64,000 nucleotides of DNA, from IMG/VR virus record IMGVR_UViG_3300049216_000317, positions 84,961-148,960 of that record. One strand, given 5' to 3'. Numbering within the stretch: the first letter of the stretch is position 1; each line of letters begins with the position of its first letter. This document shows positions 1-64,000 of this stretch, one piece after another. A model generated the notes under the pieces. It did no database searches. It saw only the letters and a list, made by a program, of their open reading frames with translations, and was not told the origin of the DNA. The translations under genes and the position numbers were made by a program. This DNA comes from a virus.

Positions 1-279
1 GCGCGAAAGTTTCTCAAGAAGAATTGCGAAGCTTGCGGCTACGACAAAAGTCTTCATGCCCACCACGTAGATCAAAACCCAGAAAACAACGTGGAGCAGA
101 ACATTCAGACCCTGTGCAAACATTGTCACAACTTCTGGCACACCACGCAGAAGAGGCTTGGGCTTTCTATCGCCGGGAAAATGTGCCAGCTTTACAGTCT
201 TGGGCAGATGGTTGGGACGACGGAATCAGCCGAGCAGGAGCCGGGATCGTCGACAGAGTCGATAGGCTTAAGTGTTTAG
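1..279 (+). CDS. HNH endonuclease-like protein, 5' partial
   Basis: The reading frame is open at the window edge and encodes a zinc-type HNH core: a CxxC pair (CEAC), then HAHHVDQNPENN, then a second pair CKHCH with a terminal FWH. These are the residues that bind metal and cut DNA in HNH nucleases. The frame ends at 279. The last ~30 residues of this frame look degenerate, whereas the -1 frame from about 186 onward reads like the C-terminal end of a C5-cytosine methyltransferase. I infer that one HNH plus methyltransferase-tail protein has been split by a two-base insertion near 184. The start lies outside the window. Confidence 0.6.
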   Translation, partial: ARKFLKKNCEACGYDKSLHAHHVDQNPENNVEQNIQTLCKHCHNFWHTTQKRLGLSIAGKMCQLYSLGQMVGTTESAEQEPGSSTESIGLSV

Positions 280-338
280 GTAACAGTGTCGTTCCGGCGC
301 AAGTCCGGGTCGCGTTCGAAATCTTAATTGGAGGATAA
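186..338 (+). pseudogene. Displaced C-terminal end of a C5-cytosine methyltransferase-like protein
   Basis: In the frame ending at 338 the protein reads PALQSWADGWDDG, then RVDRLKCLGNSVVPAQ, then VAFEIL. The R-x-x-R-L-x-x-LGN-x-V-x-P pattern is motif X of Dcm-type methyltransferases. The upstream frame gives IAGKM at 171-183, so joining AGKM to PALQ needs only removal of the two bases at 184-185. No start codon with a good ribosome-binding site precedes this segment in its own frame. It is either a frameshift lesion, a sequencing error, or a programmed -1 shift. Catalytic methyltransferase motifs are not in the window. Confidence 0.5.
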
Positions 339-512
339 ATGAAAAGTACGAATTTCTGGGATGTGGTTGTCACATTACTTTACCTGTCATACATTCTGAT
401 CGCCTTTGGCGGCGCAGCGTTCCTGGTTACATCGTGTGGCTGGTCTGCTTGGTGGATGCTCTTCCCGGCTTGTTGCATGGCCGTGCGAATTAAAACTGGA
501 AACGGCGAATGA
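339..512 (+). CDS. Small two-helix membrane protein, 57 aa
   Basis: ATG at 339 directly follows the upstream stop and is preceded by GGAGG at about 330. The 57-residue product has two hydrophobic stretches (roughly residues 8-31 and 34-48) that are long enough to span the inner membrane, and a short charged C-terminus. The stop overlaps the next start as ATGA at 509-512, so the two genes are translationally coupled. I do not recognise the family. Small two-helix proteins in phages can be holin-like or immunity-like, but nothing here decides between these. Confidence 0.55.
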   Translation: MKSTNFWDVVVTLLYLSYILIAFGGAAFLVTSCGWSAWWMLFPACCMAVRIKTGNGE

Positions 513-907
513 CCGAACTTCGACGCTTGATTATTGCAATCGGAAAGCCTGTCCTGAAAACTCGGGATTGCGACTATTGCCGCGGAATCAAGCTAGATGA
601 CGGCGAACGATTTTGCAGCGATCGTTGCAAAAGACATTTTACCGACAATCACATTCTGATCGAAAATCTCCAGCGCACGATTGATACCGCCCGCGATACC
701 ATCGAGAAGCTGAAAGCTGACGGCCTTCGCCCTTTGCGCGACCGCATCACGCGGCTAGAGAAGGAAAATGCCTGCCTTCTTGACGAGAATATCGAACTCC
801 GAAAGGGCTGCGAGCGCGTAAAAGTCCTCGACAATCCGGCCATGCGCTGGATTCACCGCGCTTTGCGCAATGCCGATATGATTCGGAAAAATTTCAAAAA
901 ATCTTGA
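509..907 (+). CDS. Zinc-binding coiled-coil protein
   Basis: The 132-residue protein has a CDYC pair near residue 21 and a CSDRC pair near residue 37, spaced like a small zinc ribbon, followed by a heptad-like helix (about residues 48-108) rich in Leu, Glu, Lys and Arg. It starts with ATG overlapping the upstream stop. The zinc knob plus coiled coil suggests a nucleic-acid or protein adaptor, but no specific family is recognised. Confidence 0.6.
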   Translation: MTELRRLIIAIGKPVLKTRDCDYCRGIKLDDGERFCSDRCKRHFTDNHILIENLQRTIDTARDTIEKLKADGLRPLRDRITRLEKENACLLDENIELRKGCERVKVLDNPAMRWIHRALRNADMIRKNFKKS

Positions 908-954
908 CTGCCCCGTGCCTTTAAAACAGACTGCATAGCGTTGGAGGGGCAACA

Positions 955-1329
955 ATGGCTCAAATTTTGGTCGTAGACCAACGCATGCGCGAACGTCTTA
1001 GAGCACTGCAAGAATACGCAAAAGAAAACATCATCACCGCAGACCGCCTGAAGCTAATGGTAGAGGGTAAGGTAAGACCAATCGGCGACAACGAGAATTT
1101 CTCTGTCTACATTCCTCTTGGATACCGCGCGGTATTTTCGATCGAAGAACAGCCCATCGGGCTTTGCCGCCATCTTTCAATATCAGTCGCAAGACATGCA
1201 AAACTCCCAAATCCACAAGCCGTAGAAGAAGTCATGAAATACCTTGGCTTCATTGGTGGCGTTACGAAATGTCAGGTCTGGATTGAAAACAAAATTGCCA
1301 TCAACGTTTTGCAACCCTACACTCACTAG
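955..1329 (+). CDS. Hypothetical protein, 124 aa
   Basis: A strong GGAGGGG sits just before the ATG at 955. The protein has a helical N-terminus with a phosphorylation-like or binding-like GDNENFSVYIPLGYRA stretch mid-chain and no membrane segment. It is a stand-alone soluble protein within the + strand accessory run. No family is recognised. Confidence 0.6.
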   Translation: MAQILVVDQRMRERLRALQEYAKENIITADRLKLMVEGKVRPIGDNENFSVYIPLGYRAVFSIEEQPIGLCRHLSISVARHAKLPNPQAVEEVMKYLGFIGGVTKCQVWIENKIAINVLQPYTH

Positions 1330-1340
1330 AAGGAGGGGCG

Positions 1341-1526
1341 ATGCGCGAATATCTATGGTCTGATGACGAAGGGAACGTCTGTATGACGCTTTCTGAGGAA
1401 CACTTGCGAGAGTTGGGCTTTAGCAAAACTGATCTGAAAAATGAACCTGAAATTGTCATCACAACGTCTGACGACGAAGACTCTGTAACTGGAAAATCAC
1501 TCGTCATTTACAAAAAGGAAGACTAA
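1341..1526 (+). CDS. Small acidic protein, 61 aa
   Basis: The ATG follows AAGGAGGGG by the usual spacing. The product is strongly acidic, with a TTSDDED run, and its N-terminal strand-helix pattern (LSEEHLRELGF) vaguely recalls AbrB/MazE-type small proteins, though this is too weak to assign. Its stop overlaps the next start (TAATG). Confidence 0.5.
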   Translation: MREYLWSDDEGNVCMTLSEEHLRELGFSKTDLKNEPEIVITTSDDEDSVTGKSLVIYKKED

Positions 1527-1753
1527 TGGAACAAAAACCTTCAATTGGCCGCATCGTTCATTATCAACGCTATGGAACTCCAGGCGGCGAACACAAATCC
1601 GAGCCGTCAGCCGCTATCATTACGCAAGTTTTGGACGAAGCGACCGGCAAGTGCCAGCTTTTCGTTATGAATCCGAACGGCGTTTATCACAATGCCACCG
1701 AATATTCTGAAACGCCTTCGCCTGGCAAATGGAACTGGCCACCACGCACATGA
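1526..1753 (+). CDS. Conserved small phage protein, 75 aa
   Basis: The protein opens with SIGRIVHYQRYGTPGG and ends in PSPGKWNWPP. This resembles a very common phage hypothetical family with an N-terminal 'IGRIVHY' and a C-terminal 'PGTWHWP' motif. The family has no established function that I can name. The gene overlaps both neighbours by one or four bases, so it belongs to the coupled early-type cluster. Confidence 0.65.
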   Translation: MEQKPSIGRIVHYQRYGTPGGEHKSEPSAAIITQVLDEATGKCQLFVMNPNGVYHNATEYSETPSPGKWNWPPRT

Positions 1754-1992
1754 GCGATGCGCGCGAAGATCGCATCCGCAAAGAAATCTTAGAAGGTGAA
1801 TGGGAAACCCTTTGGCATGCTGATCTTCGCTTTTTGATCGCAAAACTTGATCAAGCCCGCAAACAAGTCGAAATGGCTTCCGACCTTTGGAAACGGCATC
1901 AGCAGACAAAATTTAAGTCCGACGGAAGCCATTTTCAAATCGACATCGAACTAAACGACTTCTTTGCTAAGTTAAAGCAGGAAAACGAATGA
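1750..1992 (+). CDS. Small helical protein, 80 aa
   Basis: I choose the ATG at 1750 because it overlaps the upstream TGA as ATGA, as for neighbouring genes. An in-frame ATG at 1729 would overlap more. The product is mostly helical and charged, with no visible motif. The stop overlaps the next start as ATGA (1989-1992). Confidence 0.5.
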   Translation: MSDAREDRIRKEILEGEWETLWHADLRFLIAKLDQARKQVEMASDLWKRHQQTKFKSDGSHFQIDIELNDFFAKLKQENE

Positions 1993-2186
1993 ACTTCATT
2001 GAAGCCGGAAAGCTAGCCAAAGAACAAAACCGTCCTTTTGGCCGAAAAGGATTGTCGAAGGAGCTTTTATTTTGGGATGGCATCATGCTGAAGCTTCTCA
2101 TCTATGCGCACTTCGGAACAGGCATGATTCCTTATCAGGCCATCGACCATCAAGACATTTTCGCCGAAGACTGGGAACTGAAATAG
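1989..2186 (+). CDS. DUF2829-like small protein (Tad2-related candidate)
   Basis: The 65-residue product begins MNFIEAGKLAKEQ and ends HQDIFAEDWELK. Proteins of the DUF2829/MW1434 family typically start with 'MxFxEAL..' and finish with 'D.LAEDWE'. One clade, Tad2, is a sponge that sequesters the signalling molecule of Thoeris anti-phage defence. Here only the two ends match, the middle is divergent and the protein is shorter than the usual 80-100 residues. Family membership is therefore likely but the Tad2 function is inference. Confidence 0.45.
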   Translation: MNFIEAGKLAKEQNRPFGRKGLSKELLFWDGIMLKLLIYAHFGTGMIPYQAIDHQDIFAEDWELK

Positions 2187-2224
2187 ACTAGACCCGTGCT
2201 AATAACTATTTACATAATTGAAAA

Positions 2225-2251
2225 TTTCTCCTAGCCTGCTAATAGGAGAAA
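2225..2251 (+). promoter_or_regulatory. Perfect 9-bp inverted repeat enclosing the RBS of the next gene
   Basis: TTTCTCCTA (2225-2233) and TAGGAGAAA (2243-2251) are exact reverse complements with a 9-base loop. The 3' arm contains the AGGAG ribosome-binding site of the ATG at 2254. As RNA the hairpin would hide that site, so it could be a translational switch. It is not followed by a T run, which argues against a terminator. Confidence 0.6.
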
Positions 2252-2253
2252 AT

Positions 2254-2406
2254 ATGCGCCGTCGAATCTACCGCCATCTTGAAACCAAAGAACTCTGGGA
2301 AGTCCGTTTTGCTGGCGAATGCCTGATGCTCCTAAGCATGAAACGTGGCATCCGCTTCGTCAAATTGACCGAATATCCAAATTTTGAGTTTGTTCACGCA
2401 CTATGA
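2254..2406 (+). CDS. Small basic protein, 50 aa
   Basis: ATG at 2254 follows TAGGAGAAAAT, a much better start than the TTG at 2218 of the longer frame. The product begins MRRRIYRHLETKELWEVRF and has no membrane segment. Its stop overlaps the phosphatase start (ATGA). The RBS is in a hairpin arm. No family is recognised. Confidence 0.5.
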   Translation: MRRRIYRHLETKELWEVRFAGECLMLLSMKRGIRFVKLTEYPNFEFVHAL

Positions 2407-3170
2407 AGCGTGTTGCCGTGATCGGCGACGTGCATGGCTGCCTTGATGAGCTTAAACAGCTTTACGGCATGCTTTGTCACTTTTCGCTCGATGAAATCCG
2501 CGTTGCAGGTGATCTCGTGGATCGGGGACCCGATTCAGGGGGCGTCGTGCGTTTTTGTCGTGAAAAGGGCATTCCTGCGGTCCTGGGCAACCATGAAGAC
2601 TCGGTTCTGGCTGTGCGCAAGCGCCTTCTGCGCGGTGATCCAAACGTAAATAAGGGCGAGAAGTACAAAACCAATATGCAACTTACGGAAGATGACGCTA
2701 ATTGGCTAAGGGCACTTCCGAAAATACACTACTATGAAAATTTGAATTTGCTAGTAGCGCATGGCGGGATCTGGCCAAAGCTTGAAATGTGGCAACAGCC
2801 TTTAAACGTGATTCGTGCCCAGATGATTAAGCCCCTCGAATTTGGCATGTCCAAGTGGTGGGGAAAGGATGCGACGGTCCACGGCGGAAAGACCGAAGAG
2901 CAACTCAAGGAAATGGGCTGGGCGCGCTGGTATGACATCTACGATGGCCCCTGGAACGTCGTTTACGGCCATAGCGTCTTTGCCCAGCCCCACATTCAGC
3001 AGAATCCAGGCGCGGGCATGACGATCGGCATTGATACCGGCAGCTGCTTTGGAGGCATGCTGACGGCTTTAATTTGGGATGAAAAACAAACCCCTTCTTT
3101 TGTAAGCGTCAAGGTTCGGGAGAACTACGCAAAGAAGGAAAAGGTCGGATTGGACCAGGAGAAAATGTAA
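2403..3170 (+). CDS. PPP-family metallophosphatase (ApaH/PrpA-like)
   Basis: The 255-residue protein carries the PPP signature in order: GDVHG near residue 8, GDLVDRGPDS near residue 37, GNHE near residue 61, and later histidines in AHGG and YGHS. These bind two metals and hydrolyse phosphoester or dinucleoside polyphosphate substrates. The length matches ApaH- and lambda-phosphatase-like enzymes. The substrate cannot be read from the sequence; phosphoproteins or Ap4A/NpnN alarmones and caps are the family options. The start overlaps the upstream stop and the stop overlaps the next start. Confidence 0.85.
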   Translation: MKRVAVIGDVHGCLDELKQLYGMLCHFSLDEIRVAGDLVDRGPDSGGVVRFCREKGIPAVLGNHEDSVLAVRKRLLRGDPNVNKGEKYKTNMQLTEDDANWLRALPKIHYYENLNLLVAHGGIWPKLEMWQQPLNVIRAQMIKPLEFGMSKWWGKDATVHGGKTEEQLKEMGWARWYDIYDGPWNVVYGHSVFAQPHIQQNPGAGMTIGIDTGSCFGGMLTALIWDEKQTPSFVSVKVRENYAKKEKVGLDQEKM

Positions 3171-3415
3171 TGAAATGCCGATTAACTCGACTTGAGTCGA
3201 ATCATCAGAATTTGCGAACGGATTCTGCCGAAGGTCAGACGGATCTAGCCCCGACTGTCGGGGAAATCTTCGTTTTAGCAGGCGAACCTCTTTCAACAGA
3301 AGGCAACATTCGCGTCATACATACGACACCGATTGAGAGAGTTGAAAATTTTGATGGATATGTCGAGTTCTGGACGAAAAACTCGCATTATAAATTCGAG
3401 AACCTGGAGAATTAG
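3170..3415 (+). CDS. Hypothetical protein, 81 aa
   Basis: ATG overlaps the phosphatase stop (TAATG). The product is soluble, with no clear motif, and the last gene of this + strand run. Its 3' end meets the convergent lipoprotein gene at 3412-3415. Confidence 0.45.
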   Translation: MKCRLTRLESNHQNLRTDSAEGQTDLAPTVGEIFVLAGEPLSTEGNIRVIHTTPIERVENFDGYVEFWTKNSHYKFENLEN

Positions 3416-3888
3416 TTACCGCTGCCAACCAGCGCCCCGACGCCCTTAAGCTCGTCGAGCCTAACTTTGAACTTATCGACTTGATCTGAGCAGTTGTTCT
3501 GTTTGCATTGGTTGATGATGTAAGTTACCAAAGGTGCATACGACTCTTTTGCAGGCAAATAAATCGACTCAGTCTTTAGCTGACTCCATGGTTTGCCGTT
3601 GAAAAGGTGAGTTTTTTGCTCGCCAACATACACTTCTTTTTGACTCATTATATAGATCCCATGGCCGCACGAAGGCTCTTGAATCGCTGCTTCACACGCA
3701 GGCGAAGGACGAATTTCAATGTGATTATTGGTGGGATTGGTTCCCATGTGAGTCGGAAGATCTTCAAAAACAGCGACGTCGGGCGGAGCCGTTACGCAAG
3801 CCGTTAAGAAAAGACTAGTCGCCAGATAAAGTGACGAAATCGTTGAACGCAGAAATTTGAGCTTGTTCGGCTTTTGCATAGTCGGCAT
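3412..3888 (-). CDS. Lipoprotein of the lysis region, possible o-spanin-type or accessory protein
   Basis: I place the start at 3888 (MPTMQKPNK) because AAGG lies at a good distance upstream; the longer frame to 3948 lacks this. After a basic N-terminus comes a hydrophobic segment ending in the lipobox LFLTAC, so the mature protein would be an outer- or inner-membrane lipoprotein of about 125 residues. The following VTAPPDVAVFEDLP resembles a family of phage lipoproteins next to lysis genes. It overlaps the holin candidate gene by 74 bases. Spanin function is inference from lipobox and position. Confidence 0.5.
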   Translation of the reverse strand: MPTMQKPNKLKFLRSTISSLYLATSLFLTACVTAPPDVAVFEDLPTHMGTNPTNNHIEIRPSPACEAAIQEPSCGHGIYIMSQKEVYVGEQKTHLFNGKPWSQLKTESIYLPAKESYAPLVTYIINQCKQNNCSDQVDKFKVRLDELKGVGALVGSGN

Positions 3889-4201
3889 CGGAAACATCCT
3901 TCGGAAGGTTTGCGAGCGCATCTGCGGCCTGAACGAAAGCGCCGGCATCAGTAGCTTTGCGCAAAACGGTATTCATAAAAAAAGCGCCCATGACGGCGGA
4001 CTCGGACATCTTCGAAAGAGCGAAGGTCAAAGCCATTTTAAAAATAGATGAAATGATTGGGAGTTTGGAAATAGGCCCAAGATAAGGAACTGCTACCATG
4101 GCGGTCATTAAAAAATCGACTCCCCACGTAACAAAAGAGGACCTCGTTTTTTCAACGAGGTCCGTAACGTCTACAACATCTGGAGTAGTAGACGCAGCCA
4201 T
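3815..4201 (-). CDS. Putative holin-like membrane protein
   Basis: The 128-residue protein has hydrophobic segments around residues 27-45 and 50-65 (FLMTAMVAVPYLGPI, FKMALTFALSKM) between a polar N-terminus and a soluble helical C-terminus. It lies between the endolysin and a lipoprotein gene, the usual place for a holin. The family is not recognised with certainty, and membrane spans are moderate in hydrophobicity, so the role is inferred from context. Confidence 0.45.
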   Translation of the reverse strand: MAASTTPDVVDVTDLVEKTRSSFVTWGVDFLMTAMVAVPYLGPISKLPIISSIFKMALTFALSKMSESAVMGAFFMNTVLRKATDAGAFVQAADALANLPKDVSDADYAKAEQAQISAFNDFVTLSGD

Positions 4202-4203
4202 GA

Positions 4204-4431
4204 TTATACCTTGCTGATCAAGGCGATGACCGTTGCGATTGCCGCTTTTTCGATCTCATTTGAAGCTTTCGCCTGAAGATCTGAAAGCAACTGAACTGCG
4301 CTAATCGACAACTGCAAAGATGCCGAAGCGTCTGCGCCTTTGTAACTAACCGTAATGTTCGCTGAGCCTGCTGCAAAGCTAACATCGTAGCTCGCTTCAG
4401 GACCGATATTACCGTTAACAATTTCTGCCAT
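4204..4431 (-). CDS. Small protein upstream of the holin candidate, 75 aa
   Basis: ATG at 4431 follows GGGGGAAT. The product starts MAEIVNGNIGPEASYDVSF and ends in a helical, hydrophobic ATVIALISKV stretch. The longer frame starting at 4494 would run through the divergent promoter and lacks an RBS. Its function is unknown; the position suggests a virion or lysis-associated protein. Confidence 0.5.
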   Translation of the reverse strand: MAEIVNGNIGPEASYDVSFAAGSANITVSYKGADASASLQLSISAVQLLSDLQAKASNEIEKAAIATVIALISKV

Positions 4432-4458
4432 ATATTCCCCCTTCGGAATTGGTTCTGT

Positions 4459-4510
4459 TCTTAAGATTGGCTCGCGAGGGATTCTCGAACGCAATCTTTA
4501 GATCAAAACC
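4459..4510. promoter_or_regulatory. Divergent pair of CAATCTT(A/T)AG elements
   Basis: The minus strand reads CCAATCTTAAGAACAGAACC across 4455-4474, upstream of the gene at 4431. The plus strand reads GCAATCTTTAGATCAAAACC across 4492-4511, upstream of the endolysin start at 4527. The two copies share CAATCTT-AG and a downstream AACC and point away from each other. This is the clearest evidence that the motif is a phage promoter or 5' leader element. Confidence 0.55.
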
Positions 4511-4526
4511 ACCAAGGAGAAACAAC

Positions 4527-5522
4527 ATGAGTTTCCTAGCTAAAATGCTTCAATGGCTCGAACAATTATTCGCCAATAATGGAGCGATGCCTACACCACC
4601 AACTCCTTCTCCGGCACCATCCCAAGTAACACCAGCACCAGCACAAATTCAGCCGACTTTGCAATCAGGGGATAACAGTGCGTCGGTATCAACCGCGCAA
4701 AACCTTCTGGTTAAAGATGGTTTTCCCGTAACTGTGGATGGGTCCTTTGGTCCAGAAACAAAGGCCGCCGTTATTGCCTTCCAACAATCACAGGGTTTGA
4801 CCGCTGATGGGGTCATTGGACCTTTGACTTGGGCGGCATTAGCAAATCCAAAAGCCGTTGTGATTCCTGCTCCAAAACCAGTTCCCACAAGTGGTCCGCT
4901 AAAAATCATCGACCTATATCATGGCGATGCAGTCGCTTCTTATTCCTACATCGCAGCAAATACTGACGGCGTCTATTTGAAGTGTTCTGAAGGCGAAACC
5001 TATATTGATTCCGCTCATGCGACTCGTCGTGCCGCATTAAAAGCCGCTGGTGCAAAAGTCGGAGATTATTTGGTCATTCATTGTGACGAAGATGGTGCTG
5101 CGCAAGCAAAGTTCTTCTGGGCACAGGTTGGCTCTTTGGCCAAAACTGATCTGACTCCAATGATTGATTGGGAAAGTTCAGTCAACTCTGACTGCACTCC
5201 TGCTCAAAATAAAGCAGCAATTTTGGCATGTGCTGCTGAGCTTCGCGCTCTTTCGGGCCGTCAGATCATTCTTCTTTACGGAAGCAAAAGTGACATCCAA
5301 GCGATGAATTTTTCGGCCTCAGAAGCCGCTGGGTTCTATCTTTGGATCGCAGCTTATCCGACAGTTCCGCCAACAGCTTCTTCGGCTCCAACGGCTCCTT
5401 CTAAGCCCTGGACATCAACTTCGGCATGGCAATACGACGATGGTTCACATACGTCGACCCCAGGCGCTGGTCACTGCGACATCAGCTGGTTCTACATTCC
5501 ACTAACTAGCCTTCAAGGCTAA
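4527..5522 (+). CDS. Endolysin: peptidoglycan-binding domain plus GH25-type muramidase
   Basis: ATG at 4527 follows AAGGAG; the longer frame from 4449 has no RBS. The 331-residue protein has an N-terminal amphipathic stretch, a Pro-rich linker, and a PG_binding_1 domain (about residues 47-106, with VDGSFGPETKAAVIAFQ and ADGVIGPLTWAAL). A catalytic domain follows from about residue 125, with DLYHGD, the DWESS acidic pair and a C-terminal WQYDDG. That matches GH25 lysozymes, which cut the MurNAc-GlcNAc bond. There is no cleavable signal, so release probably needs a holin. It is the only lysis gene on this strand and ends at a strong terminator. Confidence 0.85.
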   Translation: MSFLAKMLQWLEQLFANNGAMPTPPTPSPAPSQVTPAPAQIQPTLQSGDNSASVSTAQNLLVKDGFPVTVDGSFGPETKAAVIAFQQSQGLTADGVIGPLTWAALANPKAVVIPAPKPVPTSGPLKIIDLYHGDAVASYSYIAANTDGVYLKCSEGETYIDSAHATRRAALKAAGAKVGDYLVIHCDEDGAAQAKFFWAQVGSLAKTDLTPMIDWESSVNSDCTPAQNKAAILACAAELRALSGRQIILLYGSKSDIQAMNFSASEAAGFYLWIAAYPTVPPTASSAPTAPSKPWTSTSAWQYDDGSHTSTPGAGHCDISWFYIPLTSLQG

Positions 5523-5530
5523 AAAGAAAG

Positions 5531-5550
5531 GGGCCGAAAGGCCCTTTTTT
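5531..5550 (+). terminator. Rho-independent terminator of the endolysin gene
   Basis: GGGCC-GAAA-GGCCC followed by six T lies eight bases after the endolysin stop. A purine tract before the stem reads as a T-rich tract on the other strand, so it may also stop minus-strand transcription from the fibre operon. Confidence 0.85.
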
Positions 5551-5572
5551 GTTTCTAAATATTGTTCTCAGA

Positions 5573-6070
5573 TTATTCGTAAGTAACAGCGACTTCGCCG
5601 CTTGTGAATGTATTGGTTCCACCAAATGTCGTAAAGCGAATGCCCGTAAGAGCGCCTGACAAAGTGATATTTCCTCCGCCGCAACAACCGTAGAAGTTAG
5701 TTCCGTTCGTCAAACCGGCTGATTGGGCGTAAACCCATTGGTTTCCACCAACGTTTGTAATGACAAAAGATCCAGATGGTGTGTCGATAGCGTTTTGAGC
5801 CCATGCGCCGAATCCAGTCGTGATGTTTGCCGAGTTTGTTCCGCCTGATCCCGTGTTTGCAAATGTCGACTGATAGCCGGTTGTAACTGGAACGCCTCCA
5901 ACTGCCAATTGCACCATAAGATAAGAAGCACCGCTTTGCTGTACTTTACTGTACGAAACGGTGATCCGCTTTACTCCCGAAGGAATATTCGTAAAATCAA
6001 TGAACGTCCCGCTCGTAGTAGCTACGGGAGTCATTTGCGTAAAAGGAATTGGCAGGTTGGTTTGCGGCAT
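5573..6070 (-). CDS. Tail fibre-associated beta-rich protein
   Basis: The 165-residue protein is rich in Gly, Thr, Ser and Asn and has the alternating pattern of a beta-sandwich (IPSGVKRITVSY near the start, GEVAVTYE at the end). Similar small proteins occur after phage tail-fibre genes and form tip or receptor-contact domains. It is the last gene of the minus-strand fibre run. Function is inferred from composition and position. Confidence 0.5.
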   Translation of the reverse strand: MPQTNLPIPFTQMTPVATTSGTFIDFTNIPSGVKRITVSYSKVQQSGASYLMVQLAVGGVPVTTGYQSTFANTGSGGTNSANITTGFGAWAQNAIDTPSGSFVITNVGGNQWVYAQSAGLTNGTNFYGCCGGGNITLSGALTGIRFTTFGGTNTFTSGEVAVTYE

Positions 6071-6079
6071 CGTATCTCC

Positions 6080-6613
6080 TTACGACAAGCTTGTCGATAG
6101 CGGAAGTCCAAGATACGACTCAACTTGATTGCAATATGAAAGCAAACGAGCCGCTGTTACATATTTCGAATCGTAGCTTGATGTTGGCACTGCTTTGATA
6201 CGTTTAATGACTGAGGTCAAAGATCCACCCTGAAGCGCCGTTTGAACTGGAGCCATAACATCTAAGACGGTATCAACCATGTCATCCGCATCAATACCCA
6301 TAATCAAATTTTCAGTTGCAAACTGATTCATGAGATTTTGGCCAAAGGCCAGTGCTGCTGCAACTTTTGCTGAGACCTCTGCCTTAGTTTGGTTTGCAGT
6401 ATAGTTCGTTGCTTCGGGAGAAGCAGTCGAAAGACCTTCCCAATAAGCATTGATTGCGGCTTGGTATTCCGAAGGGTCGCTCGTGTACCAAATTGTAAGG
6501 TCTGAGTCTGCTGACATACCGTTGTAGCCAGTGGGAGCATTTGCCTTAACCCATGCATCTACAGTCGGAAGGTCGACGTTGAATGATGGCCATTGAAGAT
6601 CAATTGAAAACAT
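6080..6613 (-). CDS. Fibre-operon protein, 177 aa
   Basis: The protein has an N-terminal beta-like region (FSIDLQWPSFNVDLPTVDAWVKA) and a helical remainder. It follows the 903-residue fibre protein by 11 bases, so it may be a fibre chaperone or attachment protein. No family is recognised. Confidence 0.45.
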   Translation of the reverse strand: MFSIDLQWPSFNVDLPTVDAWVKANAPTGYNGMSADSDLTIWYTSDPSEYQAAINAYWEGLSTASPEATNYTANQTKAEVSAKVAAALAFGQNLMNQFATENLIMGIDADDMVDTVLDVMAPVQTALQGGSLTSVIKRIKAVPTSSYDSKYVTAARLLSYCNQVESYLGLPLSTSLS

Positions 6614-6624
6614 AAATTCTCCTT

Positions 6625-9336
6625 TTATTTTTCTTTAACGATTAGGACACGGCTGGTGTTGTAGTTACTCAATGTTCCAGAGTAACTACCCCAGTAAACC
6701 TGAACAGTGTGAAAGCCTGGAGCAACGTTTAAGAGCCAATTTCGAACAACCTGGAAATTGTAACCATTGCCCGGCGCATTAAGGTCACCATTGGCTGGTC
6801 CGACGGGTACGGCATCCACATATATCTGAACGTTGCTGCCGTTGCCGGACCCGTTGTTGTTCATGTCGCCGTAAAACTGAATGTCGAGCGCGCCGCCCGA
6901 GGTCTTTACAATCACAGACATGTCCGGCATCGGCACCATCGCCGTGTATGAAGCCGAAGTAGTTGGGTTGCTCGTAATACCAACTGCCATCGCACTGGCC
7001 TTGGTTGCCGGAAGAGCATTCTTAATTGGAGTTGTCTGACGATCATCGCTGATGGAGTTTGATCCAACAGTTAATGTATTCTGGAAATCTGCATACAAGT
7101 TGGATTTCGGTGAGTACAAAGGAGTAATCACGTCCGCAGACGTAATATTTAGCCCGCTTCCCGTGGCCGTTGTCGTTAATTTTAAAGTGTGAAGTCCGAG
7201 TGTGAGGCCTGAGATTTGAAGCTTGGCTCCGAACCCAGTATCGTTTGTCCAAGTGCTCGTACCAGGAGTCCAGGCAGCCGTGCCTCCTCCGCTGGTGCCG
7301 TTTAAAGCCACCGCAGTGCCCGTATAAGCAGAACCATCGATTTGAATCGTGGAGGTAGTGGCAGTAGATACTCCGTATCCACCAATTTCGACGCCAGTTC
7401 CAAAGAACGTAAATTGAAGAGAATCGCCATTCGTAGTGGACCTGACGATCCAGCCATCGATCGCAGAAGTCTGAACGAGAGCTCCACCCGACCATGAGCC
7501 GGTGTAAGTGAACTCACGAAGAGCCGATTTCCTTAAAACTCCTGCGGAAATTGTCAGTGCAGACTGAGTGCCCGTGGTGGCCGAATAGTTGGCCATAATG
7601 TTGTATGATCCGAGCTGCACGCATCCAGACGGAATCGAGGGAGTTTTGGGCTGATAGACCTTGTAGTTGTATATGCAAAAATCCCAGGTCGTGCTTCCGT
7701 TGCAAAGAATTTGAACCGTATGCGTTCCATAGGGCAACCCTGATGCCACTTTTAAATTAGTCAATACTCCTGAAACAGAAGCAGTCGCAGGAACGTAGCC
7801 CTGAGACACCCCGTCAACATAAACTTGGTATATGGTGGAGGTATTGGTTCCGCTTAAGCTTGGAACATATCCAATGTCCAGCCCAGTGCCAACGAAGGTT
7901 AGGGTTACAAAATATCCAGAAAATCCCCGGACATCGATAACTGAATAGTTACCTACTACCGTACCAAGAGCGACTCCGCTGCTTGCCACCAACGTCGTAA
8001 CCCCATCATCAAGGGTAAATGCGGCAGCTTGCGCGTTGCCAGTGTACAAACTGAAGTCATCGCTTCGGCCTGCACCAAATTCTCTTGGGATATAGGTTCG
8101 AGCGAGTTCTTCATTCGTATGAGAAGCGGCGGTCAAATAGCTCGGCGAGGTCGCATTCTGAGTAAACGCTTGCCCACGCGTTCCTGCCAAAGTGATATAC
8201 TCAACAACGCGACCGCCAGTTGTTCCGACAACTGCTGCGTTGTAAGCCAAAGTTGACTGTGCAGAAAGAACTGATTTTTGTCCTTGGCTATAGGCGATGC
8301 CGGGGTTTACCGTCACAAGGCTTGATCCAGTAGAAACTTGGTTCAAAATTTCGAAACCTTCGAAATCAATATTTCCAGAGTTCAGTCGGATTTTTACGGT
8401 ATGAATACCCAGCGCAAGGCCGGATGCTGCCGGACAAACTAAATTGTAAGGATAGTTTCTTTGCGAAAACCCACTTGCGATTGTCGGGCGAATCGTTGTA
8501 GTGCCTTCTGTCCCGCCGTCTACTGTAACTCGAATATCTTTAGCGCCAGATGCGACGCTACTCAGCATATTGAGTCCTGTTCCATAAAAAACGATCTCAA
8601 CATAGTCATTCAAATTCGAAGAAAATGGACGGGGACCATCGGAATCAATTTGTGAAACCCAACCTGAACCGACAAGACGAACAAGGTTAAAGGTATCATT
8701 GGGAATTCCAAAGACAGGCTCACCGTTTGAGCCAAATTCAGTTTGAATAACTTGTACCGCCTGGGCGCTGATTCGTTCGATTCCGAATCGAGGCTTTAGA
8801 TCTTGAGAAATATCGACAATCGGTGCGCGATTCGTAATTTGAGAATAGAATGTTCCAGCAACAGGTGACCCTACGGTCGTCGTAGCCGTAATAATTGCGT
8901 CAGTTTGACTTACAAAACCCTGGAAAGCTGAATTTTGGTTTGCGTACAACTGCGTAAAGCGGTTGTCCATTGTGAACTGAATTTCAGGCTTCAAACCAAG
9001 TTTGAAAGCTTGAATATTAAGACCAGAAATCAACGAGAAGTTAAGGGTGACTTGCGAAGAAGTTCCGTCGGAACCGATCGAAGTGAACGTATAATCGTTT
9101 GAAGATCCGAGATCGAGCTTTTTACCATCGACAAACAACCAAAAGATGTCCGTAAACGCAGGAACAGCGCCGTTAGCCGCTGCTTGAAGTGTGAAGCCAA
9201 AGTTAATAATTGTCTGGCCAGACGTCGAAGTAGCATAGTACGAATTGATGACTGGCTGAGCAGGACTAAAGGGCAGGTCGTTGCTCGTGGTCTTCTTGAC
9301 GTTGGCTTTGCTGTTTAAACTTTGTGTAATACTCAT
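6625..9336 (-). CDS. Tail fibre protein with repeated sugar-binding-like domains (903 aa)
   Basis: The long Thr/Ser/Gly-rich protein contains about four related blocks of ~150 residues, each with an F-x-GTG turn, a V-DG strand and a closing GL-x-x-G-x-HTV strand, a pattern typical of jelly-roll carbohydrate-binding modules. It is a clear paralogue of the C-terminal two thirds of the protein at 10476-14345; both have NGEPVF, SHTNEE and PREFG segments in the same order. It probably binds host surface glycans. AGGGA precedes the ATG and a TGATATAGG element lies immediately upstream. Confidence 0.7.
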   Translation of the reverse strand: MSITQSLNSKANVKKTTSNDLPFSPAQPVINSYYATSTSGQTIINFGFTLQAAANGAVPAFTDIFWLFVDGKKLDLGSSNDYTFTSIGSDGTSSQVTLNFSLISGLNIQAFKLGLKPEIQFTMDNRFTQLYANQNSAFQGFVSQTDAIITATTTVGSPVAGTFYSQITNRAPIVDISQDLKPRFGIERISAQAVQVIQTEFGSNGEPVFGIPNDTFNLVRLVGSGWVSQIDSDGPRPFSSNLNDYVEIVFYGTGLNMLSSVASGAKDIRVTVDGGTEGTTTIRPTIASGFSQRNYPYNLVCPAASGLALGIHTVKIRLNSGNIDFEGFEILNQVSTGSSLVTVNPGIAYSQGQKSVLSAQSTLAYNAAVVGTTGGRVVEYITLAGTRGQAFTQNATSPSYLTAASHTNEELARTYIPREFGAGRSDDFSLYTGNAQAAAFTLDDGVTTLVASSGVALGTVVGNYSVIDVRGFSGYFVTLTFVGTGLDIGYVPSLSGTNTSTIYQVYVDGVSQGYVPATASVSGVLTNLKVASGLPYGTHTVQILCNGSTTWDFCIYNYKVYQPKTPSIPSGCVQLGSYNIMANYSATTGTQSALTISAGVLRKSALREFTYTGSWSGGALVQTSAIDGWIVRSTTNGDSLQFTFFGTGVEIGGYGVSTATTSTIQIDGSAYTGTAVALNGTSGGGTAAWTPGTSTWTNDTGFGAKLQISGLTLGLHTLKLTTTATGSGLNITSADVITPLYSPKSNLYADFQNTLTVGSNSISDDRQTTPIKNALPATKASAMAVGITSNPTTSASYTAMVPMPDMSVIVKTSGGALDIQFYGDMNNNGSGNGSNVQIYVDAVPVGPANGDLNAPGNGYNFQVVRNWLLNVAPGFHTVQVYWGSYSGTLSNYNTSRVLIVKEK

Positions 9337-9341
9337 ATATT

Positions 9342-9354
9342 CCCTATATCATTG
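9342..9354 (-). promoter_or_regulatory. TGATATAGGG element before the 903-aa fibre gene
   Basis: The minus strand reads CAATGATATAGGG and then the ATG within 6 bases. The same TGATATAG core occurs before several other genes. The AGGGA part can also act as the ribosome-binding site, so promoter and RBS cannot be separated here. Confidence 0.35.
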
Positions 9355-9364
9355 AAGATTGCGC

Positions 9365-10474
9365 TTAGAGTCCGGCGTCGGCGGTCCAGTGTGCATAGCA
9401 TCTCGCCTCTGTTCCAGGATTGTTGACTTCAATGGCGAAACTATCTGTCCCCTGCATCTGGTATGACGAAATTGAGGTGCTTGGGCTTGCGGCGTCAAAA
9501 GAGACCGTGTTGATGGCGCCGGTTCCGTTGGTGTTGTAAACGGCGTTTTGAGGAACGGATCGCTTTTTCACCGAATATTTAATTGAAACACGGCGAACTG
9601 CTCCGGAATTCGTGGTGGCTGTCGTGGAAAACGCGCCGCCTTGAGTGACAGTTCCGATCGTAGTTCCAATATCATAGCTTTTTTCAAAGTAACGTTGGCA
9701 CAAAGCCAATTCTTGTTGGATGTCTTTTCCTGCCCGCTGAAAACCAGTTGAAGAAAAACCAAGAGGCCCTTCAACAATTGAGAATTGGGCGATTTGGATC
9801 GTCGCGCCTGCTGTCGCCATGACGTTTGTCGCAGATGAAGAAGCAACAAGATTTCCAGACTGCCAAGTATTGAGAGTTGACGTGCTCCAGTTTGCTCCGC
9901 CCGCAGCCGCAACATATACGATCAAACCTAGAGTAGTGTCGAAGTTCCAAGAAGATGAATTGGCAGCGGAATCTAGCGGGATCGTCAAAGTAATGAACTG
10001 CCAGCCTGCGCTAGCAGCAAATGTCGTAACATAGCATCGAGTTCCGGCATTATTACCTAATGCGAACGAATAGGTGCCAGAGAGAGATGGGTTGAACCAA
10101 AATCCGAAAGTTGCGGTTTTCCCGTGGATCTTTTGATAGTCCAATCCTTCCATTCGATATTCAAGAGGGATAACAGCATCTGTAGCTGCATAACTTGAAA
10201 GTGCCGTTGTTACGGTAAAAAGCCAACTATATGTACTGTTGTAACCGCTTTGTGCCAAGGTTGGTACGCTCGTAGAGCGAGCAACAGTAAAAGCCTTTGT
10301 GTTCGTACTTCCAACGCTTTGAACCGAGAACATATCAGCCTGTGTGCCGTAAAACGAAGCTGTTTGGTTAACGCTCGTAGTATTACCTTCAATGCGTTGC
10401 CAGTAATCAAAGTTTCCGTTGATCGCGAGGTTTTTGAGTTCTGCTGGGTAGTGAACACCCTGAATCTTTGCCAT
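9365..10474 (-). CDS. Tail fibre/spike protein with NGNFDYWQR-type domain
   Basis: The 369-residue protein begins with LKNLAINGNFDYWQR and later has ELALCQRYFEKSY. These two motifs mark a widespread phage tail-fibre module with an N-terminal beta-sandwich and C-terminal stalk or tip. The gene abuts its upstream neighbour by one base, showing co-transcription. It probably forms part of the receptor-binding apparatus. No enzyme motif is visible. Confidence 0.65.
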   Translation of the reverse strand: MAKIQGVHYPAELKNLAINGNFDYWQRIEGNTTSVNQTASFYGTQADMFSVQSVGSTNTKAFTVARSTSVPTLAQSGYNSTYSWLFTVTTALSSYAATDAVIPLEYRMEGLDYQKIHGKTATFGFWFNPSLSGTYSFALGNNAGTRCYVTTFAASAGWQFITLTIPLDSAANSSSWNFDTTLGLIVYVAAAGGANWSTSTLNTWQSGNLVASSSATNVMATAGATIQIAQFSIVEGPLGFSSTGFQRAGKDIQQELALCQRYFEKSYDIGTTIGTVTQGGAFSTTATTNSGAVRRVSIKYSVKKRSVPQNAVYNTNGTGAINTVSFDAASPSTSISSYQMQGTDSFAIEVNNPGTEARCYAHWTADAGL

Positions 10475-10475
10475 A

Positions 10476-13400
10476 TTAAAGCTCCTTTACCGTCATCACG
10501 CGATATGTACCGATAGCCGTTAGCGTTCCGGAGAACGCATACCAATAGAGATCAATTTTGTGATAACCAGGCGAGAGGTAGACCAAATTCGAAAGTCCAT
10601 AGCCAACATCATCAGTAGCTGGCGGTGCGGAGTTGCCCACGATTGCGTTCTGAACGATTCCGTCCACAGCAAATACTAAGAAAACGCCATTGCCAGAGCT
10701 TGTGCGAATTTGTACATCCGCACGAAGATCAAACCAGTTGCCTAGAGTTTTGACGACCAAAGACATATCAGGCATCGGAACTGCCGATGTTGCCGACGTC
10801 GTTGGTGATGTAAGGACACCCACAGCTTGGCCGCGGTATTTCGCTGCCGACTGGTTAGGAAGAATAGTCAGATTGCGATCGTCAAAGATTCCCTGCGAGC
10901 CAATTGCAAAAGTATTCTGGAAGTCGGAATAAATGTTCGTTTTATAAGAATGGATTGGCGTAATAATGTCGAAGCACTCAAGCGGCATCGCCGAACCACT
11001 ATTATATGAAACCTTAACAGTATGAAGCCCAAGCGAAAGCCCTGAAACCACCACACCAGATCCAAAAGAATTCGAAGTGTTCGTCGTGAACACTCCTGTA
11101 GAGGCCGTGAATGCGGTGACAGATCCGTAAAACGAAGTCGTATAGCTTGAAAGGTTTGAACTTCCATCGATGCTGACCGTAGCATTTAGGGCAGTTGTTC
11201 CTGGAGTTCCCATTCGCATGTCGAAACCAGTGCCAAAGAATGTATAGGTATAATAGTTACCTGAAGAAGACCCGTTAACGTAAAGACCCGTCGTTGAACC
11301 GGCTGTTCCTGCGGCAACTTGGTTAACTACTGACCAAGTTCCAAAATAGACAATCTCGCGCGCTGCGCTTTTGCGCAAAACTCCAGTCGAAACATACTCT
11401 GATCCGGCAGTTGTATTGGCCACGAAGTTCGCCATGACGTTGTAATCAGCCAAGGCAATCGCACCGCTTGGGAGCGTCGGTTTCTTCGGTTGGTAAACGA
11501 TAAAATTCAAAATGTCGAACGAACCAATTGACCCTGTGTTAACAAGTTTCAGCGTGTGAGTTCCATAAGGAAGTCCTGAAGCAACGGTTACCGTTCTGAT
11601 TGCGGAAAGGGTAGGGGTGATTGTCCCAACTGATGTTCCGTCAATATACGCAGTCATAGGACGAGAATTTCCGTCGCAAGAAATCGACAGATCAATTCCA
11701 GTTCCTACAAATGTAATTTGCGTGAAGTAAGAGCTTGTGCCTTGAGTTTCCAGACCTTCATGGCCCGAAATTAAGGATTCAAAGCCACCGCTGGAAGTGG
11801 TTAATGTCGTTGTGTCGTCATCAAGTGTGAAAACACGAACTTGATTTGAAGTTCCTGTCGCAAAATCGTCTGATCGGCTCGACCCAAATTCACGAGGGAA
11901 ATAGACTCTCGCAACTTCTTCATTCGTATGGCTGGCAGACGTCAGAAATAAGCTTGTTGAATTAGCAGCATTCCATGCCTGTCCAATTGTTCCACTTGAA
12001 GAAAGATAGTGAAGAATGCGTCCGCCGCGAGTGCCAGTAACGTTTGCGTTATAGGCAATTGACGACTGCGAAGTTAACGAGATCTTTTTTCCGCCAATAT
12101 AACCAACACCGGGAGGGGTGATTACGTTTGACGAAGAGTTGACGATCTCAAAACCGAAGAGATCTTGGTCAACGGTTGAAGTTGTACGAATACGAACCGT
12201 ATGAACTCCAAGAGTAAGACCCGATGCAACGCTAACAACTTGGTTTACACCATAACTTCTTGCGGAAATTACGTTTGAGTTACCAAGTGGGAAGGCTGTT
12301 TCAGATCCACCATCAACCGATACTGCAAAGGCTCGGGTTGCAACGTCCGCCAAAAGCAGGGCGTTAAGTCCTGTTCCGTAGAATACAATTTCAGCGTATG
12401 CCGTGCTTGATGCGATAATTCCAAGGCGAACACGCGCACCGTTGCCGTCAACGAAAGAATCGCACGCACCGACCAAACGAACTTGACCAAATTGATCACC
12501 ATCAACAGCAAAGACAGGCTCGCCGTTAGGGCCAAACTCTGTCGTAAGAAGGTTTGCCGTTTGAGTCATGATACGGTCAATGCCCATGCGGGGCTTAAGA
12601 TCTTGAGTAAAATCAACGATAGCTGCACGATTCGTGATTGCTGAGTAGAACGAACCTGCCACCGGAGTTCCGACGGTCGTGGTTGCGTTCATCAGTTGCG
12701 CTTGGCTTACAGCCGACTGGAAGTTATTTGAAATGATCTCTTGCTGTTGGCTGATCGCCGTAGTGTTGGTCGTCGAAGAATCAATGACCTGCAAGTCGTA
12801 AACGACCATGACTTCAAGAGCCTGAGTCGAATAGTTTTGATCAAGCTGAATCGCATTTGCTGCATATTCAGTGTAATAACCGTCAGAAGAAGAAGTAGTT
12901 CCTGCAAGGTAACGGTTAAAGACCAAGCCGTTCACGGTCACAAACAACGAGCCCACAGTTCCCGACGAGTTAACGCCAATAGGATATGTGTTGTTCGTAA
13001 ACGTAATCGTGGTTTTCCCACCAACGACCGAAATTGTCATGTTGTTCTGTGCCGTACCTACGATATTGGTCATACCCTGAGCAGACCAAATCACGTTATT
13101 CGTGCTAGCTGCCGTAACAGACTTTTGCAGGAATGCCTTGTAAGTGATCAGATTTACTGTGCCTGAACCAATTGATGCATTTGCAAAGAATCGCAAATAA
13201 AGGCTTGTGCCAGCAGAAGGAAGAATCGTGCTAGGAATCGTCGTCGTCGCCGACGAAGGACGAGTTTGAACAGTCGTAAAGTTTGTTCCGTCCGGAGAAG
13301 CGACGTATGAAACGTAAGGACCTACGTTCGGGGTGAAGATATTTGAACCCGAAGTCGCATTGTCCTTATAGTCGACCATAATTTCAGAAAAAGTGGTCGA

Positions 13401-14345
13401 GCCAAATTCAGTCGACAAAGCAACGCCATCAACCGAAAGGTTGTAGATGTCCTTTGTAATGACGGCTTGCGAAACAACGCAAGAAGCCGCTGTCAAAGCT
13501 GAAGGAAAAGCCGATTCCAATGTGTAAGACGTTTGACTTGCAACAGCCGTAATTTTGCGTGCGTAACCGCCAGAAACTAGAACATCGCCCGCCGCAACTG
13601 TATAAGCCGGTGCGGCTGACATTGTTGCGGTTGTTCCTGAAGTCGTAACCGTTTTGGAAGCATCATAGCTAACTGCGTACATTGCCTTGGCGGCATTGAA
13701 AGCTGCATTGGTGTTTGGCGAAGTCGCATTGACAGAAGAATTGGCATTTGATGCGCTTTCTCCGAAAAGATCAGAGAATGATGCCTGGAACTGCAAAGAA
13801 TCCAGATCGTCGCCGATGCCAGAACCAGTTCCGCCCGATCCGGCTGATCCCAGCCGAGCCGATTGGCCCGCATTAAATGCGGCTCCATTGCGGAAATAAA
13901 GACGTTGAGTGCCGTCAGTGGCATCCAAGCGTTTTGCAATCAAGAAGACTTCGAGGTTTGCAGAAGAGACCGCAGGTAAAGCGCTACCGCTTGTAACAAT
14001 CGACAAAGTGCCAGTGGCAGCTGTGCGATTGATCGTCGCGATAAGCATATCGCCAGAGTTCGTGAAGGTTTGTGAAGTCGAACCTAAATTGATGACGTAA
14101 GGGGTTGCTCCAGCAATGTTTTGATTGATGGAAAGTTTTAGGTTGTCAGTAAACTGGACTTGAGTCCCGGTAAAAGTAATCGTTCCGCCATCCGAAATAA
14201 GGATGTTACGGTCTTCGAAAAGCTTACCGATCTCGGCGTCATGCGCAAGAAAGGCGGTGTCCATGCCGGTATTGGTTCCGGTGCCCACCATGTTGGCGGC
14301 TGGGCGGAGAACTGACTGTCGAATATCTAAGGGTGTGCCTGCCAT
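10476..14345 (-). CDS. Large tail fibre protein, paralogue of the 903-aa protein (1289 aa)
   Basis: The first ~500 residues form a virion-proximal part with predicted beta and coiled regions. From about residue 560 onward the protein parallels the 903-aa fibre (ITNRAAIVDF, DLKPRMGIDRI, NGEPVF, SHTNEEVARVYFPREFG) with the same repeated F-x-GTG / VDG / GLxxGxHT modules. The two proteins also end alike (VKEL here, VKEK there). I infer a duplication giving two glycan-binding fibres of different reach. The ATG is preceded by GAGG. Confidence 0.7.
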   Translation of the reverse strand: MAGTPLDIRQSVLRPAANMVGTGTNTGMDTAFLAHDAEIGKLFEDRNILISDGGTITFTGTQVQFTDNLKLSINQNIAGATPYVINLGSTSQTFTNSGDMLIATINRTAATGTLSIVTSGSALPAVSSANLEVFLIAKRLDATDGTQRLYFRNGAAFNAGQSARLGSAGSGGTGSGIGDDLDSLQFQASFSDLFGESASNANSSVNATSPNTNAAFNAAKAMYAVSYDASKTVTTSGTTATMSAAPAYTVAAGDVLVSGGYARKITAVASQTSYTLESAFPSALTAASCVVSQAVITKDIYNLSVDGVALSTEFGSTTFSEIMVDYKDNATSGSNIFTPNVGPYVSYVASPDGTNFTTVQTRPSSATTTIPSTILPSAGTSLYLRFFANASIGSGTVNLITYKAFLQKSVTAASTNNVIWSAQGMTNIVGTAQNNMTISVVGGKTTITFTNNTYPIGVNSSGTVGSLFVTVNGLVFNRYLAGTTSSSDGYYTEYAANAIQLDQNYSTQALEVMVVYDLQVIDSSTTNTTAISQQQEIISNNFQSAVSQAQLMNATTTVGTPVAGSFYSAITNRAAIVDFTQDLKPRMGIDRIMTQTANLLTTEFGPNGEPVFAVDGDQFGQVRLVGACDSFVDGNGARVRLGIIASSTAYAEIVFYGTGLNALLLADVATRAFAVSVDGGSETAFPLGNSNVISARSYGVNQVVSVASGLTLGVHTVRIRTTSTVDQDLFGFEIVNSSSNVITPPGVGYIGGKKISLTSQSSIAYNANVTGTRGGRILHYLSSSGTIGQAWNAANSTSLFLTSASHTNEEVARVYFPREFGSSRSDDFATGTSNQVRVFTLDDDTTTLTTSSGGFESLISGHEGLETQGTSSYFTQITFVGTGIDLSISCDGNSRPMTAYIDGTSVGTITPTLSAIRTVTVASGLPYGTHTLKLVNTGSIGSFDILNFIVYQPKKPTLPSGAIALADYNVMANFVANTTAGSEYVSTGVLRKSAAREIVYFGTWSVVNQVAAGTAGSTTGLYVNGSSSGNYYTYTFFGTGFDMRMGTPGTTALNATVSIDGSSNLSSYTTSFYGSVTAFTASTGVFTTNTSNSFGSGVVVSGLSLGLHTVKVSYNSGSAMPLECFDIITPIHSYKTNIYSDFQNTFAIGSQGIFDDRNLTILPNQSAAKYRGQAVGVLTSPTTSATSAVPMPDMSLVVKTLGNWFDLRADVQIRTSSGNGVFLVFAVDGIVQNAIVGNSAPPATDDVGYGLSNLVYLSPGYHKIDLYWYAFSGTLTAIGTYRVMTVKEL

Positions 14346-14375
14346 TTTTTTACCTCAAAATCTTTATATCGTGTC

Positions 14376-14723
14376 TCAACTTGTTCGCTCGCTACGGATG
14401 TCGATGCGATCTCCAACAACTAATTGGAAAGTGAACTGAATCGCGGTGTAGTTCGGACCTGAACCTGATGTGGTCCAGTCGTAAACTTGCTCAAGTCTTT
14501 GACCGTTGAGATCAATGTTAATGTTCGCCACGCTTTCAGCGTTGAGCGTGTATGAAAAGCTTGCTGGCAAAGTAAGCGCCGTGCCTGCCGTAACGGGTCC
14601 GTTCACCGATGAAGGTGCGGTCCCGCCCGAAGCAACGATCGAAATACTTTGATCGTAAATATCCTGGCCAGATACTGAGACCTGCCTTGGGAATCCGTTT
14701 ACGATCTGCAAGAAGCTTGGCAC
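14376..14723 (-). CDS. Small fibre/baseplate attachment protein, 115 aa
   Basis: It begins FLQIVNGFPRQVSV, resembling the LVNGVQRQVDL opening of the next gene upstream, and ends LNGQRLEQVYDWT...LVVGDRIDI, resembling the neck of the 1247-aa protein (YLNGQYLRLGIDW...LVVGDVLEF). So it looks like a minimal version of the shared connector domain of these fibres. It follows its neighbour with no gap. Confidence 0.5.
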   Translation of the reverse strand: MPSFLQIVNGFPRQVSVSGQDIYDQSISIVASGGTAPSSVNGPVTAGTALTLPASFSYTLNAESVANINIDLNGQRLEQVYDWTTSGSGPNYTAIQFTFQLVVGDRIDIRSERTS

Positions 14724-16478
14724 TTAGTTGACTCCCACTGGAGCAATCAAAACGTCGATCGTGCTGGTTGAACTTGCGATACCCAGACGGCAGACAGCCT
14801 GACCAGAAGTCGTGCTTGCAGTTGAAGTAATCGCTCCGCTTGCAGCTAAGAAAACAGGGAGACCGACTTGGCCAGTCGTAAAGTTGGTATCAGACGATCC
14901 CAAGGTGTATGCGCCAAGGGTTGTAGCCAAGATGGTTGTTCCAGCGGTAACAGTCGTTGCTGAGTTAAAGATGCCGATCACATAGAACAAATCGTAAGAA
15001 GTGGTCGTGATGTCGGCAGCATAAACCCGACCTGCTGTTTCACTATTTGAGGGAATTCCCCAGCGAAGAGCATAAGTCGTATTTGCGGTGAAGGATTGGC
15101 CAGCAACAAAAGAACGTTTAACCGCAGGAGCGTTTTGAACCGACGCTGCTGTGCCAGCACCACCTGTGATAGTAGCCTGGTCAAATGCGCCAGTTGCGAG
15201 TTGTGTTGCGCTGATACCAGCGTTTTTAACCGCAACTTGGTTTGAGCCGTTAATATTTAGGGTCGTGCCGTCGGTATTAACCAACAGACCCGAAGAAACC
15301 AGCAAACCAGACGAAGTCGCCAAAGCAACTTTAACGCCCGAAGCCGAAGACGAAAGTGAAGTGTCTGCAAACAACAGCGCCAAGGCAGATGAACTGACCT
15401 GGATACCACCAGTTGTCGAAACTGTAACACTTAGGCCTGAAGATGAAACAGCGATGGCCGATCCAGTTGCGGCAAGAACAGAAAGTGTATTGCCTGATTT
15501 CGTAAGACCGTTACCGGCAACGATTTGACCAGATCCTGAGATTTGGACCCATGATCCGCTGGCAGAGTAAGAGAATTGAAGGTTGGCGTTAACCGTACCT
15601 TGCAGAACGAGAACAGTGTCACCAGCTTGAGGCGCGCCAGTTCCTGACTGACCGTCGGTTGCTAGAGTCCAAGTGATTGCAGAACCAGAAACTGCTGCAA
15701 CGTAAACTTCGTTGTTGCCTGTTCCTAAATTCGTGAACAGGACGCGCATACCATTCGTGACCGTAACGCCGTCAATCAGAGTAGCAGTCGTTGCAGGCTT
15801 ACTCGTATCGACTGAATCCAAAAGATTCACTTCTGGACGCCATGCGATACCAGAAACAAAACTCATCAACTGGCCATAGGTAGCGGCGTCAGTTGAAACC
15901 GATCCGTTAGCCAAGTTCGTGAGCTTGAATCCGCCCATTGATTGTGCGGCTGCAAAAGCCACAGAACCGTTTGATTGGATTGCAGTCAAAACCAGACCAA
16001 GGTTTACGTTCGCATCTGGCATTGTAACCGTGCGAGTCGTTCCCGTTGAAATCGTAGCTGCGTTGAAGGCTAATTTCTTCGTATTGTCCGAAGAATTGTA
16101 GATGTAAAAAACTGAATCTGAGTAATTTGTCTTACCGACAGTCGCTAAGGCCGAATCAATAGCCGTCAAAGCACCTTTTACGGTTGCGGTGGCGGGGGTA
16201 AAATTCGTATAGGAAGCGTTATCACCGATGAGCGTGGAGCCCGCAGAACCCGAAGTCGACGAACCAAGGGCCGAGGTACGAGTGTAGATCGTATCGTGGG
16301 TGTGATAGGTTGAACCGACTTCAGTACCGTTCTGGAGCGCAATCAGGCGTCCCAGGATAGTATCGGTCAGACTGTAGCTTGCGGTTGATAGTGCTTGAAC
16401 CTGAAGAGTATTCTGGCTCAGATCAACTTGGCGCTGAACGCCGTTGACGAGACGTGAAAGTAGACTAATTGTGGCCAT
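14724..16478 (-). CDS. Tail fibre protein with shared N-terminal docking motif (584 aa)
   Basis: The N-terminus SRLVNGVQRQVDL is shared in form with neighbouring fibre genes. The body is a repetitive Ser/Thr/Gly/Ala-rich beta fibre, with a globular C-terminal part from about residue 450 (SFTANTTYALRWG, then DVLIAPVGVN). This is typical of trimeric fibres. AGGGAAG precedes the ATG and a CAATCTTTAG element lies upstream. Confidence 0.6.
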   Translation of the reverse strand: MATISLLSRLVNGVQRQVDLSQNTLQVQALSTASYSLTDTILGRLIALQNGTEVGSTYHTHDTIYTRTSALGSSTSGSAGSTLIGDNASYTNFTPATATVKGALTAIDSALATVGKTNYSDSVFYIYNSSDNTKKLAFNAATISTGTTRTVTMPDANVNLGLVLTAIQSNGSVAFAAAQSMGGFKLTNLANGSVSTDAATYGQLMSFVSGIAWRPEVNLLDSVDTSKPATTATLIDGVTVTNGMRVLFTNLGTGNNEVYVAAVSGSAITWTLATDGQSGTGAPQAGDTVLVLQGTVNANLQFSYSASGSWVQISGSGQIVAGNGLTKSGNTLSVLAATGSAIAVSSSGLSVTVSTTGGIQVSSSALALLFADTSLSSSASGVKVALATSSGLLVSSGLLVNTDGTTLNINGSNQVAVKNAGISATQLATGAFDQATITGGAGTAASVQNAPAVKRSFVAGQSFTANTTYALRWGIPSNSETAGRVYAADITTTSYDLFYVIGIFNSATTVTAGTTILATTLGAYTLGSSDTNFTTGQVGLPVFLAASGAITSTASTTSGQAVCRLGIASSTSTIDVLIAPVGVN

Positions 16479-16502
16479 TATGCTTCCCTAGAGAGTCGGT
16501 TT

Positions 16503-16531
16503 GATCTAAAGATTGGCGGCCTTTTTAGATC
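16503..16531 (-). promoter_or_regulatory. CAATCTTTAG element within an inverted repeat
   Basis: The minus strand reads CGCCAATCTTTAGATCAAACC. GATCTAAA (16503-16510) and TTTAGATC (16524-16531) are exact reverse complements with a 13-base loop, and the repeat covers the stop codon of the upstream gene at 16506. The element precedes the fibre start at 16478. Confidence 0.5.
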
Positions 16532-16793
16532 TGCGCTTCCTAGGTGATTTTTTGGCCTTTTCCGGCTTTTTTTCGATGTTTTCAGGTACTTGTGCAGGAA
16601 CTTTGTCCATTTCGACAAATGCGCACTGCATTTTTGCTTCAAGACCATAGACGGATAAAAGCTTATTAACTTCGTTGATGCAGTTATCGACCATGTCACG
16701 GATCTTGTTGCCCAGTTGAGCAGCCAAATTTTCCGTTTCCTCTTTTGAGAGCTTTTGCACATCGATGTGCCGGGCTCGATCTTTTAGTTCCAT
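16506..16793 (-). CDS. Small protein with a basic tail, 95 aa
   Basis: The first ~65 residues are amphipathic helices (ETENLAAQLGNKIRDMVDNCI); the last 25 are Lys/Arg-rich (KKPEKAKKSPRKRRSKKAA). It sits between fibre genes. The basic tail may contact nucleic acid or acidic virion surfaces, but the role is unknown. Confidence 0.5.
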   Translation of the reverse strand: MELKDRARHIDVQKLSKEETENLAAQLGNKIRDMVDNCINEVNKLLSVYGLEAKMQCAFVEMDKVPAQVPENIEKKPEKAKKSPRKRRSKKAANL

Positions 16794-16813
16794 GCCCTAA
16801 TCCTTTAGCTGGC

Positions 16814-17269
16814 TTATAGCTGACCGACGATGATCCGATTCAGCTGAATGTCTTGTTCTTCGGTATCGAACTCGTTTGGAACGACAACGCCCACAAAAAC
16901 GACAAACATACCTTCTGACCATCCTGTAGCATTTATATCAGGCTTTACATTGGTCAGACTTCCGGGGGTTAAGCCCAAATAAATGGCGTCCCCGATGGCA
17001 AAACCAAGATCAATCGGAATATTTTCGATTCGCCCGTCTGAAACGACTTGACCAGATGCGCCAGAGGGCAAAGCGATTTGAGTCAGACCGACAAACGAAG
17101 TCACTAAAGACTCCACACTAGGATCGGTGTAAACTATGTTGCCTGCCGTATTGGCTGAAACTGGGGCGCAGGCATTCATGTTTGCGCCCGTGCCGTTTTG
17201 GTAGCCCGTAGACGTCGCTCTCGAACTGATATTTGGATTCGCACCGCGAATAAGTGGATTGTAACCCAT
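16814..17269 (-). CDS. Virion-associated beta protein, 151 aa
   Basis: The protein is Gly/Asn/Ser-rich with an IGDAIYLGLTPGSLTN turn and a C-terminal VFVGVVVPNEF...DIQLNRIIVGQL, typical of small beta-barrel modules in phage tails and fibre collars. It lies seven bases after the 1247-aa fibre gene, so it is co-transcribed with it. No specific function is recognised. Confidence 0.45.
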   Translation of the reverse strand: MGYNPLIRGANPNISSRATSTGYQNGTGANMNACAPVSANTAGNIVYTDPSVESLVTSFVGLTQIALPSGASGQVVSDGRIENIPIDLGFAIGDAIYLGLTPGSLTNVKPDINATGWSEGMFVVFVGVVVPNEFDTEEQDIQLNRIIVGQL

Positions 17270-17275
17270 GTGTCC

Positions 17276-20200
17276 TTAGATCAAGTAGAAGCTGGTTCCG
17301 TCGCAAACCATGGTTAATGATTCGTACTGAACGGTGATGACCTGGGTGACGGCGCCGTCGCAAAGTTGGCCGCCAGTTGTGTTAATGGTAAGTGTATTGG
17401 TCGTTGAATCTGTCTTTTTAAAGACGAATACTCGACCAGCACATGTTGAAGCTGAAGGAAGCGTCGCAACCAAGTTTCCAGATGAACAATTGAACAAAAG
17501 AACGTTGTCTGCGGAAACGACGTTATAGTTCAACGATTTTGTCGAGATCGTCATCGCATAGAGCGCATTTGTTCCAGGCGGCCCAGCCTGTCCTGGAGGT
17601 CCCTGTGGTCCAACTTCACCACCGCCGCCACCGCCAGCAGATCCACCTCCGCCTGCGTTCACTCGGAATTCAAGAACGTCACCCACGACAAGGTTTCTTA
17701 AAATCTGAATCTGATCACTTGCGGTTTCAGCTGTTCCAACTTCGGCCCAATCAATTCCTAGACGTAGGTACTGACCATTGAGATAGAGAAGAAGCGCGCC
17801 TGCTCCGACGGTATAATACTCTTGAACATCGCTAATACGAGTGTTTGGAGGCAGCGTAATTACTGTTCCAGAAACGACCGGACCAACAATTTCATTTGCT
17901 GGAACTGAGGCACCAGAAGTTCCATCGTTGCCGATCAGAGACCAAACGGGATAGTGTTGGGGATTTGTAGGTTCTTGAGTCCAACTTGTTCCATTGGTGC
18001 TTCTGTAATACCATGTGCCTGGGTTCGGAGTGTTGGCACAGGTCGCGTACAGCGCAGGTCCGCCAGAAATATTCGAGGTGTTTAGTACCCACCAATAAGT
18101 TCCAGCAGGAAGTGTCGGAGAAGATGCCCATGTGAATTGCTGACCATTGGTCTGAAGGCCATCGCCTGCCATATTCGGATAGGGCAGAAGCTGACTAGCG
18201 TTCAAAGAAAGTGTCGTCGTTCCAGAAATGAGAGTCCCCGGACCGCTTCCGGTATCGGTATAAATGGAACAATTCATCGTTCCACTCGACGTACCTAATT
18301 CATTATAAATCAGCATCGTCGACTTATCGAGGATGGTTGAGTTCGCGAGTGTGAATCTGAAAGCGTTATAATGGTTATCGCCATCAAAACCGCTAATGTC
18401 GGGCTCAAAAACTTGAGAAACATCAACGCCAGTCAAATATCCCGTTACAGAATAAATACCGCGCTTAGTAAATGACTGATAGCTCAGCCATCCGCTTGAG
18501 CCGTTCAAGGCATCCCATTGGTAAAGGCCGTTGCTTGTGCCCGTTCCCTCGGCAACGGACCATTTCCAGTCCGTACCGACGATCACAAACCAGTAAGCTC
18601 CTGGCTGCAAAACAACCGGAGTCGAGAAGTTAAATGACGTTCCCTTTCCTGACAGCGTGTCGCCCGATGTGTATGGGCCGTTCGGAAGCGAAGTTGCTGC
18701 GACGGTATTGGATGCGGTTCCCACAGTGTTCGTCGGGCATCCGCCGTTTCCATTTCGATCAGTGTAAATCTGAGCATAGAAACTGCCCGTGCCGCTCTGA
18801 TTGTAAAGCAAAGCATTAAACTGAGTAATTGTCGTAGGACTTGCGATCTCGACACGGTAGGCGACAGATGTCGCTCCGCTTGAATATTCAGTTGAAAAAT
18901 TCTCGCCACCAGTTGGCGTGGTGTAACTGTAGAGAACAGCTGGAGTTGATCCGCCTGAACTTGCGACGACACTCATTGGCTCGTCATAGTTAGGTTCGTC
19001 AAGGCCTTCTACGATGTTGTAAAGAGCACCGTCGAGTTTTTTAATCGCGAGAGTAAGGCTGTCGCCGTCGTTAATGAAGCTGTTACCGACACCCGTGCCT
19101 GCTTGCGTTTCCACAATAGCAAAGGGTGAAGGCATGTTAAAGTTCGCAGCCGCAACAGTCGCACCGGCAGAATTATTTTTAACCGTAACGACAGCGCCAC
19201 TAACTGAAGTCGTGAAATCGTTCGGAGTAAGTCCGCCAAGGGCCGAAGCATAGGCTGTAGCAACTTGGGCCGCAGTCATTCCAGTTGTTAAATCAACTGG
19301 GATACCAACCCGGCCCGGAGCCATCGGATCATTGTTTGCTCCACCGATATTAGCCCAAACGTAATAAAGACGCGTGTTCGCAGACGAGTTGATTTCGAAA
19401 TATTGGCCCGACGTCAACGTTGAAGCGGCACCAAACGTCAAAGTTTGGATCAGAGGAACAGATCCAGGATTCAATGCCGAAACATAGCCAGGAGCATACG
19501 CCGAAAGCGTGGGAGATCCGACATACTTAAGAAGCTCATCTGGAACTTCTCCGCCGATGTCTTCTGATTCACCTTGCGTAAGCTCTGAGCTTAAAAAGCG
19601 AACGTAAACGCGTGCAGCGCCCGTATTGTCTGAACGAAGCAAGAACCAGAAATAATTCTCGCCTTGCGGAACAGAGCCACGATCGGCAATTTGAATGTCG
19701 CGGTTTGTGCTCGGAGAAGCAGCAGCTTGATAGCTTCCATAAGAGTATTGTGATTGAAGGCCCGCAACGCCTGTCGATGTCTCAGCAAAATTCGATGTAA
19801 GGGTAACTTGCGTGAGAGAGTCGACTGTTGAAATCTGGTAAAAACCAGCAGAAGTGTCTGAGGAAAGCTTAATCCAGTCGCCAGATTGCAAAGGCGCCGT
19901 CCATGCAACACTTCCTACTGAGGTAACAGTCGGCGAGCCGTTGGTCCAAATCAAAGAAGGCGTGATTGCTTGGTTGCGAACTAAGTTAAGGTATGCGACT
20001 TCGTTGTCTGCCAGTGTGATGTCAGTCGAGGTCGGATTGGCCAGTAATTTATAAGAAATTTCAGAGCCGATGACGCGGATGTAAATATCCTGGTCCCAGT
20101 TCACTTGGCCAATGGCGGTTGGGGTTTCGCCATCTGACGGCAAAACACCATGCGCGATCGAGCCTTTTCCGGTGATAACCGTGTTGCCTAAATCTTCGCG

Positions 20201-21019
20201 CAAGCTTTGAGTTGAACCCGAAGAAGATGTCGAGAACCAATAGGTGGTTCCCTTGATCTCTTGGATTGAACTCATGATCGCGTTCATCCAGTCCTTCAAC
20301 GTACCGATGGCTTTGTCACCACCAGAGAACGGATCAGAACTGTTTGAAGTTGAGCTTACCGGATTTTGCGTGCGTCCTTCGGGCCAAGTGTATTGGTAAA
20401 AAGGATTTGGGCTATAGCCGCCTGCGCCCAAACTGAACATGTTCCAGCGCGCATCGGTAATTTCAGTTACGTTATTAGATGCGTCAGTGACAACAACGGC
20501 AAGGGGCAAATATTGCGAGGTCGGAACCGTAGTCGTGATGTTCAGCGTATAGCTTAACACGAGCGCGCGCGGGGTGATCTTGGTCGTTTCGGTATTCTGC
20601 GTTGGGTCCCAGAAGTAAGTCTGGGCATCGGTCGTGTCGTCAGCTAGACGTTGGTACTCAAGAGAAACATAGTTAATAGCGTTTGGGGTGAAAGCGCCAT
20701 TTACGATCGTGTTAGTAGCCGAATTGAGGGTTTGAACAGGTGTTCCCGTAGGAACCAAATAAAACGTACCAGATTGGCTTGAAGAAACATGGAAGATCGC
20801 GCCTGGATCAACCTCGACCTGCAACGAGGACGCTGCGCCTCCGATGGCCGAAGCCATGACGATATTAAAGCCACGAAGGACGTAACCCTGCGTAGGGCCA
20901 GTAACAAACGATTGAATAAGGGTATCAAAGTCAGCAGAAGCTGCGGATTCGATTGAGCGAAGGTCAGGAACGTCGACCCGTTGCTCTGAAAGTAAATTTA
21001 CACGTCGTTGTACGCTCAT
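17276..21019 (-). CDS. Large tail fibre/collar protein with collagen-like segment (1247 aa)
   Basis: The N-terminus (RRVNLLSEQRVDVPDLRSIE) resembles the docking motif of other fibres. The middle contains two related ~150-residue beta domains (about residues 690-860 and 870-1040) with matching FNFSTPVVLQPGAYWFVI and FTWASSPTLPAGTYWWVL strands. A connector (YLNGQYLRLGIDW, VVGDVLEFRV) follows, then a poly-Gly hinge and the collagen-like PQGPPGQAGPPG. A C-terminal head closes the chain. It is a major adhesion or collar fibre. Confidence 0.65.
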   Translation of the reverse strand: MSVQRRVNLLSEQRVDVPDLRSIESAASADFDTLIQSFVTGPTQGYVLRGFNIVMASAIGGAASSLQVEVDPGAIFHVSSSQSGTFYLVPTGTPVQTLNSATNTIVNGAFTPNAINYVSLEYQRLADDTTDAQTYFWDPTQNTETTKITPRALVLSYTLNITTTVPTSQYLPLAVVVTDASNNVTEITDARWNMFSLGAGGYSPNPFYQYTWPEGRTQNPVSSTSNSSDPFSGGDKAIGTLKDWMNAIMSSIQEIKGTTYWFSTSSSGSTQSLREDLGNTVITGKGSIAHGVLPSDGETPTAIGQVNWDQDIYIRVIGSEISYKLLANPTSTDITLADNEVAYLNLVRNQAITPSLIWTNGSPTVTSVGSVAWTAPLQSGDWIKLSSDTSAGFYQISTVDSLTQVTLTSNFAETSTGVAGLQSQYSYGSYQAAASPSTNRDIQIADRGSVPQGENYFWFLLRSDNTGAARVYVRFLSSELTQGESEDIGGEVPDELLKYVGSPTLSAYAPGYVSALNPGSVPLIQTLTFGAASTLTSGQYFEINSSANTRLYYVWANIGGANNDPMAPGRVGIPVDLTTGMTAAQVATAYASALGGLTPNDFTTSVSGAVVTVKNNSAGATVAAANFNMPSPFAIVETQAGTGVGNSFINDGDSLTLAIKKLDGALYNIVEGLDEPNYDEPMSVVASSGGSTPAVLYSYTTPTGGENFSTEYSSGATSVAYRVEIASPTTITQFNALLYNQSGTGSFYAQIYTDRNGNGGCPTNTVGTASNTVAATSLPNGPYTSGDTLSGKGTSFNFSTPVVLQPGAYWFVIVGTDWKWSVAEGTGTSNGLYQWDALNGSSGWLSYQSFTKRGIYSVTGYLTGVDVSQVFEPDISGFDGDNHYNAFRFTLANSTILDKSTMLIYNELGTSSGTMNCSIYTDTGSGPGTLISGTTTLSLNASQLLPYPNMAGDGLQTNGQQFTWASSPTLPAGTYWWVLNTSNISGGPALYATCANTPNPGTWYYRSTNGTSWTQEPTNPQHYPVWSLIGNDGTSGASVPANEIVGPVVSGTVITLPPNTRISDVQEYYTVGAGALLLYLNGQYLRLGIDWAEVGTAETASDQIQILRNLVVGDVLEFRVNAGGGGSAGGGGGGEVGPQGPPGQAGPPGTNALYAMTISTKSLNYNVVSADNVLLFNCSSGNLVATLPSASTCAGRVFVFKKTDSTTNTLTINTTGGQLCDGAVTQVITVQYESLTMVCDGTSFYLI

Positions 21020-21053
21020 TGCCAGCCTTCAGAAGTTAAAATAGCGGTCTTTT

Positions 21054-21131
21054 CTATAAGATTATGACCACCTCACTATTCCTATATCAGGGCCTTTGGC
21101 GTGAAATTTCTCGGCAATCTTAATGATATAG
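21054..21131. promoter_or_regulatory. Divergent promoter region between fibre operon and + strand island
   Basis: On the minus strand CTGATATAGG (21081-21090) lies upstream of a variant ATAATCTTATAG element (21054-21068) and the fibre start at 21019. On the plus strand TGATATAG (21124-21131) lies just before GGGAGGG and the ATG at 21148. So both recurring motifs occur here and TGATATAG is present in both outward directions. Confidence 0.5.
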
Positions 21132-21147
21132 CTATTATGGGAGGGTT

Positions 21148-21555
21148 ATGGGCAGAAGCCGAAATACCCGGTCAGACAAGGAATTCTCCAAAGAACAGAA
21201 GCTTGCTCACGAAAACCGTGAACTACGCAAGGCGCTCGCCAAATTGCGTAAAAAGCTAGATCGTATGGACCATGAGGCCCACGAAGAAATTCAAGAGGTA
21301 CTTGAAGAAGCCCAAGCTGCCGAGCGCCAAGCTGAGCAAGAAAATGAAAAAAAGCCTATTAGCATTCGCTGCGACGACTGCGGTAAAGGCAATTTAGCTA
21401 TTTTCCAATATCAAAAAATCACCGAACCCATGTGCTATTGGCAGTGCGGCCTATGCGGATACCGGACTAAATCGCAAGTTTTTGTTCCGGAAGGAGACAA
21501 TCGTCCCAAATTAGCGCCGCTGGTGACCCAAATTGTGTCTAAAGTACGAAAATAA
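21148..21555 (+). CDS. Coiled-coil protein with C-terminal zinc ribbon
   Basis: Residues ~13-75 form a long charged coiled coil. Residues ~79-112 hold two CxxC knuckles (CDDC and CGLC) that form a zinc ribbon. Such proteins often bind nucleic acid or RNA polymerase, but no family is identified. It is encoded opposite to the surrounding tail genes and has its own promoter-like region and a GGGAGGG RBS. Confidence 0.6.
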   Translation: MGRSRNTRSDKEFSKEQKLAHENRELRKALAKLRKKLDRMDHEAHEEIQEVLEEAQAAERQAEQENEKKPISIRCDDCGKGNLAIFQYQKITEPMCYWQCGLCGYRTKSQVFVPEGDNRPKLAPLVTQIVSKVRK

Positions 21556-21617
21556 AAGGGCAATTAGGCCTTAATTTTGACCTGGACCTGCCGATAAGTT
21601 TGCATACAGGAGGACGT

Positions 21618-22016
21618 ATGCGGATTTTAGTGGGTCTTTTGATATTTTTCGTAGCGTTTCAGGTTGAGGCGAAGAATTTGACCGTGGTCGAGTATAAGCA
21701 AATTCGCTTCACGAATGCGTGCGTTGGTGCTGCCAACATAATTTCGTCGTATTTCAAGGGAGGCATCCCATTGCAATATATGGGTGCATCCGAAAAGTTG
21801 TGCGAAAAACAAGCCGATGCCATTCCGACAACAGAATGGAAAACGATGATGCATACCTCTGAACGTGGTTGCCTGACTGCATTTGCCAAATTGATGCCTA
21901 AGAATCTTCCTCAAGACAAAGTAGCCAAGGTTGCTGATGATAGTTGCCGAGGTGCTGTATCTGTAGATCAGCGCTTGTATAATGAAGATATTCAACTTAT
22001 GGCCAAAGACAAATAA
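21618..22016 (+). CDS. Secreted Cys-containing protein, 132 aa
   Basis: ATG at 21618 follows AGGAGG. The N-terminus MRILVGLLIFFVAFQVEAK is a good Sec signal peptide with a predicted cut after VEA. The mature ~115-residue domain has four Cys (ACVGA, LCEK, GCLT, SCRG) that could form two disulfides in the periplasm. The next gene encodes a similar kind of protein. A role in superinfection exclusion or envelope modification is possible but not shown. Confidence 0.6.
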   Translation: MRILVGLLIFFVAFQVEAKNLTVVEYKQIRFTNACVGAANIISSYFKGGIPLQYMGASEKLCEKQADAIPTTEWKTMMHTSERGCLTAFAKLMPKNLPQDKVAKVADDSCRGAVSVDQRLYNEDIQLMAKDK

Positions 22017-22025
22017 GGGGGACGC

Positions 22026-22493
22026 ATGTTAGAACTTATTATTTCATTGATTCTTAGCGGCCTTTCGACCCCTACAAACATTGATGCAAAAGTTGGTGAA
22101 CGCCTTGATCCAAACGCAGCCTTGACGCTAGAGCAAATTGAAGCGAATCCTATGGCTACAAGTGTTTACAAGGGTTGCGCAAAGGGAATGTCAGCCTATG
22201 CTGTGGGGGAGTCCGATGACGGACTTCAAGCTTCAGCCGACCCGGTAATTGCTCACGACCTAGCGACCAATATAGGGAAATACTGTACGCAATTTGTAAC
22301 GAAATTTCGAAATGCAGGGAATATGGCTCACACGCAGAATCCAGAAAAGGATGGCTGTCGAGACGGTGTCATTGCTTTCATGCGATCACAAAGAATTCAG
22401 ATTTACCAATGGAATCCGAAGGCAGATCTTTACTGTGACGTTAAGCCCGATCCAAAGCAAACAGTGGCAGCAATCCAGAAAATTGGACCGTAA
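22026..22493 (+). CDS. Secreted Cys-containing protein, 155 aa
   Basis: A short hydrophobic start (MLELIISLILSGLSTP) suggests export. The mature part has four Cys (GCAKG, YCTQ, GCRDG, YCDV), a count matching the previous gene's product, so the two may be distant paralogues. Its last 53 bases overlap the convergent tail gene ending at 22441. Function unknown. Confidence 0.55.
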   Translation: MLELIISLILSGLSTPTNIDAKVGERLDPNAALTLEQIEANPMATSVYKGCAKGMSAYAVGESDDGLQASADPVIAHDLATNIGKYCTQFVTKFRNAGNMAHTQNPEKDGCRDGVIAFMRSQRIQIYQWNPKADLYCDVKPDPKQTVAAIQKIGP

Positions 22494-22863
22494 TGTGGTA
22501 AACGCCTTTTGCGGCAGCAGAATGAGATTCTTTGATAATCTTTGCGTAGGGAAGCGAAATAATATCTTCGCCCGACTGACGATCGTGGACCCGCAACTGG
22601 ATATACGGGGATGCACCAATGTCGGTAAACAGGGGACGAAGGTTCTTCGCTTGCAATCCGCCGCTGTTTTTCTGGCGAATCAGCGTCATTGAGCCTGAAA
22701 CTGAAACTTGCGTCGCTGCAATTTCTTGCGGATAAGGCGAATCAATTCCACGAATCTCTTGCTCCCCATAATCAACCTCAAAGTTGACCGACTGGACTTC
22801 TTTTAAAACTGCGTTATTAGCATAAACGACGATATTCGCGCCAACTAAAGAAAATTGCGGCAT
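22441..22863 (-). CDS. Conserved virion tail protein, 140 aa
   Basis: The protein has a beta-rich N-terminus (GANIVVYANNAVLKEVQSVNF), then DYGEQEIRGIDSPYPQEIA and a SGGLQAKNLRPLF turn. This is the kind of domain seen in small tail-tube-like or tail-terminator-like proteins of large phages. It abuts the 548-aa gene (TAATG-type junction), within the baseplate region. Assignment to tube or baseplate is uncertain. Confidence 0.55.
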   Translation of the reverse strand: MPQFSLVGANIVVYANNAVLKEVQSVNFEVDYGEQEIRGIDSPYPQEIAATQVSVSGSMTLIRQKNSGGLQAKNLRPLFTDIGASPYIQLRVHDRQSGEDIISLPYAKIIKESHSAAAKGVYHITVQFSGLLPLFALDRA

Positions 22864-24509
22864 TACTCACCCCAAATCGTAGAGATCTCTGAAAACACGG
22901 TTCCTGCCTTACCTAAACCAATGTCACCGGGGTAAAGGACCGTGAAAACAACGTTAATGCCGGTTGCCGCAATAGAATTAATCAAATCCTGCGCATAAGT
23001 TCGCCCGTCGACAACGCCCGTTAAATAAAAAGCATAATCTGTTCCGTCTTGGGCAACGGTGACGGGTGATTTATAAACGTAAGCAACGTCTTCGCCCGTC
23101 GGATGAACATTTTGAATGTTGTACGCTGGCGAAATTAAGAGCGTGTTGTCGGACGGACGCGCAATGTAAGGAATCGGACCTTCTTGTCTTTGCGTTCCGT
23201 AGCCCAAGACAATGTACCCTGTCGCATCTGGGAAAGAAGTCGAATCATTGACTGCAATGACTTTCGTAGAATTTGCATTCACTTGTTGCGCAAGCGTCGT
23301 TCCGATTGCTGAAATTGTAAAAGCCTGACTTAAATCGTAAGCGTATGGACCTTGCTGGTCCGGCAAAAGCGAAAGAGGGTCTGTTGGATCGTGAATATGC
23401 GCAGAGCCAATCCGATCACGGCGAATTACTTTAGTTGCTGCTGGCAAAAAGATTTCGAGTAATCTGTTTTCGACTTGATATACAGCTGCATAGGTTTTCT
23501 GACTTGCAATTGTTTTACGAGCAGGATTGTAGAACAGAATCGCACTGTCCGTACCTTGAGTGACAATGCCAGATGTCCCGAGCGGATTAGAAACTTCGAA
23601 ATACGCTTCGCCTGCAACGCCACCAATGGCATCGGTAATGGTAAAAGTTCCTTCGTTGTCTGACGAAGTAAAACCGCCTCCATAAATATTAACGTAGTTG
23701 CCGATTGAAATATAACCAAGGTTAGGGTTTGCGCCACCAGTCCAGGTAAAACGAACAACGCCACCTGGACGAAGCGAAAGGGTCCACTGAGTTGAAGCGT
23801 TACCTCCGGCGGCTACAGATGCGGCAAAACGAAGCTCGTTCTGGGCTCTTCCCCCGAAGACGGTTACAGAAGACGCCGGACCAATTGTGTCCGAAAGGAT
23901 CTCCACATAGTTACCGTTTCCGTTATTATTGGCAACGGCAGTGCCAGTCAGACCTTGGTTACGCAATGATTTGGTGATCGAGTCAGCTACTTCTTGAGCA
24001 GTCGCTGCGGCGATTGAACCAAACTGTGATGCCGCAAAGGTAATGGTGGCATTTGACTGAAGACTATCAAAGTTCAAAATCAGTGTGTCGCCATCTTGCA
24101 AATTATAGGGCTCGTAAGCTGTCGAATCATTTTGTGCCCGAACAAGCTCATCGCCAAAAATAGCGTCCAGCAAATTGTTAATCAGATCCCGAACCTGCTT
24201 ACGATTTTTTACCTGAATACCGATTTGGCGAAAGACGTCATCCGACAAACCAAGATTCGAAGGCGACGTAATTCCATACTGCGCTAGACGATCTGCCAAG
24301 TATTGGCCTGATGCCGTCGCAATATAAAGCTGATCGTTCACCGCTCGGATGTTATTGATCAGATAAGACGAACTGGCGCTCGCGAGAGCGTTTAAAACCG
24401 CGTCCGTATTCTTACCCTTGATGGCTGGGTTCAAATATGAACGAAGTCGCTTGTACTCAATTTCCTGAGTCGCGATGCCAGTTGTGGTTGGCGTAGCCGT
24501 CGTTGCCAT
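22863..24509 (-). CDS. Baseplate/tail structural protein, 548 aa
   Basis: The protein is beta-rich with an N-terminal helical region (LRSYLNPAIKGKNTDAVLNAL) and conserved-looking segments VENRLLEIFLPAATKVIRRD and YAQDLINSIAATGINVVFTVLYPGD split along the C-terminal half. It begins two bases after the giant baseplate-J-like gene. The middle part has the same EGTFTI / GGFTSSDNEGT beta style as that protein, so both may belong to the outer baseplate. Confidence 0.5.
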   Translation of the reverse strand: MATTATPTTTGIATQEIEYKRLRSYLNPAIKGKNTDAVLNALASASSSYLINNIRAVNDQLYIATASGQYLADRLAQYGITSPSNLGLSDDVFRQIGIQVKNRKQVRDLINNLLDAIFGDELVRAQNDSTAYEPYNLQDGDTLILNFDSLQSNATITFAASQFGSIAAATAQEVADSITKSLRNQGLTGTAVANNNGNGNYVEILSDTIGPASSVTVFGGRAQNELRFAASVAAGGNASTQWTLSLRPGGVVRFTWTGGANPNLGYISIGNYVNIYGGGFTSSDNEGTFTITDAIGGVAGEAYFEVSNPLGTSGIVTQGTDSAILFYNPARKTIASQKTYAAVYQVENRLLEIFLPAATKVIRRDRIGSAHIHDPTDPLSLLPDQQGPYAYDLSQAFTISAIGTTLAQQVNANSTKVIAVNDSTSFPDATGYIVLGYGTQRQEGPIPYIARPSDNTLLISPAYNIQNVHPTGEDVAYVYKSPVTVAQDGTDYAFYLTGVVDGRTYAQDLINSIAATGINVVFTVLYPGDIGLGKAGTVFSEISTIWGE

Positions 24510-24511
24510 AG

Positions 24512-27500
24512 TTAGTTCCCGTTAATCGAAACCGAGATGTCTGAAATCGAATCGATGATGCGGGCCTTTTCTTTTGCCGCCAAATTGATGATGTCATTTG
24601 TCGTGCTGTAATTCGGGCTTGAAATCGAAACAGCCGTGATACCCGGAATCGCATTGACTGCGGAAACGATCGCCGAGATAGCGATTGCCTGACCGACAGG
24701 ATTCGAGTTGATAAGAGCTTGGATCGAAGATCGAACCTGGCTGACCGCTTGAGCAAACGGAACACCCGTAGCTGTACGAATCACTAACGAAACCTGGATA
24801 CGTTTTGTTAACGGAGCTTTCGTGAAAATCTCGGCACCTGCTGCCGCAACGCCCGGATAAGTTGTCGGATCGCGAGGATCGCCGTAAACGATACGATTGG
24901 CTTCTGCAATCAATCCAGTGTTGTAAGAATACGAATCCAATCCTTGTTTCAAAATCGTTGAATAGTTCATCTTATTTTGAGAAACCATTTCGACAGAAGC
25001 CGATTGGTTGATCTTTTCGTACTGAGCATTGGTATCAGTGACAATCATCGTGCGATTCGTAGTTCCCGGCTGTGCAGCAACTAAGTAAACGTGTTTGTAT
25101 CCGTAGTAAGGAGATGCTTCGAGAACATAAACCGATGATTCGACGCCGTTTAAGCTTGCATTGCTTACTGCGACCATCACACCTTTGACGATGATATTAT
25201 CTCGGTCAATAACCTGATTGATCGAATAAGACCCGGCATTTTTCGTGCCCAGAGTCGCTCCAGTTACAACGAATTGATCTCCTGCAACAGTCGCCTCGTA
25301 TTCCGAGAACTGAAGTTGTGGGCGATGAACTTGAAGAACATTGGATACGAAAACAGTTGATTGGTTAACGGCAGAAGGATTGATCGCCTCAATGAATGTG
25401 CGACGGCCTGATTGAGTTACGTTTACAATAAACGCAGCAGGCATCGTACCAGCAGTAGCCGACGCAGTTTCTTGATAGCCAGTTGTCGTAACAGTCACCA
25501 CGTTGCCAGAAGCAGACGACGTGAAGCCTGACGTTGCAGTCAGGGCGGCAGATGCTTTGGCCGCAACATTAGTTGAAGAATCGCCAGTTAAAATATTGAC
25601 CTGAACGCCCGTGTGACCAGCTGGAGCGGGATCGGTGTTTGCTCCGGTATTGAACCAAACGTAATACTGAGTTACGTTACCAGCAGTGTTAATCAAGAAG
25701 TATTGGCCCGCGCCAGTAGTCGAGAATGCAGATCCAGAAGGCATCAAAAGCTGAGTCACTTGCTGAAGTTTAGCGCCTGAACGAAGGACCATGAATGATC
25801 CCTGGTTGCCGGTCGCAAAATCTGTGCCAAAAGTGATCACATCGCCCATTTGCGCATTTTGCAGCGATGGCTCAGTACCAACACCATTCCAATTAAGGTA
25901 AATATCTTTGTTGGTTGCCGAGATTTTGAAAGACGTTGTGGAGTCGTAGCCCAAAGATACAGAGTTCAAAGGCAGCGTGACTTCTTCTTCGACCACATTG
26001 ACGTTTTCAAACCAGATAGCGCCATCGTAACGTCGAATAATGCGGAATGTGCCTTGGTTTAAAACGTTGAACGGAGATGAAACGACCAAGCTATCGCCTT
26101 CGCCCACTTGAGTGATGGCCGAGAACGTCGAACTTGAATAAGCAGATCCAGAAACGGTTGATCCGCTCACTGTGACTGCTGAGCTAGTCGTAGAAAGCGC
26201 CATCGAAGAGCCAACATTTTGTGCCGTAATGGTAACTACGTCACCGCTTACCGATGATGTTACGCCCGACAAAGTTCCCGCAACTGCGGAGAAGTTTGCT
26301 GCGGTTGCGATATTGTTGACACCAATTGCGAATCCAGTACCAGCAACCAAAGTTTGGCCATTAACGCCGAACTGATCCCCCGCTGTCGGATTCGAATTGA
26401 ACGTAAATGTTCCAGAAGAGTATTGGTTCGATCCGCTCGGGTTTTGAACCTGCAAAGTCGTGCCGTCATCCGATACGCCAGTAACAAGGAACGTTCCGTT
26501 GTTTCCGGAATTTGCCATGCCCGAGACAGTTACGAGATCGCCAATTGAAAGTTCACCGAAACCAGCTGCGCCAGTCAGAATCACATATTGGAAATCGTTT
26601 GTTCCTGTGACAGAAACAACGTTTAGCGTTCCGCCCGCCGAAGTATTAAAATTGACGTTCTTATGAAACTTGGGATCAGTTCCTTGGCCGTTCCAGCTAA
26701 GGCAAACAAGAGATCCTTGTTTTTCGATACGGAACGTGAGGCCCTGCGTGCGAACATGATTGCGTGGCTTGCCGAAGTTACGCTGAGTCAGCGTGCGTCC
26801 GGTTAAAGTAATTTGCGCAGTCGAACTTGAAGGAACCACAGCAATCGTCGTATTTGACGAAAAGAGTGTTTGTTTTTGCTGAGTATTCAATGCTGACAAA
26901 CGGAACCATTGATCCGCCTGAACGGATTGCGCGGCAATCGAATTGGCGCTAATTTGCATATAAGTATTGTCGTAACGAACCGCCGAATCCAAAACCGGAA
27001 CCGAATATTCATTAGCTGCGCCACCGATGATTTGGATAGAACCGCTGCTTCCGAGAGTATCAGTTGCAAGTTCAATTTGCTTTTCACGGTTAACCAACTT
27101 CACAGTTCCGACGGTCGTGAAACCAGTCACGCCAAGGATCGAAATGAAGCGAGCAACTTGCTCCATCGTGGTAGGAATCAAGCGCACTTCTTCGCCGTTA
27201 TTGAACGTGTATCCGACGTCCGATGTTAGAGTAAGCGGAACTTTTAAAGTAAACTGGGGGCTTCCGCTAATGTCGCTTGAAGCAATCCAGTTAATCCCGT
27301 CCTTGAGTTGAACAGTTGAGTATGTGAATCCGCTATCTTCATATGTGCTGAGCACGATTGCTCCGGAGCCAGCCGTTCCACCGTCGTTTACGATAGTTGA
27401 AGTCACATAATTAGAGAGGTTTGCGTTGACGTAAGTGTTGATGTCCGACGCAAGCGTAGTTGACGAAGCATAAAACACGATTGCCCCATTGACCACCGTA

Positions 27501-30500
27501 GCTGCGCCAGTTTGATTAACACCTTTGCCGGTCGGCATTTGAACAGAGAAAGATGTCGAAGTGGGTGTAAAGCCAGATTGGGTCGAAACACGGTAAACAC
27601 CAGTGTTTGCCGAGGCAAGCTCTGTGCCCTGTCCAATGTTGACGTACTCCCCACCCGACAAAGTCAGAGCAGGAGAAGTTCCCGTTCCGTTGTACGAGAA
27701 GGTAACTTGATCAATGCCAGCCGAAGGAGTGTTTGGCGTAACAGAGACATTCCATTCGGTCGTCGGGTCAATTGCCGAAGAAATTGCGGCACCGGACTTC
27801 AGGTTAATCAGGATTGTAACTACGGAACCAACGGTAACCGTACTGGAAATGACAGAATTCGCAGCCGAAGGGTAGCTGTACCCAACCATGATTTTTTCGC
27901 CAGAACGGCCCCAAAGAGCGCTACGGTAGAGTAGGGCGGTCTGAGCCGGTGACGGCTTTAATGTTTTCTTCGCTTTCATTAAAGCTTTAAAATTCGAGAA
28001 ATCAAAAGAAGTGCCGAAGGTCGAAGTGAAAGCGGCTGTTGGCCCAGCGTCAACATCATATGCGTTGAAATTTGACGTGTTATTGACATCCGAAGTGTTC
28101 GTGATCGCACGACGATAGAACGGAATGGAGAACGATTTTGAGCTTGCATCACCATCGACGATAACGACGGCTGTATCAGCTGGACCGAAGTCCAATGGAC
28201 TAGCAATGAAATAACGATCGGCAGCACGGAGACGTCGAACGTCTGGATTGTTAGTCAGCATAATATCGGTTCCCGAAATTGCTGATTCCTGGACGAACTC
28301 CCCGTAAGGCTGAGCATCACGGATAGCGCCGTAAGGATGCAAAAGAGCGATCAATTCGTTGGGATCGCGGCCCGCAAGGCTAATGGATGAAACAAATGAA
28401 GTAACGTAACTATCAATTGGATCGGCTGCGGCGCCGGTTGCCACCAATGCTTGAATAAACACTGGCATTGCTGCGCCATAGTCTTCGCTATCATAGAAAG
28501 CGATGAGAGAATCTTTGCTGGTATTTGAAGTGCCGTTGGTAAAATTAAGAAGCTTGCCGTTAGTATCGGCGGTAACGATCAATAACGCACCAGATGCAGA
28601 TTTGGTATTGGTCTGCATGACGATGTATTGTTCTTGAAGAACGCTGAAAATCACACCCTCAGTTTGTGAACTCAGTTGCTGAACAATTGAATCAAGAGAG
28701 TTAACGCCTGATTGGATTTCAAACTTTTGGGGAGCCAAAGTCGATCGCAAAATAACAAATCCGTCATTGTAAACGGCTCCGTTTACTGCTGTGGCATTTG
28801 CATATTCGTTTGGAGTTACAACGATGTCCAATGTCGTGGCTGTAACGGCATGAACGCGGCCCTCAAGCTGGTTTCCAGAACCAAGTTCCGTTGCCCAAAT
28901 GATGACATAATCGCCAACCTGGACGGTTTCAAATGCAGTTGCAACTGAGGAAGTGTAGCGAACGGTGTTTGTTGCTGGTTTTGAAACGGTGATTAGCGTG
29001 TTTGATGTGACTGCCGTTGGAATGATCGTTCCTGGATTGTCGATAAGAACCCAGACATGGCCATTGGCGGACAGCGTGACGTTTCCGCCGCTGATTGCAT
29101 TGCTTTCGACTTGCGCTTCGGTTAACGACGTTCCCGCTGCAAGCTGATCGCCCGCAACGAGCTTGTTGACTAGCTTAATTTGTGCAGTGTTACGCGAAAG
29201 CGTATAGTCCGAAGTTGCTCCTTGCGATGACAATCCAAGGATTGAAGAGAACATACCCTTCGTTACCAAGGTCGAAGATGGGTCAATGAAAATCTGCGCG
29301 CGAGTCAATGCGCCAAGGTTTGAAGTCAACGTGATTTGCTGACCAGAAATGGCGGCAGTTACCCCGACGAGTTTGCTGTTAATAACTTCAACCCATGATT
29401 CAAGAGAATTCTGAGAGTTGACGGTATTGTAAAGGCCCGTAGCGATAAAATCTGCATCGTAGAAAGTGTACGTGAGGCTTGCAGTGCCATCCACAGCAAT
29501 GATTAGAGTGTCGCCATTTTGAATATTCGTTGACCAGAGTGTTTGATCTTGGGTCGAAACGATTGCAGAAGATCCGTCTTTATTTAAAGGAATTCGGTTT
29601 TTGTAAAGGCGAAGCGTTTGTGCTTGGCTATCAGGAAGACCCAAAAGGACAGACGCATCGCGACCAGATGTCGTAATGCCCGCAACCTGAATGGAGTCTT
29701 CAGTTTCTGCCTGGGCACGTAGAACAACGAGTGTTCCTCCGCCAGACGTTGCCGCTTCAAAGCCAATTTCAGTGTTCGCGTTGATGGAAGCTGTGATTTC
29801 GTAAGCAGTTGCTGCACCAGGAGAAATGAAATCGGTATTTGCAAAAACGTGCTGATAGAAAGTCTCGCCAACAGTCAAAGCAAGAGTGTCCCCGCCAACG
29901 ATGTCAAAGGGGGATTCATTCGTAGAAAGCAAAAAAGCCTTAGCAACGGGAGCCTGACGACCACCAGTAGCCAATTGAAAGAATTGTTCGCCGCCAAGAG
30001 CATTGTCGACAATGGTCTCTAGACCTACGCCAGCTACCTTTTCCTCGTAGCCAGTCCCGTCGTCGATATAAAGCGTTGCTCCGTCCGTGTCGGACTGGAT
30101 GCTATCGCTTACGACAGTTGCATTTTCGTCGGAGGGCGTTGCTCCTATAACCGCTGCTTGAATCGCAGTTGCAGTACCCAAACCAGTAGAAGCAAGTGCC
30201 AGCTTAATGCGGACCCTCAACTGATCATCGGTTTCAGTATCTCGTCCGGTCGTGAAGGCGATGGGATTGGTTACTGAGGCGCCAGGGAAAGGAAATGAAG
30301 CAAACTCTTTAATTGCTCCGGCAGGAACGTTTCCAATTGTGCCAGGAGTCGTTGCCGTAACCGGGACGTTTGCAACTGAAACTTCACCGTCGAGAATCAC
30401 GGCAGCAGCCGTTGTCACGAAAGTAATGTCTGGGCTTGCGCCAACTGCCGGCGCAATCGGCGAAGTGTTAATGGCGACTGGACGGTTTCCGCCTTGAGCA

Positions 30501-31039
30501 AGGATAACCGTTTCACCGACGTTATGGAACTTTGTGGTCGGGCTCGAAAGATTGATTAAATAGATGGTGCCTGATTGAGTAATCGAAGAGTAAGGAAGCG
30601 GACCTTCAACGTTATTTGTCCCGCGGCCCAAATAGACGGAGCCAGTGGCCGGAAACAAAGAAGCGTCTGAAACCGGAATTTGGATTGAACCAATGTTCGG
30701 AGCGTTCGCGCCAGCATAGATTTTTGTCGAAATTTTCTGAAAAGACGTATCAGTGACCGTAACAAAGCCGGTTGAAGGCGATGCTGTGATTGGCGTTACA
30801 TTATTTTCGTTCGCAAGACGCTGGAGTGCGTCACCAGTTGCGCGGTTAACCGAATAATCACGCAGAATCTGAAAAATGTCCCCTGACGCCCGTGCAGTGT
30901 AAAGGGCGACCGTCGACATCAGCGACGTAATCGCCGAACCGACGTTAAAATCGTTGATTCCTAGCGCACTCGCGTAAGTAGATAGCAGGCCAGAATTGAT
31001 TTGTTCATAACTTTGAGGCGTAGGAAGCTGATTGGCCAT
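24512..31039 (-). CDS. Giant baseplate J-like protein (2175 aa)
   Basis: The N-terminal ~330 residues match gpJ-type baseplate proteins: an early LPTPQSYEQI, a VSVANVPVTATTPGTIGNVPAG segment, and GRDTETDDQLRVRIKLAL. The C-terminus has the expected PLTKRIQVSLVIRTATG and IPGITAVSISSP. Between them about 1,500 residues of repeated small beta domains (GSGNNGTF / LTVSGMANSGNNG type) are inserted. Classical gpJ is about 300-500 residues, so this version is a four- to seven-fold enlargement. It likely forms baseplate wedges with extended arms. Confidence 0.75.
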   Translation of the reverse strand: MANQLPTPQSYEQINSGLLSTYASALGINDFNVGSAITSLMSTVALYTARASGDIFQILRDYSVNRATGDALQRLANENNVTPITASPSTGFVTVTDTSFQKISTKIYAGANAPNIGSIQIPVSDASLFPATGSVYLGRGTNNVEGPLPYSSITQSGTIYLINLSSPTTKFHNVGETVILAQGGNRPVAINTSPIAPAVGASPDITFVTTAAAVILDGEVSVANVPVTATTPGTIGNVPAGAIKEFASFPFPGASVTNPIAFTTGRDTETDDQLRVRIKLALASTGLGTATAIQAAVIGATPSDENATVVSDSIQSDTDGATLYIDDGTGYEEKVAGVGLETIVDNALGGEQFFQLATGGRQAPVAKAFLLSTNESPFDIVGGDTLALTVGETFYQHVFANTDFISPGAATAYEITASINANTEIGFEAATSGGGTLVVLRAQAETEDSIQVAGITTSGRDASVLLGLPDSQAQTLRLYKNRIPLNKDGSSAIVSTQDQTLWSTNIQNGDTLIIAVDGTASLTYTFYDADFIATGLYNTVNSQNSLESWVEVINSKLVGVTAAISGQQITLTSNLGALTRAQIFIDPSSTLVTKGMFSSILGLSSQGATSDYTLSRNTAQIKLVNKLVAGDQLAAGTSLTEAQVESNAISGGNVTLSANGHVWVLIDNPGTIIPTAVTSNTLITVSKPATNTVRYTSSVATAFETVQVGDYVIIWATELGSGNQLEGRVHAVTATTLDIVVTPNEYANATAVNGAVYNDGFVILRSTLAPQKFEIQSGVNSLDSIVQQLSSQTEGVIFSVLQEQYIVMQTNTKSASGALLIVTADTNGKLLNFTNGTSNTSKDSLIAFYDSEDYGAAMPVFIQALVATGAAADPIDSYVTSFVSSISLAGRDPNELIALLHPYGAIRDAQPYGEFVQESAISGTDIMLTNNPDVRRLRAADRYFIASPLDFGPADTAVVIVDGDASSKSFSIPFYRRAITNTSDVNNTSNFNAYDVDAGPTAAFTSTFGTSFDFSNFKALMKAKKTLKPSPAQTALLYRSALWGRSGEKIMVGYSYPSAANSVISSTVTVGSVVTILINLKSGAAISSAIDPTTEWNVSVTPNTPSAGIDQVTFSYNGTGTSPALTLSGGEYVNIGQGTELASANTGVYRVSTQSGFTPTSTSFSVQMPTGKGVNQTGAATVVNGAIVFYASSTTLASDINTYVNANLSNYVTSTIVNDGGTAGSGAIVLSTYEDSGFTYSTVQLKDGINWIASSDISGSPQFTLKVPLTLTSDVGYTFNNGEEVRLIPTTMEQVARFISILGVTGFTTVGTVKLVNREKQIELATDTLGSSGSIQIIGGAANEYSVPVLDSAVRYDNTYMQISANSIAAQSVQADQWFRLSALNTQQKQTLFSSNTTIAVVPSSSTAQITLTGRTLTQRNFGKPRNHVRTQGLTFRIEKQGSLVCLSWNGQGTDPKFHKNVNFNTSAGGTLNVVSVTGTNDFQYVILTGAAGFGELSIGDLVTVSGMANSGNNGTFLVTGVSDDGTTLQVQNPSGSNQYSSGTFTFNSNPTAGDQFGVNGQTLVAGTGFAIGVNNIATAANFSAVAGTLSGVTSSVSGDVVTITAQNVGSSMALSTTSSAVTVSGSTVSGSAYSSSTFSAITQVGEGDSLVVSSPFNVLNQGTFRIIRRYDGAIWFENVNVVEEEVTLPLNSVSLGYDSTTSFKISATNKDIYLNWNGVGTEPSLQNAQMGDVITFGTDFATGNQGSFMVLRSGAKLQQVTQLLMPSGSAFSTTGAGQYFLINTAGNVTQYYVWFNTGANTDPAPAGHTGVQVNILTGDSSTNVAAKASAALTATSGFTSSASGNVVTVTTTGYQETASATAGTMPAAFIVNVTQSGRRTFIEAINPSAVNQSTVFVSNVLQVHRPQLQFSEYEATVAGDQFVVTGATLGTKNAGSYSINQVIDRDNIIVKGVMVAVSNASLNGVESSVYVLEASPYYGYKHVYLVAAQPGTTNRTMIVTDTNAQYEKINQSASVEMVSQNKMNYSTILKQGLDSYSYNTGLIAEANRIVYGDPRDPTTYPGVAAAGAEIFTKAPLTKRIQVSLVIRTATGVPFAQAVSQVRSSIQALINSNPVGQAIAISAIVSAVNAIPGITAVSISSPNYSTTNDIINLAAKEKARIIDSISDISVSINGN

Positions 31040-31058
31040 TAAGATAGACTCCGTTGAC

Positions 31059-31095
31059 CTAAAGATTACAGTCTCTCACTACATCTATCAGGGCG
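31059..31095 (-). promoter_or_regulatory. AATCTTTAG and CCTGATAG elements upstream of baseplate J gene
   Basis: The minus strand has CCCTGATAGATGTAGTGAG, then ACTGTAATCTTTAGGTCAAC, then the start at 31039. The upstream 21019 gene has the same order (CCCTGATATAGGAATAGTGAG, then AATCTTATAG), so the two leaders share more than a single motif. Confidence 0.5.
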
Positions 31096-31112
31096 CGTAA
31101 GTAGGCTATTAA

Positions 31113-33674
31113 TCAGGACAAAGTGAAATTGACTGGGAAGACGCCTTTTTGGCCTGCAACCTTGATTGTCATGTTGATTAGGACCTCGGGTCCGCTCAAA
31201 ACGACCTGAAGCTTGTCGACCGATGTAAAACGTGGGTCTTGAACGACAATTCCCTGAATTGACTTATAAATTTCGGCTACGTTCACATCGACATTAGATG
31301 TTCCAGGCTGAATTCCCAGACCAAAATCCGGATATAAAATCCAAGAATTCTTTTGAACTGAAAATTTAATCTTCAAAGCCTGAATTAGATTTGTCAGACC
31401 GTATGATAGGCGTAAATCACCGTAGTTATTCACGGCAAGGTCGCCATCATCGGTCAAAAGCAGGTCAACTTTGCTGATTCCGGTCAATGGATCGCTAATT
31501 GTTGATGCCGGAGCGAGCACAGTTTGGGTGTTGTCGACCGGAAGATCACTCGGAATGAAGATTTTTTGCTGAGAATTGGTCGTTCCAGGCAGGTAGGCCT
31601 GGATATAAGCCTTATCTGAAAGCAAATAAGAGTCTAAATTGGCGTCGCCATCCAAGGTAAGAAGGTAGCTTGTGGTCGAAAGTTCATCAATATTGAGAAT
31701 CGTCCGCGCTGTTGCGGTCTGAGTGGCAGACATGACGATCACGCGCTGACCAATATAAAGGTTCGACACGTCCGAAATGGTAACTTGGCGTCCAGACGCA
31801 TTGGAAAGAAGCGGTAGTTGGAAGCCGTTCTCGTCAATGTAAGGATCTCGAAGGTTATTAAGGGTGACGATCTCAAGCCAACGCTGAGGATCGCCTAAGT
31901 AACGAGCAGCAATAGCCTCGACGGTCAGACCAAAAGGCACTGGCGCCAGGATTTTTGCCTGCGTATTGTTAAATTCAATTCCCGATTCGGCAGCTAGGCC
32001 AGCGACGTAGTCCATATTTGACTGCTGGTTGATGTCGTCAAGATACGTGGTAGCTGTCAGGGCATCATACGCCGCTAGCATGTCGTAGAACGTCGTCAGG
32101 ATGTCAAATTGATCCAAAGTAATCGGAGAATATGACGTCGCAGGAGCGGGCAGGCCGTAAACTTGGTTGTAGTAAGCATCGCCGGTTCCGAAGCTGTTCG
32201 AAAGCTGAATTGCCAGCTGCTGAATAGTCGCGCGGAAAGCTTTTACGTCTGCGACGGTGAGAGCCCGCGCTGATTCGACAGCATTATTGACAACATTTTG
32301 CTGAGCTTTAGATAGGTTCAACTTATTAATCGGAATTACGTTAAACAGATCAAAGTTCGCATTCGGGTTCGAGAACAAGTTGTTGATTGGATCAGTCTGA
32401 GTATTCGAAGCAGCCTGGGCTCCGTTTTGACCGCCCGTTACGGCGGTTTGCGAGAGCCCTTCGTTTAATGCTTTGACGGTAGTAATCGCCTTAATTGCAT
32501 TCGCGACAGTTGGATCTGTTTGGCCGCCAGCGCCCGGAGACAGGCCAACATTGGCCAAAGCATCTTTGATCGTGCTTTGCGCATCAGAAATCAGCTGCTT
32601 TGGAAGATCTGCCGCAGTCAACACGACCCCAGCCAAGTCTTTTACTAAAAGGCTCGTTTGCGTTAGCACATTGAAAACGTTATCGACATCCGAACGGACG
32701 GCACCAATCAAAGCAATTGCTGAAGCCGCAGTGGAGCGAGCCGCTGCAATAGTGTTCAGAATTTGCTGCAAAAGACCGGGGGTTACCGCAAACGGACTTG
32801 AAACGTTGGTGACCGCTGAAGAATTTAAGTCGATACGACGCCAAGCTTTGAGACTTAGGTTGTATTGAATCTCCATAGAGCGCCCTTTGTCTTGGCGCCA
32901 ATTGAATTGTATTGGCGTTACAACATAGGAAGTGCTCTGTTTTGGAATGTCGAAAACTAGGCGCCACGAGGCATTTGCTGGATCGGTTTTGGCAATCGCA
33001 TACTGTTCAAGAAATTGCTGCAATGTCTGCGCTTGGTAATATCCGGTCGATGTCGGATCAGTACCAACGTCGCCTGGACGAGTCGTAACCGGCTTTGGGT
33101 TTTTGTTGCTGGAAGTTGCCGAATTGATAACTGACTGTGCTTGCGCTACGACATTTCCAACCGCAGCAATGGTTCCACCAAAAATCGACTGAACAATACT
33201 TGGGGGAGAAGATGGTTTGAAGTTAGCTGTGCGCTGAGTCCAAACACCAAACGAACCGGATGCAGTGATATTTTTGAATGGAACGCCGTTATGCTCTTCA
33301 CCAATCCCTTTAAGGGTGGCCGTCGTCGTAATAGCATATTGGTCGACAATGCTAAGCTGTTCCGGTGTGATCGGAAGATTATAAACCCAACGATTAACAG
33401 GTACAAACTCGACAGATTGGCCGGAAGTACCAACGCTGACCGTAACGTTTGGAACTTTTCCGCCATCAACGACTTGGTTTCCCTTATTTGTATCTACAAC
33501 GATGAAACGATACGGGAAAAGTTGGTCCCAACGAGTTTCATCGATGGCAATAGGCACATAAAAAGCAGCTTGAGAATTTGATGGCTTTGGCGTAATGCTG
33601 AGCCATGGCGCGCTATTGGGCGACGCCGCTGTGGCGCCGCTAATTGCTGATGAAATATCTGAAAGTGATGGCAT
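31113..33674 (-). CDS. Baseplate protein with LysM and gp25-like domains (853 aa)
   Basis: The N-terminal half is a structural domain plus long helices. A LysM-like segment (VEAIAARYLGDPQRWLEIVTLNN) lies around residue 575. The C-terminal ~130 residues match gp25/baseplate W proteins: DLAVNNYGDLRLSYGLTNLI, then SWILYPDFGLGIQPG and DPRFTSVDKLQV. This combines the peptidoglycan-contact module and wedge component that are separate (gp53/gp25) in T4. It confirms a contractile-tail baseplate. Confidence 0.8.
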   Translation of the reverse strand: MPSLSDISSAISGATAASPNSAPWLSITPKPSNSQAAFYVPIAIDETRWDQLFPYRFIVVDTNKGNQVVDGGKVPNVTVSVGTSGQSVEFVPVNRWVYNLPITPEQLSIVDQYAITTTATLKGIGEEHNGVPFKNITASGSFGVWTQRTANFKPSSPPSIVQSIFGGTIAAVGNVVAQAQSVINSATSSNKNPKPVTTRPGDVGTDPTSTGYYQAQTLQQFLEQYAIAKTDPANASWRLVFDIPKQSTSYVVTPIQFNWRQDKGRSMEIQYNLSLKAWRRIDLNSSAVTNVSSPFAVTPGLLQQILNTIAAARSTAASAIALIGAVRSDVDNVFNVLTQTSLLVKDLAGVVLTAADLPKQLISDAQSTIKDALANVGLSPGAGGQTDPTVANAIKAITTVKALNEGLSQTAVTGGQNGAQAASNTQTDPINNLFSNPNANFDLFNVIPINKLNLSKAQQNVVNNAVESARALTVADVKAFRATIQQLAIQLSNSFGTGDAYYNQVYGLPAPATSYSPITLDQFDILTTFYDMLAAYDALTATTYLDDINQQSNMDYVAGLAAESGIEFNNTQAKILAPVPFGLTVEAIAARYLGDPQRWLEIVTLNNLRDPYIDENGFQLPLLSNASGRQVTISDVSNLYIGQRVIVMSATQTATARTILNIDELSTTSYLLTLDGDANLDSYLLSDKAYIQAYLPGTTNSQQKIFIPSDLPVDNTQTVLAPASTISDPLTGISKVDLLLTDDGDLAVNNYGDLRLSYGLTNLIQALKIKFSVQKNSWILYPDFGLGIQPGTSNVDVNVAEIYKSIQGIVVQDPRFTSVDKLQVVLSGPEVLINMTIKVAGQKGVFPVNFTLS

Positions 33675-33693
33675 TACATTCCGTCCTTAATGA

Positions 33694-33715
33694 AAAGATT
33701 GGCGTTTTCCAATCT
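33694..33715 (-). terminator. Terminator-like hairpin containing the CCAATCTT motif
   Basis: On the minus strand AGATTGG-AAAACG-CCAATCT is followed by TTTC, between the stop at 33720 and the start at 33674. It has terminator form, and its 3' arm is also a copy of the CCAATCTT element found before other virion genes. Which function applies is unclear. Confidence 0.5.
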
Positions 33716-33719
33716 AGAC

Positions 33720-34922
33720 TTAAGTCGCGTCCTTATAGATTCGCGCGTTATTCGAAACGGTATATTTCGAGGGCACAACATCATTTAGAGTGATCGTATT
33801 GTTGTTGATAGAAGCAATCGCGCGCAGAAGTTCGGTTTGAGTTTCGCAATAGACGTAAACCGTATCGCCGACAGAAAATAACTGGGGATTCATGACCTGA
33901 ATCGTCTTGAGGTTGTTTCCATCAGCTTTAAAAATACTGGTTGGCACAAACCCGCTGTAAGTTGAAGCATTTTGCTGAGCGCTCGTGGCAAGGGCCGTCT
34001 GCGCATTGATACCCATTTGAAGCTGAGCAACCTGCGAAAGAGACCCGCTTAAAGAATGAAGGCGCAAAGCAAGGATTCCATATCGTTTACCGTAAAGCCC
34101 GCTTGAGGCAGTAATGTTTCCTGTGCTGATGTCCTGAGTTATTGAGCCCAAAATCGCATTGATTTGACTGACGCGCGTAGCGACAAACCTTTGTCGAGCT
34201 AAAACAGCCGTTTTCAAAACGTCAAAAGAGGGGTCTGGGGTGTTTGGGGTCTGAGTCGCAGGAGGAACCGCTGGCGGTGGTGGAGCGGGATGCGAAGCCG
34301 CCAAGTAAGTCGCAAGAGCCGGAAGAATCACATTGTTGATGTTGTTCAAAGCCGCAGTGTTTTGCGCTTGGTTCGGCGAAGTCGTGTCTGTCGTAGGAAC
34401 GGCAGAAGCCATTGATGTGAGAGTTGCTTGATAGAGCATAACCGTGGCCTCTATCGTCGCAACTGTTGTCGTATCCGTATAACCAAGAATAGTCGTAATC
34501 AAAGTATCTTCAGGATTTGCTAAAACCCCGTAGGCTTCGCTGTAGTTTTTGCCGATAGCATAGCTCAACGCATATGGAGGAAGTTGCGTCCAAACGTTAT
34601 TCTTCGATGCGAGACTTGGAACGGAGATCGCCGTGTTGTTCGGAAAGAAATGGTTTCCGGAAACTTTGTTTGCGGCATCCTGGATGTCTTGCTCGATGAT
34701 CGTCGTGCGAATGTTGCCGTCGATGTACTGAATTTCATTTTGATAAAGATTAATCAATGCGTTTGGCGAGGTGAAAAGGTTCATATTCGCCGTATCCAGA
34801 GCCTGGACTTGAGTAACCTGAGCTTGAATTGCAGCTTTGTTCGTTGCCACTTGCGCAGCAACGACTGGCGCTTGAACAACGTTCAAGGAAAATGCAATTC
34901 GGTCAGACTGCGAAAGAGCCAT
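33720..34922 (-). CDS. Tail structural protein with Pro-rich linker, 400 aa
   Basis: The first ~220 residues are long helices, followed by a Pro/Ala linker (PAPPPPAVPPATQTP), another helical pair, and a C-terminal small beta domain (SVGDTVYVYCETQTELL...NTITLNDVVPSKY). It sits between the wedge protein and spike region, so a baseplate or tail-tube initiator part is likely. No family is recognised. Confidence 0.5.
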   Translation of the reverse strand: MALSQSDRIAFSLNVVQAPVVAAQVATNKAAIQAQVTQVQALDTANMNLFTSPNALINLYQNEIQYIDGNIRTTIIEQDIQDAANKVSGNHFFPNNTAISVPSLASKNNVWTQLPPYALSYAIGKNYSEAYGVLANPEDTLITTILGYTDTTTVATIEATVMLYQATLTSMASAVPTTDTTSPNQAQNTAALNNINNVILPALATYLAASHPAPPPPAVPPATQTPNTPDPSFDVLKTAVLARQRFVATRVSQINAILGSITQDISTGNITASSGLYGKRYGILALRLHSLSGSLSQVAQLQMGINAQTALATSAQQNASTYSGFVPTSIFKADGNNLKTIQVMNPQLFSVGDTVYVYCETQTELLRAIASINNNTITLNDVVPSKYTVSNNARIYKDAT

Positions 34923-35191
34923 TAGTGAAACCTCAAAGGAATGATTCTCAAATTCAAAAGAGAAGTGAGGATTTCCGCTTTGTCTTTTTTTGCGGGATCT
35001 TTAAGCATATCTCTCAATCCTTGCTGAATTTCTTCAACGAATCGTTCAGCCGTCTCAATTGTGAAGGAATATTTCTTTTTATAATCGAAAAATTCCCCGC
35101 CCAATTGAATCAAGAATGCGCCATTTTCAGCCCTAAGAATTTCCTCAACGCTGAAGTTGGCATAAGGGGATTTTTCCATGTCATCCTTCAT
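34922..35191 (-). CDS. Small tail-operon protein, 89 aa
   Basis: ATG at 35191 is preceded by AGGATAAG and by the CCTGATATAGG element. The acidic-basic helical protein overlaps the next start by one base (TAATG). It could be a tail assembly chaperone by position, but nothing in the sequence proves it. Confidence 0.5.
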   Translation of the reverse strand: MKDDMEKSPYANFSVEEILRAENGAFLIQLGGEFFDYKKKYSFTIETAERFVEEIQQGLRDMLKDPAKKDKAEILTSLLNLRIIPLRFH

Positions 35192-35197
35192 ACTTAT

Positions 35198-35208
35198 CCT
35201 ATATCAGG
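35198..35208 (-). promoter_or_regulatory. CCTGATATAGG element before the 89-aa gene
   Basis: The minus strand reads ACCTGATATAGGATAAGT directly before the ATG at 35191. It is nearly identical to the copy at 21081-21090. It overlaps the end of the membrane-protein gene upstream. Confidence 0.4.
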
Positions 35209-35732
35209 TACTTAATCAGACCGACCGTCGCCAAATCGTAAATGACATGGCAAAGCATGATGGTCCCAAACCCATGTTTCTTTCCGAAGTAAAGTGTAAT
35301 AGGTATATAAAAAGCCAGCATGCAAGCCGCAAAAACTCCCTGATACAGATGGCCAGCGCCAAAATCGACCATCAATACGATCAAGAAAAAGTAACGTACC
35401 GTTCGAAAAAAATAATTATCCGGAAAAGATCTTCCCATGATCGCAAGCGGAATTGCGTGCGACAGGTCTTCCCATGGAACAAAAAATGTGGACCATGTGG
35501 GTAGCCAAGTAAGGCTTGAGGCCAAGGCAGTGATCTCTTCGGGACTTGAAAAACAATGAATCAGAAAGTATCGGACAATAGAAATTGCCAAAACGAATAT
35601 GGCCCATTTAAGAACAACCTTAAATTTTACGGCGAGTAGGTCACGATAAGAAGAAAAGTAGACCGCAACAAACATCAGTACGCCGTAAGTCCAGAAGGGA
35701 ACCATATTTAAGGCAAAACTGATGAATTCCAC
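35199..35732 (-). CDS. CPBP/CAAX-type intramembrane protease-like membrane protein
   Basis: The start is GTG at 35732 with AAGAGG upstream. The 177-residue protein has about five or six hydrophobic segments. It keeps a spaced set of polar residues in the order expected for CPBP (Abi) proteases: an acidic pair in PWEDLSHAI, a His in FGAGHLYQG, and a His plus Asp in CHVIYDL. In the classical family these are EExxxR, FxxxH and HxxxN/D; the Arg of the first motif is not seen. It lies inside the tail operon, which is unusual. The substrate is unknown. Confidence 0.5.
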   Translation of the reverse strand: MEFISFALNMVPFWTYGVLMFVAVYFSSYRDLLAVKFKVVLKWAIFVLAISIVRYFLIHCFSSPEEITALASSLTWLPTWSTFFVPWEDLSHAIPLAIMGRSFPDNYFFRTVRYFFLIVLMVDFGAGHLYQGVFAACMLAFYIPITLYFGKKHGFGTIMLCHVIYDLATVGLIKYLI

Positions 35733-35746
35733 GACAACCTCTTAGG

Positions 35747-35760
35747 CTTAAGATTGTCGG
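35747..35760 (-). promoter_or_regulatory. CAATCTTAAG element before the CPBP-like gene
   Basis: The minus strand reads CCGACAATCTTAAGCCTAAGAGG and then the GTG start 15 bases later. The gap between the spike gene (ending 35775) and this gene is filled by the element and the RBS. Confidence 0.5.
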
Positions 35761-35774
35761 TTTGATGACTAGCG

Positions 35775-36836
35775 TTAGGTCGCGACGACCTTGGTGGTAA
35801 AGCCGGAGATCGCCTGCGAAATGACTGGTGCCCCGAGGTTTCCGACGCCTAGAATCATTGCTGAGAGCAGCAAAAGAGGCTGGCCGCCCTGACCACCCAA
35901 AGCTACCTGTCCATCAAGTACGATATTCGAAGCTTTGATAGTTGCCATAGATTGCGCTGTGAGCTTGATTGTGCTCCCTTCAATCGTAAGAGCAGATTGC
36001 GCAGCGATGTCACAATTTTGGCTTGCAAGAGACGCGTCGCCCGAGCATTGAGCCACAAGTTTGGTCACGCTGATGTTTGCGTCGCCCTGAGCAGTAACAT
36101 TCACATCTTTGCCAGTTTTCACGACGTAGTTGGTCTGGGTGTTTTCTGTGATGTCATCTTTGGCCGTGAGGGTCATCTGACCTTTGCGATCATACCTTGC
36201 GGTGATGGCATCATGCATAAACTGAAAAGAGCCATCTTTCTCAATAGAAAACTGTGTCGTTCCTTGAGAAGAATCGGTAGGCTTTCCTTGCGAATCAGTC
36301 GTGCCCATAAAAGTGAGCGACGTACTTCCGTCATCGTTAACTTTGATGTTTACACCGTTAAACTCACCCTCAAGATGCATTTGATCGCCAGTTAAGGTCG
36401 TTTTGCGATCCGGATGATTCAAACCACCGATGATGACTGCACGATCGGACGTTCCGTCGATGCAAAGGAGAAAGACAATTGCTCCGTCTTGATCATTAAA
36501 AGTTTGCGTCTGATCTTTGCTCGTCTTGGTCTTCTGAGGGCGGAACGTGCGCTCAAAAAAATCGGCAATCGACCCCAGCCCGTCCATAGAAAGGCAATGT
36601 CTATAAAGTGTGGTCGTCATTCCGCTGCCAGCTTCTGTTTCTGTGGCTACGACATCATACTCCACCGTCAGCTGCGAAGAGTTTTCAGGATCATCAACAT
36701 CGTATCTTTTTATAATCACGCCCACTCGTAGCGCAGTATTTCTATAGCTTTTATTAAAGCCTGCCATCGCTGGGCGAGATGTTTCAGATAGAAGTCCGTG
36801 CGGGAGAACGGTTCCGTTATCTAAGTAGTTACTCAT
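35775..36836 (-). CDS. Baseplate central spike protein (gp5/VgrG-like)
   Basis: Residues ~30-155 form an OB-like domain (LRVGVIIKRYDVDDPENSS, GAIVFLLCIDGTSDRAVIIGGL). Then come Gly/Asp/Thr-rich short repeats ending in a run of alternating strands (DVNVTAQGDANISV, SALTIEGSTIKLTA, ATIKASNIVLDG) typical of the triple-stranded beta-helix in VgrG and gp5C. There is no lysozyme insert. It pierces the outer membrane at contraction. It overlaps the upstream hub gene by eight bases. Confidence 0.8.
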   Translation of the reverse strand: MSNYLDNGTVLPHGLLSETSRPAMAGFNKSYRNTALRVGVIIKRYDVDDPENSSQLTVEYDVVATETEAGSGMTTTLYRHCLSMDGLGSIADFFERTFRPQKTKTSKDQTQTFNDQDGAIVFLLCIDGTSDRAVIIGGLNHPDRKTTLTGDQMHLEGEFNGVNIKVNDDGSTSLTFMGTTDSQGKPTDSSQGTTQFSIEKDGSFQFMHDAITARYDRKGQMTLTAKDDITENTQTNYVVKTGKDVNVTAQGDANISVTKLVAQCSGDASLASQNCDIAAQSALTIEGSTIKLTAQSMATIKASNIVLDGQVALGGQGGQPLLLLSAMILGVGNLGAPVISQAISGFTTKVVAT

Positions 36837-38667
36837 CTTTTTTCGCTTTCTTCACAAAGCGAGTGCTCGATTTAATGCTTGTTGTTGTGTTTGGTTGTAA
36901 GAATGGCTTATCGGTTTTTCCCGTGCTGTCGATGTTATCGCCTCGGCCAACCGTCGATTGACTTTCAGAAACGCCAGGCAAAATCAAATTCGAGTTCGCA
37001 TCGGCATCGCGATAACGATAAGCATTTCCGTAATCCATTTGCGCATATTTCACGCCATTGATGTTTGAACTTGCTAAGATTCCAGAGCTTAAAGAAATAG
37101 TCGTGCGGAAAATTTTCTTTCCGTTAGAGATTTGGCAAGAATGTGTAATGGATTCGATGTGATAAACGACATTGTTAAATTGCAGGTTGTCGCCAACAGC
37201 AATAGGCTCCTGAATGCCGAACGTCATGACAGATCCATTTAGCTTAAGATGCCCGCCAATAACCGCATCTCCTACGATGCGTGCCCATTTCGGAGATTGA
37301 AAATTTGGGTTGTTGCCGTTTTGTTCGTCGAAAGTAGAATTAACCACCATTGGTCGAAGGCCAGATCTTTTTACATCATCGGCATCGTAAAGATAATTTC
37401 GGGCGGCAGTTTCTGCTACAATGTCGAAGCCAACATTGCCAATTGCGGATCTTCCAAAAATTTGCACAAAGTTGACCCGAGCAGCCTCGTCTCGTCCAAT
37501 ATCGAGATTCATAACCATTGCAGGGTCAAGGTTCCATCTCGGCAATGTCAAAAAACGAGTTACCGCAAATCCCCCAGCATCAAAATCCATATTCGTAAAA
37601 GGGGTTTGGCGCAAAATAACAGTGGGCATTACAAGGCCCGTTGGATCAATCCGAAAAGTCGTAAACATCTCATTCAAAGGAGCGTTAACAAATTGATTCA
37701 GAATCGACCAAAGTTTCACTTGATTCCAATATTCAGCTTTTTGAATAGCATTTCCCTGAATGTTCGTATCCATTGGGAAAAAGTTTGTGTCAGGATCTGA
37801 TGTCGCAATATTGCTCGGATTCATACCAGAAGGCATATCCGTACCTCCTGAATATTGTTGAATTCCGAATAAATAATTATAAATATCTTTTGCGGCGGTT
37901 ACATTTTGAGTCCCAAGAAGGTTACCAACACTTGTCGGAACTTGAAAAAGGGTGTTTGGCGTTTTAATATTGCCAACCTTATCATGAGATCCGGTATCAC
38001 TGAAGCCAGTTCCGATCATCATCTTAATCAAAGCATTGATAATGTCCTGAACGTTCGTGATGCCTTTGTCAGAAGCCAAACTCGCGAAGGCGCTTCCCAT
38101 ATTCGATGCGAAAAAAGCTACGTTCTGCGTATCTTCAACACTGATCATACATGGATTAAAATAGATCGTGTTGTTGAATTCGGTAAAAGCAAAACCCGTT
38201 ATTTTGAATGCAATATGCTTGTTGCCGTTGTCGGGATCTGTCATCAAAATTTGGCGAACACTTTGAACTTTAAAAATCCCTTTAAACCCGTCATCTTGAT
38301 TGTTGATTGCTTGCTGGTTGTGCGCGCGAATTGTAATGTCGCGCGCTTTGTCTGGCCAATTAACCATGTTCACAAAGCAAAAATCACCAGGAGCCACAGC
38401 AGTTAAATAGTTGATGTCTGTCATCAACAAAGTGGCGCTCATATTCGGCGTGAGAGTTCCTTTGTTCATGCTTGTCGTGACTTCAATACAATCGCTTTCA
38501 ACCACGAGAATATGATCACGAACAGAAGTAGACGTAATTCCATTCGTTGGCTTTGTGCGCAGCGTATCGCGCTCGGCCCAACGAATAAACGTCAAAACCC
38601 AGGTTGGAGACGATTGATGCTCATTCTGAGTCTTGCCGGATGTAGTAATGTCGTATTTATAGGCCAT
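36829..38667 (-). CDS. Baseplate hub-like protein, 612 aa
   Basis: The position between tape measure and spike, and segments such as GTLTPNMSATLLMTDINYL and IDPTGLVMPTVILRQTPF, fit the gp27/gpD-type hub that connects tube and spike. The C-terminus is charged and disordered-looking (SIKSSTRFVKKAKKDE). It starts one base after the upstream stop. Direct family similarity is weak, so the hub role is from context. Confidence 0.6.
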   Translation of the reverse strand: MAYKYDITTSGKTQNEHQSSPTWVLTFIRWAERDTLRTKPTNGITSTSVRDHILVVESDCIEVTTSMNKGTLTPNMSATLLMTDINYLTAVAPGDFCFVNMVNWPDKARDITIRAHNQQAINNQDDGFKGIFKVQSVRQILMTDPDNGNKHIAFKITGFAFTEFNNTIYFNPCMISVEDTQNVAFFASNMGSAFASLASDKGITNVQDIINALIKMMIGTGFSDTGSHDKVGNIKTPNTLFQVPTSVGNLLGTQNVTAAKDIYNYLFGIQQYSGGTDMPSGMNPSNIATSDPDTNFFPMDTNIQGNAIQKAEYWNQVKLWSILNQFVNAPLNEMFTTFRIDPTGLVMPTVILRQTPFTNMDFDAGGFAVTRFLTLPRWNLDPAMVMNLDIGRDEAARVNFVQIFGRSAIGNVGFDIVAETAARNYLYDADDVKRSGLRPMVVNSTFDEQNGNNPNFQSPKWARIVGDAVIGGHLKLNGSVMTFGIQEPIAVGDNLQFNNVVYHIESITHSCQISNGKKIFRTTISLSSGILASSNINGVKYAQMDYGNAYRYRDADANSNLILPGVSESQSTVGRGDNIDSTGKTDKPFLQPNTTTSIKSSTRFVKKAKKDE

Positions 38668-41141
38668 TATTCGCCATTACCTTTAGCGCCAGCTTGAGGC
38701 TGAGTTTGAGTTTTGTCCATAAGATTACCAAAACCAAAAGGACCAAGCATTTTATTGCGTTGTTCTTCTGGAAGTTTCATTGCTTCTACAACAACAAGCT
38801 TTAAAGCTTCATTAAAAGCCGCAACATCTTTTGCGCTTGTTACTAACTGCGAGCTAAGCTCTTGGAAGTTGTTCAGCACTAAACGAGAACCCTCCGCATT
38901 GGCTTGAGTCGTTGTGTCTTCAACGCGATTTGTTTCTTTGTTTTCTAAATTTTTAGCAACGCTAGTCGCAGAGGCACCTTCTTGGAAGAAATCTTCTGTT
39001 CCTCCAAATGCACCGGCAATTGTAGATCTCAATTTAACCTGATCTTTTGCAATTTCAGGCGACTCACGACCAAGATATAGCGAATATTCGTTTCCCGTTT
39101 TTCTGATTTGATCCGCAAGATTTTTTTTCTTCATCGGATCTTGTTCTTTTTGATATGCTTGAACTAAAGACCGACCTCTTTTTGTTACCTCATCCGCACC
39201 AGAAGTTTTATTTCTGCTGCTATCATTGGCCTTCTTCATTGAATCGACTACTGTTTTTGGATCAAGACCATATTTGTCAGCAATACCTTGGACGATAGGA
39301 TTGTCCGAGGTTAGCTGATTGTCTGGAACATCCATGAGAGACGCCTTGTCCGGCGCGCTAACTTTTCCTAAATTCGGATCTTTCATCATGGCAGAAAAAC
39401 GCATGACTCCGCGAGGACCGCTCGTCTGAGATCCGAGATCTGAGTAGGCTTGAAAAGCCGACTGAGCGGCGCCAATACCTGCGGTTGTTTTGTCATCTAC
39501 GAATCCGCCGAAACGCTTCGTCATATCAGAAATGTCGCTTGCGTTTTGTGATCCAGACCCCGCCACAACACCAGCAGCTGCGTCTAGGAACTTGCGATTC
39601 TCTTCAGCAAACTGAGACGAATCCAGGCCGCGGCGATTACCTTCAGCAATCATATCAATGAAGGCCTTTTTTGAGGCTTCGGAATCGCCCAAGGTACTTG
39701 AAATTTTACCCAATACATTGGCGGAGTTTGTGACTCCATAGGCGCGCTGAGCTTGGAGACCTAAAACTGAATTTTGAGCCATCCGCGTTGAGCCGCCAGC
39801 GGCCAAAATTCCTGAAGACTCATTCATGGCTTGTGTGTCCATGAAGCCCGCATTAATCGAGCGTTCACGAAATCCGTTCAGACCATGGAAAGAATTGTAG
39901 TCGAGACCTGTAGAACGTTGAAAATCAAGGTTGCGCGAATAGTTTTGGTTATATTCTTCCGCTGCCGGACTTTTAAATGGGTTTTCATTTTTCTTACCTT
40001 CAAGAGCGGCCTGATAGCTTTCGGTAAACTGTTTTGCTAAATCGGCATTACGTGCTGCTCTTGCTGTTTCCGAAAGGGGACTCATAGTGACGTTTTTGTC
40101 GGCACTCATGAAACCATGAGCTAATCCGCCCACTCCACCCACAACTGCGCCGCCAATTCCACCAATCACCGCTGAGGGGATAGCCATGGTGCCCAAAGTC
40201 GCAGTACCGCCAACCAGTCCACCAATTTGCGCGCCCGCAAGACCCATTGCGCCTGCGCCAACGGCTCCGCTTCTCAGCATATTCCCGGCAACATCGGTCC
40301 ATTGAGTGTCATGGATCGCATTCATGTTTTTCATTGCCATTTTAGCGGCAGCGGCTTTTTCCGGCAAAAACGCCATCTCCAATGCCGTTCGACCGTTGTA
40401 AGCGTTATTTACTTCTTTGCCAAAAGTCCCGCTAATAGCCGAACCCATGTTTGCAGTTGCTTCGATTGGAGCACGAGCAAAATAACGATAGAGATCGCCG
40501 CCAGCCAATAGCCCGGTGCCAGCGGCTCCAGCGACAGCGGTGGCTGCACCAATTCCGACACCAACTTTGGTGCCCATGCTTTGCTCGTTCCAAATCGCTT
40601 TACCTTCGTTGACACCGCCGCGCCAGCCGCCGTTTTTGATCGCATCGTACATGCGCTCACCCGGTTTTGGAGCCATCTTTTGACGAAGATCGGCCATTTC
40701 TCCTAAAGCTTGGTCGCGCTGACGATAGCTATCAAGATTTCTAGCGTTGTTCTCTCTTACTTTTGCAATTTCTTTTTGAAGCGCAAGTTCTTCGGCGGTC
40801 CCTTTAACTAAGCTTTTTTGACGCTCAACCATTCCTTTGAGCTTTTCATCACGCTCAACGATTTGTTTGACGAGCCCCTGTTGAGCCTTAAACTCACTCG
40901 CCATTTGTTGGTCGAGTTCGCGGCGGACCTGCTGAGTTTGCGCTTTATATTGCGCCTGTGCGGCGGGACTACTGCCTCCCGCACCAATACCCATTGGTCC
41001 CAAACGTTGTTGCATTTGCTGTTGAGCCAAAACTGCGTTACTCGGACTATAAATGTCCTTAAGCTTCCGTTGCATGTCGCCAATGGACTTGTCGAAATCC
41101 TCGAAGTTAAGCTTAGCTGCAATTTGGAATTCTTTTTTCAT
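38667..41141 (-). CDS. Tape-measure-like tail protein, 824 aa
   Basis: Long coiled-coil N-terminus (about residues 70-150), a Gly/Ala-rich hydrophobic centre (roughly 195-350, with KVGVGIGAATAVAGAAGTG and GGLVGGTATLGTMAIPSAVIGG) and a helical remainder. This is the layout of phage tape-measure proteins, which set tail length and help DNA cross the inner membrane. At 824 residues it would fit a short to medium tail. No lytic-transglycosylase or peptidase domain is visible. It is first in the operon after a CAATCTTAAG element. Confidence 0.65.
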   Translation of the reverse strand: MKKEFQIAAKLNFEDFDKSIGDMQRKLKDIYSPSNAVLAQQQMQQRLGPMGIGAGGSSPAAQAQYKAQTQQVRRELDQQMASEFKAQQGLVKQIVERDEKLKGMVERQKSLVKGTAEELALQKEIAKVRENNARNLDSYRQRDQALGEMADLRQKMAPKPGERMYDAIKNGGWRGGVNEGKAIWNEQSMGTKVGVGIGAATAVAGAAGTGLLAGGDLYRYFARAPIEATANMGSAISGTFGKEVNNAYNGRTALEMAFLPEKAAAAKMAMKNMNAIHDTQWTDVAGNMLRSGAVGAGAMGLAGAQIGGLVGGTATLGTMAIPSAVIGGIGGAVVGGVGGLAHGFMSADKNVTMSPLSETARAARNADLAKQFTESYQAALEGKKNENPFKSPAAEEYNQNYSRNLDFQRSTGLDYNSFHGLNGFRERSINAGFMDTQAMNESSGILAAGGSTRMAQNSVLGLQAQRAYGVTNSANVLGKISSTLGDSEASKKAFIDMIAEGNRRGLDSSQFAEENRKFLDAAAGVVAGSGSQNASDISDMTKRFGGFVDDKTTAGIGAAQSAFQAYSDLGSQTSGPRGVMRFSAMMKDPNLGKVSAPDKASLMDVPDNQLTSDNPIVQGIADKYGLDPKTVVDSMKKANDSSRNKTSGADEVTKRGRSLVQAYQKEQDPMKKKNLADQIRKTGNEYSLYLGRESPEIAKDQVKLRSTIAGAFGGTEDFFQEGASATSVAKNLENKETNRVEDTTTQANAEGSRLVLNNFQELSSQLVTSAKDVAAFNEALKLVVVEAMKLPEEQRNKMLGPFGFGNLMDKTQTQPQAGAKGNGE

Positions 41142-41190
41142 TTCAACGCCTTAGATAATAAAAGGGACTATAGAGAAACGCCCCTCTCTA

Positions 41191-41203
41191 CTTAAGATTG
41201 CAG
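41191..41203 (-). promoter_or_regulatory. CAATCTTAAG element upstream of the tape-measure gene
   Basis: The minus strand reads ACTGCAATCTTAAGTAGAG about 50 bases before the start at 41141; CCTGACCTAG lies just upstream of it. This is the likely head of the tail-operon transcript. Confidence 0.5.
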
Positions 41204-41207
41204 TTTT

Positions 41208-41318
41208 CTAGGTCAGGCTGAAATGAACGAACAGGCTGATTACAAAAAGAGCCCAAATGACTTTTTCCTGGGTCCAAAGCGCTAAAATTAAAAGCAAAAG
41301 GGAAAGTGATATGGTCAT
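41208..41318 (-). CDS. 36-aa single-span membrane peptide
   Basis: ATG at 41318 overlaps the TGA of the upstream 74-aa gene as ATGA. The 36-residue product is almost wholly hydrophobic (MTISLSLLLLILALW, then VIWALFVISLFVHF) with a short polar turn, so it may be one long or two short spans. It stops just before the tape-measure promoter element. Translational coupling supports it; function unknown. Confidence 0.5.
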   Translation of the reverse strand: MTISLSLLLLILALWTQEKVIWALFVISLFVHFSLT

Positions 41319-41539
41319 TCTGAGTCCTTTTCTGGGTGGGTTGAATCCCACCACCGTTGATCGGCTTCTGGGTCCGATTCAGTCAGTGGAACGTCGTGAT
41401 CGAGGATTTTTTCGGAAAGCTTTAGAAGGTGATCAACCGCGCGCGCGGAAGGCTTGGCCTGTAGCTTTTCGCCAATTTCCAGCATCGCGTCCTTAGACGT
41501 GATCTTCTTGGCCTTCCACCTTTTACAAATATCGCACAC
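41315..41539 (-). CDS. Small protein with N-terminal CxxC, 74 aa
   Basis: The product begins MCDICKRWKAKKITSKDAM, giving one CxxC pair, followed by a helical middle and an acidic tail. TTAGGAG precedes the ATG. Small 'CDIC' proteins are common in phage genomes; none has a function I can name. Confidence 0.55.
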   Translation of the reverse strand: MCDICKRWKAKKITSKDAMLEIGEKLQAKPSARAVDHLLKLSEKILDHDVPLTESDPEADQRWWDSTHPEKDSE

Positions 41540-41593
41540 ATTTACTCCTAATAGCTTATTGTCAATTTTGTATTTAATTTTGTCTAGTAGTTT

Positions 41594-42265
41594 TTAGTCT
41601 GGGGCATCTTCCATGAAGTCTAGTAATTCCATGTTTTCGCTTAAGATTTCCAAAAGTTGTTCGTTTTGCTCGCGAATCATCTGCGCAGTCTTTTTGCGGC
41701 GCTTCTTTCTTGGTCCAGAATTGTCGATTTTTGACTTCGCCTTGTGGCATAAAAAACAAATGCATTGATGGTTGGCGGGGTCCAGCGCCAAGCCACCGCG
41801 AGCGATTGCCGTGATGTGATCCACTTCCAGTCTATGATCAGGATCGTGCGCCGCCATATGACGTTTAAGCTGTTTTACGATCCAGTAAGTGTATTGTGCC
41901 CTGAATTTTGTCGTGTCGACACCGGCAAGGCCATAAGGTGGTTTGGGCCGAGAAATCAGATCCTCGACGACTGCGCCCCAATCAAAAAGGCAGACATTGC
42001 AGCGGTAACCTTGGCGGATCAGAAGCTGGCCAAGGTTTTCTTCCTGTTGGGGATACGCCCAAGCCATTGCCGCACTTGAGCATTCGTTTGAGCACCACTT
42101 TCGCTGCTTATTGCTAAATTCTACGTCGCCGCACCATGCACAAAAGCGTTTCCCATCGCGTTGGATGGCAGAAATGCCTCCTAAAGCGTAGGAGCGTTCA
42201 CGATACGATTTGGTCAACGTTAATATCTTGGGATTTTTGCATTCCTTCACATAAGGCTTTATCAT
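41594..42265 (-). CDS. HNH endonuclease with zinc knuckles
   Basis: I prefer the ATG at 42265 (MIKPYVKECK); the longer frame begins with TTG at 42310 and would overlap the divergent gene. The protein has a CAWC / CSNEC zinc pair, another CNVC pair and an HNH core with LEVDHITAIARGG then NHQCICFLCHKAKS. The tail is basic then acidic. It is probably a free-standing homing or DNA-processing nuclease. Confidence 0.75.
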   Translation of the reverse strand: MIKPYVKECKNPKILTLTKSYRERSYALGGISAIQRDGKRFCAWCGDVEFSNKQRKWCSNECSSAAMAWAYPQQEENLGQLLIRQGYRCNVCLFDWGAVVEDLISRPKPPYGLAGVDTTKFRAQYTYWIVKQLKRHMAAHDPDHRLEVDHITAIARGGLALDPANHQCICFLCHKAKSKIDNSGPRKKRRKKTAQMIREQNEQLLEILSENMELLDFMEDAPD

Positions 42266-42284
42266 GGCGAGCCAATCTTGAGGG

Positions 42285-42634
42285 ATATGGCCAGTCAAAC
42301 AGCAGCCCAAGCAAACGCAGCATCGATGTCAGGGCAAAGCCTTGAACAATCAACGCTAAATCAGGTATTTTACGATTCCGTAGATATGATGATTGCGAAT
42401 GCAGCCGAACTTGGCGCATTTAATGTGGTCGTTACGACTTTTGATGGCGCCGACAACCAAACCCTAGTTAACTATTACGTTGGTCTAGGGTATTCTGTGA
42501 GCCTTTTGGACGTAAATTTCATTGAACCCATGGTCTACAACGACCCATTCTGGATCAATTGGGTTCAGTACAGTTACGGCTGGCCGGGCTTTAATGCTAA
42601 AAAAGCCCTTCGCTTAAATATTTCCTGGCGCTAG
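42285..42634 (+). CDS. Hypothetical phage protein, 116 aa
   Basis: ATG at 42285 follows GAGGGAT. The product starts with an Ala/Ser/Gln-rich helix (MASQTAAQANAASMSGQSL), followed by an alpha-beta part (AFNVVVTTFDG, YYVGLGYSVSLLD). It is an isolated + strand gene, converging with the zinc protein at 42597. No family is recognised. Confidence 0.5.
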
Positions 42635-42794
42635 GGTCGCAGGCCCTGCACCAATGCGGAAGTACATGCCAAGTCATCGTCTTTTCGTCTAAAATCTTCT
42701 GAACGTACCAAGTCTTAAAGCAATTTAAACAAGTAAATTCTGAATATGGATACTTCGTTACTTTAAACGAGGTCGCATAATTCGTTTCATTCAT
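42597..42794 (-). CDS. Small zinc-finger-like protein, 65 aa
   Basis: Two CxxC pairs (CLNC and CRAC) separated by about 25 residues form a probable zinc ribbon. It overlaps the deoxyribosyltransferase-like gene as ATGA upstream and the convergent gene by 38 bases downstream. The role is unknown. Confidence 0.5.
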   Translation of the reverse strand: MNETNYATSFKVTKYPYSEFTCLNCFKTWYVQKILDEKTMTWHVLPHWCRACDPSARKYLSEGLF

Positions 42795-43267
42795 GTGACC
42801 GCTTCTAAGCGCTTTTGAATCGCCTCAAGAAACGAATCAAATGTTTCGTGAACCTTAACGCCATACCTTTGAGCAACTATATCCACGTTGCCCTTGCGCC
42901 AAAAGCCATCCGGACAGCAAAGAATCAAGTTATGCGGTTTTTGTTCTGCGCGAATGCCCAATTCCAGAAGAGAAATTGGCGACATTGTTCCTGGCTGCAA
43001 GTACATCGCGACGATGCTTGCCCTTTTGAGCGCATTTAGCTCCCAGGTGACCTGCTGATGGAACTGTGGGTTGCTAATCTTCTGTTCCCACGAAGAATCC
43101 CAATCATCACGACGCGGATTTAAAATCACGCCCGAATAACGGTCCAATTCCTTTGCAATTCTATCCTGCCAAAGCTCGGCCTTCCCCATTTCAATACTTC
43201 CTGCAAGGAAAATGGACGGTCCATAGCCCGTGACTTCAACTTTGTTCGGTGCCTTGATGACTTTCAC
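42791..43267 (-). CDS. Nucleoside 2-deoxyribosyltransferase-like protein
   Basis: The 158-residue Rossmann-like protein has SIFLAGSIEMGKAELWQ near the start, NPRRDDWDSSWEQ, QVTWELNAL and SPISLLELG in order. These correspond to the phosphate/ribose-binding and catalytic Glu segments of Nuc_deoxyrib_tr proteins, which exchange bases on deoxynucleosides. In phages it may act in nucleotide salvage, base modification or signalling-nucleotide removal. It overlaps both neighbours by four bases. Confidence 0.7.
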   Translation of the reverse strand: MKVIKAPNKVEVTGYGPSIFLAGSIEMGKAELWQDRIAKELDRYSGVILNPRRDDWDSSWEQKISNPQFHQQVTWELNALKRASIVAMYLQPGTMSPISLLELGIRAEQKPHNLILCCPDGFWRKGNVDIVAQRYGVKVHETFDSFLEAIQKRLEAVT

Positions 43268-43599
43268 TGCTCTTTTCCCTTCGATGATAAAATAGCTTGG
43301 CGATGCATTTCAAAAATTTCAGAAGTGATGGTTTTTAAATTGGGATCAAGGCCAGGGAGCTTCGAAATGTGATGAGCCATCATGCACCAAAGGGAGAATA
43401 ACCTGTTCGGCGGGATTTCAAAACCAGTCTTGCCCTCCAAGGAAAGCACGAGATGAGACATCGGGCCTTTGCCAAATTCACCCATTACAGACATCAATAA
43501 AATGCTGTCTGCGCCGCCAAAACCACCGTTTTCTAAATCTTCTTTGGTGAACTCGCCGGGCTCAATATTATATTTGATCGGATATTTATGTTCGCTCAT
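43264..43599 (-). CDS. Hypothetical protein, 111 aa
   Basis: The soluble protein has a helical Met-rich middle (ILLMSVMGEFGKGPMSHLVLSLE) and overlaps both neighbours by ATGA junctions. No motif assigns it. Confidence 0.5.
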   Translation of the reverse strand: MSEHKYPIKYNIEPGEFTKEDLENGGFGGADSILLMSVMGEFGKGPMSHLVLSLEGKTGFEIPPNRLFSLWCMMAHHISKLPGLDPNLKTITSEIFEMHRQAILSSKGKEQ

Positions 43600-43787
43600 T
43601 CGCGTTCCTCATATTTTCGCCCCGCAGCTTGATAAAGCTCTTCCGCTTCTTCGATAGTGTCGCAATCATTGTTCTCAAAAATCTCGATGATCTTTTTTGC
43701 GACTTTCTTTTGGTCTTTTTTAGGAATAGATTTTTTTACCGCATCCCATATGCTTTCAGCGATTTCAGATCCGCTGGCCCACCCCAT
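43596..43787 (-). CDS. Small helical phage protein, 63 aa
   Basis: It begins MGWASGSEIAESIWDAVKK and is charged and helical throughout (KKIIEIFENNDCDTIEEAEEL). Small 'GSEIAE..W..' proteins are common in phage genomes, without known function. It is coupled to the next gene by ATGA. Confidence 0.55.
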   Translation of the reverse strand: MGWASGSEIAESIWDAVKKSIPKKDQKKVAKKIIEIFENNDCDTIEEAEELYQAAGRKYEERE

Positions 43788-43806
43788 TTAGCCCCCTTTT
43801 TAGGCA

Positions 43807-44352
43807 TCATGCGCTAAGGGGGTTGCCCCAATCAACCATTTTGTTCTTCAAACTTGCTTGGTTCTCGTGGAATTCAACGTAAATCATCGTATTAGCTATG
43901 CTACGGTGGCCGAGAGTGTATTTCACCAAGCGAATATCCTTGGTCTTCTCATATAATTTTTGGGCAAAAGTATGGCGCAAAGAGTGGGTCTTCTTTTTGA
44001 CCGGACGATAGAGATTCCAAATCTGATTTAAACGTTTATAAGAGATGTTGAATGGTCGACCGGACTCGCGTGGGAGTGCCATAATTCGTTCAAAAAGCCA
44101 TTTAGGGATCGGGATGTTACGATCATCCGAACCCTTGATGCCCGTGATGTGAACGGTGCTCGTATCCGCATCGAAATCTTCCCATTTAACCAGGATCGCT
44201 TCCGTGCAGCGCGCGCCAGTCTGGGCCAAAAACCAAATCAGCGTCGTATCGCGAGGATTCTCTTTATGATATTTGGTCAGAGTTTCTTGCAACTGATCGC
44301 ATTCGCGATCCGAGAGAAATTTCTTAATCGACAGAGCATACCGTTTACTCAT
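43807..44352 (-). CDS. Minimal tyrosine recombinase
   Basis: The 181-residue protein is essentially only the catalytic domain: Arg48 (GARCTE), Lys73 (GIKGSDDR), His123/Arg126 (HSLRHTF), His149 (LGHRS) and nucleophile Tyr158 (MIYVEF) are all present. The N-terminal core-binding domain of normal integrases (~300-400 aa) is missing. It may resolve genome multimers or act at an att site; it sits next to the tRNA cluster but no att-like duplication was found by eye. Its start overlaps the upstream gene as ATGA. Confidence 0.85.
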   Translation of the reverse strand: MSKRYALSIKKFLSDRECDQLQETLTKYHKENPRDTTLIWFLAQTGARCTEAILVKWEDFDADTSTVHITGIKGSDDRNIPIPKWLFERIMALPRESGRPFNISYKRLNQIWNLYRPVKKKTHSLRHTFAQKLYEKTKDIRLVKYTLGHRSIANTMIYVEFHENQASLKNKMVDWGNPLSA

Positions 44353-44501
44353 TGAACTAACCTTTCGACTTCATTGAAATAAAAAATCTGCGTCGTGCCG
44401 TCGTCATGAATTCCAAGTACCGTCTCGGTAAGGTAATCGAAATCCAGGACGGTCCAGCCAACGACATTTCTGCCGATGAACCGATCCCCTGCTTGCCACA
44501 T
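44349..44501 (-). CDS. 50-aa protein coupled to the recombinase
   Basis: ATG at 44501 follows GGAGG by seven bases, and its TGA overlaps the recombinase start (ATGA). The product reads as a small beta protein (MWQAGDRFIGRNVVGWTVLD...DDGTTQIFYFNEVERL) with the look of an SH3-like or KOW-like fold. It could be a recombination directionality or accessory factor by position, but that is inference. Confidence 0.55.
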   Translation of the reverse strand: MWQAGDRFIGRNVVGWTVLDFDYLTETVLGIHDDGTTQIFYFNEVERLVQ

Positions 44502-44635
44502 TTATTGACCTCCAGCGTTAAATTAGATGTTACGTGGTAAAATCTGTAACTTCTAGGGTCGGTCTCAAAATAGTGTGCTTTTACTGTAAAAAGTGCGTGG
44601 TCGTCTCGAAAAGATACGATATACCTTTAGTAGAT
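44502..44635. other. Leader region before the tRNA cluster
   Basis: This 134-base gap separates the leftward recombinase genes from the rightward tRNAs. It is T/A-rich with TAAAAT and GATATA stretches that could serve as -10 boxes, but no good -35 partner is seen. No ORF with an RBS is present. Confidence 0.3.
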
Positions 44636-44723
44636 AGAAGGTTGGGTGAGTGGTTGAAACCACCAGTCTTGAAAACTGGCGAACCGCAAGGTTCCGTGGG
44701 TTCGAATCCCACACCTTCTGCCA
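44636..44723 (+). tRNA. tRNA-Ser(TGA)
   Basis: Acceptor AGAAGGT pairs with ACCTTCT, discriminator G and encoded CCA. The anticodon stem-loop is CCAGT-CTTGAAA-ACTGG, giving anticodon TGA. A long variable arm (GAACCGCAAGGTTC) marks a class II tRNA. Confidence 0.93.
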
Positions 44724-44771
44724 ATTGATTGATACAAACTAATCTTAAAGTATCAGTTAATTGTAGTTTGT

Positions 44772-44847
44772 TGCGGGGTAGAGCAGTTGGTAGCTCGCTT
44801 GGCTCATAACCAAGAGGTCGCCGGTTCAAGTCCGGCCCCCGCTACCA
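44772..44847 (+). tRNA. tRNA-fMet(CAT), initiator-like
   Basis: Anticodon loop CTCATAA gives CAT. Position 1 (T) and position 72 (T) do not pair, and the D-stem has A11-T24; both are hallmarks of bacterial initiator tRNA. The anticodon stem has only two of the usual three consecutive G-C pairs (T29-A41 replaces one). CCA is encoded. Confidence 0.9.
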
Positions 44848-44854
44848 GTTTTCT

Positions 44855-44930
44855 GGGGGTGTAGCTCAGTTGGGAGAGCGCCAGCTTTGCAAGCTGGATG
44901 TCGCAGGTTCGATCCCTGTCACCTCCACCA
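44855..44930 (+). tRNA. tRNA-Ala(TGC)
   Basis: Acceptor GGGGGTG pairs with CACCTCC including the G3-T70 wobble that identifies alanine tRNA. Anticodon stem-loop CCAGC-TTTGCAA-GCTGG gives TGC. CCA is encoded. Confidence 0.95.
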
Positions 44931-45124
44931 CTTTTGTTCTTTGAAATTAGATTTTCGCGGGTAGATCAAAGTAGATCGCGGCACCATTACATAGCCGAGA
45001 TGAAGAGTAGCGTCCTTCCCCGCGAACCATTTTTCTCGATAAGGGCGCAAGCCCGCGTGAAGCCTTATGCTCGATGCCCGTATCGCTGCATAAGGATAAA
45101 GAGAAGCCAGAAACGGGCATTGTT
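44931..45124 (+). ncRNA. Structured non-coding spacer inside the tRNA cluster
   Basis: The spacer of 194 bases between tRNA-Ala and tRNA-Gln contains no credible ORF. It holds a GGGC-GCAA-GCCC tetraloop hairpin (45043-45054), an exact CTTATGC/GCATAAG pair (45064-45070, 45088-45094) and an exact TGCCCGT/ACGGGCA pair (45075-45081, 45113-45119). The last two would interleave, so they are alternative or pseudoknotted stems. It may be a small RNA or a decayed tRNA; no cloverleaf can be drawn. Confidence 0.35.
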
Positions 45125-45197
45125 GCGCTTTAGCCAAGCGGTAAGGCACCAGATTTTGATTCTGGCATCCCTGGTTCGATCCCAGGAAGCGCATCCA
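45125..45197 (+). tRNA. tRNA-Gln(TTG)
   Basis: Acceptor TGCGCTT pairs with AAGCGCA, discriminator T, encoded CCA. Anticodon stem-loop CCAGA-TTTTGAT-TCTGG gives TTG. Confidence 0.93.
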
Positions 45198-45210
45198 TTT
45201 TAGTTTTTGT

Positions 45211-45296
45211 GTAAGCGTGGGTGAGTGGCTAAAACCACCAGACTGTAAATCTGGGCTCTTCGGGGTTCGCAAGTTCAAATCTTGCCGCTTACACCA
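45211..45296 (+). tRNA. tRNA-Tyr(GTA)
   Basis: Acceptor GTAAGCG pairs with CGCTTAC. Anticodon stem-loop CCAGA-CTGTAAA-TCTGG gives GTA. A long variable arm marks class II. CCA is encoded. Confidence 0.93.
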
Positions 45297-45312
45297 TTTG
45301 ATTTTGTTTTGT

Positions 45313-45388
45313 GCGCATGTAACTCAGCTGGTAGAGTACCTGACTTCCACTCAGGATGCCGCAGGTTCGAGCCCTGTCATGCGCTCCA
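45313..45388 (+). tRNA. tRNA-Gly(TCC)
   Basis: Acceptor GCGCATG pairs with CATGCGC, discriminator T, encoded CCA. Anticodon stem-loop CCTGA-CTTCCAC-TCAGG gives TCC. Confidence 0.93.
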
Positions 45389-45403
45389 GTTTTTGTGTTT
45401 TGT

Positions 45404-45480
45404 CTAAGTATAGCTCAGTTTGGTAGAGCGCTTGGTTTGGGACCAAGAGGTCGTAGGTTCAAATCCTGCTACTTAGACCA
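45404..45480 (+). tRNA. tRNA-Pro(TGG)
   Basis: Acceptor CTAAGTA pairs with TACTTAG, discriminator A, encoded CCA. Anticodon stem-loop CTTGG-TTTGGGA-CCAAG gives TGG. Confidence 0.93.
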
Positions 45481-45493
45481 TTTTTGTTTTTGT

Positions 45494-45568
45494 TCGGCAG
45501 TAGCTCAGAGGTAGAGCTCACGACTGTTAATCGTGTGGTCGCATGTTCGATCCATGCCTGCCGAGCCA
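45494..45568 (+). tRNA. tRNA-Asn(GTT)
   Basis: Acceptor TCGGCAG pairs with CTGCCGA, discriminator G, encoded CCA. Anticodon stem-loop CACGA-CTGTTAA-TCGTG gives GTT. It is the last tRNA before the CCA-enzyme-like gene. Confidence 0.93.
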
Positions 45569-45580
45569 TTTTTATAGCCA

Positions 45581-45605
45581 GTATGTGACGTAATAGGTAA
45601 CATAC
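45581..45605 (+). promoter_or_regulatory. Inverted repeat at the start of the CCA-enzyme-like gene
   Basis: GTATGTGAC and GTAACATAC pair with one mismatch (core GTATGT/ACATAC exact) just before the ATG at 45610. The loop carries TAATAG. It may control translation relative to the upstream tRNA transcript. Confidence 0.35.
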
Positions 45606-45609
45606 GGTC

Positions 45610-46242
45610 ATGAATAATCTTCTTCTTCAGCTTTTCCTCATAGTACAAAATCGTTCAGCCAATACCTGGCTTGTCGGCGGATGCGTGCGCGATCTTATTC
45701 TTGGCATGGCACCGAAGGATTATGACATCGTCACTGACGCCAATATCGAAGAATTAAAAGAAGAATTCTTGGCCAATGGATGGGCCGTCAATGCTGTTGG
45801 CGAGAACTTCCTGGTCTATGCCGTCTCCAAAGAACACCAGCAATTTGAAATTGCCAATTTCCGCAAAGAATATGGGTTTACAGATGGGCGACGCCCCGAT
45901 CACGTAGAGATTGGAACCCTAGAGGAAGATGCCCAGCGCCGGGATTTCACGGTGAATTCAATTTATTGGAATCCAATTACCAACGAGTACAAAGATCCAA
46001 ATAATGGCAAGAAGGATCTCCAAAACAAGGTGCTGCGCTTTATTGGAAAGCCCAAAGACCGCATCAAGGAAGACTACTTACGCGTCTTCCGATTCTATCG
46101 TTTTTTAAGCAAATTTAAGAAAATCGGCATGGAGGCTGAACCCCGCTCCCTTTCAGCTTGCCGCGAAATGTTTCGCGAAGCCTATGGGAAAACCAATCCG
46201 GAGCGGGTTCGTATGGAAATCGAAAGAATGAGCCTTACTTAA
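45610..46242 (+). CDS. CCA-adding enzyme/poly(A) polymerase head-domain protein
   Basis: The 210-residue protein has the class II nucleotidyltransferase signature: GGCVRD (residues 23-28), the catalytic DYD (37-39), RRDFTVNSI (110-118), a DPNNGKKDL turn and RIKEDYLRVFRFYRF near 155-175. In CCA-adding enzymes these bind the tRNA end and NTPs. The C-terminal body and tail domains of ~200 residues are missing, so substrate use may differ. It lies directly downstream of eight tRNAs, which supports a tRNA 3'-end repair role even though those tRNAs encode CCA. Confidence 0.8.
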   Translation: MNNLLLQLFLIVQNRSANTWLVGGCVRDLILGMAPKDYDIVTDANIEELKEEFLANGWAVNAVGENFLVYAVSKEHQQFEIANFRKEYGFTDGRRPDHVEIGTLEEDAQRRDFTVNSIYWNPITNEYKDPNNGKKDLQNKVLRFIGKPKDRIKEDYLRVFRFYRFLSKFKKIGMEAEPRSLSACREMFREAYGKTNPERVRMEIERMSLT

Positions 46243-46642
46243 TTTTCCAGTCCATGGTGCGCGCGACAGCCTGGAAAGCTTCAACTCCGCGACCCTTTAC
46301 GTTGACAGTAAAAGTCTCGCTGTGGCCGTGTTTTGAGTGGGGTTTCACCTTGCTTCGCAAAGCCAAAATTCGGTCAAAGTAAGGTTTGTTGAACAACTTA
46401 CGGTTCGGGTTTTGCGGATCGTAAATAGAAAACTCAACCAATCCACGCGCGAGCTTCTTGTTGTTTTTCGCCTTCCAAACACGGAAAGTCGAATCCTTCA
46501 TGCCCGTGGCTTTCTGCATATCTTCCATCGAGTAACGGTAGGCGGATAACTTTGCTTTCGGGATCTTTGTTGAGGTTTTCTTTGCGGTACGTTTCGTAGT
46601 CTTTTTCGCGGTCTTTTTTGAATTCGTCGTTTTTTTAGCCAT
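46235..46642 (-). CDS. Basic DNA-binding protein with AKKT repeats
   Basis: The first ~35 residues are Lys/Thr/Ala repeats (KKTAKKTTKRTAKKTSTK) like histone H1 or algal-type HU tails. Residues ~38-60 look like a helix-turn-helix (SMEDMQKATGMKDSTFRVWKAK). The C-terminus is a compact domain. It may compact phage DNA or regulate transcription. The start has AGGAGG; the 3' end overlaps the CCA-enzyme gene convergently by eight bases. Confidence 0.6.
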   Translation of the reverse strand: MAKKTTNSKKTAKKTTKRTAKKTSTKIPKAKLSAYRYSMEDMQKATGMKDSTFRVWKAKNNKKLARGLVEFSIYDPQNPNRKLFNKPYFDRILALRSKVKPHSKHGHSETFTVNVKGRGVEAFQAVARTMDWKIK

Positions 46643-46704
46643 TGTGGCCTCCTATTCAGGCCACTATATAAATCAGAAACGTATCTAATGCCACAAATAA
46701 AAAT

Positions 46705-46729
46705 GCCCCGGTAGCGAAACCACCGGGGC
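46705..46729 (-). terminator. Rho-independent terminator after the homing endonuclease
   Basis: On the minus strand GCCCCGGT and ACCGGGGC form an exact 8-bp stem with a 9-base loop, followed by ATTTTTATTT. It separates the 46746-49xxx genes from the 46642 gene. Confidence 0.85.
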
Positions 46730-46745
46730 CGACGAAGGAAGACCA

Positions 46746-47237
46746 TCACTTCGTTTCAAGAAGACGCACGACTACGTCGTTACGCCTATTGAACTTGTTG
46801 TCACCCAAAGCCTCTTCCCGCGCTACCGCAGCTTCAAAGGCCGTCCCAAACCCATACTTACGAAATCTTTTCCCGTTAACATTAAATTCATAACCGAACC
46901 TATCTCTCTTAGCGACAACCCCATGGTATCCAGTTTCCGTACAGGGCGTCTTTCTTCGGCGATTCGCTATATTTTCGGCGTTCGTCGCCAATCTAAGATT
47001 TTGCTTTCGGTTATCTAGACCATTCCCATTGATATGATCCACGACCATACCCTTCGGGGCTTTCATAATCTCCCTGTGTAAGAGACCGGCATAAACCGTT
47101 TTCTTATTCTGTCTCTTGTAGAGAACACAGTAGTGTGTCGACCGATACCATTGAACTTTTAAGTAAAAGGTTTTCGCCAGCCCAATGTCCTCGGCGTCGA
47201 TCAGCACACTATTCGACGCGACCTCTATTTGAGGCAT
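46746..47237 (-). CDS. HNH homing endonuclease with AP2-type DNA-binding domain
   Basis: The HNH_3 core reads [21 protein letters not shown] then [20 protein letters not shown], as in phage homing enzymes. The C-terminal [18 protein letters not shown] region matches AP2-type DNA-binding modules often fused to them. The gene overlaps the truncated UDP-sugar dehydrogenase by 13 bases, consistent with invasion beside or within that gene. Confidence 0.85.
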
Positions 47238-48037
47238 GTTTCCGGACGACGCTTCAAATTCGCTTCGTTCGTTGCGTCCATTTGCTGAAGCTCAAGTCCG
47301 ATGCTCTTGCTCCAGGTCAGCATCGCCTGCAAGTCTTTCGGGAAACACATGCCCGCGAAACCAAACTTTGGGACGTCACTTCCAGCCTCAAAATTTGGTA
47401 CTTTCGTGTGCGTATCGCCCAGCTTACCTTGTGTCAAAGCTAGCGTGATGACACCGTCATAGTTCACACCCATCGTTTTGCAGACTTGGAAGATCTCATT
47501 CAAGAAACCAACTTTTGTCGCGAGAAACAGGTTGTGAGTATATTTTGCAATTTCGGTCACTTTATAGTCATTGGCATACGCAATCTTCACATTCGGAAGA
47601 AGCGCCTGGAAGATGCAAGCAATTTCATTCACGTCATCTTGCGCACCACTGAGTAGTACCGCTGGTTGCGCCATGAAGTCGTCGATCGGCGTCTTGGCCG
47701 TCAAAAATTCAGGATTGTGAACGATTTTGAGACCGTATTCTTTCGCGAGACGATCGCAAGTGCCCGGCAAAACCGTGCTCTTGATTACGACTTGTCCTGC
47801 GTATTTATTCTGCCCAAGCCACGCGCACGTTTCTTCGAGAGCCGATTGGTCTTGGCCCCCATTTACGGTGGCCGTTGGCAAAGAGAGAAACATACTGTCC
47901 GTTTCGAGAAGCTGATCTTTCGTGTTCGGCGAGGTGCGAATGTCGTACCCAACTGTCGGAAAGACCGTAGCAAACGCATTCGCTACAGCACCACCAACCA
48001 CTCCCAACCCAACAAACCCCAGCTTCTTCAGTCTCAT
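47225..48037 (-). CDS. UDP-sugar dehydrogenase-like protein, C-terminally short
   Basis: I choose ATG at 48037 ([12 protein letters not shown]), two bases after the upstream stop. The 270-residue protein has the NAD-binding [10 protein letters not shown] motif, [16 protein letters not shown], the [21 protein letters not shown] helix split over two turns, and GMCFPKD with the catalytic Cys. The UDP-binding C-terminal domain of normal enzymes (~430 aa) is absent. The homing endonuclease begins where the protein stops. It may have been truncated by that insertion, or be a short phage form. Confidence 0.75.
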
Positions 48038-48038
48038 C

Positions 48039-49043
48039 TTAAACTTCCTCGATCGAATCTTCCATGCGGCTACGGTTGTAGCGTCGGACTTCATGTTCAA
48101 GTTTAGGATTGTTGATGATCGAAAGGACACCTTGCGCATCGTAGTGCAGATCTTTGTCCGGATTGTACTTATCGCCTAACAGCAATTCCCAACGCTCACG
48201 GTAGTAGCGACGCTTTTTTGGGCCGTGAAAACGGTGCTCAATGCGAGTAGGGACAAACCCAACTTCTTTTTGAGTGTAACGAACGGCCCGCGCTTCCCAG
48301 TCATAGCACTTACGGAAGAACGACTCTGCCATACCTTTATGAATCGTATTTTTCACCTCACCAATCATAGCAAATGCCATGTGGTGATCTGCGCTACCGA
48401 GAATTGGCCAATCCATAAGAGGTCCTGGACCGCCAGCGCCAAGCATAGCTTCCATGAAGCTACGACGGCATGCCCATGCATAACCGCTATGCGCATATTG
48501 ATATTCACGCTGCGAAGGATGCATTTGCTTTGGAACGCGACGTTGATGTTGGTAGCCAAATGATTTGAAGTGCTGAAGGACCGTCCCATGATGACCTAGA
48601 TCAAGACAGTCCGCCCATGGCTGAACAACTTCGAAATGCTGAAGCTGCTGCATGGTTTCTAATGCCCAACCTTCATCGGGGAAGAAAACGTCCATATCGA
48701 TCCACGCAATGTATTGCGCTTCAAGAGGGACCAAATGGCGAAAGCCAAGATTGATCATATTTTCTTTGATCCACGCTTCCGACTTGGTGCGAACCTGCAA
48801 GATTGAAAGATTTTGGCGTGGCTCAATGTCTGTGATTTCGTGATGACGATCGCCGAAAGCACATTCTACGAGGCAAAGATGAACGTGCGGAGTGCCCAGC
48901 ATGTGCTGAATCCACTCTCGGGCAATGCGGTAGCGGGAATGAAAACGAACGGGATTTGAGCAAACGCCGATCACATAGAGCGGCTGTTTACTTCGCAATT
49001 CCGGATGTCGGATTTGCAAGTTCAGGTGAGATGAATGCTGCAT
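48039..49043 (-). CDS. GT-A-type glycosyltransferase
   Basis: The 334-residue protein starts with PLYVIGVCSNPVRF, then has a DxD motif in YIAWIDMDVFF and an acceptor-binding GSADHHMAFAM region. That is typical of GT-A glycosyltransferases of large phages. With the UDP-sugar dehydrogenase it could modify phage DNA bases or host surface sugars. AGGACGT precedes the ATG. Confidence 0.7.
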   Translation of the reverse strand: MQHSSHLNLQIRHPELRSKQPLYVIGVCSNPVRFHSRYRIAREWIQHMLGTPHVHLCLVECAFGDRHHEITDIEPRQNLSILQVRTKSEAWIKENMINLGFRHLVPLEAQYIAWIDMDVFFPDEGWALETMQQLQHFEVVQPWADCLDLGHHGTVLQHFKSFGYQHQRRVPKQMHPSQREYQYAHSGYAWACRRSFMEAMLGAGGPGPLMDWPILGSADHHMAFAMIGEVKNTIHKGMAESFFRKCYDWEARAVRYTQKEVGFVPTRIEHRFHGPKKRRYYRERWELLLGDKYNPDKDLHYDAQGVLSIINNPKLEHEVRRYNRSRMEDSIEEV

Positions 49044-49197
49044 ACGTCCTCGTGAAGAAATTAGGTTTGGGGTTCCCTATATTCTTCACTAATAACGTAA
49101 TTGCAATCAAGCTAATAGCTAAATTCAGAATCCATTTAGCTACTTCCTGGCCTTTCGTCGGGCTACCAGATCTTCCAAAACGGCTTTTTTCGCACAA
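48988..49197 (-). CDS. Possible small single-span membrane protein
   Basis: The 118-base gap between the 318-aa gene and the glycosyltransferase is open in one frame encoding ILNLAISLIAITLLV, a good membrane span. The only start is TTG at 49197, inside the upstream gene, and the end overlaps the glycosyltransferase by 56 bases. The weak start makes this uncertain. A GAATATAGGGAA element (49073-49087) lies in the same gap and may instead serve the glycosyltransferase. Confidence 0.25.
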   Translation of the reverse strand: MCEKSRFGRSGSPTKGQEVAKWILNLAISLIAITLLVKNIGNPKPNFFTRTYAAFISPELANPTSGIAK

Positions 49198-50119
49198 CTT
49201 TGGGCAATTCGTGCGGAATTTCCGACTTACGATCGTCCTCGCTTGCGGGCGGATGTTCTGATTGTGCGTCTTTTAATGCCGTCACGGGAGCCTGAGCTTC
49301 TTTTTCTTCAAGCTCGCGCCAGTTGCTTATATTCGTGTCAGCCAAGCGTTGATGCCTTGCTTTCACTTCTTCTACGATGGCTTTGAGTCGCTCGTCGGTA
49401 ATGTCTTCGACGCGACTGACTCCGTAGTCGGGGTCATCTTCTTTAAATCGTTCGACAAATTTATTGAGCGTGAGATCGCAATATTCATCAACCCAATCGG
49501 CAATAAAGTAGAGTCGGTTTGGCTGATGAAGCAGCTTTCCAAATAAAATTGGGTCTTTGCTACGAATTTTTTCTTTGGTTGTTGTGAGCTTTTCGCCTGT
49601 GTAATCAATGTAGAGAATCCAGAACTCATCGAACACCTTCGCTTTTTCGAGCTTGCGCACCTTCGCTTGGACGCTTTTCGGAATCACTCGCGGAAACTTC
49701 TCAAGTGGATTCCATTGAATTACGCGATCCTTCACTAGTCCACGAAACTTGTCGATGTCTTTTGATTCAACCCAGGTATTTATGCCGAAAGAAACAATTT
49801 CGCACTCACGCACGAGAACCGCGATCTCTTCGCAGAGCGACTCGTACAAGGCACGCTGCCCCATGTCTTTGGCGTAAGAAATCAAGCGCTGAACTTTAGC
49901 CATCCGACGCTTAACTTTTTCGATGTGAACCTTGCCAAGCTTCGATTTCACGTACTTCATGTAAAGGGCTGGCGAAATTGATTTGTCTTCGGTTTTCAGG
50001 CTGACCGTTGACTGAATTCCCGACGGCGTGTCGTAAACGTATTGGACTGTATAGCCATTAGAAATGGCAGTTGCGCCGCTAGCTAACCCTAAACCCGTAA
50101 CCGTGATTCCATTGCTCAT
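49163..50119 (-). CDS. Hypothetical phage protein, 318 aa
   Basis: The protein has an N-terminal Gly-rich beta start (MSNGITVTGLGLASGATAIS), a long helical basic centre (HIEKVKRRMAKVQRLISYAK), an alpha-beta domain with FWILYIDYTGEKL and an acidic disordered tail. This arrangement recurs in large phages as an unannotated protein near structural genes. No function is known to me. Confidence 0.55.
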   Translation of the reverse strand: MSNGITVTGLGLASGATAISNGYTVQYVYDTPSGIQSTVSLKTEDKSISPALYMKYVKSKLGKVHIEKVKRRMAKVQRLISYAKDMGQRALYESLCEEIAVLVRECEIVSFGINTWVESKDIDKFRGLVKDRVIQWNPLEKFPRVIPKSVQAKVRKLEKAKVFDEFWILYIDYTGEKLTTTKEKIRSKDPILFGKLLHQPNRLYFIADWVDEYCDLTLNKFVERFKEDDPDYGVSRVEDITDERLKAIVEEVKARHQRLADTNISNWRELEEKEAQAPVTALKDAQSEHPPASEDDRKSEIPHELPKVVRKKPFWKIW

Positions 50120-50125
50120 AATTCC

Positions 50126-50374
50126 TCAGTTCAGTGCGTTCTTGATTTCTTTCATTTGTCCTGGGGTCATCTCTTTTACCACGACTGCCGTATCCGGAAT
50201 TTCGTTCACGAAACATTTTTCACAAACGAATTTTAGGTCGTACCCCTCGCCAGCCTTTAGGCTTTCCATAGTGACCCAAACTTTTTTGCCGCACGTCGCG
50301 CAATCGCGGTGCTCACTGGGTGCTATTGAGCGCTCAGTCGCCCGCACGCACAGCATTGTCGCTGTTGGTTTCAT
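50126..50374 (-). CDS. Zinc-ribbon protein, 82 aa
   Basis: Two pairs, CATCGKKVWV and CEKC, separated by ~25 residues form a zinc ribbon; a helical tail follows (TPGQMKEIKNALN). GGGGAAAG precedes the ATG. It overlaps the upstream gene by 41 bases. Confidence 0.6.
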   Translation of the reverse strand: MKPTATMLCVRATERSIAPSEHRDCATCGKKVWVTMESLKAGEGYDLKFVCEKCFVNEIPDTAVVVKEMTPGQMKEIKNALN

Positions 50375-50606
50375 CTTTCCCCCTCAAGTTGTGTAACATT
50401 TTGTGTGCTCTATCTTTGATGAGTTCGGAAACCGTTGAATCACCCACCAATTTTTCAAGCCCAAGGATAACCACCGTGTCGTCGATCTTGAGTCCAGCGC
50501 GCCCCTGCGCGAGACCGGCCTGATACGGATCTAAAAGTGGTTTGCCCATGGTTAGGCGCACGACGTAATCCTTCCAAAATTCTTTTGCTGCTTCTGTATC
50601 GTTCAT
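50334..50606 (-). CDS. Small hypothetical protein, 90 aa
   Basis: ATG at 50606 follows GGAGG; the preceding TTG is less likely. The protein has an early FWKDYVVRLTMGKPLLDPYQ segment and a helical rest, with no motif. It is the first gene downstream of the diiron-protein operon end. Confidence 0.5.
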   Translation of the reverse strand: MNDTEAAKEFWKDYVVRLTMGKPLLDPYQAGLAQGRAGLKIDDTVVILGLEKLVGDSTVSELIKDRAHKMLHNLRGKDETNSDNAVRAGD

Positions 50607-50678
50607 CAAACCTCCCCGTGCTTTTGATTCACTCCCAAATGCACGCCCAATGCAAGCGCAAGCGCAGGGCGTTAGAGG

Positions 50679-51323
50679 TTAAGAGTGGTTCGGCACTAAA
50701 AACCATTTCTCCATCAAGCGGATGACCTCAAAGGCTCCAAGAATCATTGATTGCTCTTTCTCTGGCGTTATGTAAGGAAGTAGGCTCTTCTTCATTCCGG
50801 CAGCATGAGACTCTTCAGCAACCATATGATGGATGATGTACTTTTCTAAGTCTGACGAAATCGGCACCATGTTGTGGTTACAGTATTTTTCGACAAGAAC
50901 GCGAAGCCCCTGAAACTCAAAAACCGCCGTTGCCTCTAAAGCGTAAAGCGCGCCCGCGACATGATCTGGACTACCAAAGACAAAGATGTCGGCCATGGAT
51001 TCAAGAAATCGCTTTGTGTCCAAGTTAGGGTGGTGAAGATCAGTTAAAATGCCAACCTTTGCATAACCATCGCGCATGATCGCCAAATGAGGCTTCCCTC
51101 GCGTATGTTTGCCCAATTCTTCAGCAATATTTTCCAACACTTCTTCACGCAAGGCCGGGTATTCGTAAATTCGCGTCGCTGCGGCAATAAGAAATTGAAT
51201 CGCACGATACGAAAATGCGCTATACTCAAGGAGCGCAGCCTTGGCTTCTTCTGCCGGAATTCTAGCCAAAGGATGAGAGGCCAAATTTCTGCGAATTCTT
51301 TGGTCAATAACATCAAAAATCAC
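50679..51323 (-). CDS. Haem-oxygenase-like diiron protein (PqqC/TenA superfamily)
   Basis: The 214-residue all-helical protein has the spaced ligands expected of haem-oxygenase-like diiron oxidases: a Glu in LLEYSAF, Glu and His in ENIAEELGKHTRG, Glu in LEATAVFEFQG, and Glu/His in HMVAEESHAAG. Relatives include the DUF3865 and UndA/PqqC-like enzymes. TenA (thiamine salvage) shares the fold but not these ligands. It is the last gene of the ABC operon, overlapping the ATPase stop by four bases, so it probably acts on the transported substrate or a linked metal. Confidence 0.65.
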   Translation of the reverse strand: MIFDVIDQRIRRNLASHPLARIPAEEAKAALLEYSAFSYRAIQFLIAAATRIYEYPALREEVLENIAEELGKHTRGKPHLAIMRDGYAKVGILTDLHHPNLDTKRFLESMADIFVFGSPDHVAGALYALEATAVFEFQGLRVLVEKYCNHNMVPISSDLEKYIIHHMVAEESHAAGMKKSLLPYITPEKEQSMILGAFEVIRLMEKWFLVPNHS

Positions 51324-52168
51324 GACGGCTCCATCATATAATCCTCAAGCTCATTCACCATGCGCTGAAATTCGGGTGTCTTTTTTAATTCGGGCGCTTT
51401 TTGAAGGAACGGCACGATGACCTTGCGCTTCAAAGTAGACGGCGAGCCACCCATAACCCAAATTTCGTCGGCCAAATAGACGGCTTCTGAAATGTCGTGA
51501 GTAACTGAGATGATTGTGGAAGCGTATTCGTTACGACTGCGGGCACTCAAAGTAAGAGCAAGCGCAATTGAATGAATCGAGTCCTGCATTTTGAGTCGTG
51601 TTTTGACGTCTAGAGCTCCGAAAGGTTCGTCCATTAATAAAATCTTCGGATTAGCCAAAAGTGATCGAGCAATTGCTACGCGCTGAAGTTGACCCCCAGA
51701 CAAATTTGGATAAATGGCGTACTTTTCCTCTTGGCCCTCTAGGCCGACCAGTCTAAGCATTTCAAAGGCGCGATCACGCGATTCTTTGTCTGATATTCCC
51801 TGGTAGCGCGCACCGATTTGAATGTTTTCAAGGACCGATAGCCAAGGCAACGACGAATAGCGCTGAAAAACCATTCCGACTCGGTCGTTTTCCGTTCGCG
51901 GTAGACCATGCATAAGAACCTGCCCAGCGGTTGGCTTTTGCAAACCCGCTATATAGCGCAGGAGCGTCGACTTGCCACAACCTGACGGCCCTAGAATCGC
52001 AACAAAGCGTCCTTTATTGGTTGGATCGTCTATTCGCAAGTTCAGGTCATTGAAAATCGTGATTTTGCCCTTGTCATAAGTCTGGGAGATGCCCCGAAGT
52101 TCAATCGTCGGAATAACTTCAGTAGGTGCTGTAGGTGGCGAATTGATGTCGGCAAAAAGGTTAATCAC
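51320..52168 (-). CDS. ABC transporter ATPase (SsuB/TauB type)
   Basis: The GTG at 52168 overlaps the permease TGA (GTGA), giving 282 residues. Walker A GPSGCGKST (60-68), Q-loop, signature LSGGQ (156-160), Walker B ILLMDE (176-181), D-loop GALD and H-loop His224 are all intact, so it should hydrolyse ATP. It is closest in style to nitrate/sulfonate/taurine importers. It powers the permease encoded next to it. Confidence 0.92.
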   Translation of the reverse strand: MINLFADINSPPTAPTEVIPTIELRGISQTYDKGKITIFNDLNLRIDDPTNKGRFVAILGPSGCGKSTLLRYIAGLQKPTAGQVLMHGLPRTENDRVGMVFQRYSSLPWLSVLENIQIGARYQGISDKESRDRAFEMLRLVGLEGQEEKYAIYPNLSGGQLQRVAIARSLLANPKILLMDEPFGALDVKTRLKMQDSIHSIALALTLSARSRNEYASTIISVTHDISEAVYLADEIWVMGGSPSTLKRKVIVPFLQKAPELKKTPEFQRMVNELEDYMMEPS

Positions 52169-52956
52169 TCGGCCTCCAAATGCTTGAACTTGAAGGCCCA
52201 CTTATCAAAAAGAATCGCCAGCTTGTCCTGAATCATGCCAACGACAATGATAACCGCAAGGATACCAAAAACCTTATCCACGCGTGATTGGCGAGCAGCC
52301 GTGTAGGCCAACGCACCTATTCCGCCATTCCCCTTGTTAATCATTTCGGCGACGATAATGTACGTCCACGAGATCGCAACCAAGACTCGAATATCGTCAG
52401 AGATTTTTGCCAGGACGGCTGGAATAAAAATAGATTTGATTGTCTGCCATTTGTTAGCGCCAAGTGTGTACGCCATTTCGACGTAAACGTCGTCAACTTC
52501 TTGCACGCGCTGGACAACTACGGGCAATAGGTAAACGGAGATCCCGAAAGCTAAAAACTGGACCTTCATCGTGTTCATGATACCGAACCAAGCAATAAAG
52601 AGTCCCGTGATCGCAGTCAGGGGCAGAAAGCGAACGGCGCCAAGGTATTCTTTGAACATTTCTCGAAAGAAGGGGAAGAGCCCGATAGCAAAACCAACCG
52701 GAATACAAAAAGCGATTGCTTCAGCATAACCAAGAAGGTTGATGTAAATTGAGTACCAAAGATTTCCCAGAAGACCGTCTTGTAAGAATAACTCGCCGAA
52801 AGAGCTTACAACTTCCGTGGGAGTAGGAAGCAGGGCTGACGAAATCAGATTTAAGCGCCCAATGGCTTCCCAAACAAAAAGAATCACGACAAAGCCGCCC
52901 CACTGAATCAGCAGGGCGGTCTTGCGCTCAACTTTACCACGTAAAGTAAAGAGCAT
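52165..52956 (-). CDS. ABC transporter inner-membrane permease (SsuC/TauC type)
   Basis: The 263-residue protein has about six membrane spans and the EAA coupling loop (EMAYTLGANKWQTIKSIFIP) that contacts the ATPase. The size and fold match BPD_transp_1 permeases of type I importers for sulfonate, taurine or pyrimidine precursors. It is coupled to the ATPase by a GTGA overlap and follows the binding protein by two bases. Confidence 0.9.
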   Translation of the reverse strand: MLFTLRGKVERKTALLIQWGGFVVILFVWEAIGRLNLISSALLPTPTEVVSSFGELFLQDGLLGNLWYSIYINLLGYAEAIAFCIPVGFAIGLFPFFREMFKEYLGAVRFLPLTAITGLFIAWFGIMNTMKVQFLAFGISVYLLPVVVQRVQEVDDVYVEMAYTLGANKWQTIKSIFIPAVLAKISDDIRVLVAISWTYIIVAEMINKGNGGIGALAYTAARQSRVDKVFGILAVIIVVGMIQDKLAILFDKWAFKFKHLEAE

Positions 52957-52958
52957 GC

Positions 52959-54506
52959 TTACTCCGATATTAATTCAAAATCCGTGCGGCGATTTTTAGC
53001 GCGTCCATCAGGAGATTGGTTGTCCGAGACAGGCTTGTCGGGACCATTACCAACAACCACAAAACGGTTGTGATCAAAGTGATACTCTTGAGCCAAGAAT
53101 GAAGCGACGGCTTTAGCGCGAGCCAAAGAAAGTTGCTTGTTCACTTCTGTCGAGCCAGTCGAATCCGTGTTGCCTTCAATACGCACGCGCGAGTGCGAGA
53201 AGCCTTTGGCGACATCGCCAAACTTGGCGCTGATCAGGTATTTCGAGTTTTCATCCAGCTTTGCCGATCCCGTTGGGAAGGTGATCGTCACGCGCTTTGT
53301 AGCAAACGCAGGTGCCGTCACAGCCGATTGAGTTGGGGCGGTGAAGGTCTTTGCACCTTCAGCTAAGTTCTCTGCGCCTGGAAGCGTTGTGCCCGAAATC
53401 AACGACGAGTCGTAAATTTGACGCCAGTCTGGAAGTTTCGTCGTGACGACTCCAACCTGGGTGTAAAGATCCGACATTTTGTTGTAAATCGACTCGCCAG
53501 TGACACCGTTGCCTTGCGCTAAACCGAAAAACACTTGGTTATCTCCAAGGGTCGCAAGCCGCGCATTCGAAATGGCTTTAGCCGCTTCTGCCGGTGAAAT
53601 GTTAAGGCCTTGAGCCAAAATCTCGGCTGCTTTTGCTGCCGCCTGGGGGTTTGAGTTAATCTCGGCAGCACCAATCATCCAGCCTTCGAAAAGTTCGCGA
53701 AGCTCGGTTTTGTGTGCTTGCAGGTACTCATCTTTCACAAAGAAACCGTCAGCAATAATGTTTGACGCTTCTTTGGTGTTTTTCAGAATTTTAGAGCCAG
53801 CAACCGTCTTTACGCAGTCTTGGTCATCTGGCGACCAAACAACTGCTGCATCAACTTTACCCGCTTTGAACATTTGCGCCGCAGCGACTGCCGAATCCGT
53901 CTGAACAAGGGTAATGTCCGAAGGTTTCATGTCGGCAGCGTCGAGCATCCAGAGAAGGAACGTATGAGAAGGCGTGCCGTAAGCAGCTGCGATCTTCATG
54001 CCTTTCAAATCATTGACCGAATTGATGCCACGACGCGATACGATAGCATCGCCTCCACGAGACCAGTCAGCCTGAAAGATCAGCTTTGGATTGAAGCGGC
54101 CATAACCGCCTACTTCCGTCGGGAACGAATCGACTGTTGTCCAGAGCACATCGACTTGATCTGCCTTCCATGCATCACGCGATGAGGCATAATCATCGTT
54201 CAGCACGAACTGGACTTTCAGCCCGTATTTAGTGAAGTAGCGTGAGTTCTCGGAAGCCTTAAAGCCATTGTTAAAGTATTCACCGCCTGCATAGCCGCCC
54301 CAGGTTACGACGCCGACACGGATCACTCCGGGCTCGCGAGGCTCTGGTTTGGTAGCGTTTGCAGCCGTTGTAACCTTAGCTACCATTTCGGGATGCGCAT
54401 CTCGAAAGGCTTTCAGGCCAAAGACTCCCGCTCCGGCAACTGCCGCAACGATCAAAAGCTTGGCAAACAAAGTTGCCCGTCCATTTTCATTATTTAGCGC
54501 GTTCAT
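52959..54506 (-). CDS. Membrane-anchored substrate-binding protein fused to OmpA domain
   Basis: Residues ~12-32 are a membrane anchor with no clear cleavage site. Residues ~60-340 form an NMT1/SsuA-like periplasmic binding domain (RVGVVTWGGYAGGEYF, VDVLWTTVDSFP, GMKIAAAYGTPSH, AGKVDAAVVWSPDD). Residues ~395-515 are an OmpA-like peptidoglycan-binding domain (RVRIEGNTDSTGS, LARAKAVASFL, GRAKNRRTDFEL). The fusion would tether the importer to the cell wall. The ligand cannot be read from sequence. It overlaps the previous gene by four bases. Confidence 0.85.
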   Translation of the reverse strand: MNALNNENGRATLFAKLLIVAAVAGAGVFGLKAFRDAHPEMVAKVTTAANATKPEPREPGVIRVGVVTWGGYAGGEYFNNGFKASENSRYFTKYGLKVQFVLNDDYASSRDAWKADQVDVLWTTVDSFPTEVGGYGRFNPKLIFQADWSRGGDAIVSRRGINSVNDLKGMKIAAAYGTPSHTFLLWMLDAADMKPSDITLVQTDSAVAAAQMFKAGKVDAAVVWSPDDQDCVKTVAGSKILKNTKEASNIIADGFFVKDEYLQAHKTELRELFEGWMIGAAEINSNPQAAAKAAEILAQGLNISPAEAAKAISNARLATLGDNQVFFGLAQGNGVTGESIYNKMSDLYTQVGVVTTKLPDWRQIYDSSLISGTTLPGAENLAEGAKTFTAPTQSAVTAPAFATKRVTITFPTGSAKLDENSKYLISAKFGDVAKGFSHSRVRIEGNTDSTGSTEVNKQLSLARAKAVASFLAQEYHFDHNRFVVVGNGPDKPVSDNQSPDGRAKNRRTDFELISE

Positions 54507-54781
54507 TTCTTCTCCTTCATACGTTTGTTGTAATTTTCCACTAAGCCTCGTTTGATCACTTCAGCATGAATTTTCATGCCCTCCGCGAGGACATATCCGT
54601 CCGCAACAACTTTGTCGAACCGATGCTCTGCAACCTCTAAGATCCATGGCATAGAGTCGATTATCTTCCTGACCGCGATGGCCTCCGGTCCGTATTGAGG
54701 CTCCCGCTGCGGGATCTCAAGAACTCGGCGCTCATGCGCGGTAAAGTGAATTTCCTGTTTTTTCGCTTTACTCTTTTTCAT
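54503..54781 (-). CDS. Small basic protein of the ABC operon, 92 aa
   Basis: The soluble, charged protein (MKKSKAKKQEIHFTAHERRV) has a central helical hydrophobic patch (IIDSMPWILEVAEHRF) and basic ends. It overlaps both neighbours by four bases, so it is translated with them. No family is recognised; it may bridge the PspA-like protein and transporter. Confidence 0.5.
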   Translation of the reverse strand: MKKSKAKKQEIHFTAHERRVLEIPQREPQYGPEAIAVRKIIDSMPWILEVAEHRFDKVVADGYVLAEGMKIHAEVIKRGLVENYNKRMKEKK

Positions 54782-55776
54782 CGCAATAGATCTTTAAAAC
54801 GATCTGGTTTTGCACCTACCGGAACAGGGGTCACATCGATTGCGCCCATCGAAGGATCGTTGGATTGTTGGATAAGGACTGTCTTACTGGAGCCAAGCAA
54901 AACAGACTGAGGATCTGATTCCCACTGGCGAAGCATCTTCAGAGCGTCTTCTTGCATAACGCCCTTTTCAAGATCAACGCCCTTCAAAACGCCTTCAGAC
55001 ACGTCCATGATATGATCAATCTCAGCCAACTGACGGTTCGCAGTATCGGCCATATTTTGCATCGCAAGGTCGAACATCTCTTTTTCAGGCGAAGAATTGA
55101 GAATCTTCGAGCCCAACGTCATGGCCTTGTGGGCCGACATAATGAGCTTTCTTTCTTCTTTTTTAATCTCAAGCTCTGATGAGGTTTTCTTGATGTTGAA
55201 ATCAGCTGCGTCGCACATTTGCTTTAGCACCGAAGACATCATCGCAACTTTAGAGCGCGTCTCGCCCAAAGTCTTGTTTGAGGCCGCATAGTTCTGGGCC
55301 TGAAGGGCCATCAATTTGGCTCCGTTAACGTCATTGGCCTTCTCGGCGTACTGCGCGCGCTTCATACAATCGTTAACTTTTTGGGTGTTCGAAGCAATTT
55401 TCGCGTCCAACGTTTTCAATTGGCCATTCACGTCGTTCTTATTTTTGTTTGCTTCATCCAAACGGTCTTGCATTTTCTTAAGCGACGTCTCGACAACCGA
55501 AATTGGGTCCATGTCGATGATCAAGCCCGTAAGACTGCGCATTGCCATTTTCCATCCATAAAAGGCGATCTTATGAATGTCCGGGCTCATGGAGACAAAC
55601 AATAGCCCGCAGACTGCTGCAATTAGAACGCCTGCGTAAATCATATTGGTCATCGCCAAAATGATGAACGGCAACAAGTTAATTGCAGCCCAGACGCATC
55701 CGGCAGCTACAACAAGGCCAAAAATGACCGAAGTTAAATTTTCTGGTCGGCTAAACCATGATTTCTGTTGTTCCAT
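54778..55776 (-). CDS. Membrane protein with PspA/IM30-like coiled coil
   Basis: Two or three hydrophobic spans occupy residues ~15-65, followed by a long helical region (~90-270) with DPISVVETSLKKMQDRLDEA and repeated Lys/Glu/Gln heptads. The C-terminus is disordered. The soluble part resembles PspA/ESCRT-III-type proteins that protect membranes, but here it is membrane-tethered. The neighbouring products are also envelope proteins. ESCRT-like polymerisation is inference. Confidence 0.6.
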   Translation of the reverse strand: MEQQKSWFSRPENLTSVIFGLVVAAGCVWAAINLLPFIILAMTNMIYAGVLIAAVCGLLFVSMSPDIHKIAFYGWKMAMRSLTGLIIDMDPISVVETSLKKMQDRLDEANKNKNDVNGQLKTLDAKIASNTQKVNDCMKRAQYAEKANDVNGAKLMALQAQNYAASNKTLGETRSKVAMMSSVLKQMCDAADFNIKKTSSELEIKKEERKLIMSAHKAMTLGSKILNSSPEKEMFDLAMQNMADTANRQLAEIDHIMDVSEGVLKGVDLEKGVMQEDALKMLRQWESDPQSVLLGSSKTVLIQQSNDPSMGAIDVTPVPVGAKPDRFKDLLR

Positions 55777-55785
55777 TTTTGGTCC

Positions 55786-56430
55786 TTAGAGGTATTGGTT
55801 GATTTTTTGAATGTTGCCTTCAATTTCAGCCACACAGCCTGCGTGTGTAACTTCGAAGGATTTTTTCTTGCTTTCAAGTTTCGCCTTGGTCTCGGCAATT
55901 TCATTGCTAAGAGCCAGTCGATCTGCCGCCGCCTTTGTGTTGAGTTCAGTCAACTGAGCAATTTGCTGCAAGCGTTCCGCCACTGCATTGTCCAAGTCTT
56001 GTAATTGACGCTCGCGAACGACGACCTTCTCTTGGGTCGTCGCCGCGAGGTTTGACTGGAATTCTTTGAGATCTTCGTTGAGGACTTGGATATAGTGTTG
56101 GCCAGTTTCCGCAAGTTTGACTTTGTCGGCCCCGGCTTGCTTTGCAACACTAAATGCGATTTTGAAACGCGCGTCCTCGGCGGGAACCATGCTCTTCATT
56201 TCTTCTAAAGCAGCAACGTACTTTAGATAATCGTAGCCTGGTAATTTTTTATCATTGATGGATGCAATCAGTGCGGCGCGAATTTCTTGGTCCGGGCCAG
56301 CAATGACGGGAGTTTGCGGGGCTTGATATGGAGAAGCCAAAGAAGACGACATCGTCGTCGCAGGAGCGGCTTGCGGAGCGACTTTCTTAACAGGTTGCTC
56401 GTCTTCGACGAAAAGTGATTTAAACTTCAT
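55786..56430 (-). CDS. Coiled-coil protein, first gene of the ABC/PspA-like operon
   Basis: ATG at 56430 follows GGGGGAAAT, better than the frame start at 56481. The 214-residue product has a Pro/Ala/Gln-rich start (PVKKVAPQAAPATTM) and helices with a final long coiled coil (LSNEIAETKAKLESKKKSFE). It likely binds the PspA-like protein encoded nine bases downstream. No family name is certain. Confidence 0.55.
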   Translation of the reverse strand: MKFKSLFVEDEQPVKKVAPQAAPATTMSSSLASPYQAPQTPVIAGPDQEIRAALIASINDKKLPGYDYLKYVAALEEMKSMVPAEDARFKIAFSVAKQAGADKVKLAETGQHYIQVLNEDLKEFQSNLAATTQEKVVVRERQLQDLDNAVAERLQQIAQLTELNTKAAADRLALSNEIAETKAKLESKKKSFEVTHAGCVAEIEGNIQKINQYL

Positions 56431-56506
56431 ATTTCCCCCAGGTTGTTCAAAGAGGTTCGCCAGGAACCGTGCTTTTAACAAGAAGAATTTTCTATCTTGC
56501 GGGATG

Positions 56507-56512
56507 TGTCAA
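56507..56512 (-). promoter_or_regulatory. Possible -35 box (TTGACA) for the ABC/PspA-like operon
   Basis: The minus strand has an exact TTGACA here, followed by an A/T-rich GATAGAAAATTC, about 75 bases before the operon's first start codon at 56430. The -10 match is poor at normal spacing. It suggests a host sigma70-type promoter independent of the CAATCTT element. Confidence 0.35.
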
Positions 56513-56956
56513 TTACAATTCGCCATTGTATCGTTCGACGAGCCGAATGGCCGAAGAAGAAATATGGACCAGTGAGCGGTCAGATATGAAATAAACAAAT
56601 GGGATCTTTATGCCGAGATCCTCATTCCAGTATTGCTGCGTTTGTTCGGCAGCAAGATCTTGAGCATTCCTTAGACCTCGAATGACCGCAACGGCTAAGG
56701 GTACAGTCTCAAGGTAGTCGCGCAAGAGACCATGCCAAACGTTCGCGACGTTTACTCTTGAAACAAGACTTGGCACGATCGAGCATCTAATGGCGTTTCC
56801 CAGACCATGTAACTGAGAATTGGCAACGTACAGTTTCTCAGGATTTTTCATAGGCACAACATAAACCTTGTCAAAGGTCTTGAGCGCCTTTGTCAGGATG
56901 TCGGCATGGCCTTTGTGCCAAGGATTAAATGATCCAGGGTAAATGGCAATTCTCAT
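56513..56956 (-). CDS. coaD-like: CoaD-like phosphopantetheine adenylyltransferase homologue
   Basis: The 147-residue protein has the nucleotidyltransferase start YPGSFNPWHKGHADIL (canonical GSFDPxTxGHxD), then VAVIRGLRNAQDLAAEQ and the SSSAIR end. These are the PPAT signature motifs that transfer AMP from ATP to 4'-phosphopantetheine in coenzyme A synthesis. The Thr in the first motif is replaced by Trp, so substrate may have changed. It is coupled to the HTH gene by ATGA. Confidence 0.75.
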   Translation of the reverse strand: MRIAIYPGSFNPWHKGHADILTKALKTFDKVYVVPMKNPEKLYVANSQLHGLGNAIRCSIVPSLVSRVNVANVWHGLLRDYLETVPLAVAVIRGLRNAQDLAAEQTQQYWNEDLGIKIPFVYFISDRSLVHISSSAIRLVERYNGEL

Positions 56957-57144
56957 GGGTGACGGGAGTTCCGGCGAGTGCGTTCAACCCAGCAACGAAG
57001 ATTTACTATTTTCGAGATTTGAGGGCGGCATACGCCATACTTTTCGGCAAGCTTGGGGTTAGGCATCCCAGCGGCACTTTCGGAGCGGATTTCGCGGACC
57101 TTTTCCCAGGTCAAAGTTTGATGCGGAAATTTTGCTTTATTCAT
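56953..57144 (-). CDS. Small helix-turn-helix protein, 63 aa
   Basis: The segment LTWEKVREIRSESAAGMPNP then LAEKYGVCRPQISKIV is a clear HTH of the type found in phage repressor-like or homing-enzyme DNA-binding tails. A basic WVERTRRNSRHP tail follows. It overlaps the CoaD-like gene (ATGA). It could regulate this locus. Its RBS lies in the 3' arm of a strong hairpin. Confidence 0.6.
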   Translation of the reverse strand: MNKAKFPHQTLTWEKVREIRSESAAGMPNPKLAEKYGVCRPQISKIVNLRCWVERTRRNSRHP

Positions 57145-57147
57145 TAA

Positions 57148-57189
57148 AAACCCCTTTCACTTCTAAAGGATAGTCATTGAAAGGGGTTT
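57148..57189 (-). terminator. 12-bp hairpin: terminator of the lipoprotein gene or RBS attenuator
   Basis: On the minus strand AAACCCCTTTCA and TGAAAGGGGTTT pair exactly (57189-57178 and 57159-57148), followed by TTA and the ATG at 57144. The shape and T run fit a terminator for the gene ending at 57205, and the GAAAGGGG in the 3' arm is the only RBS for the HTH gene. The hairpin could do both jobs. Confidence 0.7.
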
Positions 57190-57204
57190 GCGTCTAGCTG
57201 TCTT

Positions 57205-57708
57205 TTAGAAACTAATTGCGTTCTCGCAAGCAGTCGTGCCCATAGCGATCAATGACGAAACCGTTGCCGAAGGCGAACACTGCCATGCGGCTGGAATCGC
57301 GCCCGAGAAAACCGCAGTCTCCAAAGACGTGATTACAAGAGGGCAAGCGACGTTTCCGATAACGCCCTTTTCATTTGCGACTTTAAGGTTTTTGCCTTTT
57401 TTCGCTTCTGCCAAAGTTTGTTTCGCAGCGGCCAAAGTCGTGCAAAATTTAATGCCGATGCCGGAAACTGCTTTTTGAATGTCGGCAGAAATTGCCGCAG
57501 TTCCAGTGCAACCAGCTGTCGATGCGAATGCCGCAGCGATTCCAGTCGTGACAGCGGTTTCCGCATCACACGCAGCCGACGGAGCGGGGGCCGGTGTAGG
57601 CGCAGGCGTTGTGCCAGGGGCGGGAGTTGGTGTCGGTGCCGGATTGCTGCTGGTGCTGCTGCAACCGACGAAGCCAACGAGGGCAAGTGCTAAAAGGATC
57701 GTTTTCAT
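57205..57708 (-). CDS. Lipoprotein with Pro-rich linker, 167 aa
   Basis: Signal peptide MKTILLALALVGFVGC has a lipobox ending at Cys16. Residues ~22-44 are Pro/Ala/Thr repeats (PTPTPAPGTTPAPTPAP), then a domain with six further Cys. It may be exposed at the envelope as a superinfection-exclusion type lipoprotein; no family is recognised. AAGGAG precedes the ATG. Confidence 0.6.
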   Translation of the reverse strand: MKTILLALALVGFVGCSSTSSNPAPTPTPAPGTTPAPTPAPAPSAACDAETAVTTGIAAAFASTAGCTGTAAISADIQKAVSGIGIKFCTTLAAAKQTLAEAKKGKNLKVANEKGVIGNVACPLVITSLETAVFSGAIPAAWQCSPSATVSSLIAMGTTACENAISF

Positions 57709-57759
57709 TTTTGTCTCCTTGAAAGACGTTTGTTATTGGGACCTAAAACCAAAAATCAA

Positions 57760-57837
57760 TGGCGGAATTGGTGGGATTCGAACCCACGATCCCCTGCTCG
57801 ACAGGCAGGCGCATTAGGCCAACTATGCTACAACTCC
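57760..57837 (-). tRNA. tRNA-Asp(GTC)
   Basis: On the minus strand acceptor GGAGTTG pairs with CAATTCC (one G-T), discriminator G, encoded CCA. Anticodon loop CTGTCGA gives GTC. The 5' end lies one base after the tmRNA 3' end, so both are made from one precursor. Confidence 0.92.
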
Positions 57838-57838
57838 A

Positions 57839-58236
57839 TGGTGGACCTGGGGAGAATCGAACTCCCGTCCGCAAAAGCCTCCACTAAAGATCTACGTGCG
57901 TAGCGTGTTTAAATTCCCGCCGGACGGGGACGTTGGCTTGCGCTAACATCCTCCACCAAGTTTTTACGAGTAACTCTCTCGCGACGTTTTACCCTCCGTC
58001 GGAGGTGGCCGTCTTTACAGCGCGAGGCCCTCTGTTTTTTGCCCTTCCTTGGTAACAAGGTTTGGAAGGACGTACCCCGCCTTTGGGTTTTAAGGCCCGC
58101 AGGAAACCACAGCGGTTAGGCTGCGGCTTGTTCGAAATCAGCGTCGATTACGCTTTTGCATCTTTTTAAACCGGCCTGATGCTCCGGTACACGCACTCTA
58201 GATTTGGATCTTCCACGTCGAAACCATGTCAGGCCC
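57839..58236 (-). ncRNA. ssrA: tmRNA, complete
   Basis: The minus strand begins GGGCCTGACATGGTTTCGAC, a classical tmRNA 5' end, and finishes with GTTCGATTCTCCCCAGGTCC-ACCA. The acceptor pairs GGGCCTG with CAGGTCC including the G3-T70 pair needed for alanine charging. The tag reading frame at 58116-58145, after CGTAATC, reads DADFEQAAA then TAA. Several pseudoknot-like stems fill the rest. With the tRNAs it could rescue ribosomes stalled by host mRNA decay and tag products for proteolysis. Confidence 0.93.
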
Positions 58237-58318
58237 ATTAACAGGTATTGGAGCGGGACTTGTTTCTAAAAGCACGTAAAATCTTCTCATAGCGCGAAGC
58301 ATTATGTTGGACTTTTAT

Positions 58319-58357
58319 GCTAATAGCGGTAAAAATCAGTGTAATTAAGCTATTAGC
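58319..58357 (+). promoter_or_regulatory. 9-bp inverted repeat before the DUF6915-like gene
   Basis: GCTAATAGC (58319-58327) and GCTATTAGC (58349-58357) are exact reverse complements 21 bases apart, nine bases before the ATG at 58367. The 3' arm runs into the GCGGGG that may be the RBS. The intergenic region also holds the tmRNA promoter in the other direction. Confidence 0.45.
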
Positions 58358-58366
58358 GGGGTTGGC

Positions 58367-58744
58367 ATGAAGCCTATGTTGCATGCATTGGTGAGCGCAA
58401 AAAAGTTCGGCGGGAAGCCAGAAGACTATATGAAGGTCCATGATTTCATCGACTCAAGCAAAGCCCACATGCCCGATGTCCGGCACCGCGCGCTTCTCCA
58501 TTCCTCGTTCGGCATTTATATGGTCGAACAAGTTTTCGGCCACGAGCTAGAAAACTCAGAAGGTCTTATGGTCCAAATTCGTGACATTGCCGAAGAACAC
58601 GTCTTGTCAGACCTTGGATTTATTCCTACAGTACAAGACTATTTCAAGCACATGCCAATTCAAAATTGGTTTGGTGGCAAAGTAAAAGGTCGCAAACAGA
58701 CATACAGGAGAAAACTATGGGACTCGAAACCATCAAAGGATTGA
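58367..58744 (+). CDS. DUF6915-like conserved phage protein
   Basis: The 125-residue protein reads HALVSAKKFGGKPEDYMKVHDFID, split by short loops, then SKAHMPDVRHRALLHSSFG and VRDIAEEHVLSDLGFIPT-like text. This His-rich helical domain is widespread in phages, with no established activity that I can name. The His/Asp spacing could bind a metal. It overlaps the next start by 28 bases. Confidence 0.6.
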   Translation: MKPMLHALVSAKKFGGKPEDYMKVHDFIDSSKAHMPDVRHRALLHSSFGIYMVEQVFGHELENSEGLMVQIRDIAEEHVLSDLGFIPTVQDYFKHMPIQNWFGGKVKGRKQTYRRKLWDSKPSKD

Positions 58745-59145
58745 AAAAGAAACTCGAAGCCGTTCGCCAAGAAATGAAAGATACCGGCGAAGCAGCGATC
58801 ACGGAAGGATTCAAGGAGATTTTCGAAGCCTATCCGAAACTTGAAGCCGTTCGCTGGACGCAATATACACCCTACTTCAACGACGGCGAAGCCTGCACAT
58901 TTAGCGTTAATGGGTTCTACGTGAAAGTCGAAGGCACTGCGGAAGACGCGGGCAATTACGAACACGGATTCGTTAGCGAGTACGACGAGAGCGTGAAAAA
59001 AATGAAAGGCTCAAAGCAAATGTTAGAGGCCCTGAGCGAAATCCAAGAAATGGATGAAATGCTTGAGATGGTTTTCGGCGATCACCAGCAAATCACCGTT
59101 CGCCGCGATGGAACCGTTGAACAAGAAGAATACAGCCACGACTAA
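58717..59145 (+). CDS. Hypothetical phage protein, 142 aa
   Basis: ATG at 58717 follows CAGGAGA; the longer frame from 58666 lacks this. The protein has a helical N-terminus (MGLETIKGLKKKLEAVRQEM), a beta domain (RWTQYTPYFNDGEACTF, VNGFYVKVEG) and a helical acidic end. Proteins of this form recur in large phages. Function unknown. Confidence 0.55.
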   Translation: MGLETIKGLKKKLEAVRQEMKDTGEAAITEGFKEIFEAYPKLEAVRWTQYTPYFNDGEACTFSVNGFYVKVEGTAEDAGNYEHGFVSEYDESVKKMKGSKQMLEALSEIQEMDEMLEMVFGDHQQITVRRDGTVEQEEYSHD

Positions 59146-59160
59146 CCTCTAGATCAGCTA

Positions 59161-59189
59161 CGGCCCTGATATAGAAATATAAAGGGCCG
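59161..59189 (+). promoter_or_regulatory. Inverted repeat with TGATATAG loop and RBS in its 3' arm
   Basis: CGGCCCT (59161-59167) and AGGGCCG (59183-59189) pair exactly; the loop is GATATAGAAATATAA and the 3' arm has AAAGGG, the RBS for the ATG at 59193. It combines the TGATATAG element with a hairpin that could hide the ribosome-binding site. Confidence 0.5.
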
Positions 59190-59192
59190 AAT

Positions 59193-59957
59193 ATGAAAAT
59201 CTGCGCAATCTCAGACACACACCGTAGGCGTCCCGTCGACCTTCCCGAAGCTGACCTGCTTATTCACGCAGGAGACATCGGTTCGCATGGAAGCGCCGTC
59301 GAAATCGAAGCCGAAATTAAATGGCTCGCCACTTTAAAACCAAAGTTCCCCAAGGGCATCGTTTACGTCCCAGGCAACCATGATCTGGCGCTCGATGCGG
59401 ATATGGCCCAGAAAGAATGGGAAGCTTGGGTCAGAGATCCCTACCACCGCTACAAGCCCAAGCAAGACTCTAAAGGTCAACGGGTCGCTCAATATCTCAT
59501 GGATGTTTGCGACCAACAGGGCGTACATATTTTGATTGATGAGGATGTCGAGATTGATGGGATCAAAGTGTACGGAAGTCCGTACACTCCGATTTTCTAT
59601 GATTGGGCCTTTATGGAAAACGAAGAAGATCTCTCAAAGCGCTGGGCAAAAATCCCCGAAGACGTCCATGTTCTCGTCACTCATGGCCCCGCTCAGGGCA
59701 TTCGTGATCTTTGCAGTGGAGGCAATGTGGGAAGCTCGTCTCTGCGCTATGCCATCGACTATCGTTTTGCCCAATTAAAAGCCCATATTTTTGGACACAT
59801 TCATGAGGGCGCAGGACTTTCAAAGATCATACGCCCGCAGGGAGATTATGTTGCCTGGAACGCCGCCGTTCTTGACGGCAATTACCAGGGCTTCAATAAG
59901 ATCAATGTGATCGAAGTTACCGTTGAGCCGTCTTCTGAGCAAACTGCTGAGACTTAA
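59193..59957 (+). CDS. Calcineurin-like metallophosphoesterase
   Basis: The 254-residue protein has DTH (8-10), HAGDIG (24-29), PGNHDLAL, VTHGPAQGI and FGHIHEG motifs in order, the full two-metal set of MPPED1-like or Icc-like phosphoesterases. They hydrolyse phosphodiesters or cyclic nucleotides. A phage could use it against cyclic-nucleotide defence signals or in nucleic-acid processing; no substrate is shown by the sequence. Confidence 0.85.
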   Translation: MKICAISDTHRRRPVDLPEADLLIHAGDIGSHGSAVEIEAEIKWLATLKPKFPKGIVYVPGNHDLALDADMAQKEWEAWVRDPYHRYKPKQDSKGQRVAQYLMDVCDQQGVHILIDEDVEIDGIKVYGSPYTPIFYDWAFMENEEDLSKRWAKIPEDVHVLVTHGPAQGIRDLCSGGNVGSSSLRYAIDYRFAQLKAHIFGHIHEGAGLSKIIRPQGDYVAWNAAVLDGNYQGFNKINVIEVTVEPSSEQTAET

Positions 59958-60492
59958 GATCCGTGTCGCAGACTTCTTGTTTCGTTTGAAGATCCTGGCT
60001 ACGTTTCTGAAGAATGGCTTTGTATTGACGGAAGCGCTCAATACGGGCCTTGAGAAATTCTTCTGATACGCCGACCAAGTTGTTTTTCTCATCGAGACCA
60101 ATGCTCATGTCTTCGTTTTCCGGAATTACTCGGTCAAGAGGTTCCGAAAAGGTGATCTTGCCGTCGCCGCCGTTTTCTTTTTGCGCAAGCTTCATGCGGC
60201 ATTCCTTCAAGACGCCATACTGACCGGAACTGCCGTACTGCTCATTTCCATAAACGTAGTCTTGAAGTTGGTAAGCTGCGATTTGAACATCGCGCATCTC
60301 TTCAGACATCAAAACTTTATGCTGAACGACCATGTCGCCATTTTTGATTCCGAGAGTCGTGTCGCCAGAAATTTTCTCCTGGTGGACCAATTTCGTTTCG
60401 ATGTTTTCAGCCTTGTTCGGGTTGCTTGCGCAAGCCGAAAGGAAAAGTCCAAGTCCCAAAGTGAGAATGATTTTTGTGTTTACGTTCTTCAT
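59917..60492 (-). CDS. Lipoprotein, 191 aa
   Basis: Start at 60492 (MKNVNTKII) follows GGAGG; the frame ATG at 60504 lies upstream of that RBS. The signal peptide ends in the lipobox LFLSAC near residue 25. The mature part is helical and charged with a C-terminal coiled region. The gene overlaps the convergent phosphoesterase by 41 bases. Confidence 0.6.
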   Translation of the reverse strand: MKNVNTKIILTLGLGLFLSACASNPNKAENIETKLVHQEKISGDTTLGIKNGDMVVQHKVLMSEEMRDVQIAAYQLQDYVYGNEQYGSSGQYGVLKECRMKLAQKENGGDGKITFSEPLDRVIPENEDMSIGLDEKNNLVGVSEEFLKARIERFRQYKAILQKRSQDLQTKQEVCDTDLKSQQFAQKTAQR

Positions 60493-60535
60493 GAGTGCCT
60501 CCATGAATAACGTATCGGGCGGATATAGGATAACT

Positions 60536-60754
60536 TTAGCTCTTTTTTCGGGTTTTTATTAACGGGCACCAATCAGGAAGGATCTGGTGCTTATCGAACG
60601 TTTCATACCCACCGCACTTGTTATTCGAACGATCTGTTTTGGTACAAAAAACGTCCATAACGTTTTCAAATGAATCACCCGTATAGATGCGCTTCTCTTT
60701 TGAGAACGGACACTGTCTGCAATCGGTAATTTTGAGATTAACGTATTTAGGCAT
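60536..60754 (-). CDS. Cys-rich small protein, 72 aa
   Basis: The protein has CRQC, then single Cys in VFCTK, NKCGG and DWCPL, five in all. The pattern could hold zinc or an iron-sulfur cluster. It shares one base with the next gene's stop. No known family was identified. Confidence 0.5.
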   Translation of the reverse strand: MPKYVNLKITDCRQCPFSKEKRIYTGDSFENVMDVFCTKTDRSNNKCGGYETFDKHQILPDWCPLIKTRKKS

Positions 60755-61251
60755 TACTTCTTATTGGCTGATTCTGCTAATTGCCTAATAGAGTCGTAGA
60801 AGTGAACTATTAGGTCCGCCTTCTTGGCAGCTAATGGACCACCAATCTCGACTTCGATGCGTGTAGCGGGGTTGGAATGAAGTCCGGTGGACAGCTTTAA
60901 ACCACCGTTTTCAAGCTTTTCTTCCGTAAGGTAGCGTAAGTGTTTGATCTCGCCAGATGTGATTTTCTTTATGACTGCAACTTGAGCCTCTGGCTGAAGC
61001 GGGCCATTTAAAACAGCGGAAATCATGTTTTCTTGAGACACAATAGGAGTTTCGACCTTATCAAACATCATTCCCTTGGTATCTCTGAATAGAGAAGCCA
61101 ATGTTTGAACCGAAATGTCCTTGCCGCGACGGGTTTTAAAGCCCTTTTTATTCAATTCTTCGGCAACTTGTTCGAAGGAAAGGTTAAGCCCGCGCAGACG
61201 GCGAGCCTCGATGACAACATTAGGGTCGTAACCCGTTTTATTTTCGTTCAT
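60754..61251 (-). CDS. DNA-binding protein with serine-recombinase-like HTH, 165 aa
   Basis: I start at ATG 61251 (MNENKTGYDPN), which follows GGAG; the upstream frame to 61425 runs into the protease gene. Residues ~12-55 (ARRLRGLNLSFEQVAEELN, KKGFKTRRGKDISVQTLASL) match the helix-turn-helix of serine recombinases ('LNARGIPTRRG'). The catalytic domain is absent. The rest is unassigned. It may regulate neighbouring genes. Confidence 0.55.
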   Translation of the reverse strand: MNENKTGYDPNVVIEARRLRGLNLSFEQVAEELNKKGFKTRRGKDISVQTLASLFRDTKGMMFDKVETPIVSQENMISAVLNGPLQPEAQVAVIKKITSGEIKHLRYLTEEKLENGGLKLSTGLHSNPATRIEVEIGGPLAAKKADLIVHFYDSIRQLAESANKK

Positions 61252-61252
61252 A

Positions 61253-61289
61253 GCACGCTCCGTGGAGGCTTTATGCCATCGGAGCGTGC
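61253..61289 (-). promoter_or_regulatory. 10-bp inverted repeat with RBS in its 3' arm
   Basis: GCACGCTCCG (61253-61262) and CGGAGCGTGC (61280-61289) are exact reverse complements. On the minus strand the 3' arm carries the GGAG of the gene starting at 61251, and the loop contains CCTCC, which could also pair with it. There is no T run. A translational switch is likely. Confidence 0.55.
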
Positions 61290-61302
61290 CTTTCACAAGA
61301 CC

Positions 61303-61322
61303 AAAGTGCAATAATGCACTTT
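61303..61322 (-). terminator. Stem-loop right after the protease gene
   Basis: AAAGTGCA and TGCACTTT pair exactly around an ATAA loop, directly after the stop of the protease gene. T content downstream is low, so it may stabilise the mRNA end rather than terminate. Confidence 0.4.
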
Positions 61323-62116
61323 TATAAGCTAAATTCGCCTTCGCCACGCATACGGACCGTGTAAAAATCATCAGCAAAGTTGTTAATATAGGCATCCGGA
61401 ATGTAGAAGTAACCACTTCCTTCAATCCCCCAACCTAATCCCCAGCTGTTTCGGTAAATCCACATGTCTTTCGATGCATCATACCCTACACAAAGGATAG
61501 CATGGCCACCTTCTGGCTGTTCGTTAGCCGCAGGCATCGGCAAAACGCCAGTTTCTGCCGTTTCTTCAGACTGAATGCCTGAGAAGCAAGTGATACCCGT
61601 AAAGAAAGGGTAACCTGCCTGCAAACACTGAATGCGTTCGGCTTTACTTGCTAGGTAGTAGTAAGCCGCGCACTTGCGACGAGCGGCATCGCCATACACT
61701 TCAGCCGAAGGCGTAGTGTAAAGCGTGTCGGGGCTGTAAGGATAAAGGCTTTCCTGTGGAGCGCCCTTAGTCGTAAGCACTGTGGCGGCATCCTTAAGCG
61801 TTGTAACCCCTGCATCAGTCGGGATAGTGCCGTCTAAATAGCGCTCTTCACGATAGATGAAGTTTTCCGCCACTGGAACGAAGCTACCCTTGTTGATCTT
61901 CTTTTGCAGGAATTCATGCATGCCCGAAGACGCGAACGACGAGCACGAGCCTTCCTGACCTTGATCTTTTACTGGCGAACAAAGACTACGAAGATCCGGC
62001 GAGGGATTTGCGTTTGTTGCGTGCAAAGCCATGATGCTTTTATACTGGTAATCGCGAACGTCTTTTTTCGAAAAGACGTAGTTGAGCCGGTACTTTTGCC
62101 ATTTGGTTTGTTCCAT
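61322..62116 (-). CDS. Papain-like (C1 family) cysteine protease
   Basis: The 264-residue protein has the complete C1 set: oxyanion Gln52 and nucleophile Cys58 in DQGQEGSCSSFA, His205 in GGHAILCVGYD and Asn223 in YRNSWGLGWG. No signal or pro-peptide is seen, so it probably acts in the cytoplasm or in the particle. It is coupled with the 131-aa and DUF2135-like genes upstream. C1 proteases are rare in phages; a role in processing virion or host proteins is inference. Confidence 0.88.
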   Translation of the reverse strand: MEQTKWQKYRLNYVFSKKDVRDYQYKSIMALHATNANPSPDLRSLCSPVKDQGQEGSCSSFASSGMHEFLQKKINKGSFVPVAENFIYREERYLDGTIPTDAGVTTLKDAATVLTTKGAPQESLYPYSPDTLYTTPSAEVYGDAARRKCAAYYYLASKAERIQCLQAGYPFFTGITCFSGIQSEETAETGVLPMPAANEQPEGGHAILCVGYDASKDMWIYRNSWGLGWGIEGSGYFYIPDAYINNFADDFYTVRMRGEGEFSL

Positions 62117-62133
62117 GTTGTTCTCCTTGTTGA

Positions 62134-62529
62134 TTACAGCGAATCAGCCAGCTTGCGCAAATCTTCGAGAGAAGAACTGCCCAAAGCTTCGAGTTCTTTC
62201 TGTGCAACAAGCGCCAGGATCTGTTGCTTTTTCTCTTTGTTAGCTTTCGCTTGTGCTGCGCGCTCGTTCTCTTCCAGTCGAACGTCAATGATGTACTTGG
62301 CCAACTCAAATTTAAGCTGAGTGCCTTCGTCGTGCTTTGGAGTTTTCACCACGAAAGAAACGTCTTCCTCTTGTTTCAGCTTTCGATTTAAATCGCGCGC
62401 GATGGCATCCAGGCTTGCCTTCCCAGTGTTGCTTGTCAGCGGAAGGTCCCAAAGATCCTCTACACTCAACATGCCCGCAGGCGATTCAAAACGAAGTTTC
62501 AGACGGCTTGCTTTTGCGAAATCCAACAT
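62134..62529 (-). CDS. Hypothetical protein of the protease operon, 131 aa
   Basis: The protein has an N-terminal alpha-beta part (LKLRFESPAGMLSVEDLWDLP) and a charged helical C-terminus (ERAAQAKANKEKKQQILALVAQ). GGAG precedes the ATG. The 'SVEDLWDLPL' text recurs in phage hypotheticals beside tape or adhesion genes. Function unknown. Confidence 0.6.
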   Translation of the reverse strand: MLDFAKASRLKLRFESPAGMLSVEDLWDLPLTSNTGKASLDAIARDLNRKLKQEEDVSFVVKTPKHDEGTQLKFELAKYIIDVRLEENERAAQAKANKEKKQQILALVAQKELEALGSSSLEDLRKLADSL

Positions 62530-62540
62530 AGTTTTCTCCT

Positions 62541-64000
62541 TTAAATGTTGATTTTAAGAACTCGTGAAAAATTACCTTTTACTCGGCACAAAATGCTATT
62601 GCGCTGAGTAGACGAGAATCCAAGACCACTCAGCTGACGATCCGACTCTTCAGTCTTGACCTTTGATCCGACCACTTCAAGAACTTTACGGTGAGCGTCC
62701 AGTTCAGGGGTCAAGAATTCATTGAAAAAGCCACGCGCTTTGCCTTCGTTCTTACAGCCTTCCAGCATGAAGAAGTAGTGCTTGTTCCCGACTGGTTTGT
62801 CGTCCCAATAGTTCGGGGAAAGCATGACGGCGCTGACCTTGTGGAAAGCCTGCGTTTTGACGCCCCAAACTTCTTTCGAAGTCGCAGTCGACGGCAAAGA
62901 TTCGACGATCTTGAACCCATCCTTTTTCGAATATTGAAGTCGAGCAACCTGGATTTGTTCTCCATTTTGAACAGCTTTGGCATACGAGATCGTTTGGATC
63001 TTTCCATCGAATTCAATTTCAACTTCGAATCCGACATCAGTAGTTTCTCGGCGGCAGTAATTATGAACAAAAAGGTTATAAAAACCTTTTTTCATCGTGC
63101 GCCGGTCAGCATATGTGATGTTTTCAACTGGCGTGCGCGTATCACCAGCGCCAGCGTTCATATCAACGTCCAGCATGCCGCCTGAAGGGGATTGTCGCCC
63201 ACGGTTGCCGAAATAGATCTCATAGTGGTTTGGCTGCTCGATCATGTGCAGATCCAAGTCGTCATGGTTGAACCACGACAGCGAGCAACGGAGATCTCCG
63301 TCAACCTTACCACCGGCTTTTTTCACGCGCTCTTTGATTGAATCAGCGACGTCACCAGTGTAAGACCACGAAAACGGATTTTGCCACTTGAACATCTCTT
63401 TTGCTTCCTTGTCGACGGGGGCAATCAAGCTGACCAAGTTGCTGGCCTGTTTGTTTTCAAACATGATCTCAATCGATTCCGCTTTTGGAAGAACTTCTTC
63501 GATAAATTTGTCGATTCCGATTTCTTCGACCTTGTCGAAGTTTTGGATCTTTTCGGCAACAGTTGCTTTGAGATCGTCAAATACGTCCCCGCCGAGAGCT
63601 TTTTTAGCGTCGCGATTAGCAAAGAGAACGTTGTTGATTTTGATGTCATCGATCGTAGCAAAACGACGCTCAAGCGCGGTCTTCAGGCCAAGCTTTTCGA
63701 CTTCTTTTTGCGCCTTTTCGATCATAGCTTTCGTAACCAAAGCAGTCGGGCGCTTGTAATTAGTCGGAGCTACCTTTGCCTCAAACGCCTTCACTGCGTC
63801 TTCTAGCTCTTTTCCATCTGAAAGATCCGAAACCAGCGTCCCAATGACAGTATTGCGGAAACGAACGACTGATCCAGGGGCCGCTTTCACTTGCGACCAA
63901 ACATAAATATCACGCTTAGTTTCGCCTTTGATCTTATCAAATTCGACTTTGAACTTGCGGAAAGCCTCAAGCGCGAATTTGTGCTCTTCGCCGCGATAAA
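62541..64000 (-). CDS. DUF2135-like protein, 5' partial
   Basis: The frame is open to the window edge (upstream residues YRGEEHKFALEAFRKF and KRDIYVWSQVKAAPG, so the internal GTG at 63890 is not the start). The N-terminal part is helical. The C-terminal half has FNHDDLDLHMIEQPNHYEIYF, GNRGRQSPSGGMLDVDMN and GFYNLFVHNYCRRE in order, the beta-sandwich of the DUF2135/YfaP group. Such proteins appear next to VWA/Ter-type or protease genes. The full length is unknown. Confidence 0.65.
   Translation of the reverse strand, partial: YRGEEHKFALEAFRKFKVEFDKIKGETKRDIYVWSQVKAAPGSVVRFRNTVIGTLVSDLSDGKELEDAVKAFEAKVAPTNYKRPTALVTKAMIEKAQKEVEKLGLKTALERRFATIDDIKINNVLFANRDAKKALGGDVFDDLKATVAEKIQNFDKVEEIGIDKFIEEVLPKAESIEIMFENKQASNLVSLIAPVDKEAKEMFKWQNPFSWSYTGDVADSIKERVKKAGGKVDGDLRCSLSWFNHDDLDLHMIEQPNHYEIYFGNRGRQSPSGGMLDVDMNAGAGDTRTPVENITYADRRTMKKGFYNLFVHNYCRRETTDVGFEVEIEFDGKIQTISYAKAVQNGEQIQVARLQYSKKDGFKIVESLPSTATSKEVWGVKTQAFHKVSAVMLSPNYWDDKPVGNKHYFFMLEGCKNEGKARGFFNEFLTPELDAHRKVLEVVGSKVKTEESDRQLSGLGFSSTQRNSILCRVKGNFSRVLKINI

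Follow-up and report, generated by a model that had tools for sequence, protein, structure and literature searches.

Several phages are known to carry tmRNA genes: a 2014 listing included ten (PMC4131195), and in a 2021 dataset tmRNA was present in 402 of 18,146 phage genomes (PMC9004378). Some of the huge phages with tmRNA encode SmpB as well (PMC7162821), the tRNA arrays of mycobacteriophages can include tmRNA (PMC5966550), and in mycobacteriophage Wildcat the tmRNA is the most highly expressed lytic gene (PMC7474061). Two-piece (permuted) tmRNAs occur in Melnitz, a phage that has a glutamine riboswitch (PMC9004378), and in many IMG/VR contigs, unlike the gene described here, which has the standard order.

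The window analyzed here is a 64,000-nt stretch (positions 84961-148960) of the IMG/VR virus record IMGVR_UViG_3300049216_000317, which totals 164,531 bases. It contains, on the minus strand, a one-piece tmRNA gene (ssrA) of 398 nt (57839..58236; ARAGORN, Rfam RF00023) followed by a tRNA-Asp gene. Other phages are already known to have tmRNAs, to use tags of their own and to place a tRNA close behind the tmRNA; the tag sequence of this tmRNA, DADFEQAAA, is new. The tmRNAs of mycobacteriophages of the Nappy/Bxz1 group and Wildcat, and of Gordonia phages Orchid and Forza, likewise are one-piece, lie in or beside tRNA genes and encode private tags, and the acceptor stem of the Orchid tmRNA (GGGCCTG/CAGGTCC) is identical to that of the present one. 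However, the tags of Nappy, Orchid and Forza are 25-29 residues long, compared to 9 here, their tRNA neighbors are at least 26 nt away from the tmRNA, compared to the 1-nt spacer here, and the blastn similarity of the Orchid and Nappy genes to the present tmRNA is confined to about 30 nt at the 3' end. Four marine contigs (L130, L133, L134 and L141), judged to be T4-like from their tail and topoisomerase-like ORFs, also encode a one-piece tmRNA with a 9-residue tag that starts with Asp and ends in AA (DNAELAMAA), but the tRNA located 3-4 nt downstream is tRNA-Ala rather than tRNA-Asp. These contigs belong to another phage group, have a different acceptor stem and show no sign of a recent common origin with the present locus.

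The tmRNA is complete, with all the main functional features kept. As a preliminary description of this DNA had claimed, it is full length: the RF00023 covariance model aligns from position 1 to 374 with 108.8 bits, against a gathering score of 47, and the E-value of 1.4e-41 over the whole model means that a chance match is not an issue. The G3-U70 pair and the encoded CCA, also claimed there, are both seen. In the ARAGORN structure, the acceptor stem GGGCCUG/CAGGUCC forms 7 of 7 pairs including G3-U70, the 5' part of the tRNA-like domain, with the acceptor strand that contains G3, spans 58210..58236 (minus strand), the 3' part, with the T arm, U70 and CCA, spans 57839..57877 (minus strand), and the 3' end ACCA is read directly from the genome. 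Of the pseudoknots, whose failure to align had been envisaged in the preliminary description, pseudoknot 1 is clear and pseudoknot 2 is likely. Pseudoknot 1 (58158..58188, minus strand; tmRNA positions 49-79), detected by a pseudoknot scan of the single sequence, consists of ACCGG (49-53) paired with CCGGU (63-67) and GCAUC (55-59) paired with GAUGC (75-79), and ends 12 nt upstream of the resume codon, which lies at tmRNA position 92. Immediately preceded by UAAUC, the tag reading frame identified by ARAGORN runs from GAC to TAA (58116..58145, minus strand); its 3' end forms a 10-pair helix, AAGCCGCAGC/GCUGUGGUUU (58104..58129, minus strand; stem listing and local fold), with the UAA stop codon in the loop. 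The probable pseudoknot 2 (58027..58071, minus strand) combines GUCCUUCC/GGAAGGGC, a computed stem, with CCUUGUU paired with AACAGAGG around one bulge, a stem found by eye. The scan and the stem listing yielded no assignment for pseudoknots 3 and 4. Although the best score in the pseudoknot scan was reached by only 4% of shuffles, this figure lends little support because the top-scoring candidate is not pseudoknot 1. The folding energy of the whole tmRNA is unremarkable (z -1.24), and the G+C content at the locus is slightly higher, 0.54 versus 0.476.

The tag (gac-gct-gat-ttc-gaa-caa-gcc-gca-gcc-taa, DADFEQAAA, 9 residues) was reported by ARAGORN as 'Tag not identified'. It is absent, in the sequence context TANNC...TAA, from 84,980 species of bacteria and archaea represented by one genome each, so the identical host tag that had been considered in the preliminary description does not occur among these genomes, and it has no match in the 2.9 million viral contigs of IMG/VR. 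The tag had been called unusual, and with respect to its sequence it is, as far as these collections go; its length and small-residue end, in contrast, are ordinary. The commonest tmRNA tag length is 10 (PMC11915505), and the usual end is LAA, with an end variant such as AAV still degraded in E. coli, only more slowly (PMC9382460). Bacterial tmRNAs include 9-residue tags (ADENLAYAA) and tags ending in AAA (ANDNYELAAA, ADNEDYALAAA). Phage tags vary widely and differ in their ends (DNAELAMAA, ATDTDATVTDAEIEAFFNEEAAALV, ADDNVDADYVAAGIADVEAFLADSVLAKA). Because the AAV variant is still degraded and AAA-ending tags are ordinary, DADFEQAAA would, by analogy with these other ends, most likely still be a degradation signal, and an AAA end would most simply direct rescued peptides to host ClpXP, their usual destination.

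The tmRNA (58236..57839) is separated from the tRNA-Asp(GTC) gene (57837..57760, minus strand; discriminator G, encoded CCA; ARAGORN, Rfam 67.8 bits) by the single T at 57838 on the transcribed strand, in agreement with the tandem with a one-base spacer noted previously. Both tRNAs and tmRNA obtain their 5' ends by RNase P cleavage. The further suggestion that a single RNase P cut would produce both mature ends does not hold: a cut at the 5' end of tRNA-Asp leaves one extra 3' U on the tmRNA, so that further trimming is needed, and the 5' end of the tmRNA requires a cut of its own. A spacer of this size is nothing unusual: of 112 pairs of neighboring tRNAs in the fetched phage loci (a convenience sample of partly related loci), 5 are also one base apart. 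A pattern search of IMG/VR for a tmRNA 3' end followed by a tRNA-like start within 12 nt yielded 13 contigs, in eight of which a one-piece tmRNA precedes a tRNA-Ala start (the tRNA of L136 extends beyond the end of the stored sequence); four of these eight have an ARAGORN tag, in every case DNAELAMAA, with a gap of 3-4 nt before the tRNA-Ala. Some other phages have tmRNA-to-tRNA gaps of 3-6 nt, which makes the 1-nt gap described here the tightest among those seen; together with the one-base tRNA spacers, these gaps indicate that tight tandems of RNA genes are ordinary in phages. Three other contigs from this search contain a 112-nt tmRNA form that consists of the tRNA-like domain only (Rfam; L135:1157-1268, L139:7504-7615, L140:2386-2497; minus strand), with a tRNA-Thr shortly downstream, and resembles the DS6A form.

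Upstream, the tmRNA is separated by an intergenic region (58237..58366) from a divergent gene for a DUF6915/phrog_8143 protein (58367..58744, plus strand; Pfam, 142.9 bits), and the tmRNA promoter has to sit within this gap. No sigma-70 consensus was found there, and the promoter and terminator scans performed no better than on shuffled sequences. Downstream of the tRNA-Asp, a gene for a small predicted lipoprotein (MKTILLALALVGFVGCSS...; 57205..57708, minus strand), whose ATG lies 51 bases past the tRNA end, probably shares a transcript with the tmRNA-tRNA-Asp pair.

The record carries genes for a portal, a baseplate, a DnaE-type DNA polymerase and a helicase. The closest named phage is Myxococcus phage Mx1 for both the portal (46% identity) and the DNA polymerase (33% identity), and judging from these proteins, the record represents a large uncultured phage distantly related to Mx1. 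No tmRNA was found in 18 records whose portal or polymerase is related, of which five have lengths of 155-169 kb, so the gene looks like an accessory gain; a shared ancestral tmRNA locus was considered and rejected because portal-related phages lack tmRNA. Among 12 of these relatives and Mx1, the latter has 29 tRNA genes and every other one has 0 or at most 1. Two proteins encoded near the tmRNA were found in none of 13 relatives in a search that had no positive control. A close homologue of the tmRNA was not found either: when the tmRNA was searched by blastn together with tRNA-Asp, the hits in phages were confined to tRNA-Asp-like stretches, the matches of the tmRNA alone to phage records covered only about 30-40 nt at its 3' end and fell mostly within phage tmRNAs, and no plasmid record was matched. 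A host assignment from this 3' end (Lachnospiraceae and a few others) was rejected as a coincidence of the short conserved end.

Apart from the tmRNA locus, the window contains eight clustered tRNA genes, each of which encodes its CCA end (44636..45568, plus strand; ARAGORN), for a total of nine tRNAs with tRNA-Asp. Directly after the cluster comes a gene for the head domain of a nucleotidyltransferase similar to CCA-adding enzymes (45610..46242, plus strand; Pfam PolyA_pol, 117 bits) that contains the motifs GGCVRD and RRDFTVNSI, and an RtcB ligase is encoded elsewhere in the record. In the 164.5-kb record, possibly an incomplete genome, there is no SmpB (PF01668) match and no AAA_2 (ClpX-type) unfoldase, so the proteins of the host are needed, unless the SmpB gene lies in a portion of the genome that the record lacks.

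We propose, with a probability of about 0.8, that the gene encodes a functional phage tmRNA, that it was gained by one member of an Mx1-like lineage within a small kit for the maintenance of translation (the nine tRNAs, the CCA-adding-like enzyme and RtcB), and that it rescues ribosomes by means of host factors. Most simply, this rescue would help the phage to sustain translation, alongside genes that replace or repair tRNA. Under this scenario, tmRNA and tRNA-Asp would probably be made as one shared precursor transcript, RNase P would cleave at the 5' end of each, and host 3' exonucleases would remove the extra 3' U from the tmRNA. In the next step, host alanyl-tRNA synthetase would charge the tmRNA via G3-U70, and host SmpB would bring it to stalled ribosomes, where the stalled peptide would gain Ala followed by DADFEQAAA; the released tagged product would most likely be passed to Clp or some other protease of the host. 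We assume here that the tmRNA is compatible with host SmpB and Clp. The gain for the phage would lie in the recycling of ribosomes during infection, when damage to mRNA and tRNA makes stalling frequent.

Genes for tmRNA are common integration sites. Accordingly, the locus might be bacterial DNA within a viral contig, whether an assembly chimera, a transduced fragment or an attachment-site remnant, and an integrase-family gene at 43807-44352 and the elevated local G+C content could be seen in this light. We nevertheless find this origin very unlikely: phage-type genes flank the tmRNA on both sides in a viral record, which places it in the phage genome rather than in host DNA, the exact tag, in the context searched, is missing from the 84,980 genomes of bacteria and archaea, the similarity to phage records stops at the short 3' end and plasmids yield nothing, and an attachment remnant normally is a 3' fragment, whereas the whole gene is present here. 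The notion of a phage tmRNA with its own tag, put forward in the preliminary description, is thus supported, as far as the genomes searched go. A phage tmRNA could also serve chiefly to compete with the host tmRNA for SmpB or the charging enzyme and thereby lower host quality control, as the DS6A phage tmRNA, which has the tRNA-like domain only, inhibits the endogenous tmRNA in E. coli (PMC4131195, PMC11915505); a form reduced to this domain is present in other viral contigs as well. The present gene, in contrast, retains pseudoknot 1, the tag reading frame and the helix with the stop codon in its loop, none of which a decoy needs, and a primarily competitive role appears highly improbable.

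The fate of the tagged proteins could differ from the one proposed above if the tag diverts rescued peptides from normal host disposal, so that they are either spared or sent to phage ClpP-like proteases. DADFEQAAA resembles none of the tags found in the collections of bacteria and viruses examined, tag ends differ among phages, and the phage encodes two ClpP-family serine proteases (record positions 57481-58341, L007:17481-18341, and 61726-62367, L008:1726-2367), both with apparent Ser, His and Asp residues, as read by eye, and one with an N-terminal hydrophobic stretch. However, ClpP-like genes were found in 10 of the 12 records tested, including relatives that lack tmRNA; they occur in Mx1 as well as in every one of the nine viral relatives tested, with one in relative G040 detected at 252.8 bits. 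They are, then, a trait of the lineage that is not tied to the tag, and the proposed link between the two is weakened. Given also that the record shows no AAA_2 unfoldase and that ordinary bacteria have AAA-ending tags, we consider such diversion quite unlikely. There is an even slimmer chance that disposal is partly private, with the phage ClpP-like proteases, perhaps together with host ClpX, treating DADFEQAAA-tagged proteins differently and the co-transcribed tRNA-Asp supplying the Asp codons of the tag, including the resume codon GAC.

This locus, a likely ribosome-rescue gene dependent on host factors, extends the known phage tmRNAs by one that is structurally complete, has a new tag and belongs to a little-known phage lineage, and its very tight tmRNA-tRNA pair offers an easy test case for precursor processing. 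Tight tmRNA-tRNA pairs and tags unlike the bacterial ones examined here recur in unrelated phages, which raises the question of whether phage tags have been adapted to alter the fate of rescued proteins.

Several other genes of this phage are of separate interest. The window includes ABC transporter genes (51320-54506, minus strand) whose products are an ATPase, a permease and a fusion of an NMT1-like substrate-binding protein with an OmpA domain. A nicotinate/nicotinamide phosphoribosyltransferase-family protein (L006:15565-17058) and a cytidylyltransferase-like protein (window 56513-56956, minus strand) possibly form an NAD-restoring pair. The record also encodes, on the minus strand, a protein with an mCpol (minimal CRISPR polymerase) domain (L006:585-2057) and a Cpn60/TCP-1 family chaperonin (L007:6937-8706). 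Among the comparison sequences, Gordonia phage Orchid has a Pistol ribozyme match barely over the threshold upstream of tRNA-Leu and the tmRNA (L174:491-564, plus strand), a partial OLE RNA match (91.2 bits) lies within the tRNA cluster of another viral contig (L108:1800-1949, plus strand), and one 175-kb viral contig (L037) contains odd tRNA-like genes for which ARAGORN reads four-base or two-base anticodons, along with a tRNA with the anticodon CTA.
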